Position numbers and translations under genes: made by a program. Shown here in pieces: positions 1 to 59,452 of a DNA stretch of 59,452 bases (positions are counted from its first letter, which is position 1; every line of letters starts with the position of its first letter). Source of the stretch: Acidobacteriota bacterium (GTDB lineage: Bacteria; Acidobacteriota; Terriglobia; Acidiferrales; UBA7541); assembly GCA_003154775.1 (NCBI GenBank), contig PMES01000130.1, positions 1 through 59,452 of the forward strand, in the 5' to 3' direction. Under the pieces are notes generated by a model. The model ran no database searches. It was not told the origin of the DNA and worked only from the letters and a program-made list of their open reading frames with translations.

Positions 1-378
1 GATGGGTTCACCGGACGAATACAGAAAAAGACGAAGTGTAAAATTGAGAATCTGGGTACAGTTCAATCTAGAACAGAGAGGGTACGAAACTGCACTTCTG
101 CCAAAATACCGGGCGGTTTATGGACAAGCTATCAGCGTGCTTACTGCGCAGCACTCTCGGTCAAAGCCGGGCGCGCCCGAGCTGCACCGTTCCGAGCCGT
201 CGTTCCCAGGAGCTTATGTGTGCGCAAGCGGTGAAGGTGCCTGGCTGTTCTTTTTTGAACAGTTTTATCTCGGATACTCTTGGTACGATGAGGGTGACTC
301 CGATAGTACACATGGAGAACCGGAAGATCAGTCCGAAAATAACATCAATTCCAACACTCTATCCTGGAGGAAAGCGCC
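1..378. other. leading stretch without a supported gene
   Basis: I see no convincing coding region here. The open frames on the plus strand lack family resemblance and have poor codon character. The end of the stretch carries the GGAGG ribosome site of the ferritin-like gene at 366-370. Confidence 0.5.
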
Positions 379-858
379 TTGAAAGATGAAACGGCTTCTG
401 TAGGTGTTAAGAAAGTGTCTCGTTCCGAACTTATCGAGTTGTTGAATCAAGACCTGGCGCGCGAATATCAAGCGATCATCGCTTACGTCGTCTATTCACA
501 GGTCTTGAAGGGTGCTGAGTTCATGAACATCGCAGGCGAACTTGTGAAGCACGCTGCACAAGAACTGAGCCACGCACTTATCATTGCTAAGCAGATTGAC
601 TATCTTGGCGGTATGCCGACTGTTGAACCCAAGACCGTCCGGACGTCGGAAAAGGCCGAACAGATGTTGCAGTTTGATCTCGAAAACGAAACTGAAACTA
701 TTCGAAATTATCGCGAGCGAGTCCTCCAATGCGAGCAGTTGGCGGAATATGCTATGGGCGAACAAATTCGCGAGATCTTGATCGAAGAACAAGACCACCA
801 AATCGCTCTGGCGACTGCTCTGGGCAAGAGCGTGACAGCTCCGCGCAGCGCCAAATAG
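379..858 (+). CDS. ferritin-like (bacterioferritin/Dps-type) di-iron protein
   Basis: This 159-residue, mostly helical protein looks like a four-helix-bundle ferritin-like protein that would bind iron or detoxify peroxide in the cytoplasm. The metal-site pattern is visible: Glu29 in helix 1, an ExxH pair at Glu62/His65, acidic residues near Glu103-Glu105, and a second ExxH at Glu137/His140. The start is TTG at 379, chosen because GGAGG lies 8 bases upstream and no ATG is better placed. The length is close to bacterioferritin (about 158 residues), but I see no obvious heme-ligand Met, so the exact subfamily is open. It stands alone, with a gene-free stretch downstream. The fold is fairly sure; the physiological role is inferred. 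Confidence 0.75.
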   Translation: MKDETASVGVKKVSRSELIELLNQDLAREYQAIIAYVVYSQVLKGAEFMNIAGELVKHAAQELSHALIIAKQIDYLGGMPTVEPKTVRTSEKAEQMLQFDLENETETIRNYRERVLQCEQLAEYAMGEQIREILIEEQDHQIALATALGKSVTAPRSAK

Positions 859-1250
859 GAACGATCTTAAATTTATGTCTAGGCATACGGCCTAAAGGGA
901 TAAGGATAACTGTCTGGCTCCCGATGATGGCGCGGCATTTCAATGAAACTTGGCGGCAAGGGCAGCTTCCAGACGGTCAAACTGCAAAGGCCCGCCCGGT
1001 CTACCGTGTGCAGTCACTCCACAAGGGACATGGCCGCCATACGATCCATCGAATCAATGCATGATCGTAACGATACTCAGGACGAGTGTCTGTCCAGTTG
1101 TGAACAGTGATAAAGTGGTGCGAAAACAAAGGTAGTGTCCAGAGTTTTTCGCACATTTGTTGAGGTGTGGTTCGCCAAAACTCCAGCCCACCGTGAAATC
1201 AATAACATAGCTGCTACCATCTCACCACCGTTCTGTTATAAATCCTGACC
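859..1250. other. intergenic stretch upstream of the transposase
   Basis: No gene is supported here. It holds one clear inverted repeat (1118-1154, listed separately). I could not find a matching terminal repeat on the far side of the transposase, so the left end of an insertion sequence cannot be fixed. Confidence 0.5.
1118..1154. repeat. 9-bp inverted repeat
   Basis: GTGCGAAAA at 1118-1126 is the exact complement of TTTTCGCAC at 1146-1154, with a 19-base loop. It lies about 100 bases before the transposase start. It could be a hairpin, an operator, or part of an element end. There is no T-tract, so it is not a typical terminator. Confidence 0.45.
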
Positions 1251-2288
1251 ATGTTTCGCTTCGTCGGGCTCTGCTTCGGAATGCTGGGCCGCTTCTTTCG
1301 CGGGCGGCGAAGTCTCCTTCTCGAGAATCTCGCTTTGCGTCAACAACTCGTCGCGCTGAAGCGTCGACATCCTCGCCCGAGTCTCGGGCTTTTCGATAAG
1401 CTCTTCTGGGTGGTTGCTCGGCGGGTCTGGTCGGTTTGGAAGCAGTCCCTCATCATCGTCACGCCGGAAACCGTAGTCCGCTGGCACCGGAGTGGTTTTC
1501 GTATGTACTGGCGGCTAATTTCCAGAGTCCGGAGGCAGGTCGGAAGGAGACGAACGCCGAAGGAGGTTCGGGAATTGATCTTCCGTATGGTCGTTGAGAA
1601 CCCAACCTGGGGAGCGCCGCGGATACATGGGGAACTCCGCATGCTCGGTTTTGAACTTTCCGAGAGAACCATCTCCCATTGGATGAAACGAGCGCCGAGA
1701 GAGCCTGACCGGGCCAAGCGCTGGCTGGCCTTCCTTCGAAACCATCGGGAAGCGATTGCGGCCATGGATTTCTTTACTGTGCCAACGATCACGTTCGGCG
1801 TGTTCTACTGCTTCTTCGTCATCAGTCATGATCGGGGGCGCATCCTGCACGTTAACGTCACGAAGCATCCGACGAGCGGTTGGATCATCCAGCAGTTGCG
1901 GGAGGCGTTTCCATTTGAAGCCTCTCACAAATACCTGATCTTTGATCGCGATCAGAAGTTCGGGATCGAGGTGATCGCAGCGGTGAAAGCGACAAGGATC
2001 ATTCCCAAGCGAACTTCATTCCGGAGTCCATGGCAGAATGGCATTGCGGAGCGGTGGGTGGGAAGCTGTCGGCGTGATTTGCTCGACCATGTGATCGTGC
2101 TCAACGAGCGGCACCTAAACAAATTGTTGTCCGAATACGTCCGCTATTTCCACGAAGACCGAACTCACCTGGGGTTGCACAAAGAAACTCCGCTCGGTCG
2201 AGCCGTCACAATGGGTAATGCTCAACCCAGAATTGTTTCTCGACCCCGGCTGGGCGGCTTGCATCATCGCTACGATCTCGCTGCGTAA
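1251..2288 (+). CDS. DDE integrase-core transposase
   Basis: This 345-residue protein carries a retroviral-integrase-like (rve) catalytic core. Asp173, Asp232 and Glu267 (34 residues after Asp232, in an NGIAERWV context) form the DDE triad for DNA cutting and strand transfer. The N-terminal 120 residues are basic and helical and likely bind DNA. A single intact reading frame encodes it, unlike the two-frame IS3 arrangement. It resembles the lone integrase-core proteins that are common in Acidobacteria. I could not define terminal inverted repeats or a target duplication, so this may be a complete element with cryptic ends or a stranded transposase gene. Domain call firm; element type uncertain. 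Confidence 0.85.
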   Translation: MFRFVGLCFGMLGRFFRGRRSLLLENLALRQQLVALKRRHPRPSLGLFDKLFWVVARRVWSVWKQSLIIVTPETVVRWHRSGFRMYWRLISRVRRQVGRRRTPKEVRELIFRMVVENPTWGAPRIHGELRMLGFELSERTISHWMKRAPREPDRAKRWLAFLRNHREAIAAMDFFTVPTITFGVFYCFFVISHDRGRILHVNVTKHPTSGWIIQQLREAFPFEASHKYLIFDRDQKFGIEVIAAVKATRIIPKRTSFRSPWQNGIAERWVGSCRRDLLDHVIVLNERHLNKLLSEYVRYFHEDRTHLGLHKETPLGRAVTMGNAQPRIVSRPRLGGLHHRYDLAA

Positions 2289-2687
2289 GACAACTCGGAG
2301 CTTTTCGATTAGCGAGTACCCACGACGGAGATTCTTGTCCTATGGCACGCGTTGTGATCGCGATCTAGCTACTCCGGAGAACCACGCCTCAGAATCTGAT
2401 TCGCGCTGAACAAAACAACACTCTCCAGAAACTCTTTTGCTCCAAATCGTGTGTTGCCTTCGCTCGTTTCAAGTTTTGGCGAGGCACAACATCGGCAGCA
2501 GAGGGGCTAGCAAACGTCTACTTGCCACGCTCCGAACAAACGGGCGCAAAAACGGTGGAGCGCTATGGCACGGACCTAGCCTGACGATTTGCAGCAAATA
2601 TATTCAAGAACTATTGGCCGACACTTTTTCACAATATGGGGCTGAATCGGCTGAGAGTTGTACCTGACCCCGGGTCGCCGGACAACC
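2289..2687. other. gene-free stretch after the transposase
   Basis: I see no supported gene, RNA or clear repeat here. It probably includes the right flank of the mobile element, but I could not see a terminal repeat. Confidence 0.4.
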
Positions 2688-3359
2688 CTACGCGAGTGCC
2701 TTTTTCAGGAACGCGAGCGTCCTCTCCCACGCTGTCTTTGCGCATACCGCGTCATAGACCTGGGGACGGGCTTCGTTCATGAAGGCATGCTGCGCGTCGT
2801 AGCGGTAGAGCTCGAACTGTGATTTCGACTGCTTGAGCGCGGCCTCCAGTTCGTTCACCTTGGCCGGCGTACACCAGTCATCTTTTTTCGCGAAGTGGCA
2901 AATCAGGGGAATTTTAATTTTCTTCAATTCGGTGGCATCGAGGGGCGGAATGCCATAGAAGCAAGCGCCAGCGTCTATCTCCGGCACGCGGACAGCAGCC
3001 AGGAGAGTCAGTGCACCACCCATGCAGAAGCCGCCCACGGCCACCTTCTTCGAGGATTGTTTTAGGTACTGCACGGCGCCGCGGATGTCTTGATCGGCGG
3101 CATCGGGGAAGTTGAGGTTCGTCATGAGGTGGTTTGCTTCGTCACTGGCTGTGGCGACCTTACCTCGATAGAAGTCCGGCACAAGTGCTCGGTAACCTGC
3201 CTCGGCGAGCCGATCCGCAGTCTTTTTGATTTGATCGTTTAGTCCCCACCACTCCTGGATGACCACAAAGCCGGGCGCGCCCGATCCTGTCTTGGGCGTC
3301 GCCAGATAGCCAGGGCAGGTCTTTCCATCCGGTCGCTTGAACTGAATTATTTCACCCAT
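2688..3359 (-). CDS. dienelactone hydrolase family protein
   Basis: This is a 223-residue cytoplasmic alpha/beta-hydrolase of the dienelactone hydrolase family, which opens lactone or ester bonds. The family's unusual Cys-Asp-His triad is visible: Cys112 in the nucleophile elbow GGFCMGG, Asp161 in KKDDWCTP and His191 in AQHAF. Glu36 in the QEWWGL motif matches the conserved Glu that controls the nucleophile. The length equals that of the classic enzyme. The start is ATG at 3359 with GGGATCCC just upstream. No aromatic-degradation genes are next to it, so the natural substrate is unknown. Confidence in the family is high; in substrate, low. Confidence 0.9.
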   Translation of the reverse strand: MGEIIQFKRPDGKTCPGYLATPKTGSGAPGFVVIQEWWGLNDQIKKTADRLAEAGYRALVPDFYRGKVATASDEANHLMTNLNFPDAADQDIRGAVQYLKQSSKKVAVGGFCMGGALTLLAAVRVPEIDAGACFYGIPPLDATELKKIKIPLICHFAKKDDWCTPAKVNELEAALKQSKSQFELYRYDAQHAFMNEARPQVYDAVCAKTAWERTLAFLKKALA

Positions 3360-3508
3360 GGGATCCCTCCACTCGATGCTTGACCGCGAGCTTCATATTA
3401 TGCAGAAACAACACTCGTAAGCGGGAAGTTCAATTTTGCCGGACATTAGGGTCGTGAAGCCGCTCGTCCCTGGTTTCATTCCCTCCGAAAACTCCTAAGA
3501 AGGAAGTC

Positions 3509-3934
3509 CTAACCGCGGAAATCCACCGGCTTTGCCGGTGTGCGTTGTGTCTTTACGACCTCACTTAGAAGAAACAGGTCCGTGAGCAACGCGCGGAGAT
3601 GGATTGAGGCGTTGAGATTATCGATCAGCTGGGAGCTGATGGTGGGTTGGGCGAGGACCAGTTCAATGGCGGCGAGCGAATCGCGCGCGTCGCGGTCGAG
3701 CACCGCGAAGAATGCCTGGTAGCGTTCGGCCGGCTCGAGGCGTTCCTGTTTCACTGCCGTTGCACAGCTCTCTGCAAGACCAGACATCGCCTTCACGGCG
3801 CGATGCAGGTATTCGCGAATTTGTCCGCCGGACTGGCTGCCTTCGTCACTGGGAAGCCCTTGCGCCGCGTAGGCCAGCATGAACTCGTAGCATTCTTCGA
3901 TGGTGTTGCAGCGTTCCCAGATATCAGCCAGCAT
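3509..3934 (-). CDS. small helical protein at the end of the Mo-hydroxylase operon
   Basis: I do not recognise this 141-residue protein. It is predicted to be all-helical and soluble, with no signal peptide and no metal-binding cysteine cluster. Its start overlaps the end of the cytochrome b gene by 11 bases, so it is probably translationally coupled and co-transcribed with the oxidoreductase genes. That position is where a cofactor-insertion chaperone (XdhC or FdhE-like) could be expected, but it does not look like XdhC. A role in maturation or assembly of the complex is only inferred from position. Confidence 0.65.
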   Translation of the reverse strand: MLADIWERCNTIEECYEFMLAYAAQGLPSDEGSQSGGQIREYLHRAVKAMSGLAESCATAVKQERLEPAERYQAFFAVLDRDARDSLAAIELVLAQPTISSQLIDNLNASIHLRALLTDLFLLSEVVKTQRTPAKPVDFRG

Positions 3935-4799
3935 CTCTTACTCCCTCTGGCTCTGCGTCCCCGGACGCCGGTGAGGACGCGGGAATCTCGACGGGCCATC
4001 GCCGCGGATCGTGCTCTTCTAGATAAAAGTCGCGGCTCATCCAACCGAAGATCATCGACTTGGTAATGGCACGCTTTTCTGGCCGAAGACCAAAGTAGAC
4101 ATGCACCATGATCAACGCGATCAGTCCGACGCCCGCCAGCCCGTGCAGCACATACATCAGGCCCCAAGTCATATCACTTAACAGATACGGATTGCGGGGA
4201 AAAAAGATCGTGCGCACACGAAACATCATGAACACACCGGTCACGATTGCAGAAAGACCTGCGGCGATGATGGCGCCGTGGTAGAGCTTGTTCTCGAGCG
4301 GATACTTGGCGAATTTGTCCGGTGGTGGCGCAGCAGGCTTTCCAAAAAACCGCAGAATTCTTCTCCAGGCGTCCCGCACGTCAATCCTGTCCGGCCAGAT
4401 CGACCAGAAGTCCATGAAGAAGGAGGCGTGGACGATGTGAAAGAGGATGGAGACGGTCAGAACGGACCCCGCGATCCAGTGATAGGTGACCCAGTCGAAC
4501 TGAATGCCTACCCTCGGGAGGAAGGCGGTAAATAGCAACGTGAACATGGAGACTGCCATGATCCAGTGAAACAGCCGCGCGGTCAGCGAGTGTCTGGGTA
4601 CGTGCTCAGGTATGCGCGCTGCGATCAGCGGCGAGCCGCTGATCGCAAACTCTTTGGGTTTGGCGAAATAGCGCAAGTATGTGGCGTGAACGATAAAGAA
4701 AAGCAGTCCGGCAATCACCGCAACCCATATCAGGAACCAAGCGATATGGATGGGGACATTCTGCCCCCAGGGACTTCTGGCCCACTCTAGGAAGTCCAT
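3924..4799 (-). CDS. membrane cytochrome b subunit (FdnI/b561-like)
   Basis: This 291-residue integral membrane protein has about five hydrophobic helices (roughly 16-38, 78-98, 108-128, 175-195, 212-238). Helix-borne histidines at 78, 107, 121, 124, 174, 219 and 233 are candidate heme b ligands, as in the gamma subunits of formate dehydrogenase and Ni-Fe hydrogenase. The start is the ATG at 4799, because GGAGG lies 5 bases upstream and the preceding open frame has no family resemblance. It overlaps the FAD-subunit gene by 13 bases. In context it should take electrons from the exported molybdenum hydroxylase and pass them to quinone. The partner assignment is inference. Confidence 0.85.
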   Translation of the reverse strand: MDFLEWARSPWGQNVPIHIAWFLIWVAVIAGLLFFIVHATYLRYFAKPKEFAISGSPLIAARIPEHVPRHSLTARLFHWIMAVSMFTLLFTAFLPRVGIQFDWVTYHWIAGSVLTVSILFHIVHASFFMDFWSIWPDRIDVRDAWRRILRFFGKPAAPPPDKFAKYPLENKLYHGAIIAAGLSAIVTGVFMMFRVRTIFFPRNPYLLSDMTWGLMYVLHGLAGVGLIALIMVHVYFGLRPEKRAITKSMIFGWMSRDFYLEEHDPRRWPVEIPASSPASGDAEPEGVRDAG

Positions 4800-5803
4800 G
4801 TTGCCTCCTGCACTCCTCCGATGGCGCGCTTCACCAGGTTCCTCATCAGCGGGATCTTGTAAGCGTTGAATTGCAAAGGGACAGCTCCCTGCACGGCCAG
4901 TTTCCCCGCCATTTCTCCGGTTGCTGCATTCGGTGGTTTGCCGCGGACCGCGTCTTCGACAACCTTTAAGCGCAGAGGACGAGCAGCCGCGCCGTTCACT
5001 GCTATACGGATTCGCTCGATTCTGCCACTCGATACCATCATTACTGAGGCCACGTTCAACAGTGGGAAGTCCCACACATTCCGGTCTCGCACTTTCTCAA
5101 AATGGAATTGCGCACCTGCCCATGTGGATGGGATACGAATCGCCGTCAGCAGGTCCCCGGGCTTCAAGATGTGCAGCCGGGTAATGTCGATGTCAGGACC
5201 GATGAAGTAGTCTTCGGCGTCCACCACGCGTTCGCCCTTGGAGGTGCGGATCACGAATTTGGCATCGAGCGCGATCAGGGCTGGAGCAGTGTCGGAGGGA
5301 TTCACGGCCACGCAGCGGTCCGCATACAGAATCGCGTGCTCGCGGTTGCGGCCTTCCGGCGTATCGGCATAACAGATATTTCCGCCGGCACGATAGCAAG
5401 GCCACCCGGCACGGTAGTACCAACAGCGAGCGTCCTGTGACACGTTTCCGCCGATCGTGCCTTGGTTGCGGATCTGCGGCGAGGCCACCAATTCCGCGCT
5501 CTCCGCCAACAGTTTGTACTTCTCTCTGATTATCGGATGCTGAATTATTTCCGTGAGCGTGGTCATCGCCCCCATCTCAATGCCGTCAGCCGCGGTGCGA
5601 ACTCCCTTGAGTTCCGTGATCCCGCTCAAATCGACTACCACTTTTGGCTTTTTGATGCGGTCCTTGAGCCAGTCGAAGCTATCCATGCCTCCGGCGAGCA
5701 CCCAAGCATCGTGTCCCTGCTGCTGGAGCAACTTTTGCGCATCAGCAATCGAGGTCGGCTGAAACAGCTCAAATGCCGGCATGACGTCTCGGATTACAGC
5801 CAT
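4787..5803 (-). CDS. FAD-binding subunit of aldehyde oxidoreductase (PaoB/YagS-like)
   Basis: This 338-residue protein is the middle, FAD-binding subunit of the xanthine dehydrogenase/CO dehydrogenase family. FAD-binding motifs are VLAGGMDSF at 36-44 and TIGGNV at 116-121. A loop after the second motif has four cysteines (127, 136, 144, 164). The E. coli periplasmic aldehyde oxidoreductase subunit PaoB has the same loop, holding an extra [4Fe-4S] cluster; CoxM-type subunits lack it. The order is 2Fe-2S, Mo, FAD, cytochrome b. The 22-base gap from the Mo-subunit gene and the 13-base overlap with the next gene indicate one transcript. No signal peptide is present, so export would be by piggyback on the Tat-targeted small subunit. 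Confidence 0.88.
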   Translation of the reverse strand: MAVIRDVMPAFELFQPTSIADAQKLLQQQGHDAWVLAGGMDSFDWLKDRIKKPKVVVDLSGITELKGVRTAADGIEMGAMTTLTEIIQHPIIREKYKLLAESAELVASPQIRNQGTIGGNVSQDARCWYYRAGWPCYRAGGNICYADTPEGRNREHAILYADRCVAVNPSDTAPALIALDAKFVIRTSKGERVVDAEDYFIGPDIDITRLHILKPGDLLTAIRIPSTWAGAQFHFEKVRDRNVWDFPLLNVASVMMVSSGRIERIRIAVNGAAARPLRLKVVEDAVRGKPPNAATGEMAGKLAVQGAVPLQFNAYKIPLMRNLVKRAIGGVQEATWTS

Positions 5804-5825
5804 GGGCTCTCCTTTCGCATCTCCA

Positions 5826-8384
5826 CTAAATGTGCGCCTTTAAGGGATGTTGCATGGGTCGTCCTGCTTCCACGGAGGTCAGAATGGTGTCCGCGTTGAC
5901 GGGCGCGCGCCGAAAAATATCGTCACCCAGAGCATCGGAGAGCGCGTTCAATATGGAGGCGCAACCCCCTCCAACGGGCGGCTCGCCAACGCCGCGAGCG
6001 CCCACCGGCGTTTCCGGATCCGGAATATCAAGCGCCGCCCACTGCATGTTGACGGGCACGTCCAGAATCGTTGGCGGCTTGCTCTGACTGAACCGCGTCG
6101 AGAGCATGGCACCGTAGTGCGGATCGAAAACCCACTTCTGGCCAATCGCATGTCCAATGCCCAGAATCGACCGGCCGAGGATTTGGCCGCCCAGCGCACG
6201 GGGATGAACTACCGAGCCCACGTCGGCATAGGCAAGGAAATCCACGATGTAATACTTCCCAGTTTCGACGTCGACTTCGACCTCGGCAAAGCTGGCAACG
6301 TAGGAGAATGTCGCGCCATCCCGAGGGTAATTGTCCTTGGCGGCCGCCACCAAACCTTGGCCCGCCAGTGCCGCCACGGATGCCTTGGTCACTTTGTTGA
6401 GGTCGGGCGACACTTCGTGGCCATCGTAGATGCCGCCCAGTTGAATGGCGTAGTTCGCAGCCTGCGCCAGAGTCATCCCGGCGCCACCGCCCTTGCGAAA
6501 TACGCGCTCGTTGCCAACATCATAATTCTCTGGCTTGCCGCCGAGTTTCTTGGCTGCAATCTCCTGGAGTTTTTTCCGCGCATCCATCGCGGTCGCGTGC
6601 GCCGCGCGTGTCATTGCGTGGGTCGTCTGACTTCCGCCGGAAACGCAGGTAAAGGGAAGGTTCTTCGACGAGTCGCCCCATGTGATTTCGCACTTCTCCC
6701 ACGGCACTCCCAGAACCTCGGCAGCCACGCGGTGAACATCGATCACCGACTCCGTTCCCAAGTTGCCGATTCCGGACCGGATGGACACCCGGCCATCGGG
6801 CTTGATGACCAGGATCCCGTCGAAGCCCACCGTGCCACCGACAAAACAACTGAGCGACACGCCTACACCACGCACCTTTGTACCGATCCGCTTCGGGGTG
6901 CGCGAGACCCTTTCGCTCCATTTGAACTGTTCCGCCCCCCGGTCGAGCGCTTCCTTCAGGAACGCACTTGTCGCATATGGCCTCTTGCCCTGCACCGCCG
7001 CTCCGAATGGCGCCTTGCCCTCCGGACAGTTGATTCGGCGGATGGCCACCTGGTCGAGCCCGAGTTTGCGAGCTGCTTTGGCTATTACCGGCTCCATAAT
7101 CACAATTCCCTGCATGCCGCCGGGCGAACTTTGCGCGCTTCTAGGCGGCGTGTTCGTCAGCACGGTGGCGCCACGCCAGCGCATGGCTTGTGGTTGGTAC
7201 AACAAAGACACGATGCGGCCCGATGTGGGGACATCGCCCTGTGCGTCATAGGGACCGTTGTTGGAGATAACGAACATGTCCAGCGCGACGATCCGGCCGT
7301 CCTTGGAAAACCCGGCTTTCATCCGTCCCAACAGACTGGGCCGCGCACGGCCAATGAAGGTCTCCTCCTCGCGGCTGATCCGCATCATCACCGGTGCGTT
7401 GGCCTTCTTCGACAAGAGCGCCGGAATAACCAGCGACACGGCAGCCGTGCCCTTGCTGCCGAAGCCGCCCCCTGTGTATTCGCTGATGAGGACGACTTTG
7501 GCCACGTCAATGTTCAACCATCTCGCGATGGCAGGCACGGTTTGAGCGGTGCTCTGCGTGCCGGTGTGAACATAGACCTTTCCGTTCTGCCAATAGGCCA
7601 TTGCACTGCGGGTCTCAAGCGTCTGGTGGCTGGTGTCTGGTGTAACGAACGTCTCATCGAGGACCAGCGCCGCATTTCGGAAGCCCGCTTCCAGGTCACC
7701 GTACGACCATTCGTCGGGCGTCTTTCCTATGGGCAGACGCACCCCCTTTGCCTCGGCGAAGTCCGCCTCGGTCCACTTGAGCTCTCCGATCGTTGGAGGT
7801 GGCGGAGCCGGCGGGGGAGATCCCGCCACGGCCGCCGGTGCCGGAGGCCGCACCCAGATGTTTCCGTCCTTTCTCGGGTTTAGCCCGCCTGGGCGCAAGG
7901 TCTCTAGTGGATCGATGACGAAGGGAAGCGGCTCAAACTCGATTCGAATCTTTTCAATCGCCTCTGCGGCAGTGAGTTCGTCGACCGCAGCCACGGCGAG
8001 AATCGGTTCACCTCGGTAGAGCGGCTCCATGGTGAGCCCGCGCTCGCTGTTTGGGTTGGCCTGAATAACCGTGCCATTGTCGGTGAGGGTATCGGCCGGA
8101 GGCGGAAGCTCGTCAGCCGTGAGAATCGCTCTCACACCGGGCATGGCGAGCGCCGCGCGTACTTCGAGGTGCTTCACGCGCGCGTGCGGCAAGGGGCTGA
8201 GGAGCAGCTTGCAGAAAAGCATGCCATCGGCGTGATAGTCCTCGGCGTATTTTGCCTGGCCCGTGACCTTCGCATAGAGGTCGGCGGTCGCGTAGTCCTT
8301 GCCGATTAATTTGTGTCCGGGTCCATACACGCGCGGGGTTGCTGCGACAGTCGCTGCGACAGATTCGGTATCGCTCTTATGCAC
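5826..8384 (-). CDS. molybdopterin-binding subunit of aldehyde oxidoreductase (PaoC-like)
   Basis: This 852-residue protein is the large catalytic subunit of a xanthine oxidase-family molybdenum hydroxylase. It hydroxylates aldehydes or N-heterocycles at the molybdenum cofactor. The N-terminal part has the a/b-hammerhead typical of the family (about 30-145), followed by cofactor-binding motifs such as TGGGFGSKG. The catalytic base is Glu801 in GARGVGEPPVGG. A proline/alanine-rich insert lies at about 180-200. The coding region overlaps the upstream [2Fe-2S] gene by 8 bases. There is no own signal peptide. Its length and partner set fit PaoC-type enzymes better than eukaryote-type XDH; the substrate cannot be read from sequence. 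Confidence 0.9.
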   Translation of the reverse strand: MHKSDTESVAATVAATPRVYGPGHKLIGKDYATADLYAKVTGQAKYAEDYHADGMLFCKLLLSPLPHARVKHLEVRAALAMPGVRAILTADELPPPADTLTDNGTVIQANPNSERGLTMEPLYRGEPILAVAAVDELTAAEAIEKIRIEFEPLPFVIDPLETLRPGGLNPRKDGNIWVRPPAPAAVAGSPPPAPPPPTIGELKWTEADFAEAKGVRLPIGKTPDEWSYGDLEAGFRNAALVLDETFVTPDTSHQTLETRSAMAYWQNGKVYVHTGTQSTAQTVPAIARWLNIDVAKVVLISEYTGGGFGSKGTAAVSLVIPALLSKKANAPVMMRISREEETFIGRARPSLLGRMKAGFSKDGRIVALDMFVISNNGPYDAQGDVPTSGRIVSLLYQPQAMRWRGATVLTNTPPRSAQSSPGGMQGIVIMEPVIAKAARKLGLDQVAIRRINCPEGKAPFGAAVQGKRPYATSAFLKEALDRGAEQFKWSERVSRTPKRIGTKVRGVGVSLSCFVGGTVGFDGILVIKPDGRVSIRSGIGNLGTESVIDVHRVAAEVLGVPWEKCEITWGDSSKNLPFTCVSGGSQTTHAMTRAAHATAMDARKKLQEIAAKKLGGKPENYDVGNERVFRKGGGAGMTLAQAANYAIQLGGIYDGHEVSPDLNKVTKASVAALAGQGLVAAAKDNYPRDGATFSYVASFAEVEVDVETGKYYIVDFLAYADVGSVVHPRALGGQILGRSILGIGHAIGQKWVFDPHYGAMLSTRFSQSKPPTILDVPVNMQWAALDIPDPETPVGARGVGEPPVGGGCASILNALSDALGDDIFRRAPVNADTILTSVEAGRPMQHPLKAHI

Positions 8385-9021
8385 GGCTGGCCCTCCTCAT
8401 GTTTTCCGCGCCGCGCATCATCGCGGTGAGGATCTTGTCGTAGTCCTGGCACCGGCACAGGTTTCCGGAGAGGCCGTGGGCCAGTTCGGTGCGTGTGGGA
8501 TTAGGATTCGTCTTCAGGAATGCCACCGAAGCCATGATGAACCCCGGCATGCAGAACGCGCACTGGAAGCCTTGTTCGTCGATCACGCCTTGCTGGACCG
8601 GGTGCAGCGTTCCATCGGGGCTCGCCAGCCCCTCGATCGTCAGGACTTTCCTGTCGCGCACGGTGTGCGTCAGCACCGAACACGCATAGTGCGGTACGTC
8701 GTCGATCAGGACGGTGCAAGAACCGCATTCGGCTCGGTCGCACCCCAGCTTCGTGCCAGTAAGCCCCAGTTTATGGCGAAGTGTCCACGCCAACGTCTCT
8801 TGTTTCATGACGTCAACTCGCCGCAACTGGCCGTTCACGTTGATGGTGAGGAGCCTCTCGCCCGTGCCACGCGCCGACTGGCCCACCAGAGTGGAGGCGC
8901 GGAAAAGATAGCTTGCGGAGGAGACTGCCACGCCGCCTACAATCACCCCCTTTATTAAGTCGCGTCTTGAGAGTGTGCTTGGCGGGGGCTCTATCTTCTC
9001 TTTACCGTCGATGTCACTCAT
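8377..9021 (-). CDS. Tat-exported [2Fe-2S] subunit of aldehyde oxidoreductase (PaoA-like)
   Basis: This 214-residue small subunit opens the operon. A twin-arginine signal (SRRDLIKG at 18-25 followed by a hydrophobic stretch to about 42) targets it to the periplasm. The plant-ferredoxin-type cluster is held by Cys94, 99, 102 and 114, and the second, CO-dehydrogenase-type cluster by Cys154, 157, 189 and 191. These are the standard two [2Fe-2S] sites that carry electrons from molybdenum to FAD. As in PaoABC, the folded heterotrimer would be exported through this one signal. ATG at 9021 is preceded by AGGAGG-like sequence. The promoter should lie in 9022-9380. Confidence 0.9.
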   Translation of the reverse strand: MSDIDGKEKIEPPPSTLSRRDLIKGVIVGGVAVSSASYLFRASTLVGQSARGTGERLLTINVNGQLRRVDVMKQETLAWTLRHKLGLTGTKLGCDRAECGSCTVLIDDVPHYACSVLTHTVRDRKVLTIEGLASPDGTLHPVQQGVIDEQGFQCAFCMPGFIMASVAFLKTNPNPTRTELAHGLSGNLCRCQDYDKILTAMMRGAENMRRASRA

Positions 9022-9380
9022 CTCCTGGTTCCTCCTCTAGCGTCCAACCCAGGTTTCGCGGGGCGCGGGTCACAAAGGGCTCATAATCGAAAATACTTGC
9101 CTCGTCGCTCGAAGATTCGTCTTGAACAAATGTCCAGTCCACGGGCGCTATTCTCTTTGATGGCGCGCCGGGTCAAAATGGGTACCATTGGTTCTTACGG
9201 TGCTCGGAGAACCAGTGTTCCGTCCCGATCCCTGCAAAAAGGTTTGAAAGCCTATTCTCCTGAGAAGTCAAAAAATCAAAACCGTGCTCACCGAAATAGC
9301 AAAATACCGCTAGCGAAATATCGTCCTAAGTGAAAGATCACTGAACTTTACATTCCTGTAAACCAATCGCGCAACTTGTT
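9022..9380. other. intergenic stretch upstream of the Mo-hydroxylase operon
   Basis: No gene is supported. The stretch should hold the promoter of the 9021-3509 operon and the end of the oxidoreductase transcript at 9381. I see no riboswitch or clear operator. Confidence 0.4.
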
Positions 9381-10034
9381 TTACTTCGAAAGGCTCTTAG
9401 GCGTTCTAAGCAGAGAAAATCCCATCTCTGTTCCAAAGCCCAGGACGCGGCCCAAGTGAATGTTGAGCAAAGACAAAGGTTCGAGATACCGTGAGTTTGC
9501 CAGCGGGCCTGCATCCACGGCGTCAAATCCCAACTTCGTGATCATCTCCCGGACAGTGGCTTTCGCATGTGAATTGTCACCCGCAAAGAAAATGGTGATC
9601 GCGCGTCCATCAATTTGCGCCTTCTGGCCTGCGTAGACTTCCGCAAAGACGGCGTTGAATGCCTTGACGACCTTTGCGGTGGGAAATTTGCTGGCGATCT
9701 CTTCCGCCCCTGAATGCATATGCCCGATAACGAGAGCCCGGTGATCGGGAGAGATTGGATTGGTGGCGTCAACGAGCGTTTTCCCGGCGAGGTGTTCGCG
9801 AGCCGGTTCAAGCGCGTTGCCGATTTCGTCAAAAGGAAGCGCCAACAAGATAACCTCGCACTCCTTGACAAGTGTGGTGGTCGTCGCGATTTTTGCGCCG
9901 TATCCGGCCATCTGCGCCGCCTCCATGGCGTGCGTTTGATTGCGCGATGCAAAAAGCGGGGGAAAACCTGTCTTCGCAAACCATGCACCCAAAGCTCTTC
10001 CAACTTTTCCACTTCCAATGATTCCAATCTGCAT
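9381..10034 (-). CDS. NADPH-dependent F420 reductase-like oxidoreductase
   Basis: This 217-residue protein has an N-terminal Rossmann motif, GIIGSGKVGRAL at 4-15, and matches the family containing F420-dependent NADP reductase and NAD(P)-binding 6-phosphogluconate dehydrogenase-like domains. The motif DATNPIS and the later VVKAFN segment are typical. The start is the ATG at 10034 because GGAGG lies 5 bases upstream; a longer frame to 10076 has no such site. No F420 biosynthesis genes are nearby, so it may use NADP with another partner. Family call good, reaction uncertain. Confidence 0.82.
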   Translation of the reverse strand: MQIGIIGSGKVGRALGAWFAKTGFPPLFASRNQTHAMEAAQMAGYGAKIATTTTLVKECEVILLALPFDEIGNALEPAREHLAGKTLVDATNPISPDHRALVIGHMHSGAEEIASKFPTAKVVKAFNAVFAEVYAGQKAQIDGRAITIFFAGDNSHAKATVREMITKLGFDAVDAGPLANSRYLEPLSLLNIHLGRVLGFGTEMGFSLLRTPKSLSK

Positions 10035-10815
10035 TCCCACCTCCTGGAAACTTACGTTCGACCTAAAGATCAACAAAAGATGTACTCATCCAATTAGAAA
10101 CTACCAAAACAAAAGATTGCCTGATAAATGGTGAATGCAGCTAACCGAACCAATGCCTGGTAAACGCAAATCGGACAAGTGCAGACTTTCTTCGCTACCC
10201 GTTGCGGGAAACCTGGGGACCGTGAGAACCGCACACCATTCGATCTCCCTGAATGCCGTTTCCGGATAGTTTTCGCGCTTGGGACAGCGTGGCGCTGCAA
10301 GTAATGCCTGAAACGGATTCACGTTGAGCTACTGGGGACATGACTCGGCAGCGTCCTTAATGGAGCCATTTGGAGCCTTGCCGACAGAGGTTGTGGATGC
10401 TAACCCATTGAAAGATATGGTAGGCCCGTGCGGACTCGAACCCCAGACCTCTACCGTGTCAAAAAGCCCCCGAAATGCCCCAGTTTTGGTGACGAATTGG
10501 TGACGAGTTTTTGTCCCTGCGTTTCTCACATCCTCGAATTGGAACTCGGGGCCCCTCGTGCAACCCTTCGGTTAACAGCCGAACTGATCGAAAATCTAAC
10601 TGCCCTATCTGGTGTCGCTTACGAGAAATTGGGAGCCATTTTTCCTTCTTTAGTTGCACCCACACCTGCACCCACGCATCCTGTCCAGAGTCTGAAGGCC
10701 CGTGGACAGCCGGTTGTGAACCAGCATCGGCACAATTGCCGGGGCCTGCAACCATCCGAGTTTGCTAGAGGATGCCGCGGTTCTCTCCGATCATCGTGAA
10801 GCCGCACGGCTGGCT
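10035..10815. other. intergenic scar region around a tRNA remnant
   Basis: This 780-base stretch has no intact gene. It contains the 3' half of a tRNA-Val gene (10418-10462, minus strand) and runs into a truncated spoIID. Minus-strand open frames between 10463 and 10755 end at the tRNA remnant, as integrase genes often do, but I see no tyrosine-recombinase motifs in them. The whole looks like the eroded end of an integrated element or a deletion joint. Confidence 0.45.
10418..10462 (-). pseudogene. 3' half of tRNA-Val(GAC), attachment-site scar
   Basis: Read on the minus strand, 10462 to 10418 gives an anticodon-loop TTGACAC, the 3' anticodon stem GGTAG, a T-arm with loop TTCGAGT, the 3' acceptor strand CGGGCCT, discriminator A and an encoded CCA. 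GAC at the anticodon position and the surrounding bases fit tRNA-Val. The T-stem has one mismatch, and no D-arm or 5' acceptor strand is present: similarity stops exactly at the anticodon loop. Integrases of the tyrosine family commonly recombine there, leaving such a half tRNA at the distal attachment site. Confidence 0.6.
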
Positions 10816-11031
10816 GTGGATAGACGCTTGGGGTGGAACGCGGTGCCGAGCAATAATTTCCAGGAGCAGAATAGCGGGACCGAGATGATTTTGGAGGGAG
10901 TTGGCCAGGGGCATGGTGTCGGGCTGTGCCAGCGTGGGGCAAGGGCCATGGCGGAGAAAGGCGCCGATTTTCACAAGATCAGCGACCACTATTTTCCAAA
11001 CACAAGCCTTGGCTTCGTTGTACCGCATTAG
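10816..11031 (+). pseudogene. C-terminal remnant of a SpoIID/LytB-domain protein
   Basis: The plus-strand frame ending at 11031 encodes about 70 residues that match the end of the SpoIID domain: LGWNAVPSNNF, then GVGQGHGVGLCQRGA and a final DHYFPNTSL segment. SpoIID proteins are murein lytic enzymes of around 300 or more residues. Here the N-terminal two thirds are missing and no ribosome site or plausible start precedes the conserved part. It is therefore a 3' gene fragment, sitting next to the tRNA scar. Confidence 0.7.
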
Positions 11032-11127
11032 CCACTAGCGCACTGGAATTGACTCGCTCTGAACATGGAACTCCGCGTCGCCACCGTTTCGGTGATTTCC
11101 TTCGATTTGCTTTGTCTCGATGCCGCA

Positions 11128-13236
11128 CTATTGCTGAGAACTTACGAGGGCCAGGGCTTTTTCCGTGGCTGCCAGGAGTGGCTCCGGTCCAACGGGCTTT
11201 CCCGTGGCATTCTCCATCCACAGGTCCGGCGTGACTTGGCCCATCCTTGCCATACGCTCGAATTCGGGGCCGGTATTTCCCGCCTTCTTCATCTGTTCTT
11301 CGATCTGGTAGGCAATCATGTGCCCCATGGAATAGTCCGGCAGATAAAGAAACGAATCGATCATGTGCGAGTAGATGCCCAATAGCACAACGTCTTTCGT
11401 GCCGAACACAGGGGCATAGTAGCGATTCCAGATGTTCTGGGCGATTTCCACGGTGGCGGCCTGGAGTTGCGCGGGCGTGGCTTTGGGATGATCGTACATC
11501 CAGTGCCACACGCCCATGTCCACCAGTCCTACCCCGCTGATTTCGTAGGTGCCCCAAAAATCGTTCAGAGTCTTCAGCGCCTCGCTTTTGGCGTCTGGTG
11601 CGGCCAAGCCGAGGAGCTCCAGATCGCGCCCCTGAAAAACAAAGGCCAAGGCTTCCGTGAAAGCGTTATTGGGCACGCCTTTGAGCAAAGTATAGTCAAT
11701 CTCGTTTAGGGAAAACGTCTGCTCCACATTGTGACCCATTTCGTGGATGGCAATGTTGTAGCCCTTGTAGTTCATCCCGGTCTTCTCTACGCGCGTGCGC
11801 AGGTGTGCTTTTTCACTTCGCATTTCCGCGCCCATGGCGTGGCCCGAACCGCGCGCTGGGTCCACGATGATGTTGTTCGCCAGAAACGGGGCTTTTTCGG
11901 GAGTGAAGCCCAGCTTGACCAGCAGATTGGGAATGTCCTTCTGATAAGCCTCCGCCGTCGGGTACTTTTTTGCCACGATGGCATCAAGCTGCGCTTCCGT
12001 GTACGCGCCGCGCGGGCGGAAACCGTCATACCAGATGTCGAACGGCTCCAGCGGGCGGCCCAGGCGCGACTGGATGAGCTTTGCCACCTCCGGCACAAGC
12101 GGCGACGCCAGGACCTGCTCAAACATTGCTTCGACGCGCTTTTCCGGAATCTCGCGGTCTTCGTCAAAACGCCGCGCAATGAATGTGGGAGCCGTCGGCG
12201 AATAAGGGTCCGCCTTTTTTTCGGCGGCGAATGCCTCCAGGAGCATCGCATAACGCGTGTTCGGCTCGGGAGCGTTGCTTACCGGCAATCCTGCGGGTGC
12301 GGGAGAATCGGAGTCCTTCTCCGCGGCGGGCTTGACCTCATTCGTGCGCGGATTCCAGTCTACAGTGGGATTGTTGACGACCACCTGCGGAATCGTCTGC
12401 CTGACAATGTGCTCCATCACTTGCTGGATCATGCGCTGCTTGCGAAGGCCATTCTGGTTATCCGCGTAGTCGGCCTTAATCTCGTCGCGCAGATTCCAGT
12501 GGCTCAGCAGGCGAAGCTTCGGCGGAAATGGCCGCTCACCATTCTGATCGAGCAGATGGTGCATCCAGATGTTGTATTGCGCGATGTACTCGGCGGTGTC
12601 GCTGCCCGCTTGCGCAATGGCGAGGTTGACGTCAGCGGGGATGCGCTTGGAGAAGCCTTGCGCCAGCCGCACTTCGGCCCACTGGCGGCGCGTCCACTTT
12701 GGGCCTTGCGTGAGGCGTTCCTCGAGGGTGGTCAGAGGAAAATTCAAAAGCACAACAAAGGCGCCCTTGTTCGCGAAAAAATCGTCGAGCACATGCGCCG
12801 CAGGATCATAGGCCGCGAATATACCGTCAAAGGGAAGCATGGGACCAAGGTCCAGATCCGCCTGCTGGCGAAATTCCCGGTTAATCTCATGCATGTGGCC
12901 TGACAACTGCTCAAGGAGGCGCTCGTAGCGGTTGAACATGGCATCGAGCGTCGCTGGATCGCCGGCGAAATTGGTGCGGACAAACTCCTCAAGCGCGGCG
13001 GCACTGCCATCTTGCGCGCGCCAGTACTCGGACATCTGAAGAAGTCCCTGCTGGATTCGCGGTTGCTCCGGCTTGCCATATTTGGCGGTGAGCTCTGCCT
13101 CCAGCTTTGTGGCGGACCCTTTCATCCATTCGGGCGCTCTTTGAATCGTGGCTATGTCAGGCACGGACGACTCCTGGGGAAGGACTGGTGTTGCCATTAA
13201 ACAGCAGACAGCAAATGCAAGAGAGATAGTACGCAC
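11128..13236 (-). CDS. exported HExxH zinc metallopeptidase (M3-like gluzincin)
   Basis: This protein of 702 residues begins with a signal peptide ending near a Pro-Gln-Glu site at about residue 20. The zinc motif HEMGH is at 498-502, and Glu528 in NNAFTEALAF is well placed as the third ligand, the arrangement of M2/M3-type gluzincins. The start is the GTG at 13236, preferred because GAGGAGG lies 7 bases upstream and it begins the signal peptide; the longer frame to 13290 puts extra polar residues before it. It probably degrades peptides outside the cytoplasm. It has no operon partners. The exact peptidase family needs profile comparison. Confidence 0.78.
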   Translation of the reverse strand: MRTISLAFAVCCLMATPVLPQESSVPDIATIQRAPEWMKGSATKLEAELTAKYGKPEQPRIQQGLLQMSEYWRAQDGSAAALEEFVRTNFAGDPATLDAMFNRYERLLEQLSGHMHEINREFRQQADLDLGPMLPFDGIFAAYDPAAHVLDDFFANKGAFVVLLNFPLTTLEERLTQGPKWTRRQWAEVRLAQGFSKRIPADVNLAIAQAGSDTAEYIAQYNIWMHHLLDQNGERPFPPKLRLLSHWNLRDEIKADYADNQNGLRKQRMIQQVMEHIVRQTIPQVVVNNPTVDWNPRTNEVKPAAEKDSDSPAPAGLPVSNAPEPNTRYAMLLEAFAAEKKADPYSPTAPTFIARRFDEDREIPEKRVEAMFEQVLASPLVPEVAKLIQSRLGRPLEPFDIWYDGFRPRGAYTEAQLDAIVAKKYPTAEAYQKDIPNLLVKLGFTPEKAPFLANNIIVDPARGSGHAMGAEMRSEKAHLRTRVEKTGMNYKGYNIAIHEMGHNVEQTFSLNEIDYTLLKGVPNNAFTEALAFVFQGRDLELLGLAAPDAKSEALKTLNDFWGTYEISGVGLVDMGVWHWMYDHPKATPAQLQAATVEIAQNIWNRYYAPVFGTKDVVLLGIYSHMIDSFLYLPDYSMGHMIAYQIEEQMKKAGNTGPEFERMARMGQVTPDLWMENATGKPVGPEPLLAATEKALALVSSQQ

Positions 13237-13494
13237 GGCAGAACCTCCTCGCCGGTGATTTCCTGGCGGCAATTCACTGTGAACAAGCATCTAGCCGGAG
13301 TATGCACGGTGGTTTCGATGATCACTCGGATTCTACCCCAAATTGCGTCCCGCGCTTGGCTGGCCCTGGGTGGGTTGTCTCTGTCGCGGCAAGGTCATAC
13401 AATCACGGCGTGTGCTGGAACCGCACACGAGACTCATCCCCCGTGACTCCGCGACATCTCTTCGCTCTTGCGGTGGCCACCAATAGGAAAAAAC

Positions 13495-14544
13495 TTGAAC
13501 AAACAGAGTTTTGGCAAGCTGCCGGAAGGCCAGGAAGTCGATCTTTACACACTGAAATCCGAGAAACTGGAAGCCCAGGTCAGCTCTTACGGCGCCGCAC
13601 TCATTGTGCTGCGCGTCCCGGACCGTAGCGGGAACTGGGAGGACATCATCATTGGACCGCAGGATCTTTCCAGCCATGTCGCGGACCATCGCTCCAAGGG
13701 ACCAATTTTCTTTGGCGCCCTGATTGGGCGCTACGCGAATCGTATCGCGCACGGGAAATTCTCGCTCGATGGAAAGAGCTACACCCTGCCGAACAATGAC
13801 GGCGAAAATTCACTCCACGGGGGTCCGGGCGGGTTCCACAATGTGGTGTGGCAATCGGAGCCGATCACCAACGGCGTTGCCTTTCACTATTTGAGCAAGG
13901 ATGGTGAGGAAGGGTATCCGGGAAATCTCTCCGTGACGGTACGCTACACCGTTACCGGCGCGGATTTGAAAATCGAATATCAGGCCACGACCGACAAGCC
14001 CACCGTCCTGAATCTGACCAATCATGCGTACTTCAATATGGCCGGGGCGGGACGCGGCACGGTGCTGGCTCACCAATTGAAGCTGTTTGCCTCGCGCTTC
14101 ACCGCGGGAGACGCTCATCTGATGCCCACCGGTGAGATTTGCTCCGTTGCCGGGACGCCGCTGGACTTCCGGAAGTCCACGACGGTTGGCGACCGCATTA
14201 ACTCAGGCGACGAGCAAATTCGCCTGGCCCACGGATACGACCACAACTTCGTGATCGACGAGCAAGGGGCTAAGCTCAAGCAGGCGGCGGAGATGTACGA
14301 GCCGGGCACTGGGCGTGTGATGGAAGTCTGGACCACCGAGCCCGCGATCCAGTTCTACACCGGCAATTTTCTGGATGGCACGTTCAAAGGTAAGAACGGA
14401 GTTGCCTACGGCAAACGGGATGGATTCTGCCTGGAAACGCAGCACTATCCCGATTCTCCCAATCACCCGGAATTCCCCTCGACCGTATTGCGCCCGGGAC
14501 AATCCTTCCAATCGCAAACGATCTACCGTTTTTCCACGCGGTAA
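13495..14544 (+). CDS. galM: aldose 1-epimerase (galactose mutarotase)
   Basis: This 349-residue enzyme interconverts alpha and beta anomers of aldoses, feeding galactokinase with alpha-galactose. Family motifs are in order: GALIGRYANRI, the LHGGPGGF loop, NLTNHAYFN with the catalytic-acid His, YDHNFV, and the C-terminal FCLETQHYPDSPN with the catalytic-base Glu. No ATG is available near the conserved start. I chose TTG at 13495, with AGGA upstream; TTG at 13468 is an alternative that adds nine residues. No signal peptide is apparent. It opens the galactose/arabinose gene cluster, upstream of the beta-galactosidase by 133 bases. Confidence 0.9.
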   Translation: MNKQSFGKLPEGQEVDLYTLKSEKLEAQVSSYGAALIVLRVPDRSGNWEDIIIGPQDLSSHVADHRSKGPIFFGALIGRYANRIAHGKFSLDGKSYTLPNNDGENSLHGGPGGFHNVVWQSEPITNGVAFHYLSKDGEEGYPGNLSVTVRYTVTGADLKIEYQATTDKPTVLNLTNHAYFNMAGAGRGTVLAHQLKLFASRFTAGDAHLMPTGEICSVAGTPLDFRKSTTVGDRINSGDEQIRLAHGYDHNFVIDEQGAKLKQAAEMYEPGTGRVMEVWTTEPAIQFYTGNFLDGTFKGKNGVAYGKRDGFCLETQHYPDSPNHPEFPSTVLRPGQSFQSQTIYRFSTR

Positions 14545-14677
14545 CGAAGGAGAACTCCAATCCGAGGGGAACGGTGTACGTGTTGAATACGAAATTTGTC
14601 TTGCGGGCATCGAGGGCGTTGCATTCCAAGTAGTCCGTCGCCATTGGTGAATAGAATCAGCGAGGAGCCTCGAGCGT

Positions 14678-16816
14678 ATGAACAACAAGAGTGCGAAGCG
14701 GTTGACCTGGAATAACTTCAAGTTGGGGATCGCGTTGCTCAGCCTGTTGCTGGCGGCTGCGAGTAATGGCGCCGCACAATCCAAGCCTGCAGCCAAGGAA
14801 CCTTTCCGCCCGGAGCAGATGGACACGGTGTTGTACGGCGCGGCGTACTACCCCGAATATATGCCTTACGAGCGCACGGACGAGGACATCGCGCTGATGA
14901 AGAAAGCGGGCATCAGTGTGGTGCGCATCGGGGAATCCACCTGGGGATTGTGGGAGCCGGAAGACGGCAGATTCGAGTACGCGTGGATGGACCGCGTGGT
15001 CGAAAAGCTGCACGCGGCGGGAATCCGCATCATCATGGGGACGCCGACGTATTCCATTCCTGCATGGCTATATAAGGAGCACCCCGAAATCGTGGTCACG
15101 CGGCTTGGCGGGGAATACATGTACTACGGGTTGCGGCAGAACACCGACCTGATGAATCCCGCGTACCGCTTCTATTGCGAGCGCGTCATCCGCAAGATCA
15201 TGGAACACTACAAGGATAATCCCGCCATCATCGGCTATCAGATCGACAACGAAACCTCCTCCGCCGGCGCGGCCAACAAAGATGTCCAGGAAGGATTTCG
15301 CAATTACCTGAAAGCAAAGTTCAAGACCACGGATGAACTGAATCGGCTCTGGGGGTTGAACTATTGGGGGCAGCGCCTGAATGACTGGAGCGAACTTCCC
15401 ACGCGCGAGGGAATCCGCAATCCCGGTTGGAAGCTCGAGTGGGAGCGCTACTCGCAGTGGGAGAATACGGATTTTCTGGCGTGGCAATCGCGCATTGTGA
15501 ATGAATACAAAAGGCCCGATCAGTTTGTGACGCACGACTTCGCGGGGCCGCCGCGGCCGGAAGTCAGCGAGATTGACGTCGCGCGAAGCCTGGACATCGC
15601 GGCTGCGAATCCCTATCACAGCACACAGGACGATTTCGATGGTGAGGCATCTTCCTTGGCCGGCGATTACACACGCTCCCTGAAGCGCACCAATTACTTG
15701 ATCACTGAGACAAACGCGGAAGCCATCGGCTGGGATTCCAAGGAGCAGTTTCCGCCCTATGACGGACAGTTGCGCCTGGATGTCTATACCCACGTTTCGT
15801 CCGGGGCGAACATGGTGGAGTACTGGCATTGGCATTCGCTGCATTACGGGCAAGAGACCTACTGGAAAGGTGTTCTCGGCCACGACCTGCAACCTGGGCG
15901 CCCTTATGAAGAGGTTACGCGCACCGCGCAGGAGTTGCGAAAGATCGGTCCGGAGATTGTGGACCTTCACCGGAAGAATCAAGTAGCGATTTTATATAGT
16001 CTGGATTCATACTACGGGATCCAGTTCATGAAGTTCAGCGACCGGGTGGACTACAGAACGCTCCTCTGGCAGATGTACGGAGTGCTTTACCGGGCCAATG
16101 TCGGTGTGGATTTTGTCTTTCCCGAAAGCACGGAATTGTCGGAATACAAGGTTGTGGTGGTGCCGCCATTGTATGTGGCGAGTGATGCACTATTGGCGCG
16201 GCTGGTGGACTACGTGAAAAATGGCGGGCGCGTGGTGATGGCCTTCAAAAGCGGGTTCTGCAACGAGTACTCGACGGTCCGCTGGGAAACCATGCCGGGG
16301 CTGTTGCGCGCCGCGGCAGGCTTTCACTACCAGGAGTTCTCTTCACTGAAGCAACCGCTGGCGCTGAAGGGCGACCCGCTCCAGGCGGGCGCGGAAAACC
16401 AGGTCTCCGAATGGGCGGAAATGATCGTTCCCGACACGGCAAAAGGCCTGGCGTTCTATGACCATCCGTTCTTCGGCAAGTATCCGGCGATCACGCAGAA
16501 TCAGTTTGGGAAAGGCACGCTGACTTACGAAGGCACGTTCCTGAGCGACAAGTTGCAGCGGGCCGTGTTGCTCGCTGTGTTGAAGGAAGCCGGGCTGACC
16601 AGCGCGGATCAGGATCTCCCGGCGAGTGTGCGCGTGAAGCATGGCCAGAACCGCAATGGGAAGACCCTGCACTTCTACCTGAACTATTCCAGCTCCCCGC
16701 AGACACTGAATTATTCCTATGGGGCGGGCACGGAGCTGCTCTCTCACACGAATTTGAGCCACGGGCAAGCGCTGGCGTTGAAAGCATGGGACGCGGCGAT
16801 CGTGGAGGAAAATTAG
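14678..16816 (+). CDS. exported GH42 beta-galactosidase
   Basis: This 712-residue protein starts with a signal peptide (hydrophobic 16-33, cleavage near AAQ-SK). A GH42 TIM barrel follows: GAAYYPEYMP near 54-63, the acid/base Glu192 in QIDNETSS and the nucleophile Glu344 in LITETNAEA. A trimerisation-type domain follows (about 420-620) and then a C-terminal beta domain. GH42 enzymes release galactose from beta-1,4 or beta-1,3 galacto-oligosaccharides and are often found with galactan or arabinogalactan utilisation genes. Here the downstream genes handle both galactose and arabinose, so arabinogalactan-derived oligosaccharides are the best guess. It ends 10 bases before the Fn3-like gene. Confidence 0.92.
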   Translation: MNNKSAKRLTWNNFKLGIALLSLLLAAASNGAAQSKPAAKEPFRPEQMDTVLYGAAYYPEYMPYERTDEDIALMKKAGISVVRIGESTWGLWEPEDGRFEYAWMDRVVEKLHAAGIRIIMGTPTYSIPAWLYKEHPEIVVTRLGGEYMYYGLRQNTDLMNPAYRFYCERVIRKIMEHYKDNPAIIGYQIDNETSSAGAANKDVQEGFRNYLKAKFKTTDELNRLWGLNYWGQRLNDWSELPTREGIRNPGWKLEWERYSQWENTDFLAWQSRIVNEYKRPDQFVTHDFAGPPRPEVSEIDVARSLDIAAANPYHSTQDDFDGEASSLAGDYTRSLKRTNYLITETNAEAIGWDSKEQFPPYDGQLRLDVYTHVSSGANMVEYWHWHSLHYGQETYWKGVLGHDLQPGRPYEEVTRTAQELRKIGPEIVDLHRKNQVAILYSLDSYYGIQFMKFSDRVDYRTLLWQMYGVLYRANVGVDFVFPESTELSEYKVVVVPPLYVASDALLARLVDYVKNGGRVVMAFKSGFCNEYSTVRWETMPGLLRAAAGFHYQEFSSLKQPLALKGDPLQAGAENQVSEWAEMIVPDTAKGLAFYDHPFFGKYPAITQNQFGKGTLTYEGTFLSDKLQRAVLLAVLKEAGLTSADQDLPASVRVKHGQNRNGKTLHFYLNYSSSPQTLNYSYGAGTELLSHTNLSHGQALALKAWDAAIVEEN

Positions 16817-16826
16817 GAGATACTTC

Positions 16827-17225
16827 ATGCTTCGGAGGTCGGCAAGGAAGAGCGCTTGGGCAAGGCAAGCCGGCGCAATCGTCTTGGCGGTGCCCTTTCT
16901 TTGCACAGTTGTTTCAGCTCAACCGGCGAAACCCGCGGCTGCGGCCACCGAGGAGCGCGTCGCCCAGTTCTATCTCGGTGATTCGCACGCGAGCATCCCG
17001 CGTCCGGAGAAGGAATTGAAAGGCTTCGCAAAAGTGAATCTCCAGCCGGACGAGTCAAAGCAACTGAGTGCGATGCTCGACCAGCGGGCATTTTCATTCT
17101 ACGATGTAGGGAAGCGCGATTGGAGTGCCGAACCCGGTGAATTTTCAATTCTTGTAGGAAGTTCGTCCGCAGACATCACGCTCCAGGGAAAGTATCTTCT
17201 TAATCGTGGACAGGAGACCCGTTAG
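16827..17225 (+). CDS. stand-alone secreted Fn3-like (GH3 C-terminal) domain
   Basis: The 132-residue product has a signal peptide (arginine-rich start, hydrophobic 16-30, Ala-Gln cleavage near 32). A single beta-sandwich follows that matches the fibronectin-type-III-like tail of GH3 beta-glucosidases: VAQFYLGDSHASIPRP, then KELKGFAKVNL, then FSFYD and the terminal SSSADITLQG. In GH3 enzymes this domain follows a 600-residue catalytic part, and here no catalytic part exists. The signal peptide shows it is not simply a decayed 3' end. It lies 10 bases after the beta-galactosidase gene and 6 bases before the symporter. It may bind sugars or stabilise a partner; function unknown. Confidence 0.75.
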   Translation: MLRRSARKSAWARQAGAIVLAVPFLCTVVSAQPAKPAAAATEERVAQFYLGDSHASIPRPEKELKGFAKVNLQPDESKQLSAMLDQRAFSFYDVGKRDWSAEPGEFSILVGSSSADITLQGKYLLNRGQETR

Positions 17226-17231
17226 GACCCC

Positions 17232-18992
17232 ATGACAGCCGCCTTTGCTTTTCTTGACGCTCATCGATTGGTGCATCTATCCACCGTTGATTTGGTGATT
17301 ATCGTCTTTTACTTCGTGTTGGTGCTGGCCATCGGGTTTTACTTGAAAGGGCGGGCCAACACCGGCGAAGACTTTTTCATGGCCGGAAGGGAGATGACCG
17401 CGTGGGTTGCCGGCCTGGCTTTCTTGTCGGCCAACCTCGGGTCATTGGAACTGATGGGCTGGGCCGGCAACGCTTATAAGTACGGGATCCTCGCAGCTCA
17501 CTGGTATTGGATCGGGGCCATACCGGCGATGCTATTGCTGGCCCTGGTGATGATGCCGTTCTATCACATCTGCAAGACCCACTCGGTTCCCGGATACCTC
17601 AAGCTGCGTTTTGGAGAAAGTAGCCGGACGCTTGCTTCGGTGTCGTTTGCCTTCATGACCGTGTTGATGAGCGGCATCAACATGTACGCCATGGCCGTGG
17701 TGATGAGGGTGGTCTTGGGATGGGACATTCATGTCAGCATCTGGATTTCGTCCGTCACGGTGGCCATTTATGTGGCTCTCGGCGGCCTCCGCTCCGCCAT
17801 ATTCAATGAGGTCCTGCAGTTCGTTCTGATCTGGGCGGGCGCCTTGCTGATCCCGATTCTGGGTTTGGTGGAAGCCGGCGGCTGGAGCGGCCTGAAGGCG
17901 CGCATCCTGCAAAATCTTACGGAGCAGCACGTGGCGAACCCCGCCGCGTATACGCACCTGTGGTCCACCCTGGGCGACTTCAGTAAGAACCCGATGGGGA
18001 TCAACTGGATCGGCATCGTATTCGGCCTCGGCGTGTTCATCTCCATGGGCTACTGGACCACTGACTTTCTGGTGGTTCAGCGCGTCCTGGCAGCGAAGGA
18101 CCTGCGCTCGGCCAAGCTCGCCCCCATCATTGGCGCGGCATTCAAGATGATGGTTCCGTTCATCGTTATCCTTCCCGGCTTGCTGGGACTGGCGTTGCTG
18201 CGCGATCCGCATACGGGCAGCTTGCTGCGGCTCGTTCCCGGCGATCTCGCGTGGTCGGAGGCGGGGCGAGCGCAGGGGCTGCACGGCTTCGACGAAGTTC
18301 TGCCGCTCATGCTGGCGCGCTACTGCGGACCTGGTCTGCTGGGTCTCGGCATTACCGCGTTGATTGCCGGTTTCATGTCCGGCATGGCCGGTAACGTCAG
18401 CGCCTTCGCTACCGTCTGGACCTATGACATTTACGGCGCCCTGATCAACAAGCAGGCCTCGGATGGACTGAAGGTCAAGATGGGCCGTTGGTGCACGCTG
18501 CTGGGCGTGGCCATCAGTATCGGGACGGCGTACCTGGTGATGCAGTCGCAAAGCATCATGGACTATGTCCAAGCGCTGTTCAGCTTTTTCATCGCCCCGT
18601 TGTTCGCCACCGTACTCCTCGGCATGTTGTGGAAGCGCGCCACTCCCGCGGGAGGCTTCTGGGGGTTGCTGGCTGGCACCGGTTCCTCGGTCGGGATGTG
18701 GGCCTGGGTAAAGGTCAATCCCGATGTGGTGAAATACCTGGCGCTTTCACCCCACGCGCAAGAGCAGGCTCAGAACATGTTCCGGGCGCTGTGGTGCGGG
18801 CTGATATGCGCAGGGGTCACCGTCATGGTCAGCCTTGTCACCAAGCCCAAACCAGACGCCGAACTGACAGGCCTGGTCTACGGTTTGACGGCCATCCCCC
18901 ACGAAGAGCACGTTTCGATTTTCCACCGGCCGGTTTTCTGGGCAGTTGTGGTTGGGGTCGTATTCGTGGCCCTGAATATTATTTTCTGGTGA
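17232..18992 (+). CDS. sodium:solute symporter (SSS family) for sugar uptake
   Basis: This 586-residue inner-membrane protein has about 14 hydrophobic helices and the SSS signature stretch near 330-350 and 360-400 (helices around GLGITALIAGFMSGMAG). The N-terminal segment ANTGEDFFMAGREMTAW is typical of SGLT-like sugar symporters, which couple sodium and galactose-type sugar entry. It lies in the middle of the galactose/arabinose operon, 6 bases after the Fn3-like gene, and is the only transporter there. It therefore probably imports galactose and/or arabinose freed outside the cytoplasm. A small membrane protein follows 7 bases later. Family sure; substrate inferred from context. Confidence 0.9.
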   Translation: MTAAFAFLDAHRLVHLSTVDLVIIVFYFVLVLAIGFYLKGRANTGEDFFMAGREMTAWVAGLAFLSANLGSLELMGWAGNAYKYGILAAHWYWIGAIPAMLLLALVMMPFYHICKTHSVPGYLKLRFGESSRTLASVSFAFMTVLMSGINMYAMAVVMRVVLGWDIHVSIWISSVTVAIYVALGGLRSAIFNEVLQFVLIWAGALLIPILGLVEAGGWSGLKARILQNLTEQHVANPAAYTHLWSTLGDFSKNPMGINWIGIVFGLGVFISMGYWTTDFLVVQRVLAAKDLRSAKLAPIIGAAFKMMVPFIVILPGLLGLALLRDPHTGSLLRLVPGDLAWSEAGRAQGLHGFDEVLPLMLARYCGPGLLGLGITALIAGFMSGMAGNVSAFATVWTYDIYGALINKQASDGLKVKMGRWCTLLGVAISIGTAYLVMQSQSIMDYVQALFSFFIAPLFATVLLGMLWKRATPAGGFWGLLAGTGSSVGMWAWVKVNPDVVKYLALSPHAQEQAQNMFRALWCGLICAGVTVMVSLVTKPKPDAELTGLVYGLTAIPHEEHVSIFHRPVFWAVVVGVVFVALNIIFW

Positions 18993-18999
18993 GGAAACA

Positions 19000-19221
19000 A
19001 TGAAACCTGGCGGCGCGATTTCCATTTGGTTTTTTATCGGCATTTCCCTTCTCGTGAATGGCCTGCTCATTTTCGGAGCGGGAATCTACGAGCTTTTCCA
19101 TCCCCCGCTGGTGCCCGTCGTGCTCTTTCACCTGCACGCCAGCGTCTGGTGGGGCGGGATTCTGGCGCTGCTGGGCGCCGGATACTGTTATTACTTCGCG
19201 CCGGGAAAAGGGCGTGTGTAG
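19000..19221 (+). CDS. small two-helix membrane protein next to the symporter
   Basis: This 73-residue protein is almost entirely two hydrophobic helices (about 7-29 and 46-67) joined by a short loop rich in Pro, His and Leu. It begins 7 bases after the symporter stop with a GAGGA ribosome site, so the two are surely co-expressed. I do not recognise a named family. Small proteins directly after SSS transporters are known as accessory subunits in some cases, and that is the most likely role here, but it is inference. Confidence 0.7.
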   Translation: MKPGGAISIWFFIGISLLVNGLLIFGAGIYELFHPPLVPVVLFHLHASVWWGGILALLGAGYCYYFAPGKGRV

Positions 19222-19248
19222 CGGGAACAGAAACTCACGGAGCTCACT

Positions 19249-20667
19249 ATGTCCAATAAGAAAAAGATGACCATGGGAATGATCGTGGGGAATCGCGGAT
19301 TCTTCCCCGATCACCTGGCCAAGACCGGCCGGGAAGAAATGATTCAGGCGCTGCAGAAAGCCGGGATCGATGTCGTAACGTTGACCACGGAGGAGAGCAA
19401 GTACGGCGCGGTGGAAACGCACGAGGAAGCCAAGCGTTGCGCGGCGCTGTTCCGCTCGAAGGGCGAGCAGATCGACGGCGTGATCGTCACCCTGCCCAAT
19501 TTCGGAGACGAGCGGGCCATCGCCGACACCCTGCGGCTGGCGCGGTTAGGCGTTCCGGTGCTGGTGCAGGCTACTCCCGATACGCCCGTGAAGATGGGCA
19601 TCACGCACCGCCGCGACAGCTTTTGCGGCAAGATGTCCGCATGCAACAATCTACGCCAGTACAACATCCCGTATTCGCTGACCACGCTGCATACGGAGAG
19701 TCCGGATTCCGCCGAGTTCGCCAAGGACCTGGAATGGTTCGCCGGGGTTTGCCGCATCGTGAAGGGCCTGCGGAACCTGCGCATCGGAGCCATCGGCGCG
19801 CGGCCAACGGCGTTCAACACCGTGCGCTACAGTGAAAAACTCCTGGAAGCCAGCGGCATCTCCGTCGAAACGCTGGATCTTTCCGAAGTGCTCGGACGCA
19901 TCGGCCGGATGAAGGATACGGATGATGCGGCCGTCCAGAAGCTGCAAGCAATCCAGCGCTATGTGACCACGAAAGACATTCCCCAGGCAGCCTTGCTGAA
20001 AATGGCCAAGCTGGGGGCGGTTGTCGACCAGTGGATGAAGGCCGTGGATGTGCAGATCAGCGCAGTGCAGTGCTGGACCTCGCTCGAGGAGAACCTGGGA
20101 ATCGTGCCGTGCACGCTGATGAGCATGATGAGCGATGCGCTGTTCTCCAGCGCCTGCGAAGTGGACGTATGCGGCGTGCTGGGCATGCATGCCCTGCAAC
20201 TCGCCTCGGAGACGCCCAGCGCCCTGCTCGATTGGAACAATAACTACGGCAATGATCCCAACAAGGCGGTTTGCTTCCACTGCAGCAATCTGCCGAAGCA
20301 CTTCTTCAAGGATGTAAAGATGGACTACCAGGCCATCATCGCGGGCACCGTCGGCAAGGAAAATACCTTCGGGACTTGCGTCGGGCGGGTCAAAGCCGGG
20401 GCCATGAGCTTCGCGCGGTTTTCGACCGATGACGCGAACGGTAAAATCCGCGGTTATTCCGGCAGCGGACGCTTTACGGACGATTCCCTGGAAACCTTCG
20501 GCGGTGCGGGCGTCGTGGAGATTCCGGGATTACAAAAGCTGTTGCGTTATATTTGCGAGAACGGTTTCGAGCACCACGTCGCGGCGAATTTTTCCAGTGT
20601 TGCCCCGATGGTGCACGAAGCCGCCATTCGCTATTTCGGCTGGGAAATGTACGCCCACCAGGCGTAA
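19249..20667 (+). CDS. L-fucose/L-arabinose isomerase family protein
   Basis: This 472-residue protein belongs to the FucI/AraA isomerase superfamily, with features such as MIVGNRGFFPDH at the start, GARPTAFNTVR near 182 and EHHVAANFSS near the C-terminus, where FucI has a metal-ligand His. It is shorter than E. coli FucI (591). It is followed by ribulokinase and L-ribulose-5-phosphate 4-epimerase, and no classic AraA is present, so it most likely converts L-arabinose to L-ribulose with a divalent metal. The alternative, L-fucose to L-fuculose, fits the neighbours less well. Start ATG at 19249 is preceded by GGAG. Confidence 0.85.
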   Translation: MSNKKKMTMGMIVGNRGFFPDHLAKTGREEMIQALQKAGIDVVTLTTEESKYGAVETHEEAKRCAALFRSKGEQIDGVIVTLPNFGDERAIADTLRLARLGVPVLVQATPDTPVKMGITHRRDSFCGKMSACNNLRQYNIPYSLTTLHTESPDSAEFAKDLEWFAGVCRIVKGLRNLRIGAIGARPTAFNTVRYSEKLLEASGISVETLDLSEVLGRIGRMKDTDDAAVQKLQAIQRYVTTKDIPQAALLKMAKLGAVVDQWMKAVDVQISAVQCWTSLEENLGIVPCTLMSMMSDALFSSACEVDVCGVLGMHALQLASETPSALLDWNNNYGNDPNKAVCFHCSNLPKHFFKDVKMDYQAIIAGTVGKENTFGTCVGRVKAGAMSFARFSTDDANGKIRGYSGSGRFTDDSLETFGGAGVVEIPGLQKLLRYICENGFEHHVAANFSSVAPMVHEAAIRYFGWEMYAHQA

Positions 20668-20700
20668 CAACACCCCCGAAGCGAAGAGAGAGCTACACAC

Positions 20701-22284
20701 ATGGCCATTGTGGCTGGAGTAGATTTTGGAACCCTCAGCGTTCGCGTTTCTATTGTGGACAGCGAACGGGGCCTGCTGGCGACCGCACTTGCGGAATACC
20801 CGCTGCACCGGAAGCGCGAAGACCCGGAGTACGCCACACAGTCGCATGACGATCAGATGAGCGCTTTGGCGAAGGCCACCCGCGAGGCCGTCCAAAAGGC
20901 GCATATCTCCGGCAATCAAGTGCAAGCGCTCGCGGTTGATACCACCGGCTCCTCCGTAATTCCGGTAGGAAAGAATCTCCAACCGCTTGATGAGTATTAT
21001 CTTTGGTGTGATCACCGGGGCTGGCGCGAGGCTGCGCTGATCACGGAGACGGCGCACCGCACCGGCCTCGAGGCGATCAACTGGTGCGGCGGAACGTACT
21101 CTTCCGAGTGGGGCTTTTCTAAACTCCTGCACTGGCTGCGCCACAATCCCGCAAAGCGCGCCGAATTCGTATCTGCCTTTGAGCACTGCGATATGGTCGC
21201 GGCGGTTCTCTGCGGAATCTCCGATGTGGCCGCAGCCCCGCGATCGGTCTGCGCTATGGGCCACAAGTGGATGTGGAATGCTTCGTGGGGTGGATTGCCG
21301 CCGGAAGAATTCCTCGTGGCCGTGGATCCTTTGCTGAAGGGCGTGCGCGCCAAGCTGAATGGTCGCTACGAAACCAGCGACAAACTCGCTGGGGGGCTCG
21401 GCGTCGAATGGGCTGGAAAACTTGGCCTGAAAGCAAGCATCCCCATTCCGGTTGGGGCATTCGACGCCCACTGGGATGCCATCGGCGCGGGCGCGCGCAC
21501 CGGCGACGTTGTAAACGTCGTCGGCACTTCCACCTGCATCATCGCCATGAGCGATGATACGCGGCTCATACCCGGAGTCTGCGGCGTTGTGCCGGGTTCG
21601 GTGCACCCCAAGAAGACCGGCGTCGAGGCGGGCCTCTCCGCCACTGGCGATATTTTCGACGCCATTGCCCGGCGCGCTGGAAAGTCCGTCTCCGAGCTTT
21701 CGCAGGGACTCGAAGATTTCCGGCCGGGCCAGACCGGTTTGCTACGCCTGACCTGGGATAACGGTGACCGCACGGTCTTGGTGAATCCGGAGCTCGGCGG
21801 CGTGACGTTCGGCTGGAACCTGACGCATTCGGCCCAGGACGAACTCTTTGCCGCGATTGAGGGCACCGCGTTTCACACGCGCGTTATTCTGGAACGCATG
21901 GAACACCACGGTGTGCCTATCCATCGCGTCATCAATGCGGGAGGCATTCCGCAAAAGAACCAGGTGCTGAACCGCGTGTACGCCAACGTGTTGAACAAGC
22001 CGGTGCTCATACCGCAGTCCGATGTGACCAGCCTTGGTTCGGCCATCTTTGCCGCGCTCGCCGCGGGCGCATTTCCCACGATTGAGAAAGCGCAGGAAGC
22101 CCTCTGCCCCAAGTACCGCGTGATTGAGCCGGACGCGAAAGCAGCTAAGGTGTACGAAGAGTTGTATGGGCTGTATCGTGAGTTGTATTTTGGATTCGGG
22201 AAAAACGATAGCGCCCCTGTTGCCACTGGCCGCATTCTGCCGAGCTTGCGCCACATCGCCGCTGCAGCCCGAGGAAACGCATGA
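20701..22284 (+). CDS. araB: ribulokinase
   Basis: This 527-residue FGGY-family sugar kinase phosphorylates L-ribulose at O5 using ATP. It starts with the N-terminal phosphate-binding motif VDFGTLSVRV (about 7-16) and the hallmark GAFDAHWDAIGAG near 257-269. The VVGTSTCIIAM segment is the ATPase phosphate-2 region and is close to ribulokinases rather than xylulokinases. It lies 33 bases after the isomerase gene and overlaps the 4-epimerase start by 4 bases (ATGA), so the three are one operon. Confidence is high in family and good in specificity. Confidence 0.88.
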   Translation: MAIVAGVDFGTLSVRVSIVDSERGLLATALAEYPLHRKREDPEYATQSHDDQMSALAKATREAVQKAHISGNQVQALAVDTTGSSVIPVGKNLQPLDEYYLWCDHRGWREAALITETAHRTGLEAINWCGGTYSSEWGFSKLLHWLRHNPAKRAEFVSAFEHCDMVAAVLCGISDVAAAPRSVCAMGHKWMWNASWGGLPPEEFLVAVDPLLKGVRAKLNGRYETSDKLAGGLGVEWAGKLGLKASIPIPVGAFDAHWDAIGAGARTGDVVNVVGTSTCIIAMSDDTRLIPGVCGVVPGSVHPKKTGVEAGLSATGDIFDAIARRAGKSVSELSQGLEDFRPGQTGLLRLTWDNGDRTVLVNPELGGVTFGWNLTHSAQDELFAAIEGTAFHTRVILERMEHHGVPIHRVINAGGIPQKNQVLNRVYANVLNKPVLIPQSDVTSLGSAIFAALAAGAFPTIEKAQEALCPKYRVIEPDAKAAKVYEELYGLYRELYFGFGKNDSAPVATGRILPSLRHIAAAARGNA

Positions 22285-22982
22285 GCCTGAAGAATCTGCG
22301 CGAAGAGGTGTTGCAAGCCAATCTTGAACTAGTCCGCCGGGGGCTGGTGCTGTACACATTCGGAAATGCCAGCGGGATTTCGCGCGAGCGGGGATTGGTC
22401 GTAATCAAGCCGAGCGGCGTTCCTTACGAAACGATGAAGCCGGAAGATCTCGTGGTGGTGGATCTGCAAGGCCGTATTGTCGAGGGAACCCTCCGGCCGT
22501 CCTCCGATTTGCCTACCCACCTGGTTCTGTATAAGGAGTTTCCCGGCATTGGAGGTGTGGCCCACACTCATTCGCGTGCAGCAACCTCCTGGGCGCAGGC
22601 ACGGCGGGCAATTCCGTGCTTTGGCACGACGCACGCCGACTATTTTCATGGACCAATTCCGGTGACGAAGCCCATGAAGCCCGCGGAGATTCGCAAGGAT
22701 TATGAACTCAACACAGGGCTGGCGATTGTGCGGTGTATCGGAAAGCGCGATCCGCTGCACACGCCCGGTGTGCTTGTGGCGGGGCACGCGCCATTCTGCT
22801 GGGGTGCGACCCCGGCAGAAGCGGCGCACAACGCCGTCATCGTGGAGGAGATTGCCGCGCTGGCATTGCAGACGCTCATCGCAAACCACAAAGCCCGGCC
22901 AATTGAAAAGGCGCTCCACGAAAAACATTTCTTCCGCAAGCATGGAAAAACGGCATACTACGGACAGAAGCCCGCTTGCTAA
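22281..22982 (+). CDS. araD: L-ribulose-5-phosphate 4-epimerase
   Basis: This 233-residue class II aldolase-family protein converts L-ribulose-5-phosphate into D-xylulose-5-phosphate for the pentose-phosphate pathway. Zinc ligands His95, His97 and His169 and the catalytic Asp120 (THADYFHG) sit almost exactly at the E. coli AraD numbering. The phosphate-binding segments are GNASG at 28-32 and KPSGV at 43-47. The C-terminal TAYYGQ supplies the catalytic tyrosine. These features favour AraD over L-fuculose-phosphate aldolase. The ATG overlaps the ribulokinase stop, indicating translational coupling. Confidence 0.9.
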   Translation: MSLKNLREEVLQANLELVRRGLVLYTFGNASGISRERGLVVIKPSGVPYETMKPEDLVVVDLQGRIVEGTLRPSSDLPTHLVLYKEFPGIGGVAHTHSRAATSWAQARRAIPCFGTTHADYFHGPIPVTKPMKPAEIRKDYELNTGLAIVRCIGKRDPLHTPGVLVAGHAPFCWGATPAEAAHNAVIVEEIAALALQTLIANHKARPIEKALHEKHFFRKHGKTAYYGQKPAC

Positions 22983-23146
22983 GTCGATTGTTTGAATGTA
23001 GTTGGCCCTCACTCTCGGACGGACAGGTCGTAGATCGCAAGAATTTCGCTCCCCGCGTGTGCTTCTGTTGCACACCAAGTCTTTTTTAGCTTTTGAATGC
23101 AGCGGCAGTGACAGTAAGATGCACCTAGGTATCAAATTGAGCTTGA

Positions 23147-24343
23147 ATGACCATGCCGAACCCACGATCACACACACCCGGTGAAATTGCCCAGAAATTC
23201 ACGGCCCATTTCGGCAAAAAGCCGGAAATTTTCCGCGCCCCCGGCCGCGTCAACTTGATTGGCGAGCATACGGACTACAACGATGGTTTCGTGTTGCCTG
23301 CGGCCGTCGATCTATCTTGCTGGGTAGGCGTTGTGCCCCGCGGAGATCGCAAGCTCGTCATCTACGCGGAGAATTACTCGGAACAAGTTGAAGTCGATCT
23401 CGATGCCATCGCTGCGTGGGTGAAAAGACCTTCGGCAGCTTACCCCGTCGGTGTGGCATGGGCGCTGGAGCAGGCCGGACATCGCCTGAGAGGCTGCGAC
23501 CTCTATATCGCAGGCGACGTCCCCATGGGGTCGGGCCTCAGCTCGTCCGCCTCGATTGAAGTGGCCACCGCACTGGCTCTCCTGGAGGTTGCGGGGATCC
23601 AACTGGATCGTACGAAAGTGGCGCTGCTCTGCCAGCGGGCGGAGAACGACTTTGTGGGGGCGCGCTGCGGCATCATGGACCAATTCATCAGTTGCCACGG
23701 CAAGGCCAAACACGCACTGCTGCTGGACTGTCGTTCGCTGCACGCGCGAGCCATCCCGCTTACGGCGGATGCCGCGTTGGTGGTTTGCAATACCATGGTC
23801 AAACATAATCTGGCCGCGAATGAGTACAACAACCGGCGCGCCGAATGTGAAGAGGGCGTTCGCCTTCTGAAAACAGCGTTTCCCGCGATCATCGCCCTTA
23901 GGGATGTTACTTCGGCGCAGTTGGAACAGCATCGCCAGCTCCTGCCCCGCAAAATCTATCAACGCTGCCGCCATGTCGTGACGGAAAATGAAAGGGTCCT
24001 GCACGCGGCCGCCGCGTTTGAGAAAGGCGACTTGCTCACCATTGCCAGGCTCATGGCAGATTCGCATGCCAGCTTGCGGGATGACTATGAAGTAAGCTGC
24101 CGCGAACTCGATCTCATGGTCGAGATCGCCGCTTCTCAGAAGGGTGTTCTGGGAGCGCGGATGACGGGAGGGGGATTTGGCGGTTGCACCGTCAATCTGG
24201 TTGAGCATGCTGCCGTGGAACCATTCGTCGCCGCGGTTGCGCGGGAATATCAAAAACGCACCGGCCTGAAACCCGACATCTACAGCCTTGAGGCGGCGGA
24301 AGGCGCCGAAGCTGTGGTACCGGTGCCGGGTGGTCTCCGCTAG
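23147..24343 (+). CDS. galK: galactokinase
   Basis: This 398-residue GHMP kinase phosphorylates alpha-D-galactose at C1. The galactokinase signature GRVNLIGEHTDY is at 33-44, the ATP-binding GSGLSSSAS at 128-136, and the third motif MTGGGFGG at about 339-346. The length is normal for bacterial GalK. ATG at 23147 or ATG at 23153 could start it; neither has a strong ribosome site. A 164-base AT-richer gap separates it from araD, with possible promoter elements before it. GalT follows 48 bases later, giving the two core steps of the Leloir pathway. Confidence 0.95.
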   Translation: MTMPNPRSHTPGEIAQKFTAHFGKKPEIFRAPGRVNLIGEHTDYNDGFVLPAAVDLSCWVGVVPRGDRKLVIYAENYSEQVEVDLDAIAAWVKRPSAAYPVGVAWALEQAGHRLRGCDLYIAGDVPMGSGLSSSASIEVATALALLEVAGIQLDRTKVALLCQRAENDFVGARCGIMDQFISCHGKAKHALLLDCRSLHARAIPLTADAALVVCNTMVKHNLAANEYNNRRAECEEGVRLLKTAFPAIIALRDVTSAQLEQHRQLLPRKIYQRCRHVVTENERVLHAAAAFEKGDLLTIARLMADSHASLRDDYEVSCRELDLMVEIAASQKGVLGARMTGGGFGGCTVNLVEHAAVEPFVAAVAREYQKRTGLKPDIYSLEAAEGAEAVVPVPGGLR

Positions 24344-24391
24344 ATTGTTGCTCAAAACTGACAAGATGCTGCAGCAGAATAGCGAGTTTGC

Positions 24392-25438
24392 ATGATGCCG
24401 GACGACCTTTGGAAGAAGCCTCACCGCCGGTTGAATCCGCTGACCCGGGAATGGGTGCTCGTTTCACCTCATCGAACCCAGCGGCCGTGGCTCGGGAAGG
24501 TCGAGAAGGCCGCCCAACCTTCCGCCTTGCAATACGACCCCGATTGCTATCTTTGTCCGGGTAATGCGCGAGCGGGTGGGGTGCGCAATCCGCAATACAA
24601 TCACACTTTTGTCTTCGACAACGATTACCCGGCGCTGCTCCCGGAAGTGCAATCCGGCCGCACGGCTGATCCTGAATCCCTGCTCACGGCCGTGCCGGAA
24701 GCCGGAACTTGCAGGGTGGTGTGCTTCTCGCCCCGCCACGACCTCACCCTGCCGCGAATGACCGCTGAAGAATTGCGTGCCGTGGTCGACGTGTGGGCGC
24801 AGGAGATGGCCTCACTGGAAACCATTTCGTGGGTCCGCTACGTTCAGATTTTCGAGAACCGCGGCGCGCTCATGGGTGCCAGCAACCCGCACCCGCACTG
24901 TCAGATCTGGGCCAGCGCTTCTCTTCCCAATCTTCCGCAGAAAGAGCTTGAATCCTTTGCGGCTTACCAGACGGAGAAAAAGCGTTGCCTCCTCTGTGAC
25001 TATCTCCGCCTGGAGTTGGAACGTAAGGAGCGTGTTGTCTGCGAAAACGACGGCTTTCTGGCGCTCGTGCCGTTCTGGGCGGTGTGGCCGTTTGAGACTC
25101 TGATTCTCAGTAAGAGGCACGTCTCGTCTCTTTTGCAGCTAACCTCTGAAGAAAAGAATCTGCTGGGAGATATCCTGAAGCGCCAGACGATTCGCTACGA
25201 CAACCTGTTCGAGACGTCGTTTCCTTACTCGATGGGTTTGCACCAGCGTCCGTCGGGCAGCGCTGAGGGTGCTGCCTGGCATTTTCATCTGCACTTTTTC
25301 CCGCCCCTGCTGCGCTCGGCCACTGTCCAGAAATTCATGGTCGGCTACGAACTGTTGGCTACACCCCAGCGTGACATCACTCCCGAGGATGCCGCGGCGC
25401 GTCTGATAGCAACTTCCGAAAAACACTACCTCGATTGA
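24392..25438 (+). CDS. galT: galactose-1-phosphate uridylyltransferase
   Basis: This 348-residue HIT-superfamily enzyme exchanges UMP between UDP-glucose and galactose-1-phosphate. The catalytic motif HPHCQIW is at 167-173, with nucleophilic His169. It has Cys in place of the usual Gly at 170. A zinc-type pair Cys52/Cys55 (CYLCPGN) matches the E. coli enzyme. It is the last gene of the galactose cluster. No galE is seen in the window, so UDP-galactose epimerase must be elsewhere. Confidence 0.94.
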
Positions 25439-25557
25439 GGCTTAGGTGCAGGCCACGGGCTCAGACACTTCGCCGCCTCGGCTGGGATTAGCCTGTTTCC
25501 GATGGCAGCAGCGATTTGCAGTGGGGAACGAAGGTCGAGGATGCTGTCCGGCGGTAC

Positions 25558-25935
25558 TCAGGCGGCTTGCACCTCTGCTTTTTTGCCGCTCTCCAGTTCC
25601 TTAATCGTCTCCAGCAGCCATTCCCTCAGCGCAGTCTCCAACTCCTCCTCGGTGCCCCACTCATAGAAGGAATTGACCGTCTCGCCTCGCGACGTTAGCG
25701 GGATGTGTCGACATGGAAACTGGGTGGCCCGGCGATTCTCCGGTACAAACTCAATCAGCGAGCAGTCCGTGCAAGGCCGCTGCTGGCTGCGATCCGCAAA
25801 ATTGATGCATGTTGGGGAATCTTCAAAGACAAAATTAGGACGCCAAGGATAACGCGGGACTCTTCGGTAGCCGCCCCTTTCAAGGAAGGCGAACTCTGCT
25901 TTGAGGATCTGCAAGACGTTCCGCTTGTCCTGCAT
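25558..25935 (-). CDS. hypothetical protein divergent from the Crp/Fnr gene
   Basis: I do not recognise this protein of 125 residues. It is soluble and has a central cysteine-containing stretch (CTDCSLIEF, then FPCRHIPL) that could bind metal, and an acidic helical C-terminus. The start is ATG at 25935, with GGAG 9 bases upstream, rather than the GTG at 25989. It is transcribed divergently from the Crp/Fnr gene and shares the 130-base region with the operator-like repeats, so it may be a target of that regulator. Confidence 0.65.
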   Translation of the reverse strand: MQDKRNVLQILKAEFAFLERGGYRRVPRYPWRPNFVFEDSPTCINFADRSQQRPCTDCSLIEFVPENRRATQFPCRHIPLTSRGETVNSFYEWGTEEELETALREWLLETIKELESGKKAEVQAA

Positions 25936-25991
25936 CGAAAACACTCCAATGTACAAATTGCACAGGAGCCGGGGAAAGGACAGTGACACGC

Positions 25992-26050
25992 ATCACGCTA
26001 TAACGTGATGTTTATCACGGGTGCCCTACGCGCTCCACGCTATAACGTCA
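25992..26050. promoter_or_regulatory. operator-like repeats before the Crp/Fnr regulator
   Basis: Three overlapping signals are seen. CACGCTATAACGT occurs exactly at 25994-26006 and again at 26036-26048, 42 bases (four helical turns) apart. ATCACG/CGTGAT half-sites flank the first copy (25992-26009). A perfect FNR/CRP-type dyad CGTGAT-N4-ATCACG lies at 26004-26019. The region separates the divergent genes at 25935 and 26068. Binding by the adjacent Crp/Fnr protein (autoregulation) is an inference. Confidence 0.55.
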
Positions 26051-26067
26051 CAGAGGCGAGTGATTTC

Positions 26068-26868
26068 ATGCTTACTGGTTGGCGCCGGAATCCCAATCGC
26101 TTTCAGTTTGTAACCAAGCTGGAAGGCGGTATACTCCCAGACGGCACAAATATGCGCACTCCTTATGGCTTGGAGATTATCGAGAACTGTCTCTCTTGCC
26201 CTCACCGGGAAGAACGGCTGTTTTGTAACCTGCCGGAGCAGACTGTAAAGGCTTTGTCTGCAATTACTTCTTCCGCTTCCTATCCCAAGGGAGCCACGCT
26301 CTTTGTGGAAGGCCAACCGGCGCGGGGCGTCTTCATTCTTTGCAGCGGGCGCGTAAAGCTTTCGACCTCTTCCGCGGACGGAAAAACGCTAATCTTGCGT
26401 ATCTCCGAACCCGGAGAAGTTCTGGGCTTACCGGCCACCGTCACCGGCACGTGTTACGAGCTCACAGCGGATGTGGTGGAACCGGCACAATCGAATTTCA
26501 TCGCAAGAAATGACTTCCTGGCTTTCCTGAAAGACAACGGCGAAGCCGCCCTCCGTGTTGCACAACAACTGGGCGAAACTTACCACGCGGCCGTCGCCGA
26601 GATGCGTACCATCGGCCTCTCTCATTCCGCTGGAGAAAAGCTGGCGCGTTTCCTCCTGGAATGGGCGGCCAATTATCCGGAAGAAAAAGGGCAGATCCGC
26701 CTGAAGCTGACGCTGACCCATGAAGAGATCGCCCAGATGATCGGTTCTTCCCGGGAGACCGTGACCCGCCTGCTGGCCGATTTTCGAAGGAAACAACTCC
26801 TCCAGGTGATGGGATCAACCCTGATCATCAAGAACAAGGCCGCTCTGCAGAGTATCGTCACCGGTTGA
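26068..26868 (+). CDS. Crp/Fnr-family transcriptional regulator
   Basis: This protein of 266 residues has an N-terminal cysteine segment (CLSCPHREERLFCNL), a cyclic-nucleotide-binding beta-roll with GEVLGLPA, and a C-terminal winged helix with the recognition stretch MIGSSRETVTRLL. The C-x2-C-x7-C spacing recalls the Fe-S-binding cysteines of FNR, but a fourth Cys at the FNR-122 position is not obvious. Oxygen sensing is therefore possible and not shown. I chose ATG at 26068, because the longer frame (from 26005) runs through the operator-like repeats; ATG at 26152 is an alternative that still keeps the cysteine motif. Confidence 0.85.
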   Translation: MLTGWRRNPNRFQFVTKLEGGILPDGTNMRTPYGLEIIENCLSCPHREERLFCNLPEQTVKALSAITSSASYPKGATLFVEGQPARGVFILCSGRVKLSTSSADGKTLILRISEPGEVLGLPATVTGTCYELTADVVEPAQSNFIARNDFLAFLKDNGEAALRVAQQLGETYHAAVAEMRTIGLSHSAGEKLARFLLEWAANYPEEKGQIRLKLTLTHEEIAQMIGSSRETVTRLLADFRRKQLLQVMGSTLIIKNKAALQSIVTG

Positions 26869-26945
26869 TCCAAACGCTTCGTAACAGCACAACCTAATGT
26901 CGCTTGGAGCACGCGGCGATTTCGCACCCCGAGTCGAGCGGGCGC

Positions 26946-27500
26946 CTACTGTTTATTGTCCGCCAGCGCCTTTTCAATCGCCGAAGTGACTTGCGGCGAA
27001 TCGGGCTCCACTTTGGAGTCAAACCGCGCAAGCACTTTTCCGTCGGGCCCCACCAGGAACTTCGTGAAATTCCAGCCGATCTCGCCGCCGGTATCGGGGT
27101 GCGCGGTCTTGTCGGTAAGGAATTGATAGAGCGGCGTAATGTCGCTGCCTTTCACCGAAACCTTCGCCATCATGGGAAACGTCACGTGGTATTTCGCGGT
27201 ACAAAAGGTCTTGATTTCCTCATTGGAGCCGGGCTCCTGGCCGCCAAAATTATTCGCCGGTATCCCCACAATCACGAACCCACGGCTCTTGTATTTTTCG
27301 TAGACGGATTCCAGCGCGGCATACTGCGGCGTATAGCCGCAGCGGCTGGCCACATTCACCAGCAACACGATTTCCCCTTTGAAGGCGGAAAGCGGCGTTG
27401 GCTGGCCGTCAATGGAATTTAGGGTGAAATCGTAGATCGTTTTTTCCGTTGCCATAGCGGTTGTCCCCAAAAGCGCCAGCAGCACAAAAAGTTTCATCAT
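26946..27500 (-). CDS. exported glutathione peroxidase (Cys type)
   Basis: This 184-residue protein starts with a signal peptide (MKLFVLLALLGTTAMA) and then a thioredoxin-fold glutathione peroxidase domain. The peroxidatic residue is Cys54 (ASRCGYTPQ), not selenocysteine. Gln88 (NNFGGQEPG) and Trp143-Asn144 (WNFTKF) complete the catalytic tetrad. Cys100 is a candidate resolving cysteine, so the enzyme probably uses thioredoxin-type reductants. The periplasmic location is inferred from the signal. It converges with the Crp/Fnr gene. Confidence 0.9.
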   Translation of the reverse strand: MMKLFVLLALLGTTAMATEKTIYDFTLNSIDGQPTPLSAFKGEIVLLVNVASRCGYTPQYAALESVYEKYKSRGFVIVGIPANNFGGQEPGSNEEIKTFCTAKYHVTFPMMAKVSVKGSDITPLYQFLTDKTAHPDTGGEIGWNFTKFLVGPDGKVLARFDSKVEPDSPQVTSAIEKALADNKQ

Positions 27501-27769
27501 TGGTATGTCCAGATGGTATTCGCTTCACCCTCACGGCGCACTGGAAGGCGAAGAGGCGGAAAGAAAGAACTCCTTCCAGAGGGATAACTATACGCGAAGT
27601 AAGGGCATACCGGGGAGGACTTGTTTCTTTGCTGTTCAATTCTGGGGCAATTGTGCGCTCAAAACGAAGAAACTCCCATAGAATGCCGCCATGGACACTT
27701 TTTCTCCCCGTCGAGCCGTGGGCACCGCATCGCAGGCGGTAATTCAGCGGCTTCCCTTGCTGCTGCAAT

Positions 27770-29719
27770 TTAGTGCAGCTCAAATATAGTCAGGCTCTGC
27801 GCGGGTAGTTGCAGGCGCAGCTCGCGGCCGGAAAGCTCCGCCTGAGCATCGCCAAGCAGCAATGAAATGTCCGAAGCTTCCTGCGCCGGCGTATCGCGCA
27901 AGGAAATCTTCACTTCGCGGTTTGTTGTTCCATTGTGGAAGGCAACCACGAGTTTTTCTTCCTCGGTTTCCCGCATGAAAACGTAGGACGAATCATCCGA
28001 AGCCAGATGCCAGAGGTTTCCGCTGCGCAGGGCTGCATGCTCGCGCCGCACTCGGAGCAGGCTCTGCACGTATCCCAAAAGCTCCTTCTGTTCGCGCGTT
28101 CGCCCCTCGTGCGTGAACGCGTTTTGCGGGTCCCCCGGCCATCCTCCGGGAAAATCGCGGCCATAATCGGGATCGCCGCCTCCCGCCAAGCTGATTTCGT
28201 CGCCGTAGTAGAGTTCCGGAATTCCCCGCAGTGTAAGCGTCAATCCGAAAGCCAGTCTCACCTTCGCGGGCGTGGCGCCTCTCTCTCCAGCAAAGCGAGT
28301 GACCTCGTGATTCCCGAAAAAGGGCGCCAGGTATTCTGGGTGAGGATACAGCGAGTCCTGCCGCAAAATGTCGAGGATGCGTCCCGTAGGGGCCCCGCGC
28401 AAAAGCACATCGCGCAGTGCAAAATACAACGGAAAATCGAATACCGTCGTGAATTCCGTATCGATACCGTCCCAACCCTTCCGCCCTCCTGCAAAGAAAG
28501 ACGTCACTTCAGGATCCCGATGAAACACCTCGCCAATCGTCGAAAGTCGCGGGTAAATCCGCCGCAGTCCCTGATGCCACTCCTGCCAGAATTTGCGGGA
28601 AACATAAGGGACGGTATCAACCCGGTAGCCGTCCAGTCCCGAACTTTCCGCCCACCAGATGCTGTTCTGCAAAAGATATTGCACCACCAGGGGATTTTCG
28701 GCGTTCAAGTCGGGCAATGCTCCTTGGAACCAGCCTTCTGTCATGTTCGTCCGAAACTGTGGCAGAGCATGCGGATCCTCCAGCGACTCCAGCAAATCGC
28801 TGCTTGGTTCCTTTTTCTCATGCGCTTCATGGAAGCTTTCTTTCAGCGGCAAAAACGAACTCAGATGCTCCGTTGGCCTTCCGTGAAACCAGTCGGGCAT
28901 TGGCGGATCGCTGACCCAGGGGTGCGACACGCCCACATGGTTAGGTGCTACGTCGAAGAAAACTTTCATGTGTTCTTTGTGCGCGGCCTGCACAAACTCC
29001 TGGTATTCCTGCAACGTTCCGAGGTGCGGATCAACCGCATACAAATCGACCGCACCATTACCGTGAGAATCCTCGGACGCTCCATTCTTCACGATTGATG
29101 TGAGCTCCAGCGTGGTCACATCAAGCTCCTTGAGGTACCCCAGATGATCGCGAATCCCGCGCAAATCGCCGCCGTGATACGCGCGCGGCTTGGAACGCTC
29201 ATGCGAGCCCGGAAACTCTGCCGGCTCGTCATTTGTGGGATCTCCGTTTGCAAAACGGTCCGGCACAATCAAGTAGAGAACGTCGTCGAGCGAGAGGCCC
29301 TGATTCCTCCCTAGAATTTGCTTTCGCGCCGCGATGGGCAGCTCGAATGTGGTTTCACCCTTGTGGGTGGTAATTCGGCATACCGCTGTCCCGGATTTCA
29401 AGCCCGCGCCGAATTTCAGCCAGACGAACAGGTAGTCGCCGTTCGCGGCGGATTGCGTCTGGCTCACGTTAATTCCCGGCAAGTTGCAACGGACGTGCGT
29501 CGCTTCGAGGTTTTTGCCCGAAAGCAAAAGCACTACGTCAGGAGTCAGCCCGACCCACCAGTTTGGCGGCTCGATCTTCTTTACGGCCGGTGCATTAAGG
29601 TTGTTGGGCTGTTGCGCACCGGCAGAAAGGCTGCTCAATACTAAAATTGCGAGGACAAGTAAGCCGACCCCCAAACGTGGGGAAAATTGGCGGCGCGCGC
29701 AATTCGGTCTGGTTCGCAT
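27770..29719 (-). CDS. exported GH13 alpha-amylase-family protein with altered third catalytic residue
   Basis: This 649-residue protein has a signal peptide (hydrophobic 16-34), an N-terminal Ig-like domain (about 45-130) as in cyclomaltodextrinases and SusG-like enzymes, and then a GH13 barrel and C-terminal beta domain. Conserved region I is DVAPNHVG (256-263). The nucleophile is Asp368 (GYRVDTV) and the acid/base is Glu397 (TIGEVFH). In region IV, where family members have Asn-His-Asp, this protein has Asn470-His471-Glu472, and the codon is GAG. Two of three catalytic residues are therefore normal and the transition-state stabiliser is a Glu. The enzyme may have altered or low activity on maltodextrins. 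Confidence 0.88.
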   Translation of the reverse strand: MRTRPNCARRQFSPRLGVGLLVLAILVLSSLSAGAQQPNNLNAPAVKKIEPPNWWVGLTPDVVLLLSGKNLEATHVRCNLPGINVSQTQSAANGDYLFVWLKFGAGLKSGTAVCRITTHKGETTFELPIAARKQILGRNQGLSLDDVLYLIVPDRFANGDPTNDEPAEFPGSHERSKPRAYHGGDLRGIRDHLGYLKELDVTTLELTSIVKNGASEDSHGNGAVDLYAVDPHLGTLQEYQEFVQAAHKEHMKVFFDVAPNHVGVSHPWVSDPPMPDWFHGRPTEHLSSFLPLKESFHEAHEKKEPSSDLLESLEDPHALPQFRTNMTEGWFQGALPDLNAENPLVVQYLLQNSIWWAESSGLDGYRVDTVPYVSRKFWQEWHQGLRRIYPRLSTIGEVFHRDPEVTSFFAGGRKGWDGIDTEFTTVFDFPLYFALRDVLLRGAPTGRILDILRQDSLYPHPEYLAPFFGNHEVTRFAGERGATPAKVRLAFGLTLTLRGIPELYYGDEISLAGGGDPDYGRDFPGGWPGDPQNAFTHEGRTREQKELLGYVQSLLRVRREHAALRSGNLWHLASDDSSYVFMRETEEEKLVVAFHNGTTNREVKISLRDTPAQEASDISLLLGDAQAELSGRELRLQLPAQSLTIFELH

Positions 29720-29776
29720 CGGAATCCCCTGCGAGCTTATCAGAAACGCTGCACTCGATTGCAGGCCGGAATTGTT

Positions 29777-30601
29777 CTATTCGTGGAACACTAACTTGCC
29801 GAACGCCCCCGGAACGTGGAAGTCGGGTTCCTGTGAGTAGGTAGGACTCCACGCCGAATAAAATCTCGGTTCGCCTTCGCCTTCAACGCGGAAAAAGTTC
29901 ACCCGCCAGGTCTGCTTCGGATTGAAGTTCGGCGTCAGGCTCCGCATCGGAATTGCCAGTTCGGCCGTCCATGTTTTTGCCAGTGCATCCTGCACGACGC
30001 GGCGCCGCAGCTTGCTTCGCAGCTCCTCTTTTCCGCCGCTGGCGATGTCTAGATCGATCCACTGGCCATTCGGGCTGACCTCAAATTCCTTGTATTTCCA
30101 CGGATCGCGGGAATCCGGCTGGAGGAAGACCTCTGCGACGTCGCGGTTCCATAGTTCGTCACGCCACCCATCTTCCCGCGCGTCCGGGAAAACCGTTATG
30201 TTTCTATAGTTCGCCAGAAAGCGCACGAACAAACTATCCAGCGTCCAAAGCAGTCGCACTTCGGTCGACCTCGCCGGGTCGCCGTTTCCGCCTTTCCAGT
30301 CGTGCTCAAAGCGCAGCGGAGAACTCTTCACCCAGGCATTGCTGCCAGGAAATCCTTCGGCATCCGGCTGGCTCGCAAATCGTGAGGCAAATGCCGTGGG
30401 CAGCTCGCTCATGCTTCTGGATACGGGAGGATTCATCTTCCAGACAGTGTAATTCAGCGCCGCCGCAAAGCTCACCCACAAAAAATAGGGAAGGAACAAG
30501 AAGGCAGCGACCCGCTCAAACTTCCAGGTCACTCCAACAAAGCGCGCGCGCAGCAACCACAAGGTAAAGATAACGACGACTTCAAACCCGGTACGATGCA
30601 A
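29777..30601 (-). CDS. TspO C-terminal fragment fused to a CBM9-like domain
   Basis: The 274-residue frame starts with about 55 residues that match the last two membrane helices of TspO/MBR proteins: FLFLPYFLWVSFAAALNY and the terminal VWKMNP. The first three TspO helices are absent. It continues without a stop into a soluble beta-sandwich resembling carbohydrate-binding module 9-like domains (about 75-274). The only start for the full frame is TTG at 30601, with no good ribosome site. The frame may be the product of a deletion that joined two genes, or a true membrane-anchored CBM9 protein. Internal Met56 or Met64 could start a domain-only product. Confidence 0.6.
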   Translation of the reverse strand: MHRTGFEVVVIFTLWLLRARFVGVTWKFERVAAFLFLPYFLWVSFAAALNYTVWKMNPPVSRSMSELPTAFASRFASQPDAEGFPGSNAWVKSSPLRFEHDWKGGNGDPARSTEVRLLWTLDSLFVRFLANYRNITVFPDAREDGWRDELWNRDVAEVFLQPDSRDPWKYKEFEVSPNGQWIDLDIASGGKEELRSKLRRRVVQDALAKTWTAELAIPMRSLTPNFNPKQTWRVNFFRVEGEGEPRFYSAWSPTYSQEPDFHVPGAFGKLVFHE

Positions 30602-30812
30602 ATTAAAAAACGCGGGTGACCAGAAAAGCCTCGCCGCCAGCCTCGCTCAGAGTTCTTTCCAAGCCGGAAACTGTCGCCATCGTTCCCACTGGCCGGATTA
30701 CCAGCAGACTCATTGCGCACTCCCTCTCCAACGCGACCTGCTCCGCCCTGCACAGCGTGCTAGCATCAAATTTGGCCCCGGATCCGGGGCGCCCCGGAAG
30801 GAGAACCCTATC

Positions 30813-31634
30813 GTGGAACGCCGCCCTAGTGTCGAGGTTCGTACAGAACCCAAGCGCCGCACCCCCCAGGAATTTCAATATGTCCAGTTTCGCCTAGCTT
30901 CCGGCGTGGCCCGCATGACCCTGAATCGTCCGGAACACAACCTCCTGAACGAAGACATGCTGCGCGAGCTAGTGGATGGCATTTCGTTTGTCGCCGATCA
31001 CCAAGAGGTCAAACTCATCGTCCTCGATTCGGCCTGCAAAGTCTTTTGCGGCGGCATTGATGTCGGCGAGTACACTTCGGAGCGCGTCTTCCAGATGCTT
31101 GACGCATTTCACTCCGTCTTTGCGGGTATTCTCGAGACCTCCAAGCCGGTTCTCTGTGTCGTGAACGGCCCGGCGATCGGCGGCGGCGCGGAGCTTGCCG
31201 CGTTCGGCGACCTCGTTATCGCCACGCCCAAAGCGCGTTTCGCCCAGCCGGAAATCACCCTTGGCGTTTTTCCTCCGCTGGCCTCCACGATTCTGCCGTT
31301 TCTCGTCGGCCCCAAGATCGCTCTCGAACTCGTGCTCCTCGGCGAACCGGTCACGGCGGAGCGCGCTCTGGAGCTGGGTCTGATCAATCGGCTCGTTCCT
31401 GAGTCAAAGCTTGAAGCCACGGTGGATGAAATGATCGAGCGGATAACCAGCCACTCGGGTCCCGTTCTCACCATGGCCAAACGCGCCATTCTGGGCGGTA
31501 TGGGACTTTCGCTCCGCGACGGCCTGAAGCAGTCCATGGATATTTTCCTGAATGAACTCTACCGCCTGGAAGATTCCCAGGAAGGCTTGCGCGCCCTGAT
31601 TGAAAAGCGCAAGCCCAACTGGAAAAATCGCTGA
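30813..31634 (+). CDS. enoyl-CoA hydratase/isomerase (crotonase) family protein
   Basis: This 273-residue crotonase-fold protein acts on acyl-CoA thioesters. The oxyanion-hole segments are FCGGIDVGEYTSE (about 79-91) and the GPAIGGGAELAAFGD motif (about 119-133). The substrate-pocket sequence with GEY and a following mobile helix recalls cyclohexa-1,5-diene-1-carbonyl-CoA hydratases, but with no aromatic pathway nearby I would not name the substrate. The start is GTG at 30813, with AGGAG 8 bases upstream. It is followed closely by the cobalamin-riboswitch promoter. Confidence 0.85.
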   Translation: MERRPSVEVRTEPKRRTPQEFQYVQFRLASGVARMTLNRPEHNLLNEDMLRELVDGISFVADHQEVKLIVLDSACKVFCGGIDVGEYTSERVFQMLDAFHSVFAGILETSKPVLCVVNGPAIGGGAELAAFGDLVIATPKARFAQPEITLGVFPPLASTILPFLVGPKIALELVLLGEPVTAERALELGLINRLVPESKLEATVDEMIERITSHSGPVLTMAKRAILGGMGLSLRDGLKQSMDIFLNELYRLEDSQEGLRALIEKRKPNWKNR

Positions 31635-31664
31635 TTTTCTCACAAGAGAATTCCGCCACTTCCA

Positions 31665-31693
31665 TTGACACTCCCGCCATCGCACCGTAAACT
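31665..31693 (+). promoter_or_regulatory. sigma70-type promoter of the cobalamin uptake operon
   Basis: TTGACA at 31665-31670 and TAAACT at 31688-31693 are separated by 17 bases. The predicted start near 31700 is exactly where the riboswitch begins. Confidence 0.7.
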
Positions 31694-31699
31694 GTTTTT

Positions 31700-31813
31700 A
31701 CAACTTGCAGGCTCGGGAAGTGGGGAAGTGCCGTGAAAATCGGCCGTGGTCCCGCCACTGTGATCGGCAGCAATGCCGTTAGCCAGGCTACCCTCCCAAG
31801 CTGAAGAGGTTGC
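31700..31813 (+). promoter_or_regulatory. cobalamin riboswitch (upstream of btuF)
   Basis: The conserved elements of the B12 riboswitch are visible in order: GCTCGGGAAG at 31711-31720, the CCCGCCACTGTGA box at 31751-31763, and the closing GCCAGGCTACC at 31782-31792. A short hairpin (31814-31836) and a terminator (31846-31873) follow. This gives a transcriptional off-switch: with cobalamin bound, transcription should end before btuF. Confidence 0.88.
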
Positions 31814-31845
31814 GTGTTCTTCGCGAGAGAGAACACCGGCTCTCT

Positions 31846-31873
31846 AGCCCCGACTTCTCGTGGGGCTTTTTTA
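31846..31873 (+). terminator. riboswitch-controlled intrinsic terminator
   Basis: AGCCCC at 31846-31851 pairs with GGGGCT at 31862-31867, and a run of six T follows. It lies between the cobalamin riboswitch and the btuF ribosome site. Confidence 0.8.
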
Positions 31874-31910
31874 TTGTTTACTCTCGCGGGATTCTCGTCA
31901 GGGGAGATTC

Positions 31911-32984
31911 GTGCAGCGCGTCAATTCCATCTTCATGCCACGGCCAGCCGCCCTGTTGCTCGCCTTTCTCTTTCTGGGCGCGCTCGATGCGTCCGCGCAG
32001 GCCACTTCTCCTGGACCGCCTTCGCAGCCCGCAACGCGCGAAGTCGTGGATGAGATGGGGCGGACGGTGCGCATCCCCCTTTCTCCCTCGCGCATCGTTT
32101 CGCTCGCCCCGAGCCTCACGGAAACGATTTACGCCCTCGGCTTGCAGGATCGCCTCGTGGGCGACACCGACTTTTGCGACTATCCCGTCGAGGCCCAGAA
32201 GAAACCCAAAGTCGGCGGAATCATCAATCCCAATCTCGAGGAAATTGCGTCACTCCATCCGGACCTGGTCTTGGCCACTAAGAGCATCAACCGCCTCGAT
32301 ACCGTTCGCGCCCTCGATATCCTCGGCATACCCAGTTACGCCACCACCGATTCCCATTCGGTCGCTGAGATTATTTCTTCCACTCAAAAGCTGGCTGATG
32401 TTCTCGGTGCGCCGGAGGCGGGCAAGTCCCTTGGTGACGAGCTTCGGAGCCGCCTCGCTGCGCTGCAAACGAAACTCGCCGCCGTTCCGCCGCGGCGTGT
32501 TCTCTTCATCGTTTGGACCGAACCGCTCATTTCCACCGGCCAGCATACCTTTATCGCCGACGTTCTCCGCAAAGCAGGCGCAGCCTCCATCGTCGAATCG
32601 TCGCAAGATTGGCCGCAGATGAGCCTCGAAGAGGTCGTGCGCCTTCAGCCGGATTATCTGGTCTTCGCTTCCTCGCACTCCGAAGCTGCCGCGCGCGATT
32701 TCGACGCTCTCGCCGCTCGTCCCGGATGGCGCATCCTCGATGCGGTGCGCAATCGCCGCTACGCCGTAATCAGCGATGCCGTCAATCGCCCTGCTCCGCG
32801 TATCGTTTCCGCCATTGAAGAACTCGCCCGGCAATTGCATCCGGAAGTTTTCCAGGTTTCGCCAAGTCCGGACAAAGAACCGGCACCCGCGAACGCGGCG
32901 TCATCTTCGCCTCCCGGGCCGGCGCACTTCTCCTTTACGCACACGATCTGCTCGTCTTCTTTGGAGTCCTCATGCGCCCACTAA
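31911..32984 (+). CDS. btuF: cobalamin ABC transporter substrate-binding protein
   Basis: This protein of 357 residues has a signal peptide (to about residue 31, DASAQA) and a class III periplasmic-binding domain. Family motifs are RIVSLAPSLTETIYALG and DRLVGDTDFCDYP. It should bind cobalamin in the periplasm and deliver it to the BtuC/BtuD transporter. The riboswitch upstream makes vitamin B12 rather than iron siderophore the likely ligand. I chose GTG at 31911, with AGGGGAG upstream, over ATG at 31935. The C-terminal 40 residues are proline/serine-rich and overlap the btuC start by 13 bases. Confidence 0.88.
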   Translation: MQRVNSIFMPRPAALLLAFLFLGALDASAQATSPGPPSQPATREVVDEMGRTVRIPLSPSRIVSLAPSLTETIYALGLQDRLVGDTDFCDYPVEAQKKPKVGGIINPNLEEIASLHPDLVLATKSINRLDTVRALDILGIPSYATTDSHSVAEIISSTQKLADVLGAPEAGKSLGDELRSRLAALQTKLAAVPPRRVLFIVWTEPLISTGQHTFIADVLRKAGAASIVESSQDWPQMSLEEVVRLQPDYLVFASSHSEAAARDFDALAARPGWRILDAVRNRRYAVISDAVNRPAPRIVSAIEELARQLHPEVFQVSPSPDKEPAPANAASSSPPGPAHFSFTHTICSSSLESSCAH

Positions 32985-34012
32985 CCATCGGACGTCTCCT
33001 GTTCCGCTGCGGAATCCTCGCGGCTCTTTTGTTCGTTGTTGTGGTCATTGCCCTTAAGATGGGCGCCGTTCAGGTTTCTCTCTATGGCCTCGGACGCGAC
33101 CTCCTTAGCGTGCTCCTCGGCCAGAGCAGTGCCATTTCCACCGACTACGGCATGATCGTCGTGGACATCCGCCTGCCGCGTATCCTGCTCGGAATCGTCG
33201 TCGGAGCATCCCTTTCGGTGGCGGGCGCAAGCTTTCAAGCGCTCTTGCGCAATCCGCTTGCCGATCCTTATGTCCTGGGAGTCTCCTCCGGCGCCGCTGT
33301 CGGCGCGATCATTGCCCTCATCATCGAGAGTCATTTGGCCTTGTCGCCTGAAATCGCCGGGCTCATCACTCCGTTCGGAGCTTTCCTCGGCGCGGCCGTC
33401 ACGATTGCGGCCGTCTATTTCCTTGGCCGCCGCGATGGTCAGATCGACAGCAGCACTCTTCTCCTCGGCGGCATCATCACTGCCTCTTTTCTTTCCGCCA
33501 TCATCATGTTTCTCATGAACACGCTTGCCGGCAGCAACCTTCGAGGCACGGTTTTCTGGCTGATGGGCGATCTCTCCACGCCGCAGCCCCGCAGCCTCCT
33601 CTACCTCCTATCTTTTGGTTTTCTGGCCGCCGCCGGGGCCATTTACACCACCGCTTCGGATCTCAATCTCCTCCTCGCCGGAGAAAAAGAAGCCATGCAT
33701 CTCGGCGTGGACGTTCCGCGTGTGCGCATTGTGGTGTATCTTGCCGCATCCATTCTCACCGGCCTTGCCGTATCGGTCAGCGGTGCCATCGGCTACGTTG
33801 GCCTCCTCGTGCCCCACGTCATGCGCCTGATTTTTGGCGCCGACCACCGGATGTTGTTGCCCGCCTCCGCACTCGGCGGGGCCATCGCCATCGTCATCGC
33901 CGATACGCTCGCGCGCACCATTGTTGCCCCTTCTGAACTCCCTGTCGGCGCGATGACTGCCATGGCCGGTGCGCCGCTATTCATCTATTTGCTCCGCAGG
34001 AGGCTCACATGA
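32972..34012 (+). CDS. btuC: cobalamin ABC transporter permease
   Basis: This 346-residue FecCD-family permease has around ten membrane helices and the family motifs RLPRILLGIVVGASLSVAG and QALLRNPLADPYVLGVSSG (about 68-108). The cytoplasmic coupling region is near GEKEAMHLGVDV. It forms the inner-membrane channel for cobalamin. The start overlaps btuF by 13 bases and its stop overlaps btuD by 4 bases, so the three are translationally coupled. Confidence 0.92.
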   Translation: MRPLTIGRLLFRCGILAALLFVVVVIALKMGAVQVSLYGLGRDLLSVLLGQSSAISTDYGMIVVDIRLPRILLGIVVGASLSVAGASFQALLRNPLADPYVLGVSSGAAVGAIIALIIESHLALSPEIAGLITPFGAFLGAAVTIAAVYFLGRRDGQIDSSTLLLGGIITASFLSAIIMFLMNTLAGSNLRGTVFWLMGDLSTPQPRSLLYLLSFGFLAAAGAIYTTASDLNLLLAGEKEAMHLGVDVPRVRIVVYLAASILTGLAVSVSGAIGYVGLLVPHVMRLIFGADHRMLLPASALGGAIAIVIADTLARTIVAPSELPVGAMTAMAGAPLFIYLLRRRLT

Positions 34013-34863
34013 GCAGCGCCCTTCGCAATCCCTTGCCTTCTTCGGAACAAACGCGCTCCGCCTCGGACGTGCGCCTCAGCGTCGAGCAGGTCAGCTACGC
34101 CTACGCGCCCAACCCCTCCCAAGCGCCGCTCTTCACCCTTGAAGCCCTCAGCTTCCACGCCAAGCCCGGCGAAATCGTGGCCATCCTCGGACCGAATGCC
34201 AGCGGGAAATCCACTCTGCTCAAGTTGATTTCTGGCGCGCTGGAGCCGCTTTCCGGCCGCATCATCCTCAATGGTTTCGTCACCCATTCACTTACGCCCA
34301 GGACGCGCGCCCAGCGCATCGCCCTGGTGCAGCAGGAAAGCCGCCTTCTGTTCCCCTCGCGAGCGTGGGAATTTGTCCTCCAGGGGCGCCATCCCTACGG
34401 TTCGGGCCTCCGCTTTGAGACCCAAGACGATGTGACCATCGCCACGAATGCGCTTACCCAGGTGGGCGCCAATCATCTCAGCGACCGCTGGATGGACAAA
34501 ATTTCCGGCGGTGAAAAGCAGCGCGTCATTCTCGCTCGGGCCCTCGCTCAACAGCCGCTCCTCCTGCTGCTCGATGAGCCCACGCTGCATCTGGACATTG
34601 GCGCGCAGGTGGACCTGCTTCACAATCTCCGGCGCTTGGCCGCGGAAAACCGCTACACCGTCGTGGTCGTCACTCACGAATTGAATCTCGCCGGGGAATA
34701 CGCCGATCAAGTCGTCCTGCTGCAGAAAGGAAAGTGCCTTCGCGTGGGCCCGCCTGCCAGCGTGTTCCAGCGCGAATTGCTCGAACAGGTTTTTCAGGCG
34801 CCGCTCTCCGTGGAGATGACCTCCTCCGGCCGGCCGCGCGTCACGCTTTTTTCAAACACCTAG
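34009..34863 (+). CDS. btuD: cobalamin ABC transporter ATP-binding protein
   Basis: This 284-residue ATPase has Walker A GPNASGKST at 61-69, the Q-loop Gln109, signature SGGEKQR at 166-172, Walker B LLLLLDE at 184-190 and the switch His223. About 20 extra N-terminal residues precede the domain. It powers uptake with BtuC. The ATGA overlap at 34009-34012 couples its translation to btuC. Confidence 0.92.
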   Translation: MSSALRNPLPSSEQTRSASDVRLSVEQVSYAYAPNPSQAPLFTLEALSFHAKPGEIVAILGPNASGKSTLLKLISGALEPLSGRIILNGFVTHSLTPRTRAQRIALVQQESRLLFPSRAWEFVLQGRHPYGSGLRFETQDDVTIATNALTQVGANHLSDRWMDKISGGEKQRVILARALAQQPLLLLLDEPTLHLDIGAQVDLLHNLRRLAAENRYTVVVVTHELNLAGEYADQVVLLQKGKCLRVGPPASVFQRELLEQVFQAPLSVEMTSSGRPRVTLFSNT

Positions 34864-34944
34864 CTTCGCCCCGCGTCCACCTCAACCCGGCGGCTTCATG
34901 CTGCCGAAACTCATAACCCACAGTGGGCTCCGCCCCTCCACAAT

Positions 34945-35150
34945 CACCGCGGACTTCGTGCTCGGGAAGACGGTGTAAAGCCGTCGCCGCCGCGCGACTG
35001 TAAGGCGGGTATTTCGCTCGTAGGCCACTGCAGCCCAGCTCGCTGCGGGAAGGCCGCGAGCGCGCCAGATGCGAACTCTGAATTTTCGCGAATCAGAGCT
35101 TCCTCCAACTGGCGCGACTCCCCCGCCAAGCCAGGAGACCGGCGAAGTCT
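34945..35150 (+). promoter_or_regulatory. second cobalamin riboswitch (upstream of the TonB receptor)
   Basis: The B12 riboswitch core is seen again: GTGCTCGGGAAGACGG at about 34959-34974, a variant box GCGACTGTAAGGCGG around 35000, and a very typical closing GCCAGGAGACC-type element (35125-35140). The box differs from the CCACTGT consensus, so it is a divergent member. No T-tract terminator lies before the gene. A small hairpin (35191-35208) abuts the ribosome site, so control may be at translation. Confidence 0.78.
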
Positions 35151-35219
35151 GCAGCCTGCGCAGTTTTGCATGCGCCGGCCTACCTTTACACTCCCGCGCG
35201 TGAGGGAGCGGAGGAACCC

Positions 35220-37520
35220 ATGAAAAAACTAAGTTTTTCCGCAAGCATCCTCGCCTTACTGTTTTTTGTCTTGGCAATTCCGGCTTTTTCGCAATCGCAG
35301 CTCCCTGATGCTCATGTCCTTGGCGCGCTCACCGATCCTTCCGGCGCCGGTATAGGTAGTGTTCGGGTCACCGCTCGGTTGGAAGCCGCCGCCAGCGCGC
35401 AGCTCTGGTCCGCCACTTCCACCACCGATGGTGCTTATCACCTTTCGCTTCCTCCGGGCCGCTACGTCATCCACTTCTCGCGTGACCCGTTCGCCCCTCG
35501 TGAATTCACTTGGGATCTCTCTCCCGGTGAATCTCGCACCCTCGATCTGCGCTTGGAACTCGAACGCCTCTCCTCCAGTGTCGTTGTCACTGCCGAAGCC
35601 GAGCCTGTTCTGCGTCCGCAATCCACCGCGCCCACCGACGTCATCACCCGCGAAGTCATCGACCAGCGCCAGGCCGTCTCAATTCCCGATCTGCTGCAAT
35701 TTTCCACGGGTCTCACCTTCGCCCGCACCGGCGCCAATGGTGGAACTTCCTCGCTGTTCCTGGATGGCGGCAATTCCAATTTCACCAAAGTATTGGTCGA
35801 CGGCGCGCCCATCAATCCTCCCGGTGGCGCTGTCGATTTCTCCGTCCTCACTCTGGATAACGTGGACAAGGTCGAGATTGTGCGCGGCGCGGAATCCGCG
35901 CTTTACGGTACGGACGCCGTCTCCGGTGTAGTCCAGCTCTTTTCCCATCGCGGCACCACGCGTATCCCCTCGGTCACTCTCTTCGGGGATGGAGGCAGTT
36001 ACGCCAATGGCCGCGGCGGTGGCCAATTCAGCGGCCTGCTGGGCGCTTTTGATTATTCGGGAGCCGCGTCCTACCTTGAGACCGACGGCCAGGGTCCCAA
36101 TGATGCTTTCCTGAACCGCGCCGTAACGGGGAATTTTGGCTACGCCTTCAGTGACACGAACCATCTTCGCCTGACTCTTCGCAACAACACGAGTGATGCA
36201 GGCATTCCCGGCCAGACCGTGTTCGAGCCGCCCAGCCTCCACCAGCAATATGACCAGAAGCTGTTCAGTGCCAGCGCGCGTTGGGAGTTTGTCTCGGGAG
36301 ATCACTGGCACTACCAGCTCTCAGGTTCCGAATCCTACACCCATCAACACAGCTTCAACCCGGAACAGAGCTTTTATATCGGCGGCTCCAATTCGTTCTG
36401 TCCTCAAACCAATCCTGACGCGGTTGCAACCACGCAATTTTGTAATTACACCTACGACGACCTCTACAACTACAACCGCGCGGGTTTCTCAGCCCAGACA
36501 ACCTATATCCTCCGGGATTTTGCGGCCACCGCCGGCTACCAATATGAAGTCGAAAACGGCTCCATCTCTTATCTCGCGCAAACCCACGTCCGCCGCAACA
36601 ATCAAGCCGGCTTTCTCGACTTCCGCTATCTCCCCCATCCGCGTATTTCTCTCAACCTCGGCGTCCGCGCGGAAGCCAACGGCAACTTTGGCACTCGCGT
36701 CGTGCCCCGCGCGGGGGCTTCCTTGGCGCTTCGCTATGGCCGGGGCTTTTGGGGCGACACACGTTACCGCGTATTTTATGGAGTGGGAATTAAGGAGCCT
36801 CGTTTCGATCAACTCTACACCGATCAATTCGGCGACATTGGGAATCCATCGCTCAAGCCCGAGGCCAGCAAAAACTGGAGCACCGGTATCGAGCAGAAAC
36901 TCGCGAATGATCGCGTAAAAGTAACCGCCGAATACTTCTCGAATCGTTTCTACAACATCATTAGTTTCGCATTCTGCTCGGCCTTGCCTCCACCCTCGAC
37001 CGGCAACACGTGTGGCATCAGCCTTCCCGGCGCTCCGCCCGGTTTTGGATATTACTTCAATACCGATTTGGCCCGCGCCCGCGGCACGAACATCGCCGTC
37101 GAGGCACGGGCTACAAAATGGCTCTTTGTCACCGGAAATTACACCTACGACGACAGCCTGATCCTCAAGTCCCCGAATGCCTACGATCCTAGCCTTATTC
37201 CCGGTAATCGATTGGCTCGGCGTCCACCCAATTCCGGCTCCATCACATTTACCGGCACGTTCCACCGATTCAACGCTACCCTCGCCGGCTACTTCACCGG
37301 GCAGCGCACGGACAGTGATTTCCTGGGCCTCGGCTATACGCGCAATCCTGGCTACGCCCGGATTGATATGGCGGCCAGCTACAATGTAACGCGCAGCCTC
37401 GCTTTCACCGCCCGCGCCACAAACCTTTTCGACAAACAGTACCAGGATGCCCTCGGTTATCCGGCGTTGGGCCGCGATTACCGCTTCGGCCTGCGCTACC
37501 AGTTCGCCGGTCATAACTGA
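35220..37520 (+). CDS. TonB-dependent receptor, cobalamin (BtuB-like)
   Basis: This protein of 766 residues is an outer-membrane beta-barrel receptor. It has a signal peptide to about 24 (AFSQ), an N-terminal carboxypeptidase-regulatory-like domain (about 28-118), a plug domain (about 125-245, with LVDGAPINPPGG and VEIVRGAESALYGTDAVSGVV), then a barrel ending in YRFGLRYQF near the C-terminus. The cobalamin riboswitch directly upstream indicates B12 or a related corrinoid as substrate. The start is ATG at 35220 with GGAGG upstream; a longer frame to 35166 runs into the riboswitch. Regulatory-domain receptors of this kind are common in Acidobacteriota. Confidence 0.9.
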   Translation: MKKLSFSASILALLFFVLAIPAFSQSQLPDAHVLGALTDPSGAGIGSVRVTARLEAAASAQLWSATSTTDGAYHLSLPPGRYVIHFSRDPFAPREFTWDLSPGESRTLDLRLELERLSSSVVVTAEAEPVLRPQSTAPTDVITREVIDQRQAVSIPDLLQFSTGLTFARTGANGGTSSLFLDGGNSNFTKVLVDGAPINPPGGAVDFSVLTLDNVDKVEIVRGAESALYGTDAVSGVVQLFSHRGTTRIPSVTLFGDGGSYANGRGGGQFSGLLGAFDYSGAASYLETDGQGPNDAFLNRAVTGNFGYAFSDTNHLRLTLRNNTSDAGIPGQTVFEPPSLHQQYDQKLFSASARWEFVSGDHWHYQLSGSESYTHQHSFNPEQSFYIGGSNSFCPQTNPDAVATTQFCNYTYDDLYNYNRAGFSAQTTYILRDFAATAGYQYEVENGSISYLAQTHVRRNNQAGFLDFRYLPHPRISLNLGVRAEANGNFGTRVVPRAGASLALRYGRGFWGDTRYRVFYGVGIKEPRFDQLYTDQFGDIGNPSLKPEASKNWSTGIEQKLANDRVKVTAEYFSNRFYNIISFAFCSALPPPSTGNTCGISLPGAPPGFGYYFNTDLARARGTNIAVEARATKWLFVTGNYTYDDSLILKSPNAYDPSLIPGNRLARRPPNSGSITFTGTFHRFNATLAGYFTGQRTDSDFLGLGYTRNPGYARIDMAASYNVTRSLAFTARATNLFDKQYQDALGYPALGRDYRFGLRYQFAGHN

Positions 37521-37571
37521 CGGCAGGGGGCGCATCCCCGCGTGCCCCTCTGCTATACTTTTCCTTCAACC

Positions 37572-39053
37572 ATGACGAAATTCGCCACCGAATCCGCAAT
37601 GTCCCCCGAACTCCTCGCCAAGTACGAGGCCGTCATCGGCTTGGAGGTCCACGCCCAGCTTCTTACGAAAACCAAGATCTTCTGCGGATGTTCCACGCGT
37701 TTTGGCGATCAGCCCAACTCCAATACGTGTCCCGTCTGCCTCGGACTCCCCGGCACGCTCCCTGTTCTCAACAGGCGCGTCGTCGAAATGGGCATACGTG
37801 CGGCCCTGGCGCTCAATTGCACCGTCCACGAGCATTCCCGCTTCGCCCGCAAAAACTATTTCTACCCCGATCTTCCCAAGGGCTACCAAATCTCTCAATA
37901 CGAACTCCCCCTAGCTTCCGGTGGCTGGCTTGAAATTGAACACGGCGGCAAGACGAAGCGCATCGGCATCACGCGCCTCCATCTCGAGGAAGATGCGGGC
38001 AAGTCCCTCCATGACGGCTTGGCGCAATCCGCGGACAAAACCTATGTGGACCTCAATCGCTGCGGCACGCCCCTCAGCGAAATCGTTTCCGAGCCGGACA
38101 TGCGCTCGCCCGACGAGGCTTACGCTTACCTCACCACGCTACGTCAAATCCTCCTCTACACCGGCGTGAGCGATTGCAACATGGAAGAAGGTTCGCTCCG
38201 CTGTGACGCCAATGTCAGCGTGCGCCTGCGCGGCGCCAGGGAATTCGGCACCAAGGTCGAGGTCAAGAATCTCAACTCTTTCCGCTACCTCGCCAAGGCC
38301 CTCGAATACGAAATCGAGCGCCACATCGGCGTCCTCGAATCCGGCGGCAGCATCTCTCAGGAAACCCGCCTTTGGAATCAACACGCCGGCCGCACGGATT
38401 CTATGCGCTCCAAGGAAAAGGCCCACGACTACCGCTATTTTCCGGAGCCGGACCTGCTCCCCGTGCACGTCAGCTCCGCCTGGCGCGACGAGGTTCGTTC
38501 TACGCTCCCCGAACTCCCTTTCGCCAAGCGCGCCCGCTTCGTCTCTTCCTTCGGCATCACCGCCTACAACGCCGAAGTTCTCACCGACACGCAAGCCCTC
38601 GCTGCCTACTTTGAATCTGTTGTGAAAGTCGGCGCTCCCGGAAAAGCGGCCGCCAACTGGATGCAGACCGAATTGCTGCGCCGCTTGCACGATTCCGCCA
38701 AGGAAATTGCCGCAAGCCCTGTCGCCCCCGCCGCTCTCGCCGAACTCGTTTCTCTGGTCGAATCTGGGAAAATCACTGCTGCGGTTGGGAAGAAAGTCTT
38801 CGCGACCATGTTTGAATCGGGACGCTCCGCCGCACAGATTGTCGCCGCCGAAGGGCTGGGCGCTCAAGTCAGTGACGCGGCAATTGAAGAAGCAGCCCGC
38901 GACATTATCGCCAAGAATCCCGACAACGTCGCCAAATTCAAATCCGGCAACGAAGGCGTCTTCAAGTTCTTCGTTGGCCGGGTCATGCGTATCACCAAAG
39001 GCCAGGCCAATCCCCAATCCGTAAACGACATCCTCCGCAAGCTCCTGTCCTGA
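37572..39053 (+). CDS. gatB: Asp/Glu-tRNA amidotransferase subunit B
   Basis: This protein of 493 residues catalyses, with GatC and GatA, conversion of misacylated Glu-tRNA(Gln) or Asp-tRNA(Asn). The N-terminal GatB signature [13 protein letters not shown] is followed by a zinc-type cysteine set (FCGCSTRFG and NTCPVCLG). The phosphoryl-transfer cradle covers 60-300, and a YqeY-like tail domain covers roughly 350-493. gatA and gatC are not in the window. The start is uncertain: ATG at 37572 or ATG at 37599, neither with a good ribosome site. Confidence 0.94.
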
Positions 39054-39069
39054 TTCGCACGAGGAACCC

Positions 39070-39528
39070 ATGCTCAAGATCGGCGACAAAGCCCCTGACT
39101 TCACCCTCACTTCCGACGAAGGCAAAGAAGTTTCGCTGAAGAATTTCAAAGGCCAGCGCGTCCTGCTCTATTTCTACCCCAGAGCCAGCACGCCCGGCTG
39201 CACCATCGAAGCCTGTGAATTTCGCGACCTTAAACCCAAATTCGATAAGGAAGATGTCGTCATTCTCGGCGTCAGCGCCGATCCGGAAAAATCCCTGAAG
39301 AATTTCAAGGCCAAGCAGAATCTCAATTTCCCCCTGCTCGGCGATCCCACCCACAAAATGATCGCATCCTACGGCGTCTGGCGCATGAAGAAATTCATGG
39401 GCCGCTCCTTCAAGGGCATTATCCGCAGCACCTTTTTAATTGGCCCCACCGGCAAAATCGAGCAAATCTGGGACGAAGTCAAAGCCAAAGGCCACGCAGC
39501 CGAAACCCTTGCGCATCTCTCCGCGTAA
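39070..39528 (+). CDS. bcp: thioredoxin-dependent thiol peroxidase (peroxiredoxin Q/Bcp)
   Basis: This 152-residue AhpC/TSA-fold peroxidase reduces hydroperoxides. The peroxidatic Cys44 and resolving Cys49 are in the GCTIEACEFRDL motif, the typical C-x4-C arrangement of Bcp. Upstream, YFYPRASTPG replaces the more usual YFYPKDNTPG/ATPG. It starts 16 bases after gatB with a GAGGA ribosome site and is probably co-transcribed. Confidence 0.93.
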   Translation: MLKIGDKAPDFTLTSDEGKEVSLKNFKGQRVLLYFYPRASTPGCTIEACEFRDLKPKFDKEDVVILGVSADPEKSLKNFKAKQNLNFPLLGDPTHKMIASYGVWRMKKFMGRSFKGIIRSTFLIGPTGKIEQIWDEVKAKGHAAETLAHLSA

Positions 39529-39872
39529 TTCTCACTCCAAGTTTCCCACAAGCCTCTGCCCTGTAGCTCAGGCCTTCAGGCCTGAGGCTTTTCTTGGGTT
39601 TGCCGTTGTAGCGGCCGCCTTCCGAGGCGGGCGCCTTTTGTGCGATGAATCCCTCTTCTTCCTCGCACTCCTCCTGTGGCACAGTCACTCCCGTTTACCC
39701 TGAGCCTCGAAGGGACTGTGCTCTTGCCTTTCTCTTCTCCCCCTCTTCTCCGTGAACTCTGCATCCTCCGCGACCTCTGTGTAATCTTTTTTCTTCTTCC
39801 GGCTAAATCCCACGAACCAGTTTCTTTCAACTTTGAACTTTCGACTCTTCAACCTCTTCTCTCCCGCCTCCC
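39529..39872. repeat. intergenic stretch with hairpin repeats
   Basis: No gene is supported. The stretch holds a perfect hairpin TCAGGCC-TTCA-GGCCTGA (39568-39585), a second CCGCCT-TCCG-AGGCGG (39615-39630), and a pyrimidine-rich section with TTTCAACTTTGAACTTTC-like words near 39826-39845. The same types of elements recur near 44.1-44.4 kb and 49.4-49.6 kb. Confidence 0.6.
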
Positions 39873-40745
39873 TCACAACTCCGTCCGCAATTCCTCCCCC
39901 TCCGCCTCAATCAACAAATTATCGATCAACCGTGTCTTCCCAATGAAAATGGCCACCACCGCATAACTTCGCCGCCCCACGCGCACCACCGGCTCAAACG
40001 TCTTCGCATCCACAATCTCCGCGTAGTCCACCCGCGCGCGCGGCTCGCCCGCCAGCACCTTATGCATGGCCTGCTGCAATTGCAGAGCATCGCGCACGCC
40101 CGAACCCACTTCGTGTGCGGCCGCCCGAAGCGCGCGAGACAATACCGTCGCCGCCTTCCTCTCCTCCGCATTCAAATACAAATTCCGCGAGGACATCGCC
40201 AGCCCGTCCGCCTCGCGCACGATCGGGCAGAGCACGATCTCCGTGTCCAGATTCAAATCCCGCGCCATTTGCTGCACCATGCGCGCCTGCTGCGCATCCT
40301 TGCGCCCGAAATACGCAAAGTGCGGCTGCACAATCTCCAGCAGCTTCAGCACAACGGTGGTCACCCCGCGAAAATGGCCCGGGCGTGACTTGCCCTCCAG
40401 CCGCTCGCTCAACCCGTCCACTTGCACGTACGTCGAAAACCCGGGTGGGTACATCTCCGCCGCATCGGGCAGGAACAGCCCGTCGATTTTTGCGGCTTCC
40501 AGCTTCGCCGTGTCCGCCTCAATTGGCCGCGGGTACTTGGACAAATCCTCTTTCGGCCCAAACTGTTTCGGATTCAAAAATATGGATGCGTACACCGGCG
40601 AACACTCTTTCTTTGCCCTTTCCACCAGCGCCAGGTGCCCTGCGTGCAGCGCCCCCATCGTCGGCACGAACCCGATCACGCGTTGTTCCAATCGCGCTTC
40701 CTTCGCTTTTTCCTTCATCCACGCAATGGTGCGAATTGTTTCCAT
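39873..40745 (-). CDS. panC: pantothenate synthetase
   Basis: This 290-residue enzyme condenses pantoate with beta-alanine using ATP. The nucleotidyltransferase motif GFVPTMGALHAGH is at 25-37, with the family segments SIFLNPKQFGPKEDL and GRKDAQQ, and READGLAMSSRN in the adenylate-binding region. The length is normal. It lies downstream of panB on the same strand, 80 bases apart, giving the two pantothenate-branch steps together. panD and panE are not in the window. Confidence 0.95.
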   Translation of the reverse strand: METIRTIAWMKEKAKEARLEQRVIGFVPTMGALHAGHLALVERAKKECSPVYASIFLNPKQFGPKEDLSKYPRPIEADTAKLEAAKIDGLFLPDAAEMYPPGFSTYVQVDGLSERLEGKSRPGHFRGVTTVVLKLLEIVQPHFAYFGRKDAQQARMVQQMARDLNLDTEIVLCPIVREADGLAMSSRNLYLNAEERKAATVLSRALRAAAHEVGSGVRDALQLQQAMHKVLAGEPRARVDYAEIVDAKTFEPVVRVGRRSYAVVAIFIGKTRLIDNLLIEAEGEELRTEL

Positions 40746-40825
40746 TCACCGCTCCCCAAAAAAGAAGGGCGCAGAATCTCTGCGCCCCGCAGCTCTTTCT
40801 TAAACGTCACGTTCCACCGGATGAT

Positions 40826-41713
40826 TCACCGCGCGATGGGGATGGTCTTCCGCCCCTTGACGCTCGCCGAAGAGTGGTAGGACTCCGCATCCGAGGGAAA
40901 GTTCCCGCTTTGCACGTCTGCGCAATACCCTTTGACCGCCTCTAGAATTGTTTGTCCCACGTTGGCGTACTGCCGCGCAAATTTCGGCGGCTCCCGGAAC
41001 GTCAGCCCCAGCATGTCGTGCAGCACCAGGATCTGCCCGTCGCAATCCGGTCCCGCGCCAATTCCAATGGTGGGAATCCGCACACTGCGCGTGATCTCCG
41101 CCGCCAGCTCTCGCGGCAGCGCTTCCAGCACAATCGCGAACGCACCCGCAGCCTCCACCGCCCGCGCATCGCGCAAAACCTGCTCCGCCCCGCCCGGCGT
41201 CTTCCCCTGTACGCGATAGCCGCCCAAGGCGTTCACCGATTGCGGCGTCAGCCCAACGTGGCCCATCACGGGAATCTCCGCTTCCGTCAGCCGCGAAATC
41301 AGCTCCAGCCTTCGTTCGCCTCCCTCGATCTTCACCGCCTCCGCGCCCGCTTCCTTCACGAAGCGTATGGCGTTCCGCAGCGCCTCATTCAAGTCGCCGT
41401 GGTACGAGCCATACGGCATGTCCGCCACCACCAAGGCCCGTTGCACACCCCGCCGCACCGCTTTCGTGTGATGCAGCGCCTCTTCCAGCGTGAGCGGCAA
41501 CGTGCTGTCGTACCCTAGCGCCACCATCGCCACGGAGTCGCCCACCAGCACCACGTCCACCCCGGCCTCGTCCAGCAGGCGCGCCGTCGGATAGTCGTAT
41601 GCCGTCAGGCAGGTGATCTTCTTCTTGTTCAGGGAATCTGCAGCGTCGGTCTTCCGCTGCAGCAAATCGGGCACGGTCACTTTCCCGTCGCCCCCAGTCG
41701 GGATCGTACTCAT
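40826..41713 (-). CDS. panB: 3-methyl-2-oxobutanoate hydroxymethyltransferase
   Basis: This 295-residue TIM-barrel enzyme makes ketopantoate from 2-oxoisovalerate and methylene-tetrahydrofolate. Recognised segments are ITCLTAYDYPTARLLDEAG, VLVGDSVAMVALGYDST with the metal-binding Asp, the EAVKIEGG strand, the GHVGLTPQ loop and PTIGIGAGPDCDGQILVLHD. The N-terminus is about 30 residues longer than E. coli PanB. A palindrome resembling a Crp/Fnr site lies 70 bases upstream. Confidence 0.95.
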   Translation of the reverse strand: MSTIPTGGDGKVTVPDLLQRKTDAADSLNKKKITCLTAYDYPTARLLDEAGVDVVLVGDSVAMVALGYDSTLPLTLEEALHHTKAVRRGVQRALVVADMPYGSYHGDLNEALRNAIRFVKEAGAEAVKIEGGERRLELISRLTEAEIPVMGHVGLTPQSVNALGGYRVQGKTPGGAEQVLRDARAVEAAGAFAIVLEALPRELAAEITRSVRIPTIGIGAGPDCDGQILVLHDMLGLTFREPPKFARQYANVGQTILEAVKGYCADVQSGNFPSDAESYHSSASVKGRKTIPIAR

Positions 41714-41782
41714 GTCGGCCTCCGGTGCCGTTCCCTAAATTCGGGATACAGCCCTCTTCCAACTCCCCAACTATACCAAATT

Positions 41783-41796
41783 GTGATGCCCATCAC
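41783..41796. promoter_or_regulatory. Crp/Fnr-type palindrome before panB
   Basis: GTGAT-GCCC-ATCAC is a perfect dyad with 4-base spacing, the same half-sites as in the palindrome before the Crp/Fnr gene at 26005-26018. It lies between panB and the small hypothetical gene, both on the minus strand. Confidence 0.4.
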
Positions 41797-41840
41797 CAAT
41801 ATTCGTGATTCAAGGAGTGGCCCATCCCTCGGTCGCCCCG

Positions 41841-42161
41841 TTAATTAGGCACTGACGTTATAAGACTTACGGGAACCGTGAACTCGGACAACCCGTCTTT
41901 AGACTCGATGTCGGCGGGCCTGGCCGTGCTGACGCGCACTAACTCTCGTCCTTTTTCGTCCTGGTATCGCTTCAAGACTTCACAGGGCACGCTCCCAAGT
42001 CTTGGGAATTCACTGTCAGGGTGTAAATCTTCGCTGGTGAGCACCGGGACCTTATCGGTGATGATGTGGTGGCGACCCTCAGCATCCACTAACTCGCACT
42101 CCACCCAGCCAGGCTGGTGGTGATCTACAAAACGGATGATTTGAACAGAAATGAAATGCAT
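41841..42161 (-). CDS. small conserved-looking hypothetical protein
   Basis: I do not recognise this 106-residue protein by name. It is soluble, probably all-beta, with no signal peptide, membrane helix or cysteine cluster (one Cys in VECELVD, one in SVPCEVL). Its codon use and well-formed composition suggest a real gene. It lies upstream of panB, separated by 127 bases that contain the Crp/Fnr-type palindrome. Confidence 0.6.
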   Translation of the reverse strand: MHFISVQIIRFVDHHQPGWVECELVDAEGRHHIITDKVPVLTSEDLHPDSEFPRLGSVPCEVLKRYQDEKGRELVRVSTARPADIESKDGLSEFTVPVSLITSVPN

Positions 42162-42263
42162 GGCATCTGTATCAAACTACGAAGGGCAGCCCGACCGCAA
42201 CCGCTTTGGTTGTGGCGTAGCTCCCAGTAACTCGGATTATCACAAACTGACCCGCTGCTGATT

Positions 42264-43433
42264 CTACGAGCGCGTCACTCTGGCGGCTTGCGCGCGCCCC
42301 TTCCATTGCCCTCCGCGGCCTAGCCAATAGCGCACTGCGGAAAGCCAGGTCGCACAGGAATAGAATGCGGCGGCTACGGGAAGAAACGGCGCCCAGAGTG
42401 GCGAAAGCCCATAAAACCGCACCGTGGGCAAGTACGTCACCGCCATCAGCAGCCACGCCGCCAGGCCCAGCCGCCACACCACGGGTTGCGGGTAAAACGC
42501 CAAAACAACCGGCGCAACATACGTCAGCAGCATTCCCGCGAGCGTGCCGAGTAGCAGCAGGGAGGAATACTTGAGCTGCGTGAACGCCGTCCGCGCAATC
42601 AAGTCGCGAATTTCGCCAAACGTCTGGTACGCGCGCAGGCTCACGCTTTTCCGCGTGAGTCCCATCCAGATCGCGCCGCCGCTGCGTTTCACGGCGCGCG
42701 CCAGCGCGCAATCGTCGATCACTTCCGCGCGAATCGCCGCAAATCCGCCAATGTGCTCCAGCGCCGTTCGCCGCAGCAGGACGCAACCGCCCGCAGCGCC
42801 CGCCATCCGTGCCTTAGTGTCCGCAATCCACCTCGGCGGATACAGCTTCAGGAAAAAGTAAAGGAAGGGAGGAATCAGCAAGCGCTCCGCAAACGATTTC
42901 GCCTGCAGCAGCACCATCAGCGACACAAGGTCCAGTCGCAGCTGCTCCGCCCGCGACACCAACCGCGCCAAAGTGTCTGGAGTATGCTCGATATCCGCGT
43001 CGGTAAACCAGAAATACTCCGGCGCGTCCTCCTCACAACTCGCCATCCCTTGCTGCAAAGCCCAAAGCTTACCGGTCCATCCGCTCTGCAGTGCCTCCGC
43101 GCGCAGGATCCTTACGCGTTCCGTCGCGCCCGCTTCCTGCGCAGCGGTTCTTGCCAGATCAGGCGTCGCATCCTCGCTGTGATCATCCACAATGACGGCG
43201 CGCAATTCGCCCGGATATTCTTGCCGAGCAAGCGAGGAAACCGCACGGGCAATCGTCTCCGCCTCATTGCGCGCGGGCATAACGCACACTACGCGCGGCC
43301 ACACGGATGGAATTTGGTGCGGCGCAATGTCGTCGTCGAACGCCCGGAGTTGCCAGAATGCTCCGCGAAAAAACGTGAGCACAATCCAGATGAGGAGAGT
43401 AAGACCGGCGAGAATCAACGCAACGGAAGGCAC
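42264..43433 (-). CDS. family 2 glycosyltransferase, HpnB-like
   Basis: This 389-residue membrane glycosyltransferase has one N-terminal helix (5-25), a GT-A domain with VVCVMPARNEAETI, the VIVDDHSEDAT nucleotide site, the metal motif FTDADIEHTPDT and GGCVLLRRTALEHIGGF. The hydrophobic C-terminal half has several helices. The combination resembles the hopanoid-associated HpnB family. No other hopanoid gene is in the window, so a role in hopanoid or other lipid glycosylation is inferred. Confidence 0.82.
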   Translation of the reverse strand: MPSVALILAGLTLLIWIVLTFFRGAFWQLRAFDDDIAPHQIPSVWPRVVCVMPARNEAETIARAVSSLARQEYPGELRAVIVDDHSEDATPDLARTAAQEAGATERVRILRAEALQSGWTGKLWALQQGMASCEEDAPEYFWFTDADIEHTPDTLARLVSRAEQLRLDLVSLMVLLQAKSFAERLLIPPFLYFFLKLYPPRWIADTKARMAGAAGGCVLLRRTALEHIGGFAAIRAEVIDDCALARAVKRSGGAIWMGLTRKSVSLRAYQTFGEIRDLIARTAFTQLKYSSLLLLGTLAGMLLTYVAPVVLAFYPQPVVWRLGLAAWLLMAVTYLPTVRFYGLSPLWAPFLPVAAAFYSCATWLSAVRYWLGRGGQWKGRAQAARVTRS

Positions 43434-43513
43434 GCCCTATTCTGTCGCGAAATGTATCCCGGCCGCTAGGCCAGATCTTCGGCGCGCATCGAGGAAGCCC
43501 GCGCAAATCCAGC

Positions 43514-43978
43514 TTAGCTGCCGGCTTGCAGGCTCGTAGCGCGGTGAATCGCTTTGTGAATGCGCTGATACGTGCCGCAGCGGCACAGATTGCCGTTCAT
43601 GGCGTCGTCAATTTCCGCGTCCGTGGGGCTCGATTTCCTGGCCAGCAATGCCACGGCAGACATGATCTGCCCCGATTGGCAGTACCCGCATTGCGGCACA
43701 TCTTCTTCGATCCACGCTTTCTGAACGGGGTGGGAGCCGTCGGCGGAAAGACCTTCGATCGTGGTGATCTTCTTTCCCTCAACGCTGGAGACGGGCGTGA
43801 TGCACGAGCGCGAAGCTTCGCCGTCGATGTGCACCGTACAAGCGCCACACAGCGCCACTCCGCAACCGACCTTCGTCCCGGTCATATTCAGCGTGCCGCG
43901 CAGCACCCACAGAAGAGGCATCTGGGGATCCACATTGACGGTCGTGGCTTTTCCATTCAACGTAAAAGTGACGGCCAT
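43514..43978 (-). CDS. orphan (2Fe-2S) subunit of a molybdenum hydroxylase (IorA-like)
   Basis: This protein of 154 residues has the two [2Fe-2S] sites of xanthine oxidase-family small subunits: Cys39, 44, 47 and 59, then Cys97, 100, 132 and 134. It resembles the alpha subunit of isoquinoline 1-oxidoreductase. No signal peptide is present, unlike the small subunit at 8377-9021. The start is ATG at 43978, with AGGAGG upstream. The large molybdopterin subunit that normally follows is absent; the next gene downstream is the glycosyltransferase. It either works with a subunit elsewhere or is left over from a lost operon. Confidence 0.85.
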
Positions 43979-44086
43979 AAGTCCCTCCTTCGGCGCGCCC
44001 GATATCGTACACCAACTCCCCGCATGGATGGAAATTGTGCGCAATTCCGCCGGGTCCGCGCCCCCGGGCGACCTCTCGCCCTTGTA

Positions 44087-44340
44087 GGGGCCGCCTGGCG
44101 TTTACCCCGACCCGGTCGGGGAGGCGGGCCGCAGGCCAGTCTGTGTAGTGGCCGATCCCGCCTTGCGGGATCGGTTCTTGGGTTTATCCTTTGTCGCGTA
44201 CAAAAATGGGAATGTCGGCGCGCCGACAATTGCACTTGACGACGTAGTATCGGTACCCCCCCCCCCTGTTTTTGCGTATGTACGGGAATGATTGGACTTA
44301 CAGGTGACCCTCGCGTATGTACGGGAATGATTGGGGTTAG
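44087..44340 (+). repeat. composite intergenic repeat, unit A
   Basis: The unit holds, in order, GGGGCCGCCTGGCG (44087-44100), hairpin CCCCGACC-C-GGTCGGGG (44105-44121), a second hairpin with arms GATCCCGC/GCGGGATC (44154-44172), palindrome TGTCGGCGCGCCGACA (44213-44228), a run of eleven C (44256-44266) and a 74-base dimeric block (44267-44340). The block has two 22-base identical copies starting at 44274 and 44313, 39 bases apart, each ending in GGGAATGATTGG. The same modules recur in the same order in unit B. Confidence 0.8.
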
Positions 44341-44352
44341 GGGAGAAAAATG

Positions 44353-44381
44353 GTTGAAAGTTGAAAGTTGAAGGTTGAAAG
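44353..44381. repeat. imperfect tandem GTTGAAA repeat
   Basis: Four 7-base units of the form GTTGAAA lie in tandem with minor variation. A related pyrimidine version on the other strand is seen near 39826-39845. It lies between repeat units A and B. Confidence 0.6.
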
Positions 44382-44704
44382 GGGCCGCCTGGCGCCCTCC
44401 CCGACCGGGTCGGGGAGGGGGACCGCTCTTGCGACCTCGCGCTCGCGTGCAAGAACGGGACTGTCGGCGCGCCGACAATGTCAATTGATGTTGTAGTAAA
44501 CGCAGGCCTTAGAAAAACGGGTTCACAGTTCACAGCCGACAGTCGGCAAATCGGGGCGGAATTCTCAAAGCAGTGGCGAGTGGCGAGTGGGAAGGAAGTA
44601 ATGGAAGCAAAGGATACCCCCCACCCCCCCTGTTTTTGCGTAAGTAGGGGAAACAAAGGGGTTACAGGCGCATTTCGTGGATGTAGGGGAAACAAAGGAC
44701 TTAG
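44381..44704 (+). repeat. composite intergenic repeat, unit B
   Basis: This repeats unit A: GGGGCCGCCTGGCG (44381-44394), a long hairpin with 12-bp arms and one-base loop (44395-44419), palindrome TGTCGGCGCGCCGACA (44462-44477), a C-tract (44617-44630) and a 74-base dimeric block (44631-44704). The block's half-repeats start at 44644 and 44683, again 39 bases apart, but both end in GGGGAAACAAAGG instead of the unit A word. About 110 bases of extra sequence lie between the palindrome and the C-tract, including tandem GTGGCGA words near 44575. Confidence 0.8.
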
Positions 44705-45018
44705 CGGGTGCAAAGACGAAGGAGGGGCGAAGGACGTCTGGCCCTTCGCGAAGATCGCTCTGGGTAAAGGTGTGGGGCGGTCCGAAATGGCACAAGAGCA
44801 TCTTCCCCTCAGCATAACAGGTGAAGCATAGCACACTATTGACCGTTTGTCTACTATTATTTAGTGGGTACTAGTTTCGAAACTGGTACGAGGGGGGCCT
44901 TCGCGGAGAGCGCTCTTGAGAATTACAAGGATGCTCCACCCGCATTGACATGGGGCTATAATTCCGCAAGAGGGCTTTACCACCCACACTCACGCACAAC
45001 GACAAGGTGAATGAACAT

Positions 45019-46209
45019 ATGCCTCTCTTGAGTTTCTGGAAGAGTAATCGAGAACAAGTCCTCGAACTGAATATCGAGCAGATCGTGTCAAGCGCGGGCG
45101 ACGGAAATCTTAGAGACGGCAGCAATTGTTCTCAAGAACTCCGTCAGTTTTTTAGCGTTTGTCCGAGCGAGCGTTTGTTTGCTCATGCTCGCTACTGCTT
45201 GGAGAATTCATTCGAAAAAGGCGGCATAGTTCTACAAGACATCGTGAACGAGCTAGGAAGAAGATTGGATTTCGATGTTGAGGATGGACTGTATCAAGGC
45301 AAACGCAATTCGATTGGTTTTGATGGTATATGGCGAGTCAAAAACGAGCCCGCTCTTATTGTCGAGGTAAAAACAACAGACTACGTAACGATCCCCTTAG
45401 AAAAACTGGCCAATTACAGAGAACAGTTGGCGGCGAGCGACCGTCTCGCCCGCGATTCTTCCATTCTGATCGTGGTAGGCCGGGAGGACACCGGGGCTCT
45501 AGAAGCTCAGGTCCGAGGCTCCAGATACGCCTGGGATATGCGACTGATCAGCATCGAAGGGCTGGTAAAGCTCGTGCAAATTAAGGAGAAGTCAGATGAT
45601 CCTGGTAGCCTCCTGCAAATACGACAATTGTTACGACCTTTCGAGTACACGAAAATCGACAGAATCATAGACGTGATTTTCACCACCGCCGCCGATGTCG
45701 AAAGTCAGCAGGCGCCAGAACAAGACCTGTCCGCTGGCGAAGAAGTTCATCGACAAATAAGAACTGAACCCGAGTTACTAAACGCAAAACGACAACAGGC
45801 GGTGGACGCGTTTGCAGCTCTGAAAGGCAAGGAATTCATCAAGAAAAGTAGGACTCTCTACTGGACCCCTGACAAGAGCATTCGCGTCTGCTGTGCTGTC
45901 TCCAAGAAATATGAAGGAGACTATCAGCCCTACTGGTACGCATTCCATCCGACGTGGGAAGAGTTCCTAGCTGAAGGCAAAGAAAGCTACTTCATATTGT
46001 CATGCATGGATCGAGAAGAAGCCTATGCCATCCCGTATTCATGGCTTCGCGAGAACAAGAAAAACCTTAACATGACGGATAGGGGCGAAAGGTCATATTG
46101 GCACGTTCCTCTCACTACTATGGAGGGCAACCGCCTCGCGATTAATACTTCCAAAATTGGGAGCAAGACATCACTAGATCCATACCGCTTCAATTTTGCG
46201 ACGACTTGA
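45019..46209 (+). CDS. PD-(D/E)XK nuclease-like protein
   Basis: This protein of 396 residues carries the core of a restriction-endonuclease-like fold: Asp102 (IGFDGIW), then Glu116 and Lys118 in LIVEVKTTD, preceded by a helix with NELGRRLDF. The N-terminal 65 residues are helical. A distinct C-terminal domain (about 265-396) with aromatic-rich YQPYWYAFHPTWEEF has no name I can give. It may be a DNA-targeting defence protein. The start is ATG at 45019, with AAGGTGA upstream; GTG at 45007 is an alternative. The gene is AT-richer than its neighbours and follows the repeat array, which suggests transfer. Confidence 0.7.
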   Translation: MPLLSFWKSNREQVLELNIEQIVSSAGDGNLRDGSNCSQELRQFFSVCPSERLFAHARYCLENSFEKGGIVLQDIVNELGRRLDFDVEDGLYQGKRNSIGFDGIWRVKNEPALIVEVKTTDYVTIPLEKLANYREQLAASDRLARDSSILIVVGREDTGALEAQVRGSRYAWDMRLISIEGLVKLVQIKEKSDDPGSLLQIRQLLRPFEYTKIDRIIDVIFTTAADVESQQAPEQDLSAGEEVHRQIRTEPELLNAKRQQAVDAFAALKGKEFIKKSRTLYWTPDKSIRVCCAVSKKYEGDYQPYWYAFHPTWEEFLAEGKESYFILSCMDREEAYAIPYSWLRENKKNLNMTDRGERSYWHVPLTTMEGNRLAINTSKIGSKTSLDPYRFNFATT

Positions 46210-46270
46210 GTCTACGAGACTCCTCTGCGGAGCGTTAGACGGTCAAGTTATAATTGAGGTCGGTAAGCTT

Positions 46271-46854
46271 ATGAGTGTATTGAAGACAAATCCGATGACG
46301 CTCACCGGGCCCTGGGCAGCCGGATGCGTACTGGACTATCACAGTCTGAGTGCCACCCCTAATGGAGATCCATATCATCCATTTGAGATGACCTACACAG
46401 AAATTGGCGCTCGGTATATCGGTTTAAGTATTGGAATGATGTAACCGTGGTCGAGGACCTTCTTGAGACGGTGGAGGATTTTCTGTCAAAACGCGGGTGG
46501 CGGCCAGTAATAGAGTGTGTCATCCCAGCGCCGCCTTCGATTGATCGCAGCTCACAGCCTGTCGTTCTTTTGGCCCAAGGTCTAGCGAAACGCTTGGGTG
46601 TTTCAATCTACGTTGATGCGATGCGTAAAATTGAGAAAACTCCGTCCATGAAAAATGTTGATGATTGGTATGAGCGGCAAAGAATTCTAGGGAAGGCTAT
46701 CCAAATTGGGAAAGACGATGTGACGGGAAAGTCGATACTCTTGCTGGATGACTTGATTCAGTCGGGCGCAACCCTTCGCCGAGCCGCAGAGGTACTTCTG
46801 AATGATGGGAAGGCGAAGACCATCTACGCTCTTGTCTTAACGAGGACTCGGTAA
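46271..46854 (+). pseudogene. ComF-like phosphoribosyltransferase, interrupted by a frameshift
   Basis: The first frame (46271-46444) gives the family start TLTGPWAAGCVLDYHSLS and FEMTYTEIGARYIGL. The second frame (46447-46854) gives IPAPPSIDRSSQPV and the PRPP-binding motif LLLDDLIQSGATL, ending VLTRTR. Shifting by -1 at TTTAAG (46423-46428) joins them seamlessly as GLKYWNDVTVVEDL, which is how intact relatives read. The shift removes codon 53 and leads to TAA at 46442. A TATAAT lies at 46249-46254. It is either a disabling mutation, a sequencing error or an unproven -1 slip. An overlapping TAATG links it to the SLOG gene. Confidence 0.75.
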
Positions 46855-47441
46855 TGGAAGCCAGAGATAGCAACTTGAAAGTGTTCATTGCCGGTTCACG
46901 GCGCCTTTCTCGTTTGAGCGGGGACGTGACTCGCCGAATAGATAATATTCTCGCGAAGGGGTTCACAATAGTCGTCGGCGATGCAAATGGAATGGACAAG
47001 GCTGTCCAGAAATACCTCCGTAAACAACACTACGAAAGGGTCCTCGTTTATTGCATGGAAGGTGCATGCAGGAACAATGAAGGCGGTTGGAAAACAAGAG
47101 AAATACAAGCTCCAGAAGCGAAGCGGCGGGACTTCGCGTTTTTTTCAACCAAGGATCGTGCGATGGCAGTGGAAGCTGATTACGGGCTGATGCTCTGGGA
47201 TGGCGAGAGTCGAGGGACGTTGACGAGTATCGTTGATCTCGTCCGACAGGGCAAACCTGTACTTGTATATCTTGCGCCAGATAGATCGTTTCTTACACTG
47301 AAAGAGCCCGAGGACCTCGCACAGCTAAGGGGTCAGCTAGATTCAACTGCTCTCCTGCGGGTCGACAGAGAGCTTCAGCTTCTGACCCACCCAACAGTAC
47401 GCGTCTCGGGGCGAGAGCGCGAGACTTCCTCCATGTTTTAG
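46854..47441 (+). CDS. SLOG-family nucleotide-binding protein
   Basis: This 195-residue protein resembles DprA/LOG-type Rossmann domains (SLOG superfamily): the strand-loop FIAGSRRLSR at 11-20, GDANGMDKAVQ at 42-52, and the DGESRGT loop at 116-122. SLOG domains bind nucleotides or nucleotide-derived ligands and are common in signalling and conflict systems. Its ATG overlaps the stop of the ComF-like gene (TAATG), so it was translationally coupled to that phosphoribosyltransferase. Together they may make or sense a ribonucleotide-type molecule; this is inference. Confidence 0.75.
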   Translation: MEARDSNLKVFIAGSRRLSRLSGDVTRRIDNILAKGFTIVVGDANGMDKAVQKYLRKQHYERVLVYCMEGACRNNEGGWKTREIQAPEAKRRDFAFFSTKDRAMAVEADYGLMLWDGESRGTLTSIVDLVRQGKPVLVYLAPDRSFLTLKEPEDLAQLRGQLDSTALLRVDRELQLLTHPTVRVSGRERETSSMF

Positions 47442-47633
47442 CGGAAAACAGCCCAAGCTGCGCGAATCTACGGCTGTCGGATGCACCAACTTTAGCCACT
47501 CGTTACCAGCCACTCACTGCTTCTGATATCTGCTATCCTATTCTGCGGTCCACTCCCTTGCCCCGAGCTTGTCCTGCGGAGGGCGGCACCCACGGAAGCA
47601 CCGCAAATTTTTCATGGAAAGGCATTTGCAACC

Positions 47634-48749
47634 ATGAGCACCACTGCACCCCTACGCGCCGTAAAGCGCGCCTTCAATTTCAACGCCGGGCCCGCGGCGC
47701 TGCCGCTGCCTGTGCTGGAGCGCATCCGGGAAGAGCTGCTGGATTATCGCGGCACCGGCATGTCTGTGATGGAGCTTTCTCACCGCTCCGCGGAATTTGA
47801 GGCCATCAACAACGCCGCGGAGCAGAACCTGCGCAGGCTTCTGGCCATCCCTGAAGAGTACGCGGTGATCTTCGTGCAAGGCGGGGGGAGCATGCAGTTC
47901 ACGATGGTGCCGATGAACCTGTGCCTGCCGGGAAAGCCGGTGGATGTGCTGCACACGGGCGCGTGGACCGCCAAGGCCATCGGCGAACTGAAGAAGGGCG
48001 TGCTGCACAACATCGCCGCGTCCACGGAAGCGGACAAGTTTGCGCGGTTGCCGCGGCGCGAGGAGATCAAGCTCTCGCCCGACGCTTCCTACACCTACAT
48101 TTGCAGCAACAACACCATCGAGGGCACGCAGTACACGGAGCTGCCCGCTTCGGCGGCGCCGCTGGTGGCGGATATGTCCAGCGACATCGCCTCGCGTCCC
48201 CTGGACGTTTCCAAGTTCGGGCTGATCTTTGCCGGGGCACAGAAGAATCTTGGGCCCAGCGGCGTAACCGTGGTGATCGTGCGCAAGGATCTGGCGGAGC
48301 GCGCGGACAAGAATTTGCCTTCGCTGCTGCAATACCGCACGCACATCAAGGAAAAGTCGCTGTACCACACGCCGCCGACCTTTGCGGTGTACGTCCTGGG
48401 CCTGGTGACCGAGTGGATCGCAGGCGAAGGCGGGCTGGCCGGGATGCAGAAGCGCAACGAAGCCAAGGCCAAACTTCTGTATCACACCATCGAGGACAGC
48501 AACGGCTTCTACCGCTGCCCCGTGGAGAAAGCTTCGCGTTCGCAGATGAACGTGGTGTTCCGCGTGGCGGGCGGCGATGAGGCCGTCGAAAAGCAATTTG
48601 CCAAGGACGCCACCGCCGCGCGCCTGATCGGCACGCCCGGGCATCGCTCCGTGGGCGGCATGCGCATCTCGCTGTACAATGCCGTGGGGCTCGACGCCGT
48701 CGAAGCCCTGACGGGGTTCATGCGCGAATTCCAGCGCACCCGCGCGTGA
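47634..48749 (+). CDS. serC: phosphoserine aminotransferase
   Basis: This 371-residue class V PLP aminotransferase makes O-phosphoserine from 3-phosphohydroxypyruvate. It starts with the typical FNFNAGPAALP, has the HRSAEFEAI and QGGGSMQFTMVPMNL segments, and the PLP-binding Lys204 in GAQKNLGPSG. The GTPGHRSVGGMRISLYNA motif is at the C-terminus. The length is standard. It is a return to GC-rich housekeeping DNA after the island. Confidence 0.95.
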   Translation: MSTTAPLRAVKRAFNFNAGPAALPLPVLERIREELLDYRGTGMSVMELSHRSAEFEAINNAAEQNLRRLLAIPEEYAVIFVQGGGSMQFTMVPMNLCLPGKPVDVLHTGAWTAKAIGELKKGVLHNIAASTEADKFARLPRREEIKLSPDASYTYICSNNTIEGTQYTELPASAAPLVADMSSDIASRPLDVSKFGLIFAGAQKNLGPSGVTVVIVRKDLAERADKNLPSLLQYRTHIKEKSLYHTPPTFAVYVLGLVTEWIAGEGGLAGMQKRNEAKAKLLYHTIEDSNGFYRCPVEKASRSQMNVVFRVAGGDEAVEKQFAKDATAARLIGTPGHRSVGGMRISLYNAVGLDAVEALTGFMREFQRTRA

Positions 48750-48809
48750 TCCCGGCGCACGGATATTCATCCGCGCGCGTTTAACCGCCGCTGGCTTATC
48801 GGAGGAATG

Positions 48810-49370
48810 ATGAACCTCTACTCCAATGTTCTGTTCGTGCACATCGTCAGCGCCCTCGGGCTGTTCCTCGGCTACGGCCTGGAATGGACCGTGAGCGCGT
48901 TGCTGCGCCACTCCAGCACCACGGATGAGGCGCGCGCGTGGCTGCGCGTGTACCGCGTGTCGCCGCCTGTGACCGGGGCGTCGCTGGCGGTGCTGATACT
49001 TTCGGGCGGCTGGCTGGCTGCGCTGACCGGCGGCATGTACCATGGCTGGCTGATCGTTTCCGTTCTGGGGATCGTGGTGGCGTTGTTGATCGGCTTTGCG
49101 CTGATCCTGCCGCGTGTGCGGGCGATCCGCAGCGCGCTGTCGGAAGGGAACTTGCCGCTCACGCCGGAGGCGCTACTACGGCTTCAGAGCGCCGTGCTGC
49201 CAACGCTGATTCGCGTTCGCGCACTGCTGGCTGTGGGTATTGTGTATCTGATGACAGCGAAACCGCCGCTTGGCGCTTCGCTGATTGTGCTGGCGGCTTC
49301 GATGGTGATTGGTGCGCTGTTTTCGGTAACGTCGTGGTCGCGCGGGTCTGCGAGCGCCGCTGCAGCGTAG
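48810..49370 (+). CDS. four-helix membrane protein (DUF2269-like)
   Basis: This protein of 186 residues has about four membrane helices (5-24, 45-66, 74-98 and 130-175 as two short ones). An N-terminal LFVHIVSALGLFLGYGLEW with conserved His resembles membrane proteins of the DUF2269 type. The function is unknown. ATG at 48810 is chosen, since GGAGG at 48801-48805 is too close to the ATG at 48807. Confidence 0.65.
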   Translation: MNLYSNVLFVHIVSALGLFLGYGLEWTVSALLRHSSTTDEARAWLRVYRVSPPVTGASLAVLILSGGWLAALTGGMYHGWLIVSVLGIVVALLIGFALILPRVRAIRSALSEGNLPLTPEALLRLQSAVLPTLIRVRALLAVGIVYLMTAKPPLGASLIVLAASMVIGALFSVTSWSRGSASAAAA

Positions 49371-49697
49371 TTGCGGTTTCAAAGCCGCAAAGTCATTTCC
49401 TCAGGGGCTAAAAGCCCATTGAAGACTGAGCGCTGAATGTCGGAGCTGAAGCTCCGACCCCCTGAAGAGAAGACGGACCCAAGAGCGGCCCGGCTAGGAA
49501 GGCCGGGCCCTACATAGGAAAGACGAAGAACCGGGCTGAAGCCCGGCCACTACAAAGGCAAACCCAAGAGCCGCGTGAAAGCCCGGTACGTACAAAAGCA
49601 GGGCGGGATTGCTCCCGCCCGTTTGGCGATTTTTGAGGTTCGCGTTTTGGCGCGCGTGAAGCGCGCGCGCTCGCCCTGCGCTACAGAAGCGAAGGAA
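49371..49697. repeat. cluster of five intergenic hairpins
   Basis: No gene is supported. Five hairpins lie in 220 bases: GGGCT/AGCCC (49405-49417), CGGAGC-TGAA-GCTCCG (49441-49456), GGCCCGGC/GCCGGGCC (49487-49509), CCGGGC-TGAA-GCCCGG (49531-49546) and GGGCGGGA-TTGC-TCCCGCCC (49601-49620). Between them the spacer words AAGAC, CCCAAGAG and CTACA recur. They may act as terminators for the convergent genes or be mobile REP-like elements. Confidence 0.65.
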
Positions 49698-50396
49698 TTA
49701 CGCCAGGTCGAAGACGAGCACTTCGGCGGTTTGCACTCCGGCCAGCTCGATGGAATGCTCTTCGGAAATGGCCGCGCCGTCCCCGGTTTCCAGCGCCTGG
49801 CCGTTCAGCGTGACGCTGCCGCGCGCGACTTGCACATACGCGTGGCGCTGCGGTTTCAGTTCGTGCTTGACCGTTTCGCCCGGCGCCAGCAGGGTCGCGT
49901 AGAGTTCGTTGTCCTGGCGGATTTTCACCGAGCCATCGCGGCCGTCCGGCGAAACCACCAGGAGCAGCTTGGCGCGCTTGTCCGCTTCCACAAAATGCTT
50001 CTGGCCGTACGCGGGCTTGTGGCCCTTGTGGTCCGGGAACATCCAGATCTGGTAGAGGTGAACGGTTTCCGTTTCGGAGGCGTTGAACTCGCTGTGGGTC
50101 ACGCCCGTTCCCGCGCTCATATATTGCACATCACCGGGGCGGATCACGGAGCCGTTGCCCATGCTGTCGCGGTGCTGGAGCGCGCCTTCCAGGACGTAGG
50201 TAACGATTTCCATGTCGCGGTGCGGATGCGTGGGAAAGCCCGCGCCGCCGGCAACGCGGTCATCGTTCATGACACGCAGCGTGCGGAACTGGGTATGCGC
50301 GGGGTCGTAATATTCGGCGAAAGAAAAGGTAAAGCGCGAATCGAGCCAGCCGTGGTTGGCATGGCCGCGCGCGTCGCTCTTGCGAATGAGAATCAT
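49698..50396 (-). CDS. pirin family protein (YhhW-like quercetinase fold)
   Basis: This 232-residue bicupin protein has the metal ligands His57, His59, His101 and Glu103, the same numbering as E. coli YhhW. The N-terminal THPHRDMEIVTYVLEG motif is intact. YhhW-type pirins can oxidise quercetin in vitro; the natural role is unclear. The ATG has GGAGG upstream. A strong promoter with a central palindrome precedes it. Confidence 0.92.
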   Translation of the reverse strand: MILIRKSDARGHANHGWLDSRFTFSFAEYYDPAHTQFRTLRVMNDDRVAGGAGFPTHPHRDMEIVTYVLEGALQHRDSMGNGSVIRPGDVQYMSAGTGVTHSEFNASETETVHLYQIWMFPDHKGHKPAYGQKHFVEADKRAKLLLVVSPDGRDGSVKIRQDNELYATLLAPGETVKHELKPQRHAYVQVARGSVTLNGQALETGDGAAISEEHSIELAGVQTAEVLVFDLA

Positions 50397-50422
50397 GGAG
50401 GCCTCCTGGCAACGACAGGGGG

Positions 50423-50451
50423 ACTATACTCGTTATAACGACTATTGTCAA
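50423..50451 (-). promoter_or_regulatory. strong sigma70-type promoter with palindromic spacer for the pirin gene
   Basis: Read on the minus strand, TTGACA (50451-50446) and TATAGT (50428-50423) are 17 bases apart. The perfect palindrome CGTTATAACG (50431-50440) lies within the spacer, where a repressor would block RNA polymerase. Confidence 0.75.
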
Positions 50452-50602
50452 GAGTGTAGTCTGCGCAACGCCATATATACCCTTATCCCCTTGCAGTTCA
50501 GGTTCTTAGCCCCTCTTTTCGCTCCATTTCCACCCGCGCGCGCTTTGGTGTAGAGTGATATTCCTAAGCGGCTTGCCGCCGCCACCGTTGGGGTGTACGT
50601 TC

Positions 50603-51946
50603 ATGGATTCAGCATTGCCGACAACGCAAGCGAAGGCCGAGGACGCCTCCTCCTCGACGCGCCGCGAGACTTTATCCATCACCGATAATCGCACCGGGAA
50701 AGTCTACGAAGTGCCCATCACGCACGGCACGATTCGCGCCATGGACCTTCGGCAACTGCGGGTGGATCCCGCCGACTTCGGCATGATCAGCTACGATCCC
50801 GCGTACAACAACACCGCTTCGTGCATCAGCCGCATCACGTATATCGACGGCGACGCCGGCATTCTGCGGTATCGCGGATATCCCATCGAGGAACTTGCGG
50901 AAAAGTCCACGTACCTGGAAACGGCGTATCTGCTGCTTCACGGGGAGCTGCCCACGGCGGCACAGCTCCGGGATTGGCACCAGAACGTCACGCATCACAC
51001 GTTCATTCACGAAAGCATCAAGAAGTTCCTGGACGGGTTTCACTACGACGCGCACCCGATGGGGATGCTGGTTTCAGCGATAGCGGCGCTATCGACTTTT
51101 TATCACGACGCGAAGGACGTGTTTAACGCGGGATCGCGCAAGAAGCAGACCTACCGGCTGGTCGGCAAGATGCCCACGATTGCGGCGTTTTCGTACCGCC
51201 ATACGCTGGGCATGCCGTTTGTGTACCCGGACAACGAACTGAGCTATCCCGGGAATTTCCTGAACATGTTATTCCGGACGAGCGAGACGCGCTACCGGCC
51301 GAATCCGACGCTGGAGCACGCGCTGGACATTCTGTTCATTCTGCACGCGGACCACGAGCAGAACTGCTCGACGAACACGATCCGCGGCGTGGGCAGCTCG
51401 CATGTCGATCCGTACTGCGCGGCAGCGGCCGCGATTGCCGCTCTTTACGGGCCGCTGCATGGCGGCGCGAATGAAGAAGTTCTGCGGATGCTCAATGAGA
51501 TAGGCACGATCCAAAAGGTTCCGGAATTCATCAAGCGGGTGAAGTCCGGCGAGACGCGCCTGATGGGCTTCGGCCATCGTGTGTATAAGAACTACGATCC
51601 GCGCGCCCGGATTATCAAGAAGATCGCCTACGAAGTTTTCGACCTGATGGGCCAGAATCCGCTGCTCGAGATTGCTTTGGAATGCGAGCGCATTGCGCTC
51701 GAGGACGACTACTTCGTGAAGCGCAAGCTCTATCCCAACGTGGACTTTTATACCGGGCTCATTTACCAATCCATGGGGTTCCCCATGACGATGTTCCCGG
51801 TGCTGTTCGCCATTCCGCGCATGTCCGGCTGGCTGGCGCAGTGGGAAGAGATGCTGCTGGACCCCGAACAGAAGATTGCGCGGCCCCGGCAGATTTATCT
51901 CGGCCACGATCCGCGGCCGTACGTGGCCATCGACCAGCGCTCCTGA
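50603..51946 (+). CDS. gltA: citrate synthase
   Basis: This protein of 447 residues condenses oxaloacetate with acetyl-CoA, the first step of the TCA cycle. The catalytic triad is His251 (LHADHEQN), His286 (GPLHGGANEE) and Asp381 (YPNVDFYTG), with GFGHRVYKNYDPR in the CoA site. The N-terminal extension and the region before the domain are typical of type II (hexameric) bacterial enzymes. I chose ATG at 50603; a longer frame to 50555 has no family support. Confidence 0.95.
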   Translation: MDSALPTTQAKAEDASSSTRRETLSITDNRTGKVYEVPITHGTIRAMDLRQLRVDPADFGMISYDPAYNNTASCISRITYIDGDAGILRYRGYPIEELAEKSTYLETAYLLLHGELPTAAQLRDWHQNVTHHTFIHESIKKFLDGFHYDAHPMGMLVSAIAALSTFYHDAKDVFNAGSRKKQTYRLVGKMPTIAAFSYRHTLGMPFVYPDNELSYPGNFLNMLFRTSETRYRPNPTLEHALDILFILHADHEQNCSTNTIRGVGSSHVDPYCAAAAAIAALYGPLHGGANEEVLRMLNEIGTIQKVPEFIKRVKSGETRLMGFGHRVYKNYDPRARIIKKIAYEVFDLMGQNPLLEIALECERIALEDDYFVKRKLYPNVDFYTGLIYQSMGFPMTMFPVLFAIPRMSGWLAQWEEMLLDPEQKIARPRQIYLGHDPRPYVAIDQRS

Positions 51947-52211
51947 AGCGGCGGGCCAACGTCAGCTACCACAGTCTTTCTTGCTGAGGGCGCGCCCGTG
52001 GCCGGCGACCGAAGTGTTCAGCACACGTCCAAGAGGGCTGGAACCCATGGGGAGTTGATCCCGCCCAGTGGTTAGACTCGCGTAAAAACATTAGATTCAT
52101 TCGTCGGCATGTGATCGTGCTGTCTATGCAGCGTAGCCTTTTTGCATACGCCGTTTACCTTGGCGCTCGACTTTCCTTTCCCACGCTGTATATTGAAAGA
52201 TGCGAGGTTTT

Positions 52212-52613
52212 ATGGGCCAATCGCCGAACGCCCCCAGTCACGCAGGTTCACGCCGCCGGAGCCAGCGGGTCTTGATGCAGGTTGCAGTTCGCATCCGTGG
52301 CGAGAACGCAGCGGGCGCCTCCTTTGAGGAAGAAACGTCCACACTGGCCATTAATGCGCACGGGGCTCTGATACTGCTGCAGGCGCGTATCACCAGCGGC
52401 AGCAGGGTGCACATGCAGCACAACGGCACCAAGCAGGAACAGGAATGTCAGGTGGTGTTTCTCGGCCCGGTGCGTTCCGGCAGAGCGGAAATAGGACTGG
52501 AGTTTTCGTCTCCCTGCCCTACTTTCTGGCGCGTCGCCTTTCCTCCTGAGGATTGGTCGCCAAAGCATCCCGAAGCACGCACGGTCATCTCCACCAACTC
52601 ACCCAGGAAATAG
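52212..52613 (+). CDS. PilZ-domain protein
   Basis: This protein of 133 residues is a single PilZ-type domain. The N-terminal arginine motif (SRRRSQRV) and a later NAHGALIL are in the positions of the c-di-GMP-binding RxxxR and (D/N)xSxxG motifs, though Ser is replaced by His in the second. It is close to the PilZ protein at 58977-59339 (both have ECQVVFLG/ECRIVFLG and a final FW motif). ATG at 52212 has GAGG upstream; ATG at 52200 is the alternative. Confidence 0.72.
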   Translation: MGQSPNAPSHAGSRRRSQRVLMQVAVRIRGENAAGASFEEETSTLAINAHGALILLQARITSGSRVHMQHNGTKQEQECQVVFLGPVRSGRAEIGLEFSSPCPTFWRVAFPPEDWSPKHPEARTVISTNSPRK

Positions 52614-52829
52614 CTCCTCTCGCCGGTTGCCTGAAGATCCCAGACAAATCGCTGAAAAAACGTGATTTGGAGTCCTTCTAATTAAGGAGACCGACCTGCT
52701 TCTTGCAAGTGGACAGGGAAGAAGCAGGTGCGTCGCGTAATGGCGCGTGTTCGTCATATTCCCGCAACAAGGTGTTGACACTGGCAAGACATTTTGCAAG
52801 TATGCTTCCCCCGCCCGGGGAGATTTACG

Positions 52830-53192
52830 ATGGCAGAAGATTCGCCGCAAGAGCAACTCTTCCGGATGGGCTCTTCCCCTTCGCGAAGGCTGACGAGCCG
52901 CGTGGAAGCCGCAACGCATGTGTGGGTGTATTGGGAGTGCAGCCACCGCAAGGACGTGTCGCGCGTGCGCAATGTGGGCATGGGTGGATTGTTTCTGGAA
53001 ACGCCGCACCGGTTCGCCAAGGGGCTGATGGCCAAGCTTCACTTTCTTGTGGATGAAGGACAGATTCGCGCGGAGGCAGCGGTGCGACATGTGGAGCCTG
53101 GCGAGGGACTCGGGATGCGGTTCACGGCCGTGCATCAGCAGGATGGTGTGCAACTCGCGGCGCTGATGAACCGCCTTCGCTCCGTGCGCTGA
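52830..53192 (+). CDS. PilZ-domain protein
   Basis: This protein of 120 residues is a stand-alone PilZ domain. SRRLTSRVEA holds the arginine motif and RNVGMGGLFLET the second motif with the glycine pair. The last strand GLGMRFTAV is typical. It would bind c-di-GMP or act as a partner-binding adaptor. ATG at 52830 is preceded by GGGGAG. It is 216 bases downstream of the other PilZ gene. Confidence 0.78.
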   Translation: MAEDSPQEQLFRMGSSPSRRLTSRVEAATHVWVYWECSHRKDVSRVRNVGMGGLFLETPHRFAKGLMAKLHFLVDEGQIRAEAAVRHVEPGEGLGMRFTAVHQQDGVQLAALMNRLRSVR

Positions 53193-53376
53193 AGATGTCG
53201 CTCGCTGTTTAGCGCCACGCCAAATTCTAAACCTCTTCTTCTCAGGCAGCGCTTGAAATCCAACATGTAAACGTTTGTGCGTTTGTTTCCTTCGGGCTCT
53301 GGCGGAAGAGTGCCGAGGACGAGTGCCACGGGCCGCTATCTGCTATCATTCCCGCCTTGCGGACGACGGAGGATGC

Positions 53377-54654
53377 ATGAGCCTGATGCAGCGGCTGGAG
53401 GAGGTACGAACGGGGTTTGAGCGGCCGTTCTGGGTGGCCAATATCAGCGAGCTGTTTGAGCGGCTCTCCTATTACGCGGCGTTTGCCTCGCTGGCGCGGT
53501 ATCTGCACGAAACGCTGAGCTTTCCGCTGGAGCGGGCCGCGGATCTTTCCGGCTTGTTCGGCGGGCTGGTGTGGTTTCTGGCGATTTTTGGAGGAGCGAT
53601 TGCCGACCGGCTGGGATTCCGGCGCGCGCTTTCCCTGGCGTACCTCATTCTCGCCGGGTCGTATTTCCTGCTGGGTTCGCTGGGAGCGCCATGGCTTGCG
53701 CCGGTGCGCAGCGCCGTGCCGCTGGTGGTGCTGGTGACAATTGTGTTGATGCTGCCGGCGCTGGGCGTCGCGCTGGTGAAGCCTTCGGTGGTGGGGACGA
53801 CGGCGCGTGCGTCGAATGAAAACGTGCGTTCCCTCGGCTATTCCATCTACTACACGCTGGTGAATATAGGCGGGGCGCTGGGGCCGTTTGTGGCGTCGTG
53901 GGCACACAAGAATCTGAGCGTGGAAAATGTGTTTCGCGTCGCATCGTTCAGCGTGTTGGTGATGTTTTTTGGGGTGCTGCTATTTTATCGCGAGCCGCGG
54001 AAGTCCGGAGAGGCGCGCACGGAAAGCCTGAGCGTAACGATCCGGAACTTCGGAGAGGTGGTGAAGAATCCGAAGTTCATGATTTTCCTGCTGATTTTTT
54101 CGGGCTACTGGATCGTGTACTGGCAGGAATTCATCACGCTGCCGATTTACGTGCACGAATACGTGGACGGCAAGGCAGACACGGAAAGAATGCTCTCGAC
54201 GGGACCGCTGGTGGTGATAGCGTTCACGGTGCTGTTCAGCGTGCTGACGCAAAAGATCACGGCGTTTCGCGCGGTGGTGCTGGGGACGCTGATTGCGATG
54301 GTGGCGTTCGCGATTCTGGCGGTGCATGCGAGCATCGTCGCGGTATATGCCACCTTGGTGGTGATCGCGGTTGGAGAGCTGATTCAGCAGCCGCGTTATT
54401 ACGATTACATTTCGCGGCTGGCCCCGCCGGGGCAGCAGGGCACCTACATGGGATTTGCGTTTTTGCCGCTAGGCATTGGGGCGTTTGCTTCGGGACGCAT
54501 TGGCGGGGCGCTGCTGCATCATTTCGGTGAAGTGCAGCACCGCCCGGAACGGTTTTTGTGGGCGTTGACGGGGATTGGATTGGCGACGACGGCGCTCTTG
54601 TGGATTTACGACCGCGTGGTGAAGCCGGGGAGAGAAGAAAAGAGCAGCGTGTAG
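53377..54654 (+). CDS. MFS transporter, POT/PTR-like
   Basis: This protein of 425 residues has 12 predicted membrane helices. The first cytoplasmic-to-membrane transition, ISELFERLSYYAAFASLARYL, resembles the FERFSYYG motif of proton-coupled oligopeptide transporters. The loop GAIADRLGFRRAL is the usual MFS motif A. It could export or import peptides or small solutes; substrate unknown. The start is ATG at 53377, with CGGAGG just upstream. Confidence 0.8.
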   Translation: MSLMQRLEEVRTGFERPFWVANISELFERLSYYAAFASLARYLHETLSFPLERAADLSGLFGGLVWFLAIFGGAIADRLGFRRALSLAYLILAGSYFLLGSLGAPWLAPVRSAVPLVVLVTIVLMLPALGVALVKPSVVGTTARASNENVRSLGYSIYYTLVNIGGALGPFVASWAHKNLSVENVFRVASFSVLVMFFGVLLFYREPRKSGEARTESLSVTIRNFGEVVKNPKFMIFLLIFSGYWIVYWQEFITLPIYVHEYVDGKADTERMLSTGPLVVIAFTVLFSVLTQKITAFRAVVLGTLIAMVAFAILAVHASIVAVYATLVVIAVGELIQQPRYYDYISRLAPPGQQGTYMGFAFLPLGIGAFASGRIGGALLHHFGEVQHRPERFLWALTGIGLATTALLWIYDRVVKPGREEKSSV

Positions 54655-54735
54655 GAACCTTGCGCGGTCCTCTACATGAACAAATGAAAAACCAAGAGGA
54701 AAGAGAAGAAATTAGGCGGTGTTCGATGGTAAGAG

Positions 54736-54768
54736 CCCACCCTTCGCAAAATACGCGAAGGATGGGGC
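54736..54768. repeat. inverted repeat in the gap after the MFS gene
   Basis: CCTTCGC at 54741-54747 pairs with GCGAAGG at 54755-54761, flanked by CCCA and TGGGG that extend the stem imperfectly. It lies in a 260-base gap between converging genes and has no T-tract. Confidence 0.5.
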
Positions 54769-54916
54769 ACCCTCAAGTTCATTCGTGAGTCGACATCGGA
54801 AAGAAAACCCAAGAGGACCGATCAGAAGATTGGCCGCTAAAAAGACTGGAAGGGACCACTTCAGAAGGCGGTTCCTACGAGGGAACTGTGCCGGCAACAA
54901 AGCTGCCGCGGGGAAT

Positions 54917-55399
54917 TTAGTTGACCATGCGGCGGAGGGATTCGAGGGCCTGGCGCGCGAGGGTGTAGCGAGGCTCGAGGTTGATCGCTTCCTGGAAGCA
55001 GCTCATGGCCTGGCCGTACATTTCTTTTCCGAGATACGCGCGGCCCATGTTGTAGTGGGGGAAGTGGCGCGGTTCGTAACGGCGCGCTTCAACGGCCTGC
55101 TGCAGCCAGGGAATGGCTTCATCGAACTGCCCCAACTCGATCAGGTAAGCGCCAATATCGTTATAGGGATTGCCGAAGTCGGGATCAAGCTCGATGGCAC
55201 GCTTGCATTCGGAAATAGCCTCCAGAAGGCGGCCCTGGAAATGGTAGGTCCAGCCGAGAAAGGTGTGCGCTTCGGCGGTGGGATGAAGCTCCAGCGAAGA
55301 CTGATAGAGTTCCGCGGCGCGGTCGTAGTCGCCTTCCATCTGGGCCTGGTAGGCGTCCTGGAGAACCTCCCACGCCCGGGTCAAAGTCTCCTGGCTCAT
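54917..55399 (-). CDS. TPR-repeat protein
   Basis: This protein of 160 residues is mostly tetratricopeptide repeats, about four in tandem from residue 10 to 155 (for example GDYDRAAELYQSSLELHP and GQFDEAIPWLQQAVEA). These form a protein-binding solenoid. No signal peptide is apparent. ATG at 55399 is chosen; a longer frame to 55690 would run antisense into the cytochrome c gene and has no TPR character. The partner is unknown. Confidence 0.8.
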   Translation of the reverse strand: MSQETLTRAWEVLQDAYQAQMEGDYDRAAELYQSSLELHPTAEAHTFLGWTYHFQGRLLEAISECKRAIELDPDFGNPYNDIGAYLIELGQFDEAIPWLQQAVEARRYEPRHFPHYNMGRAYLGKEMYGQAMSCFQEAINLEPRYTLARQALESLRRMVN

Positions 55400-55556
55400 A
55401 AGGCCATTGTGAAGGGAGATTTGGAGGAACGTCAAAGGTACGAAGGTGCTAGCTGTGCATAACCGCAAACTGTCCTTTTTGACGGGTGGCAGGTGGAAAT
55501 TGGCCGCCGGAATGTGGAAAATAGAGAAGTCCTGAACTGAGCGACAAGGGGGAACC

Positions 55557-55922
55557 GTGAGGAAGTTTTCATTGAGCTTGGCAGTTTTGGCGGGGTGCGC
55601 GGCGCTGGCGGCGGGAAGCGCCCTGCTGGGGCAGGAATCCGGCAAGAAATCGGGCAACAATGCCCCAGCGGTGGCGCGCGGCAAGACCATTTTTCAGCAA
55701 AAATGTACCGTGTGCCACTATGACACGAGCGACCAAAAGAAAATTGGACCTGGCCTGAAGGGCATTTCCAAGCGCGGCACCTTCAGCGTGAATGGCAACA
55801 AGATCACGGACGAGACTTTGAAGACGTGGATTGAAAACGGGGACCAGTTGATGCCTGGGCTCAAGGATAGCCTGGAAGCGTCGCAGATCAAGGATGTGAT
55901 TGCGTACGTGAAGACGCTGTGA
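55557..55922 (+). CDS. secreted class I cytochrome c
   Basis: This 121-residue protein has a signal peptide (hydrophobic 5-24), then a single heme site CTVCH (Cys50, Cys53, His54) and a distal Met99 in QLMPGLKD. The pattern is a small soluble cytochrome c of periplasmic electron transfer. The start is GTG at 55557, with GGGGGAA upstream. A bidirectional terminator follows, shared with the HU gene. Confidence 0.88.
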   Translation: MRKFSLSLAVLAGCAALAAGSALLGQESGKKSGNNAPAVARGKTIFQQKCTVCHYDTSDQKKIGPGLKGISKRGTFSVNGNKITDETLKTWIENGDQLMPGLKDSLEASQIKDVIAYVKTL

Positions 55923-55980
55923 GCGGGGCGGTGAGGAACGAAAGCATCGCAATTTCTTGAATACCCGGAAGTGAAGTAAA

Positions 55981-56018
55981 AACCCCCGGTGACCTGCGGG
56001 CGCAGGCTGCCGGGGGTT
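55981..56018. terminator. bidirectional terminator between cytochrome c and HU genes
   Basis: AACCCCCGG (55981-55989) pairs with CCGGGGGTT (56010-56018), with A-rich sequence to the left and TTTT to the right. It would end the plus-strand cytochrome c transcript and the minus-strand HU transcript. Confidence 0.82.
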
Positions 56019-56053
56019 TTCGATATTACAATCTCCCGAGCGGGAGAAAGAAA

Positions 56054-56347
56054 CTACTTCAGAACGGCATCCTTCAGCATCTTCGCCGGGCGCAAGCGGA
56101 CAACCGTCTTGGCCTTGATCTTGATCTGTTCGCCGGTCTGGGGGTTGCGGCCAAGGCGCGCCTTGCGATGAGCCTTTACAACGCGACCGATCCCGGGAAT
56201 GACGAACTTGCCCGCGCTACCCTTGGCTTCTTTAACGGCGAGCTTGTGGAGCTCTTCGAAAAAGGAAGCAACGGTCTTCTTGGCGGTGCCGACCTTTTCC
56301 GCAATGTGCGCGACAATCTTTGTTTTGCTCAGTGGCTTGGCTGCCAT
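56054..56347 (-). CDS. HU-family DNA-binding protein
   Basis: This 97-residue protein is a histone-like HU protein that bends DNA as a dimer. It has the helical N-terminal domain (SKTKIVAHIAEKVGTAKKT), the beta-arm and the hallmark PGIGRVVKAHRKARLGRNPQTGE with a proline-containing arm tip. It is short and basic. It has a terminator downstream and stands alone. Confidence 0.93.
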   Translation of the reverse strand: MAAKPLSKTKIVAHIAEKVGTAKKTVASFFEELHKLAVKEAKGSAGKFVIPGIGRVVKAHRKARLGRNPQTGEQIKIKAKTVVRLRPAKMLKDAVLK

Positions 56348-56639
56348 TTCTTTTGCTTATCCTCCTGAATTGTCTATCCACCCCGAACGTATCGAGGCCA
56401 GCCGCGAGCGAAAAACCCCTGTTTATCAAGGAAAAACTCGGGCCGAAAAGGACTATAGCGAAGGGAAAAGGGGAACGCAAGGGGAAAACAGCAAAAATCG
56501 CTGGAAAAACGCACTTTTTTTAAGGGCGTGTGCAAAACGCCCAGCTTTCATGCGGTAATGCGCAATGCCCTGAAGCAAACTGGCGGCCAGCGGTGCTGTG
56601 TTATCCTTGCGAACTGCGTTTAATGAAGGAGAAACGGTG

Positions 56640-57359
56640 ATGAGCGATAGTCCAAAGTGGCAGGAAGTGGAACGCGAGATTGCGGCGGTAGCGAAGCTGG
56701 GGCGGCGGCCCGTGGCAGTCACCTATCTGGACGCGGAACCCGCGGGAATCAAGAAGTTCGAGGGCTCGGAACCATCGGGTTGCAGCTTTTGGCGGCTGGC
56801 GGCGGAGGGAGGCACGTTCTATACCGTTCCAGAGAATCACTTTAACTGCGCGGTGGGCGCATATACCCACAACATCCCGCTTTCGCCGGAGCGCGAGAAA
56901 GAGACGGAGTAGACGCTGAAAATGATGTTTGAGCTGGGATATGTCCGGCCGGAGGAAGTGCCGCAGATCCCGCGGCTGGCAAAAGAGCCCAAAGCGGTGA
57001 TCTATTCGCCATTGGGAGAGGCTACGGCGACCCTGGAAGTGGTGTTATTTGCGTGCAAGCCAGCGGGGGCGATGCTGTTGCAGGAGGCCGCGAACCGGGC
57101 GGGAGTGGGCAGCGGCGTGCCGGCACTGGGCCGGCCGACGTGCATGGCGCTGCCGGCTTCGATACAGCATGGGACGATGACCAGTTTGGGATGTATCGGG
57201 AACCGCGTGTATACGGGGCTGGGTGAGGATGAGCTGTACGTGGTGCTGCGGGGAAAAGATGTGGCGAAGGTCGCGGAGGCGCTGAAGACAATCGAGAGCG
57301 CAAACGTGGCGCTGCGGAACTATGCGAAGGGACGCCGGGAACAACTCTCGACTCTGTAA
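56640..57359 (+). pseudogene. DUF169-family protein interrupted by an in-frame amber codon
   Basis: The start ATG at 56640 has AAGGAG upstream. The reading frame covers about 240 codons of a DUF169-like protein, with SGCSFWRLAAEGG and HFNCAVGAYTHNIPLS in the first part and MMFELGYVRPEEVPQIPRL and ASIQHGTMTSLGCIGNRVYTGLGEDELY in the second. Codon 91 is TAG (56910-56912), in frame, between KETE and TLKMMFELG. No other stop or shift is seen. A single base change from a sense codon such as CAG would restore the protein. GTG/ATG restarts lie just after the stop, so the second half could still be made. Confidence 0.75.
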
Positions 57360-57377
57360 GACCGTGGCAGGAGCCAG

Positions 57378-58742
57378 CTACAAGGACGCCAGGTCCTCAT
57401 AGAAGCAGGCAATGGCCTTGATGCCGCCGAAGTAGTTTTCCAGAAGAATATGCTCGTCAGGCGCGTGGGCGTTTTCGTCCGGCAAGCCAAAACCAATCAG
57501 AACACAGGGAACTTTAAAAGTGTCGTGCATTTGGGTGACGAAGGGGATGGAACCGCCTTCGCGGATGAACACGGCCTTCTTGCCGAAGCCCTTTTGCAGG
57601 GCCTCCTGGGCAACCTGAAAAATCGGCGCGTGATAGGCGGCAACCCAGGGTTTGCCGGTGCTGAGGACCTCGAACTTGCAATGTACGGTCTTGGGCAGGA
57701 GCTTGCGAATGTGGGCCTCGACGAGCTTGGCGATCTTCTTGGGATTTTGGTCGGGAACGAGCCGCGTGGAAAACTTGGCGTAGGCTTTGGAGGGGATGAC
57801 GGTCTTGGCGCCTTCGCCCTGGTAGCCACCCCACATGCCGTTCAATTCGAGCGTTGGGCGAATCCACAAGCGCTCGACGGAGGTGAAGCCCTTTTCGCCG
57901 ACGTAGGCGGGCGCTCCCACGGCGCGCTCGAAGTCCTTCGCCTTCCAAGGCAATTTGTTCAGGGCTTTGCGCTCGGCGGGGGAAACCTTGGCGACGTCGT
58001 CGTAGAAGCCGGGAATGGTGGCGCGGAAATTGTGGTCGTGGAGCTTGGCGAAGAGTTCCGTAAGAACGGTCAGCGGATTGGGGACGGCACCGCCATAGAC
58101 GCCGGAGTGCAGATCGCGCACCGGGCCGGTGAGCTCGATCTGATAGTAGTTGAGGCCCCGGAGACCGTAGGTGATGGAAGGCACGCCCTTGCCGAGCATG
58201 GCGGTATCGGAAACGAGGAGCGCGTCGGCCGTCAGCTTTTCCTTGTGGTTCTGGACGTAATCCCAAAGGCTGACACTGCCAACCTCCTCTTCGCCTTCGA
58301 TGAGCACCTTGATGTTGACGGGGAATTTTCCGTTCAGTTGATGAAGCGATTCAAGGGCTTTCAGGTGGATGTGCACCTGGCCTTTGTCGTCGGCGGTGCC
58401 GCGGCCATAGAGATTACCATCGCGCGATTGCGGCTCGAAGGCGGGTGAGGTCCAAGGTTCGAGGGGCTCGGCGGGCTGCACGTCATAGTGGCCGTAGAAA
58501 AGGACGGTGGGTTTTCCGGGAGCTTCGAGGGATCCCGCGTAGACAAGGGGATGGAGATTGGTGGGCACGATTTCGACGGTCTTGAAGCCCGCGGCACGCA
58601 AGTGATCAGCAACCCACTGGGCGGCGCGTTCGATATCGGGCTTGTTTTCGGATTTGGCGCTGACGGAAGGAATACGCAGAAATTCCAGGAGTTCCGCGAG
58701 ATGCTGGTCACGGCGACCTTCGATAAATTCAGTAAGGTTCAT
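57378..58742 (-). CDS. M20 family metallodipeptidase
   Basis: This protein of 454 residues is a zinc peptidase of family M20 (carnosine-dipeptidase-like). Zinc motifs are GHYDVQP (with the first His and Asp), GRGTADDKGQ, and EGEEEVGS with the catalytic Glu and a ligand Glu. The middle dimerisation domain follows, and the HAPDEHI segment carries the last ligand His. It is probably cytoplasmic, as no signal peptide is present. The start ATG at 58742 has GGGGGA upstream. Confidence 0.92.
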   Translation of the reverse strand: MNLTEFIEGRRDQHLAELLEFLRIPSVSAKSENKPDIERAAQWVADHLRAAGFKTVEIVPTNLHPLVYAGSLEAPGKPTVLFYGHYDVQPAEPLEPWTSPAFEPQSRDGNLYGRGTADDKGQVHIHLKALESLHQLNGKFPVNIKVLIEGEEEVGSVSLWDYVQNHKEKLTADALLVSDTAMLGKGVPSITYGLRGLNYYQIELTGPVRDLHSGVYGGAVPNPLTVLTELFAKLHDHNFRATIPGFYDDVAKVSPAERKALNKLPWKAKDFERAVGAPAYVGEKGFTSVERLWIRPTLELNGMWGGYQGEGAKTVIPSKAYAKFSTRLVPDQNPKKIAKLVEAHIRKLLPKTVHCKFEVLSTGKPWVAAYHAPIFQVAQEALQKGFGKKAVFIREGGSIPFVTQMHDTFKVPCVLIGFGLPDENAHAPDEHILLENYFGGIKAIACFYEDLASL

Positions 58743-58976
58743 AAATCCCCCAGGCACAAAAATTCGCTTGCCGAGATAAATCCTTAAGAATTTCCAAGAA
58801 AAGCGCGGCAGCGGGATGCGAGCGAGGTTCGGGACAAGATGCCGGAGCCGCTAGTTTTATTTTAAGGCTTGCCGGAACAGGGTACAAGCCAGTCCCCAGA
58901 AAGCGAAGTGGCACTTGGGAAACACCCGTCCGGAAGGGCAATTGACGAGAATCCGGGCGGACCCCATGATGGGCGC

Positions 58977-59339
58977 ATGAACGAAGCGCTCTATACGACG
59001 TCGCGGCGCAGCCAGCGCGTCTTCCACAAGATGCGGCTGCAGGCCCAGGGCCGTAGCCAGGATGGGCGGAAGTTTCGCGAAATCTGCGAAACGCTGGTGG
59101 TGAACGCTCACGGAGCCCTGCTGATGCTGCGGCACGAGGCAAACAGCAGCGAGATTCTCGTGCTGGTTAACCCGCTGACCCAGGAAGAGCAGGAATGCCG
59201 GATTGTGTTCCTGGGAGGGAGCGGAGAGCGCGGCCAACGGGTGGGAGTGGAATTCCTGACGCCGGCGCCGCACTTCTGGGGCATCGATTTTGACGCGCGG
59301 GCGCTGCCGCATTCGGGGGAGGACGGCCAGACGCATTGA
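58977..59339 (+). CDS. PilZ-domain protein
   Basis: This protein of 120 residues is a PilZ-like single domain, a relative of that at 52212-52613: SRRSQRVFHKM carries the arginine motif, VVNAHGALLML the second, then EECRIVFLG and VGVEFLTPAPHFWGIDF. As in the relative, the second motif has His in place of the usual Ser, so c-di-GMP binding is uncertain. The start is ATG at 58977; the longer frame to 58869 lacks a ribosome site. It is close to the window edge, but is complete. Confidence 0.72.
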   Translation: MNEALYTTSRRSQRVFHKMRLQAQGRSQDGRKFREICETLVVNAHGALLMLRHEANSSEILVLVNPLTQEEQECRIVFLGGSGERGQRVGVEFLTPAPHFWGIDFDARALPHSGEDGQTH

Positions 59340-59452
59340 GGGTTCAACGGCTGCGCTGACGGGGACCGACCTTAAGAACACCACTGCAATTGCAATTCTT
59401 CCAAAATTCCATTAGGAATCGCCTGGCATTCTAGCCGAAGTTCGTCACCAAC

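Follow-up and report, generated by a model that had tools for sequence, protein, structure and literature searches.

A modular, BOX-like intergenic repeat with a predicted promoter, probably a recombination substrate beside defence genes in one Acidobacteriota clade

Why should the two halves of an intergenic repeat carry the same variable word, and why should that word change in both halves when the repeat is duplicated in tandem? The question is raised by positions 44087-44707 of contig PMES01000130.1 from an Acidobacteriota bacterium, analysed as one stretch of 59,452 nucleotides (the window). Units A and B stand there in tandem, and each closes with two copies of a 25-bp motif, set 39 bp apart from start to start. 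The original prediction had listed the same modules in the same order in both units, half-repeats 39 bases apart, and one word in both halves of a unit with a different word in the other unit; re-read coordinates bear out all of this (half-unit starts 44276 and 44315 in A, 44640 and 44679 in B). Its 74-base block exists, but is only part of a conserved stretch of 88 bp, and its right boundary was set too early, as the repeat reaches on to a near-palindrome at 44868-44889. The features of the two units are as follows.

44087-44121, no strand: REP-like module of unit A, GGGGCCGCCTGGCG (44087-44100) and hairpin CCCCGACCCGGTCGGGG (44105-44121)
44213-44228, no strand: palindrome TGTCGGCGCGCCGACA of unit A
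44256-44343, plus strand: block A, with C-tract, TGTTTTTGC, two 25-bp half-units, word GGGAATGATTGG, 39-bp step
44276-44300 and 44315-44339: half-units of block A
44381-44419, no strand: REP-like module of unit B, GGGGCCGCCTGGCG (44381-44394) and hairpin (44395-44419)
44462-44477, no strand: palindrome TGTCGGCGCGCCGACA of unit B
44620-44707, plus strand: block B, with C-tract, TGTTTTTGC, two 25-bp half-units, word GGGGAAACAAAGG, 39-bp step
44640-44664 and 44679-44703: half-units of block B

Blocks A and B are 73% identical across 88 bp. In either class the sequence flanking the halves depends in part on position, usually with TTAC behind the first half and TTAG behind the second; as A and B have this pattern in common, they look like versions of a single dimer. 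The GGGGCCGCCTGGCG-hairpin module, which we take to resemble REP sequences, also occurs alone at many intergenic sites of the genome.

The window's own genome (4.63 Mb) is referred to as G000, a close relative as G035, and further members of the genus by other G numbers; L numbers denote loci. Further copies, on which the coupled-variation idea had been made to depend, exist in G000: block A has 33 matches at E<=1, more than chance would give, and the 801-bp stretch has at least 81 at E<=0.01 (40 of 182 first-look candidates scored). The family, with the 25-bp motif as its core and arrays that often step by ~39 bp, is found mainly in one genus of Acidobacteriota (Terriglobia). Block B matched 13 of 61 genomes (own included) at E<=0.001, all of one genus, with 14 matches in G035; a sequence model of 38 positions, derived from 20 half-units, matched 30 of 36 genus genomes, own included, at a lenient E<=0.1. 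When 151 genomes of the class, G000 among them, were searched for pattern GKAWGWRNGGNNNNNAWNGGRSTTA, 13 contained it, G000 43 times, and the reversed-pattern control gave 0 hits in G000 and 2 overall. A strict 26-base pattern returned 42 stretches from named GTDB genomes, 41 titled Acidobacteriota and 1 Synergistaceae; an earlier, restrictive pattern had given a single, unrelated-looking hit. Arrays range from 1 to 5 units across genomes, an internal sub-repeat of variable copy number, and many intergenic copies are made of discrete modules in varying combinations, as expected of a BOX-like kind. Arrays of 1-5 units with related words do not resemble a CRISPR array. A recurrent layout was seen in G027 (L115, L116, L120, L121, L123, L124, L125), with steps near 39, 25, 36 and 40: a run of forward units is interrupted by a single reversed unit, whose word is B-like (GAAACAAAGG), and then continues.

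Matched halves are the rule in G000 and its close relative G035. All 24 half-unit pairs counted in G000 (16 BB, 8 AA) and all 17 in G035 (9 BB, 8 AA) have 39-bp steps and none is mixed, that is 41 of 41 counted dimers; the counts cover the fetched loci, leaving out truncated dimers, NN-interrupted dimers and halves with more than 2 scaffold mismatches. The two 8-base words of a pair lie at a mean distance of 0.33 in G000 (1.98 shuffled) and 0.59 in G035 (2.28 shuffled), values reached by 0 of 2000 shuffles in either genome. G027 shows partial homogenisation (22 pairs, 1.09 vs 1.55 shuffled, reached by 0 of 2000). In G012 a single one of 17 pairs is identical, and the distance is 2.76 vs 2.61 shuffled (p 0.70): three-unit arrays there read CAAACAAA, then CAATGATT (or CAAGGAAA), then CAAGGAAA (or CAAATAAA), the words differing by array position and a B-like word standing beside an A-like one. 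Identical pairs number 0 of 3 in G024 and 0 of 1 in G020, too few for statistics, as are the pairs in G034 (3) and G008 (3). Steps of 36 to 41 bp are present outside G000 and G035. Coupled words as a rule, for which the original prediction had itself proposed independent words in other copies as the test, thus fail in G012, where different, position-specific words lie side by side, and coupled recognition as a general rule is ruled out by these arrays. Nothing was found in favour of the suggested paired recognition except the constant 39-bp step.

Orthologous composites of G000 and G035 differ in their sequence by different cargo, by replacement of whole A or B blocks, and by gain or loss of a unit. 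At the C103 site, L168 (G000) has a B dimer and the orthologous L199 (G035) an A dimer; the surrounding modules are similar, the right-end module with its unusual GTACTATTTTCG variant is common to both, and both halves of the block have changed. L157 and L201 likewise differ by an A/B block, the block of L157 containing an NN gap. L162 has one unit (B) and L190 has A, palindrome and B, so that a unit was lost or gained between shared modules; the difference is located between the GTTAAC stretch and the C-tract. B is retained in both L167 and L200. Because whole A or B blocks have been replaced, and units gained or lost, between orthologous sites, the concert of words is best explained by recombination between repeat modules, and whole-block exchange, loss and gain by recombination between shared modules would be the simplest cause. 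Homologous recombination (unequal crossing-over, conversion) among many similar modules would move whole blocks, and moving whole blocks would keep the two halves of a block alike. The gene conversion or copy mechanism proposed earlier holds loosely, in that whole blocks, both halves jointly, differ between orthologous composites; the A/B divergence in both halves may have originated by conversion within the dimer or by selection. Matched words in tandem repeats, as this family suggests, can come from block recombination without paired function.

Beyond block B the composite continues into a conserved right end.

44790-44895, minus strand: conserved right-end module, 106 bp, starting 83 bases right of block B
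44825-44853, minus strand: predicted sigma70-type promoter TAGACA-N17-TATGCT, a consensus match reading leftward over blocks B and A
44868-44889, no strand: near-palindrome GTACTAGTTTCGAAACTGGTAC, 22 bp, with one unpaired position per side

The near-palindrome sits 14 bp upstream of the -35 box; other copies of the promoter module have TTGACA in place of TAGACA. The right-end module matched (E<=0.01) 30 times in G000 (~18 near-complete) and 23 times in G035 (~17 near-complete), once in G007 and not at all in six other genomes. The near-palindrome (<=2 mismatches) was found at 25 sites in G000 (11 exact), 20 in G035 and 1 each in G004 and G009, and was absent from the other 32 of 36 genus genomes. 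Promoters were scored as the best score within 350 bp (cut >=9) for each combination of side and strand. A predicted promoter on the right side and reading inward accompanies 18 of 21 B blocks in G000 and G035 (4, 0 and 3 of 21 for the controls) and 5 of 16 A blocks (2, 1 and 0 for the other combinations). In a set of other relatives (G004, G005, G007, G008, G009, G010, G020, G028, G034; 6 of the 16 loci from G007) it accompanies 14 of 16 motif clusters (1, 2 and 0). By genome, the clusters gave 4 of 7 in G008 (2, 2, 0) and 2 of 3 in G024 (1, 0, 0), and weaker figures in G012 (4 of 7; 0, 2, 0) and G027 (11 of 24; 5, 3, 9). The promoter module thus commonly appears to lie ~100-300 bp right of the core motif, predicted to read back over the array. 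In the modules shown from G007, G008 and G024 the -35 box is preceded by TTCGAA; the G008 modules also have a start region near GGTCGTGAATTCTCGAC, by eye like one subtype of the window's own genome. A second right-end subtype carries a different leader (GTCGTGAATACTCGGCACAAG...) behind a similar promoter and palindrome (L182, L183, L184, L186, L187, L188, and sites in L158 and L166); in L186 a GmrSD_N and a cytosine methylase gene are close by.

Such an end could belong to a dedicated regulatory leader or non-coding RNA gene, the near-palindrome serving as operator, the promoter making the RNA, and the 39-bp dimer forming a paired protein- or RNA-recognition element whose words must match. In favour stand the step, constant in all 41 pairs of G000 and G035, the promoter with its upstream TTCGAA element in the modules shown from G007, G008 and G024, and the exact palindrome pattern at 11 of 25 G000 sites; the words, however, are unmatched in G012, G024 and G020, no Rfam covariance model matched at E<=1 within 43900-45010, and the folding of the block, proposed as a check in the original prediction, proved no better than that of shuffles for single sequences (z -0.34 and +0.85). 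Alignments of relatives fold better than column shuffles (z -1.8 to -6.5), a lenient control, but their double-change pairs are few (3/45, 0/24, 4/75, 0/20). We regard this reading as rather unlikely. A hairpin within the half-unit, from its GTAAG...CTTAC ends, was rejected, as second halves are unpaired and compensatory changes inconsistent (by eye). A transcript acting as the 5' leader of the left-hand gene is also a weak candidate, 16 of 27 left-hand genes being co-directional with it.

The leftward strand could, alternatively, be translated: a minus-strand open reading frame (MLRGRCSCAIS...LTPLFPL...QKQGG) would turn the 39-bp step into 13 codons. The ATG is in frame with the block in 10 of the 12 blocks with a start found (17 scanned), and synonymous changes are relatively commoner in that frame (13:16, vs 6:26 and 5:27). 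The frame test has little power, however, because the length from start to block takes only 7 different values, 5 of which keep the frame; ACG replaces ATG in 2 of 26 start windows, and pneumococcal BOX elements also open frames on both strands (PMC3049150). A real protein is very improbable here. In its main character the family is, we infer, parasitic or passive and not a dedicated regulator.

What lies on either side of the composite is not alike. The genes flanking it in the window are the following.

43514-43978, minus strand: native left gene, 2Fe-2S protein (Fer2/Fer2_2)
45007-46209, plus strand: cargo gene 1, 400 aa (or start 45019)
46447-46854, plus strand: cargo gene 2, phosphoribosyltransferase-like (NCBIfam matches, all below cut-off)
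46854-47441, plus strand: cargo gene 3, weak DprA match (E 0.0004, below cut-off)

Cargo gene 1 has no match in Pfam, PADLOC or NCBIfam at 0.01, and its VEVK stretch is reminiscent of PD-(D/E)XK nucleases; cargo gene 3 has no match in Pfam. The three genes beside the composite (45007-47441) are a candidate for an undescribed defence module. Across G000 and G035, the 30 proteins nearest to the composite on the palindrome side match 105 PADLOC families (1e-5), and the 27 nearest on the opposite side match 4, led by DndA/SspA, a match that looks like an ordinary cysteine desulfurase. Genes were called with a simple codon-usage script, and both sets depart from the nearest-gene rule by the addition of L158, which the rule had missed, and by leaving out the row at 6116 of L195; for the palindrome side the longer ORF of L166 was used, and on the opposite side L194 is represented by the next native gene, replacing a cargo gene, and L171 by a gene on the opposite strand. 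Under the strict rule the opposite side again gives 27 proteins and 4 families. Around 16 copies of the REP-like hairpin module, taken as control, the 32 nearest proteins match 0 PADLOC families, and a Pfam scan of ten left-side genes showed no defence family. Taken singly, at least 8 of the 30 palindrome-side proteins match PADLOC (L152, L156, L157, L158, L166, L168, L169, L193) and at least 6 do not (the window's gene, L155, L160, L162, L165, L197); PADLOC models few toxin-antitoxin genes. The genes past the near-palindrome in G000 and G035, either nearest or a few kilobases further and chosen by eye, include those for Shedu SduA, Lamassu LmuA and LmuB, restriction-modification proteins, a PLD-domain protein, a TrlF/Ppl-like ATPase, GmrSD_N, cytosine methylases and a reverse transcriptase, and for the toxin-antitoxin proteins HigB, MazE with Fic/Doc, PIN, PIN_8, Phd/YefM and DUF433. 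No recognisable cargo lies beside the palindrome in L167 and L200. The promoter and near-palindrome end thus tends, judging by these matches, to face anti-phage and toxin-antitoxin genes. Cargo genes stand in either orientation (17 rows on the same strand, 13 opposite, of 30), which does not fit a repeat that is simply a promoter of cargo; a rightward promoter for the cargo is disfavoured by the same 17/13 split and by the predicted promoter, which reads away from the cargo. Exchangeable cargo adjoining a repeated site is also a property of integron cassette arrays, from which these composites differ by their larger cargo and its variable orientation. At 26 loci in other members of the genus, where gene maps were read by eye, the motif lies mostly among ordinary genes, so strong linkage to defence seems to belong to the palindrome-bearing clade and not to the motif family. 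Outside that clade, L135 and L141 (G007, G008) have toxin-antitoxin-like neighbours (PIN-like, HicB-like, by eye).

The sites stay and the cargo changes. Native flanks are shared with fetched G000 composite loci at 9 of the 13 fetched block or right-end loci of G035 (L189, L190, L191, L194, L195, L196, L199, L200, L201), at matches of >=350 bp, a threshold that shorter shared stretches would escape. Both flanks are common to L168 and L199, and to L171 and L195, and the genes between them differ; the cargo of L201 is like that of L170 in G000 (84%), and that of L194 like that of L156 (92%). At the window's left flank in G035 composite modules adjoin the native gene as well, and the contig then ends; a different sequence precedes the right flank (from ~47560 into a gene that we take to be serC-like). 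In L191 the left flank of L152 meets the right flank of L169, so that a rearrangement has taken place at what remains of a composite. No insertion footprint and no comparable empty site turned up among the orthologous sites, which weighs against the exchange of cargo proposed here.

Composites might serve a site-specific or transposition system as its end or attachment site, defence cargo being inserted next to the near-palindrome, as the polarity of the cargo, the conserved and clade-specific near-palindrome and the similar cargo beside different composites in the two species would allow. No common junction beside the near-palindrome was seen at the sites aligned, however, as would be looked for at a transposon or MITE end; three right junctions, when inspected, gave no recurrent far-end motif or target duplication, and the distance from palindrome to nearest called gene varies, being 93-531 bp in 21 of 30 rows and 730-2290 bp in 9. 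This makes insertion improbable. Quite improbable in our estimation is a purpose-built docking and control site at the palindrome-promoter end, where a clade-specific protein on GTACTAGTTTCGAAACTGGTAC and a leftward RNA with 39-nt-spaced paired words would together help to take up defence cassettes as they arrive, to exchange them or to silence them, at ~20 places in the chromosome simultaneously.

Misassembly is the principal caveat for the comparison of sites and cargo, as short-read contigs misjoined at repeats would mimic cargo swaps. Both assemblies are fragmented (150 and ~210 contigs), several contigs end in or near a composite, and NN gaps lie in or near three G000 composites (L156, L157, L159); against this, exact stretches shared by two composites reach at most 66 bp among the 17 of G000 (median 30) and 42 bp among the 10 of G035 (median 26), two sites retain both native flanks in both genomes, and the block family and its polarity are independent of joins between genomes. 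It is most unlikely that artefact accounts for the swaps.

The best reading of the locus, with a probability of about 0.6, is a modular BOX-like intergenic repeat, a promoter-bearing composite that acts as a recombination substrate at defence-gene hotspots. It builds on the family, its architecture, the predicted promoter and the cargo polarity, all of them read from sequence. Copies in G000 and G035 appear to have grown into composites that have the 22-bp near-palindrome at their end and in many cases adjoin defence or toxin-antitoxin cargo, and recombination between modules would help to swap that cargo at composite sites. The nearest described kind, likened by architecture, is the BOX element of Streptococcus pneumoniae, a modular interspersed repeat with a variable internal module copy number and frames on both strands, likely parasitic, in part transcribed, with terminal inverted repeats and target duplications (PMC3049150). 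The Acidobacteriota repeat is also modular and interspersed with variable internal copies, but belongs to another phylum, includes a sigma70-type promoter module and borders defence genes in one clade. REP/REPIN sequences are similar in being dispersed repeat populations maintained in bacterial genomes (PMC8049555), and the composite is far longer and modular by comparison; from the gene-transfer hotspots between core genes (PMC5635113) the case differs by a multi-copy, oriented repeat that edges many such sites in one genome. A repeat of this kind was not found in the parts of the open-licence PMC literature consulted, a scope in which absence weighs little.

Defence islands swap genes without a visible mobile element; a repeat that edges many sites in one genome, tends to face the cargo and stays fixed while the cargo changes is a testable candidate substrate for such exchange. 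The repeat may also serve as a sequence tag for undescribed defence genes, for example the unannotated gene at 45007-46209.

Two small observations concern individual cargo genes. The reverse transcriptase at L193:5007-5981, which adjoins a composite of G035, fits DRT-type defence profiles. The DUF433 gene at L164:4299-4523 and a small gene similar by eye at L188:3864-4088 both follow the near-palindrome, and a toxin-antitoxin role is presumed for the two.
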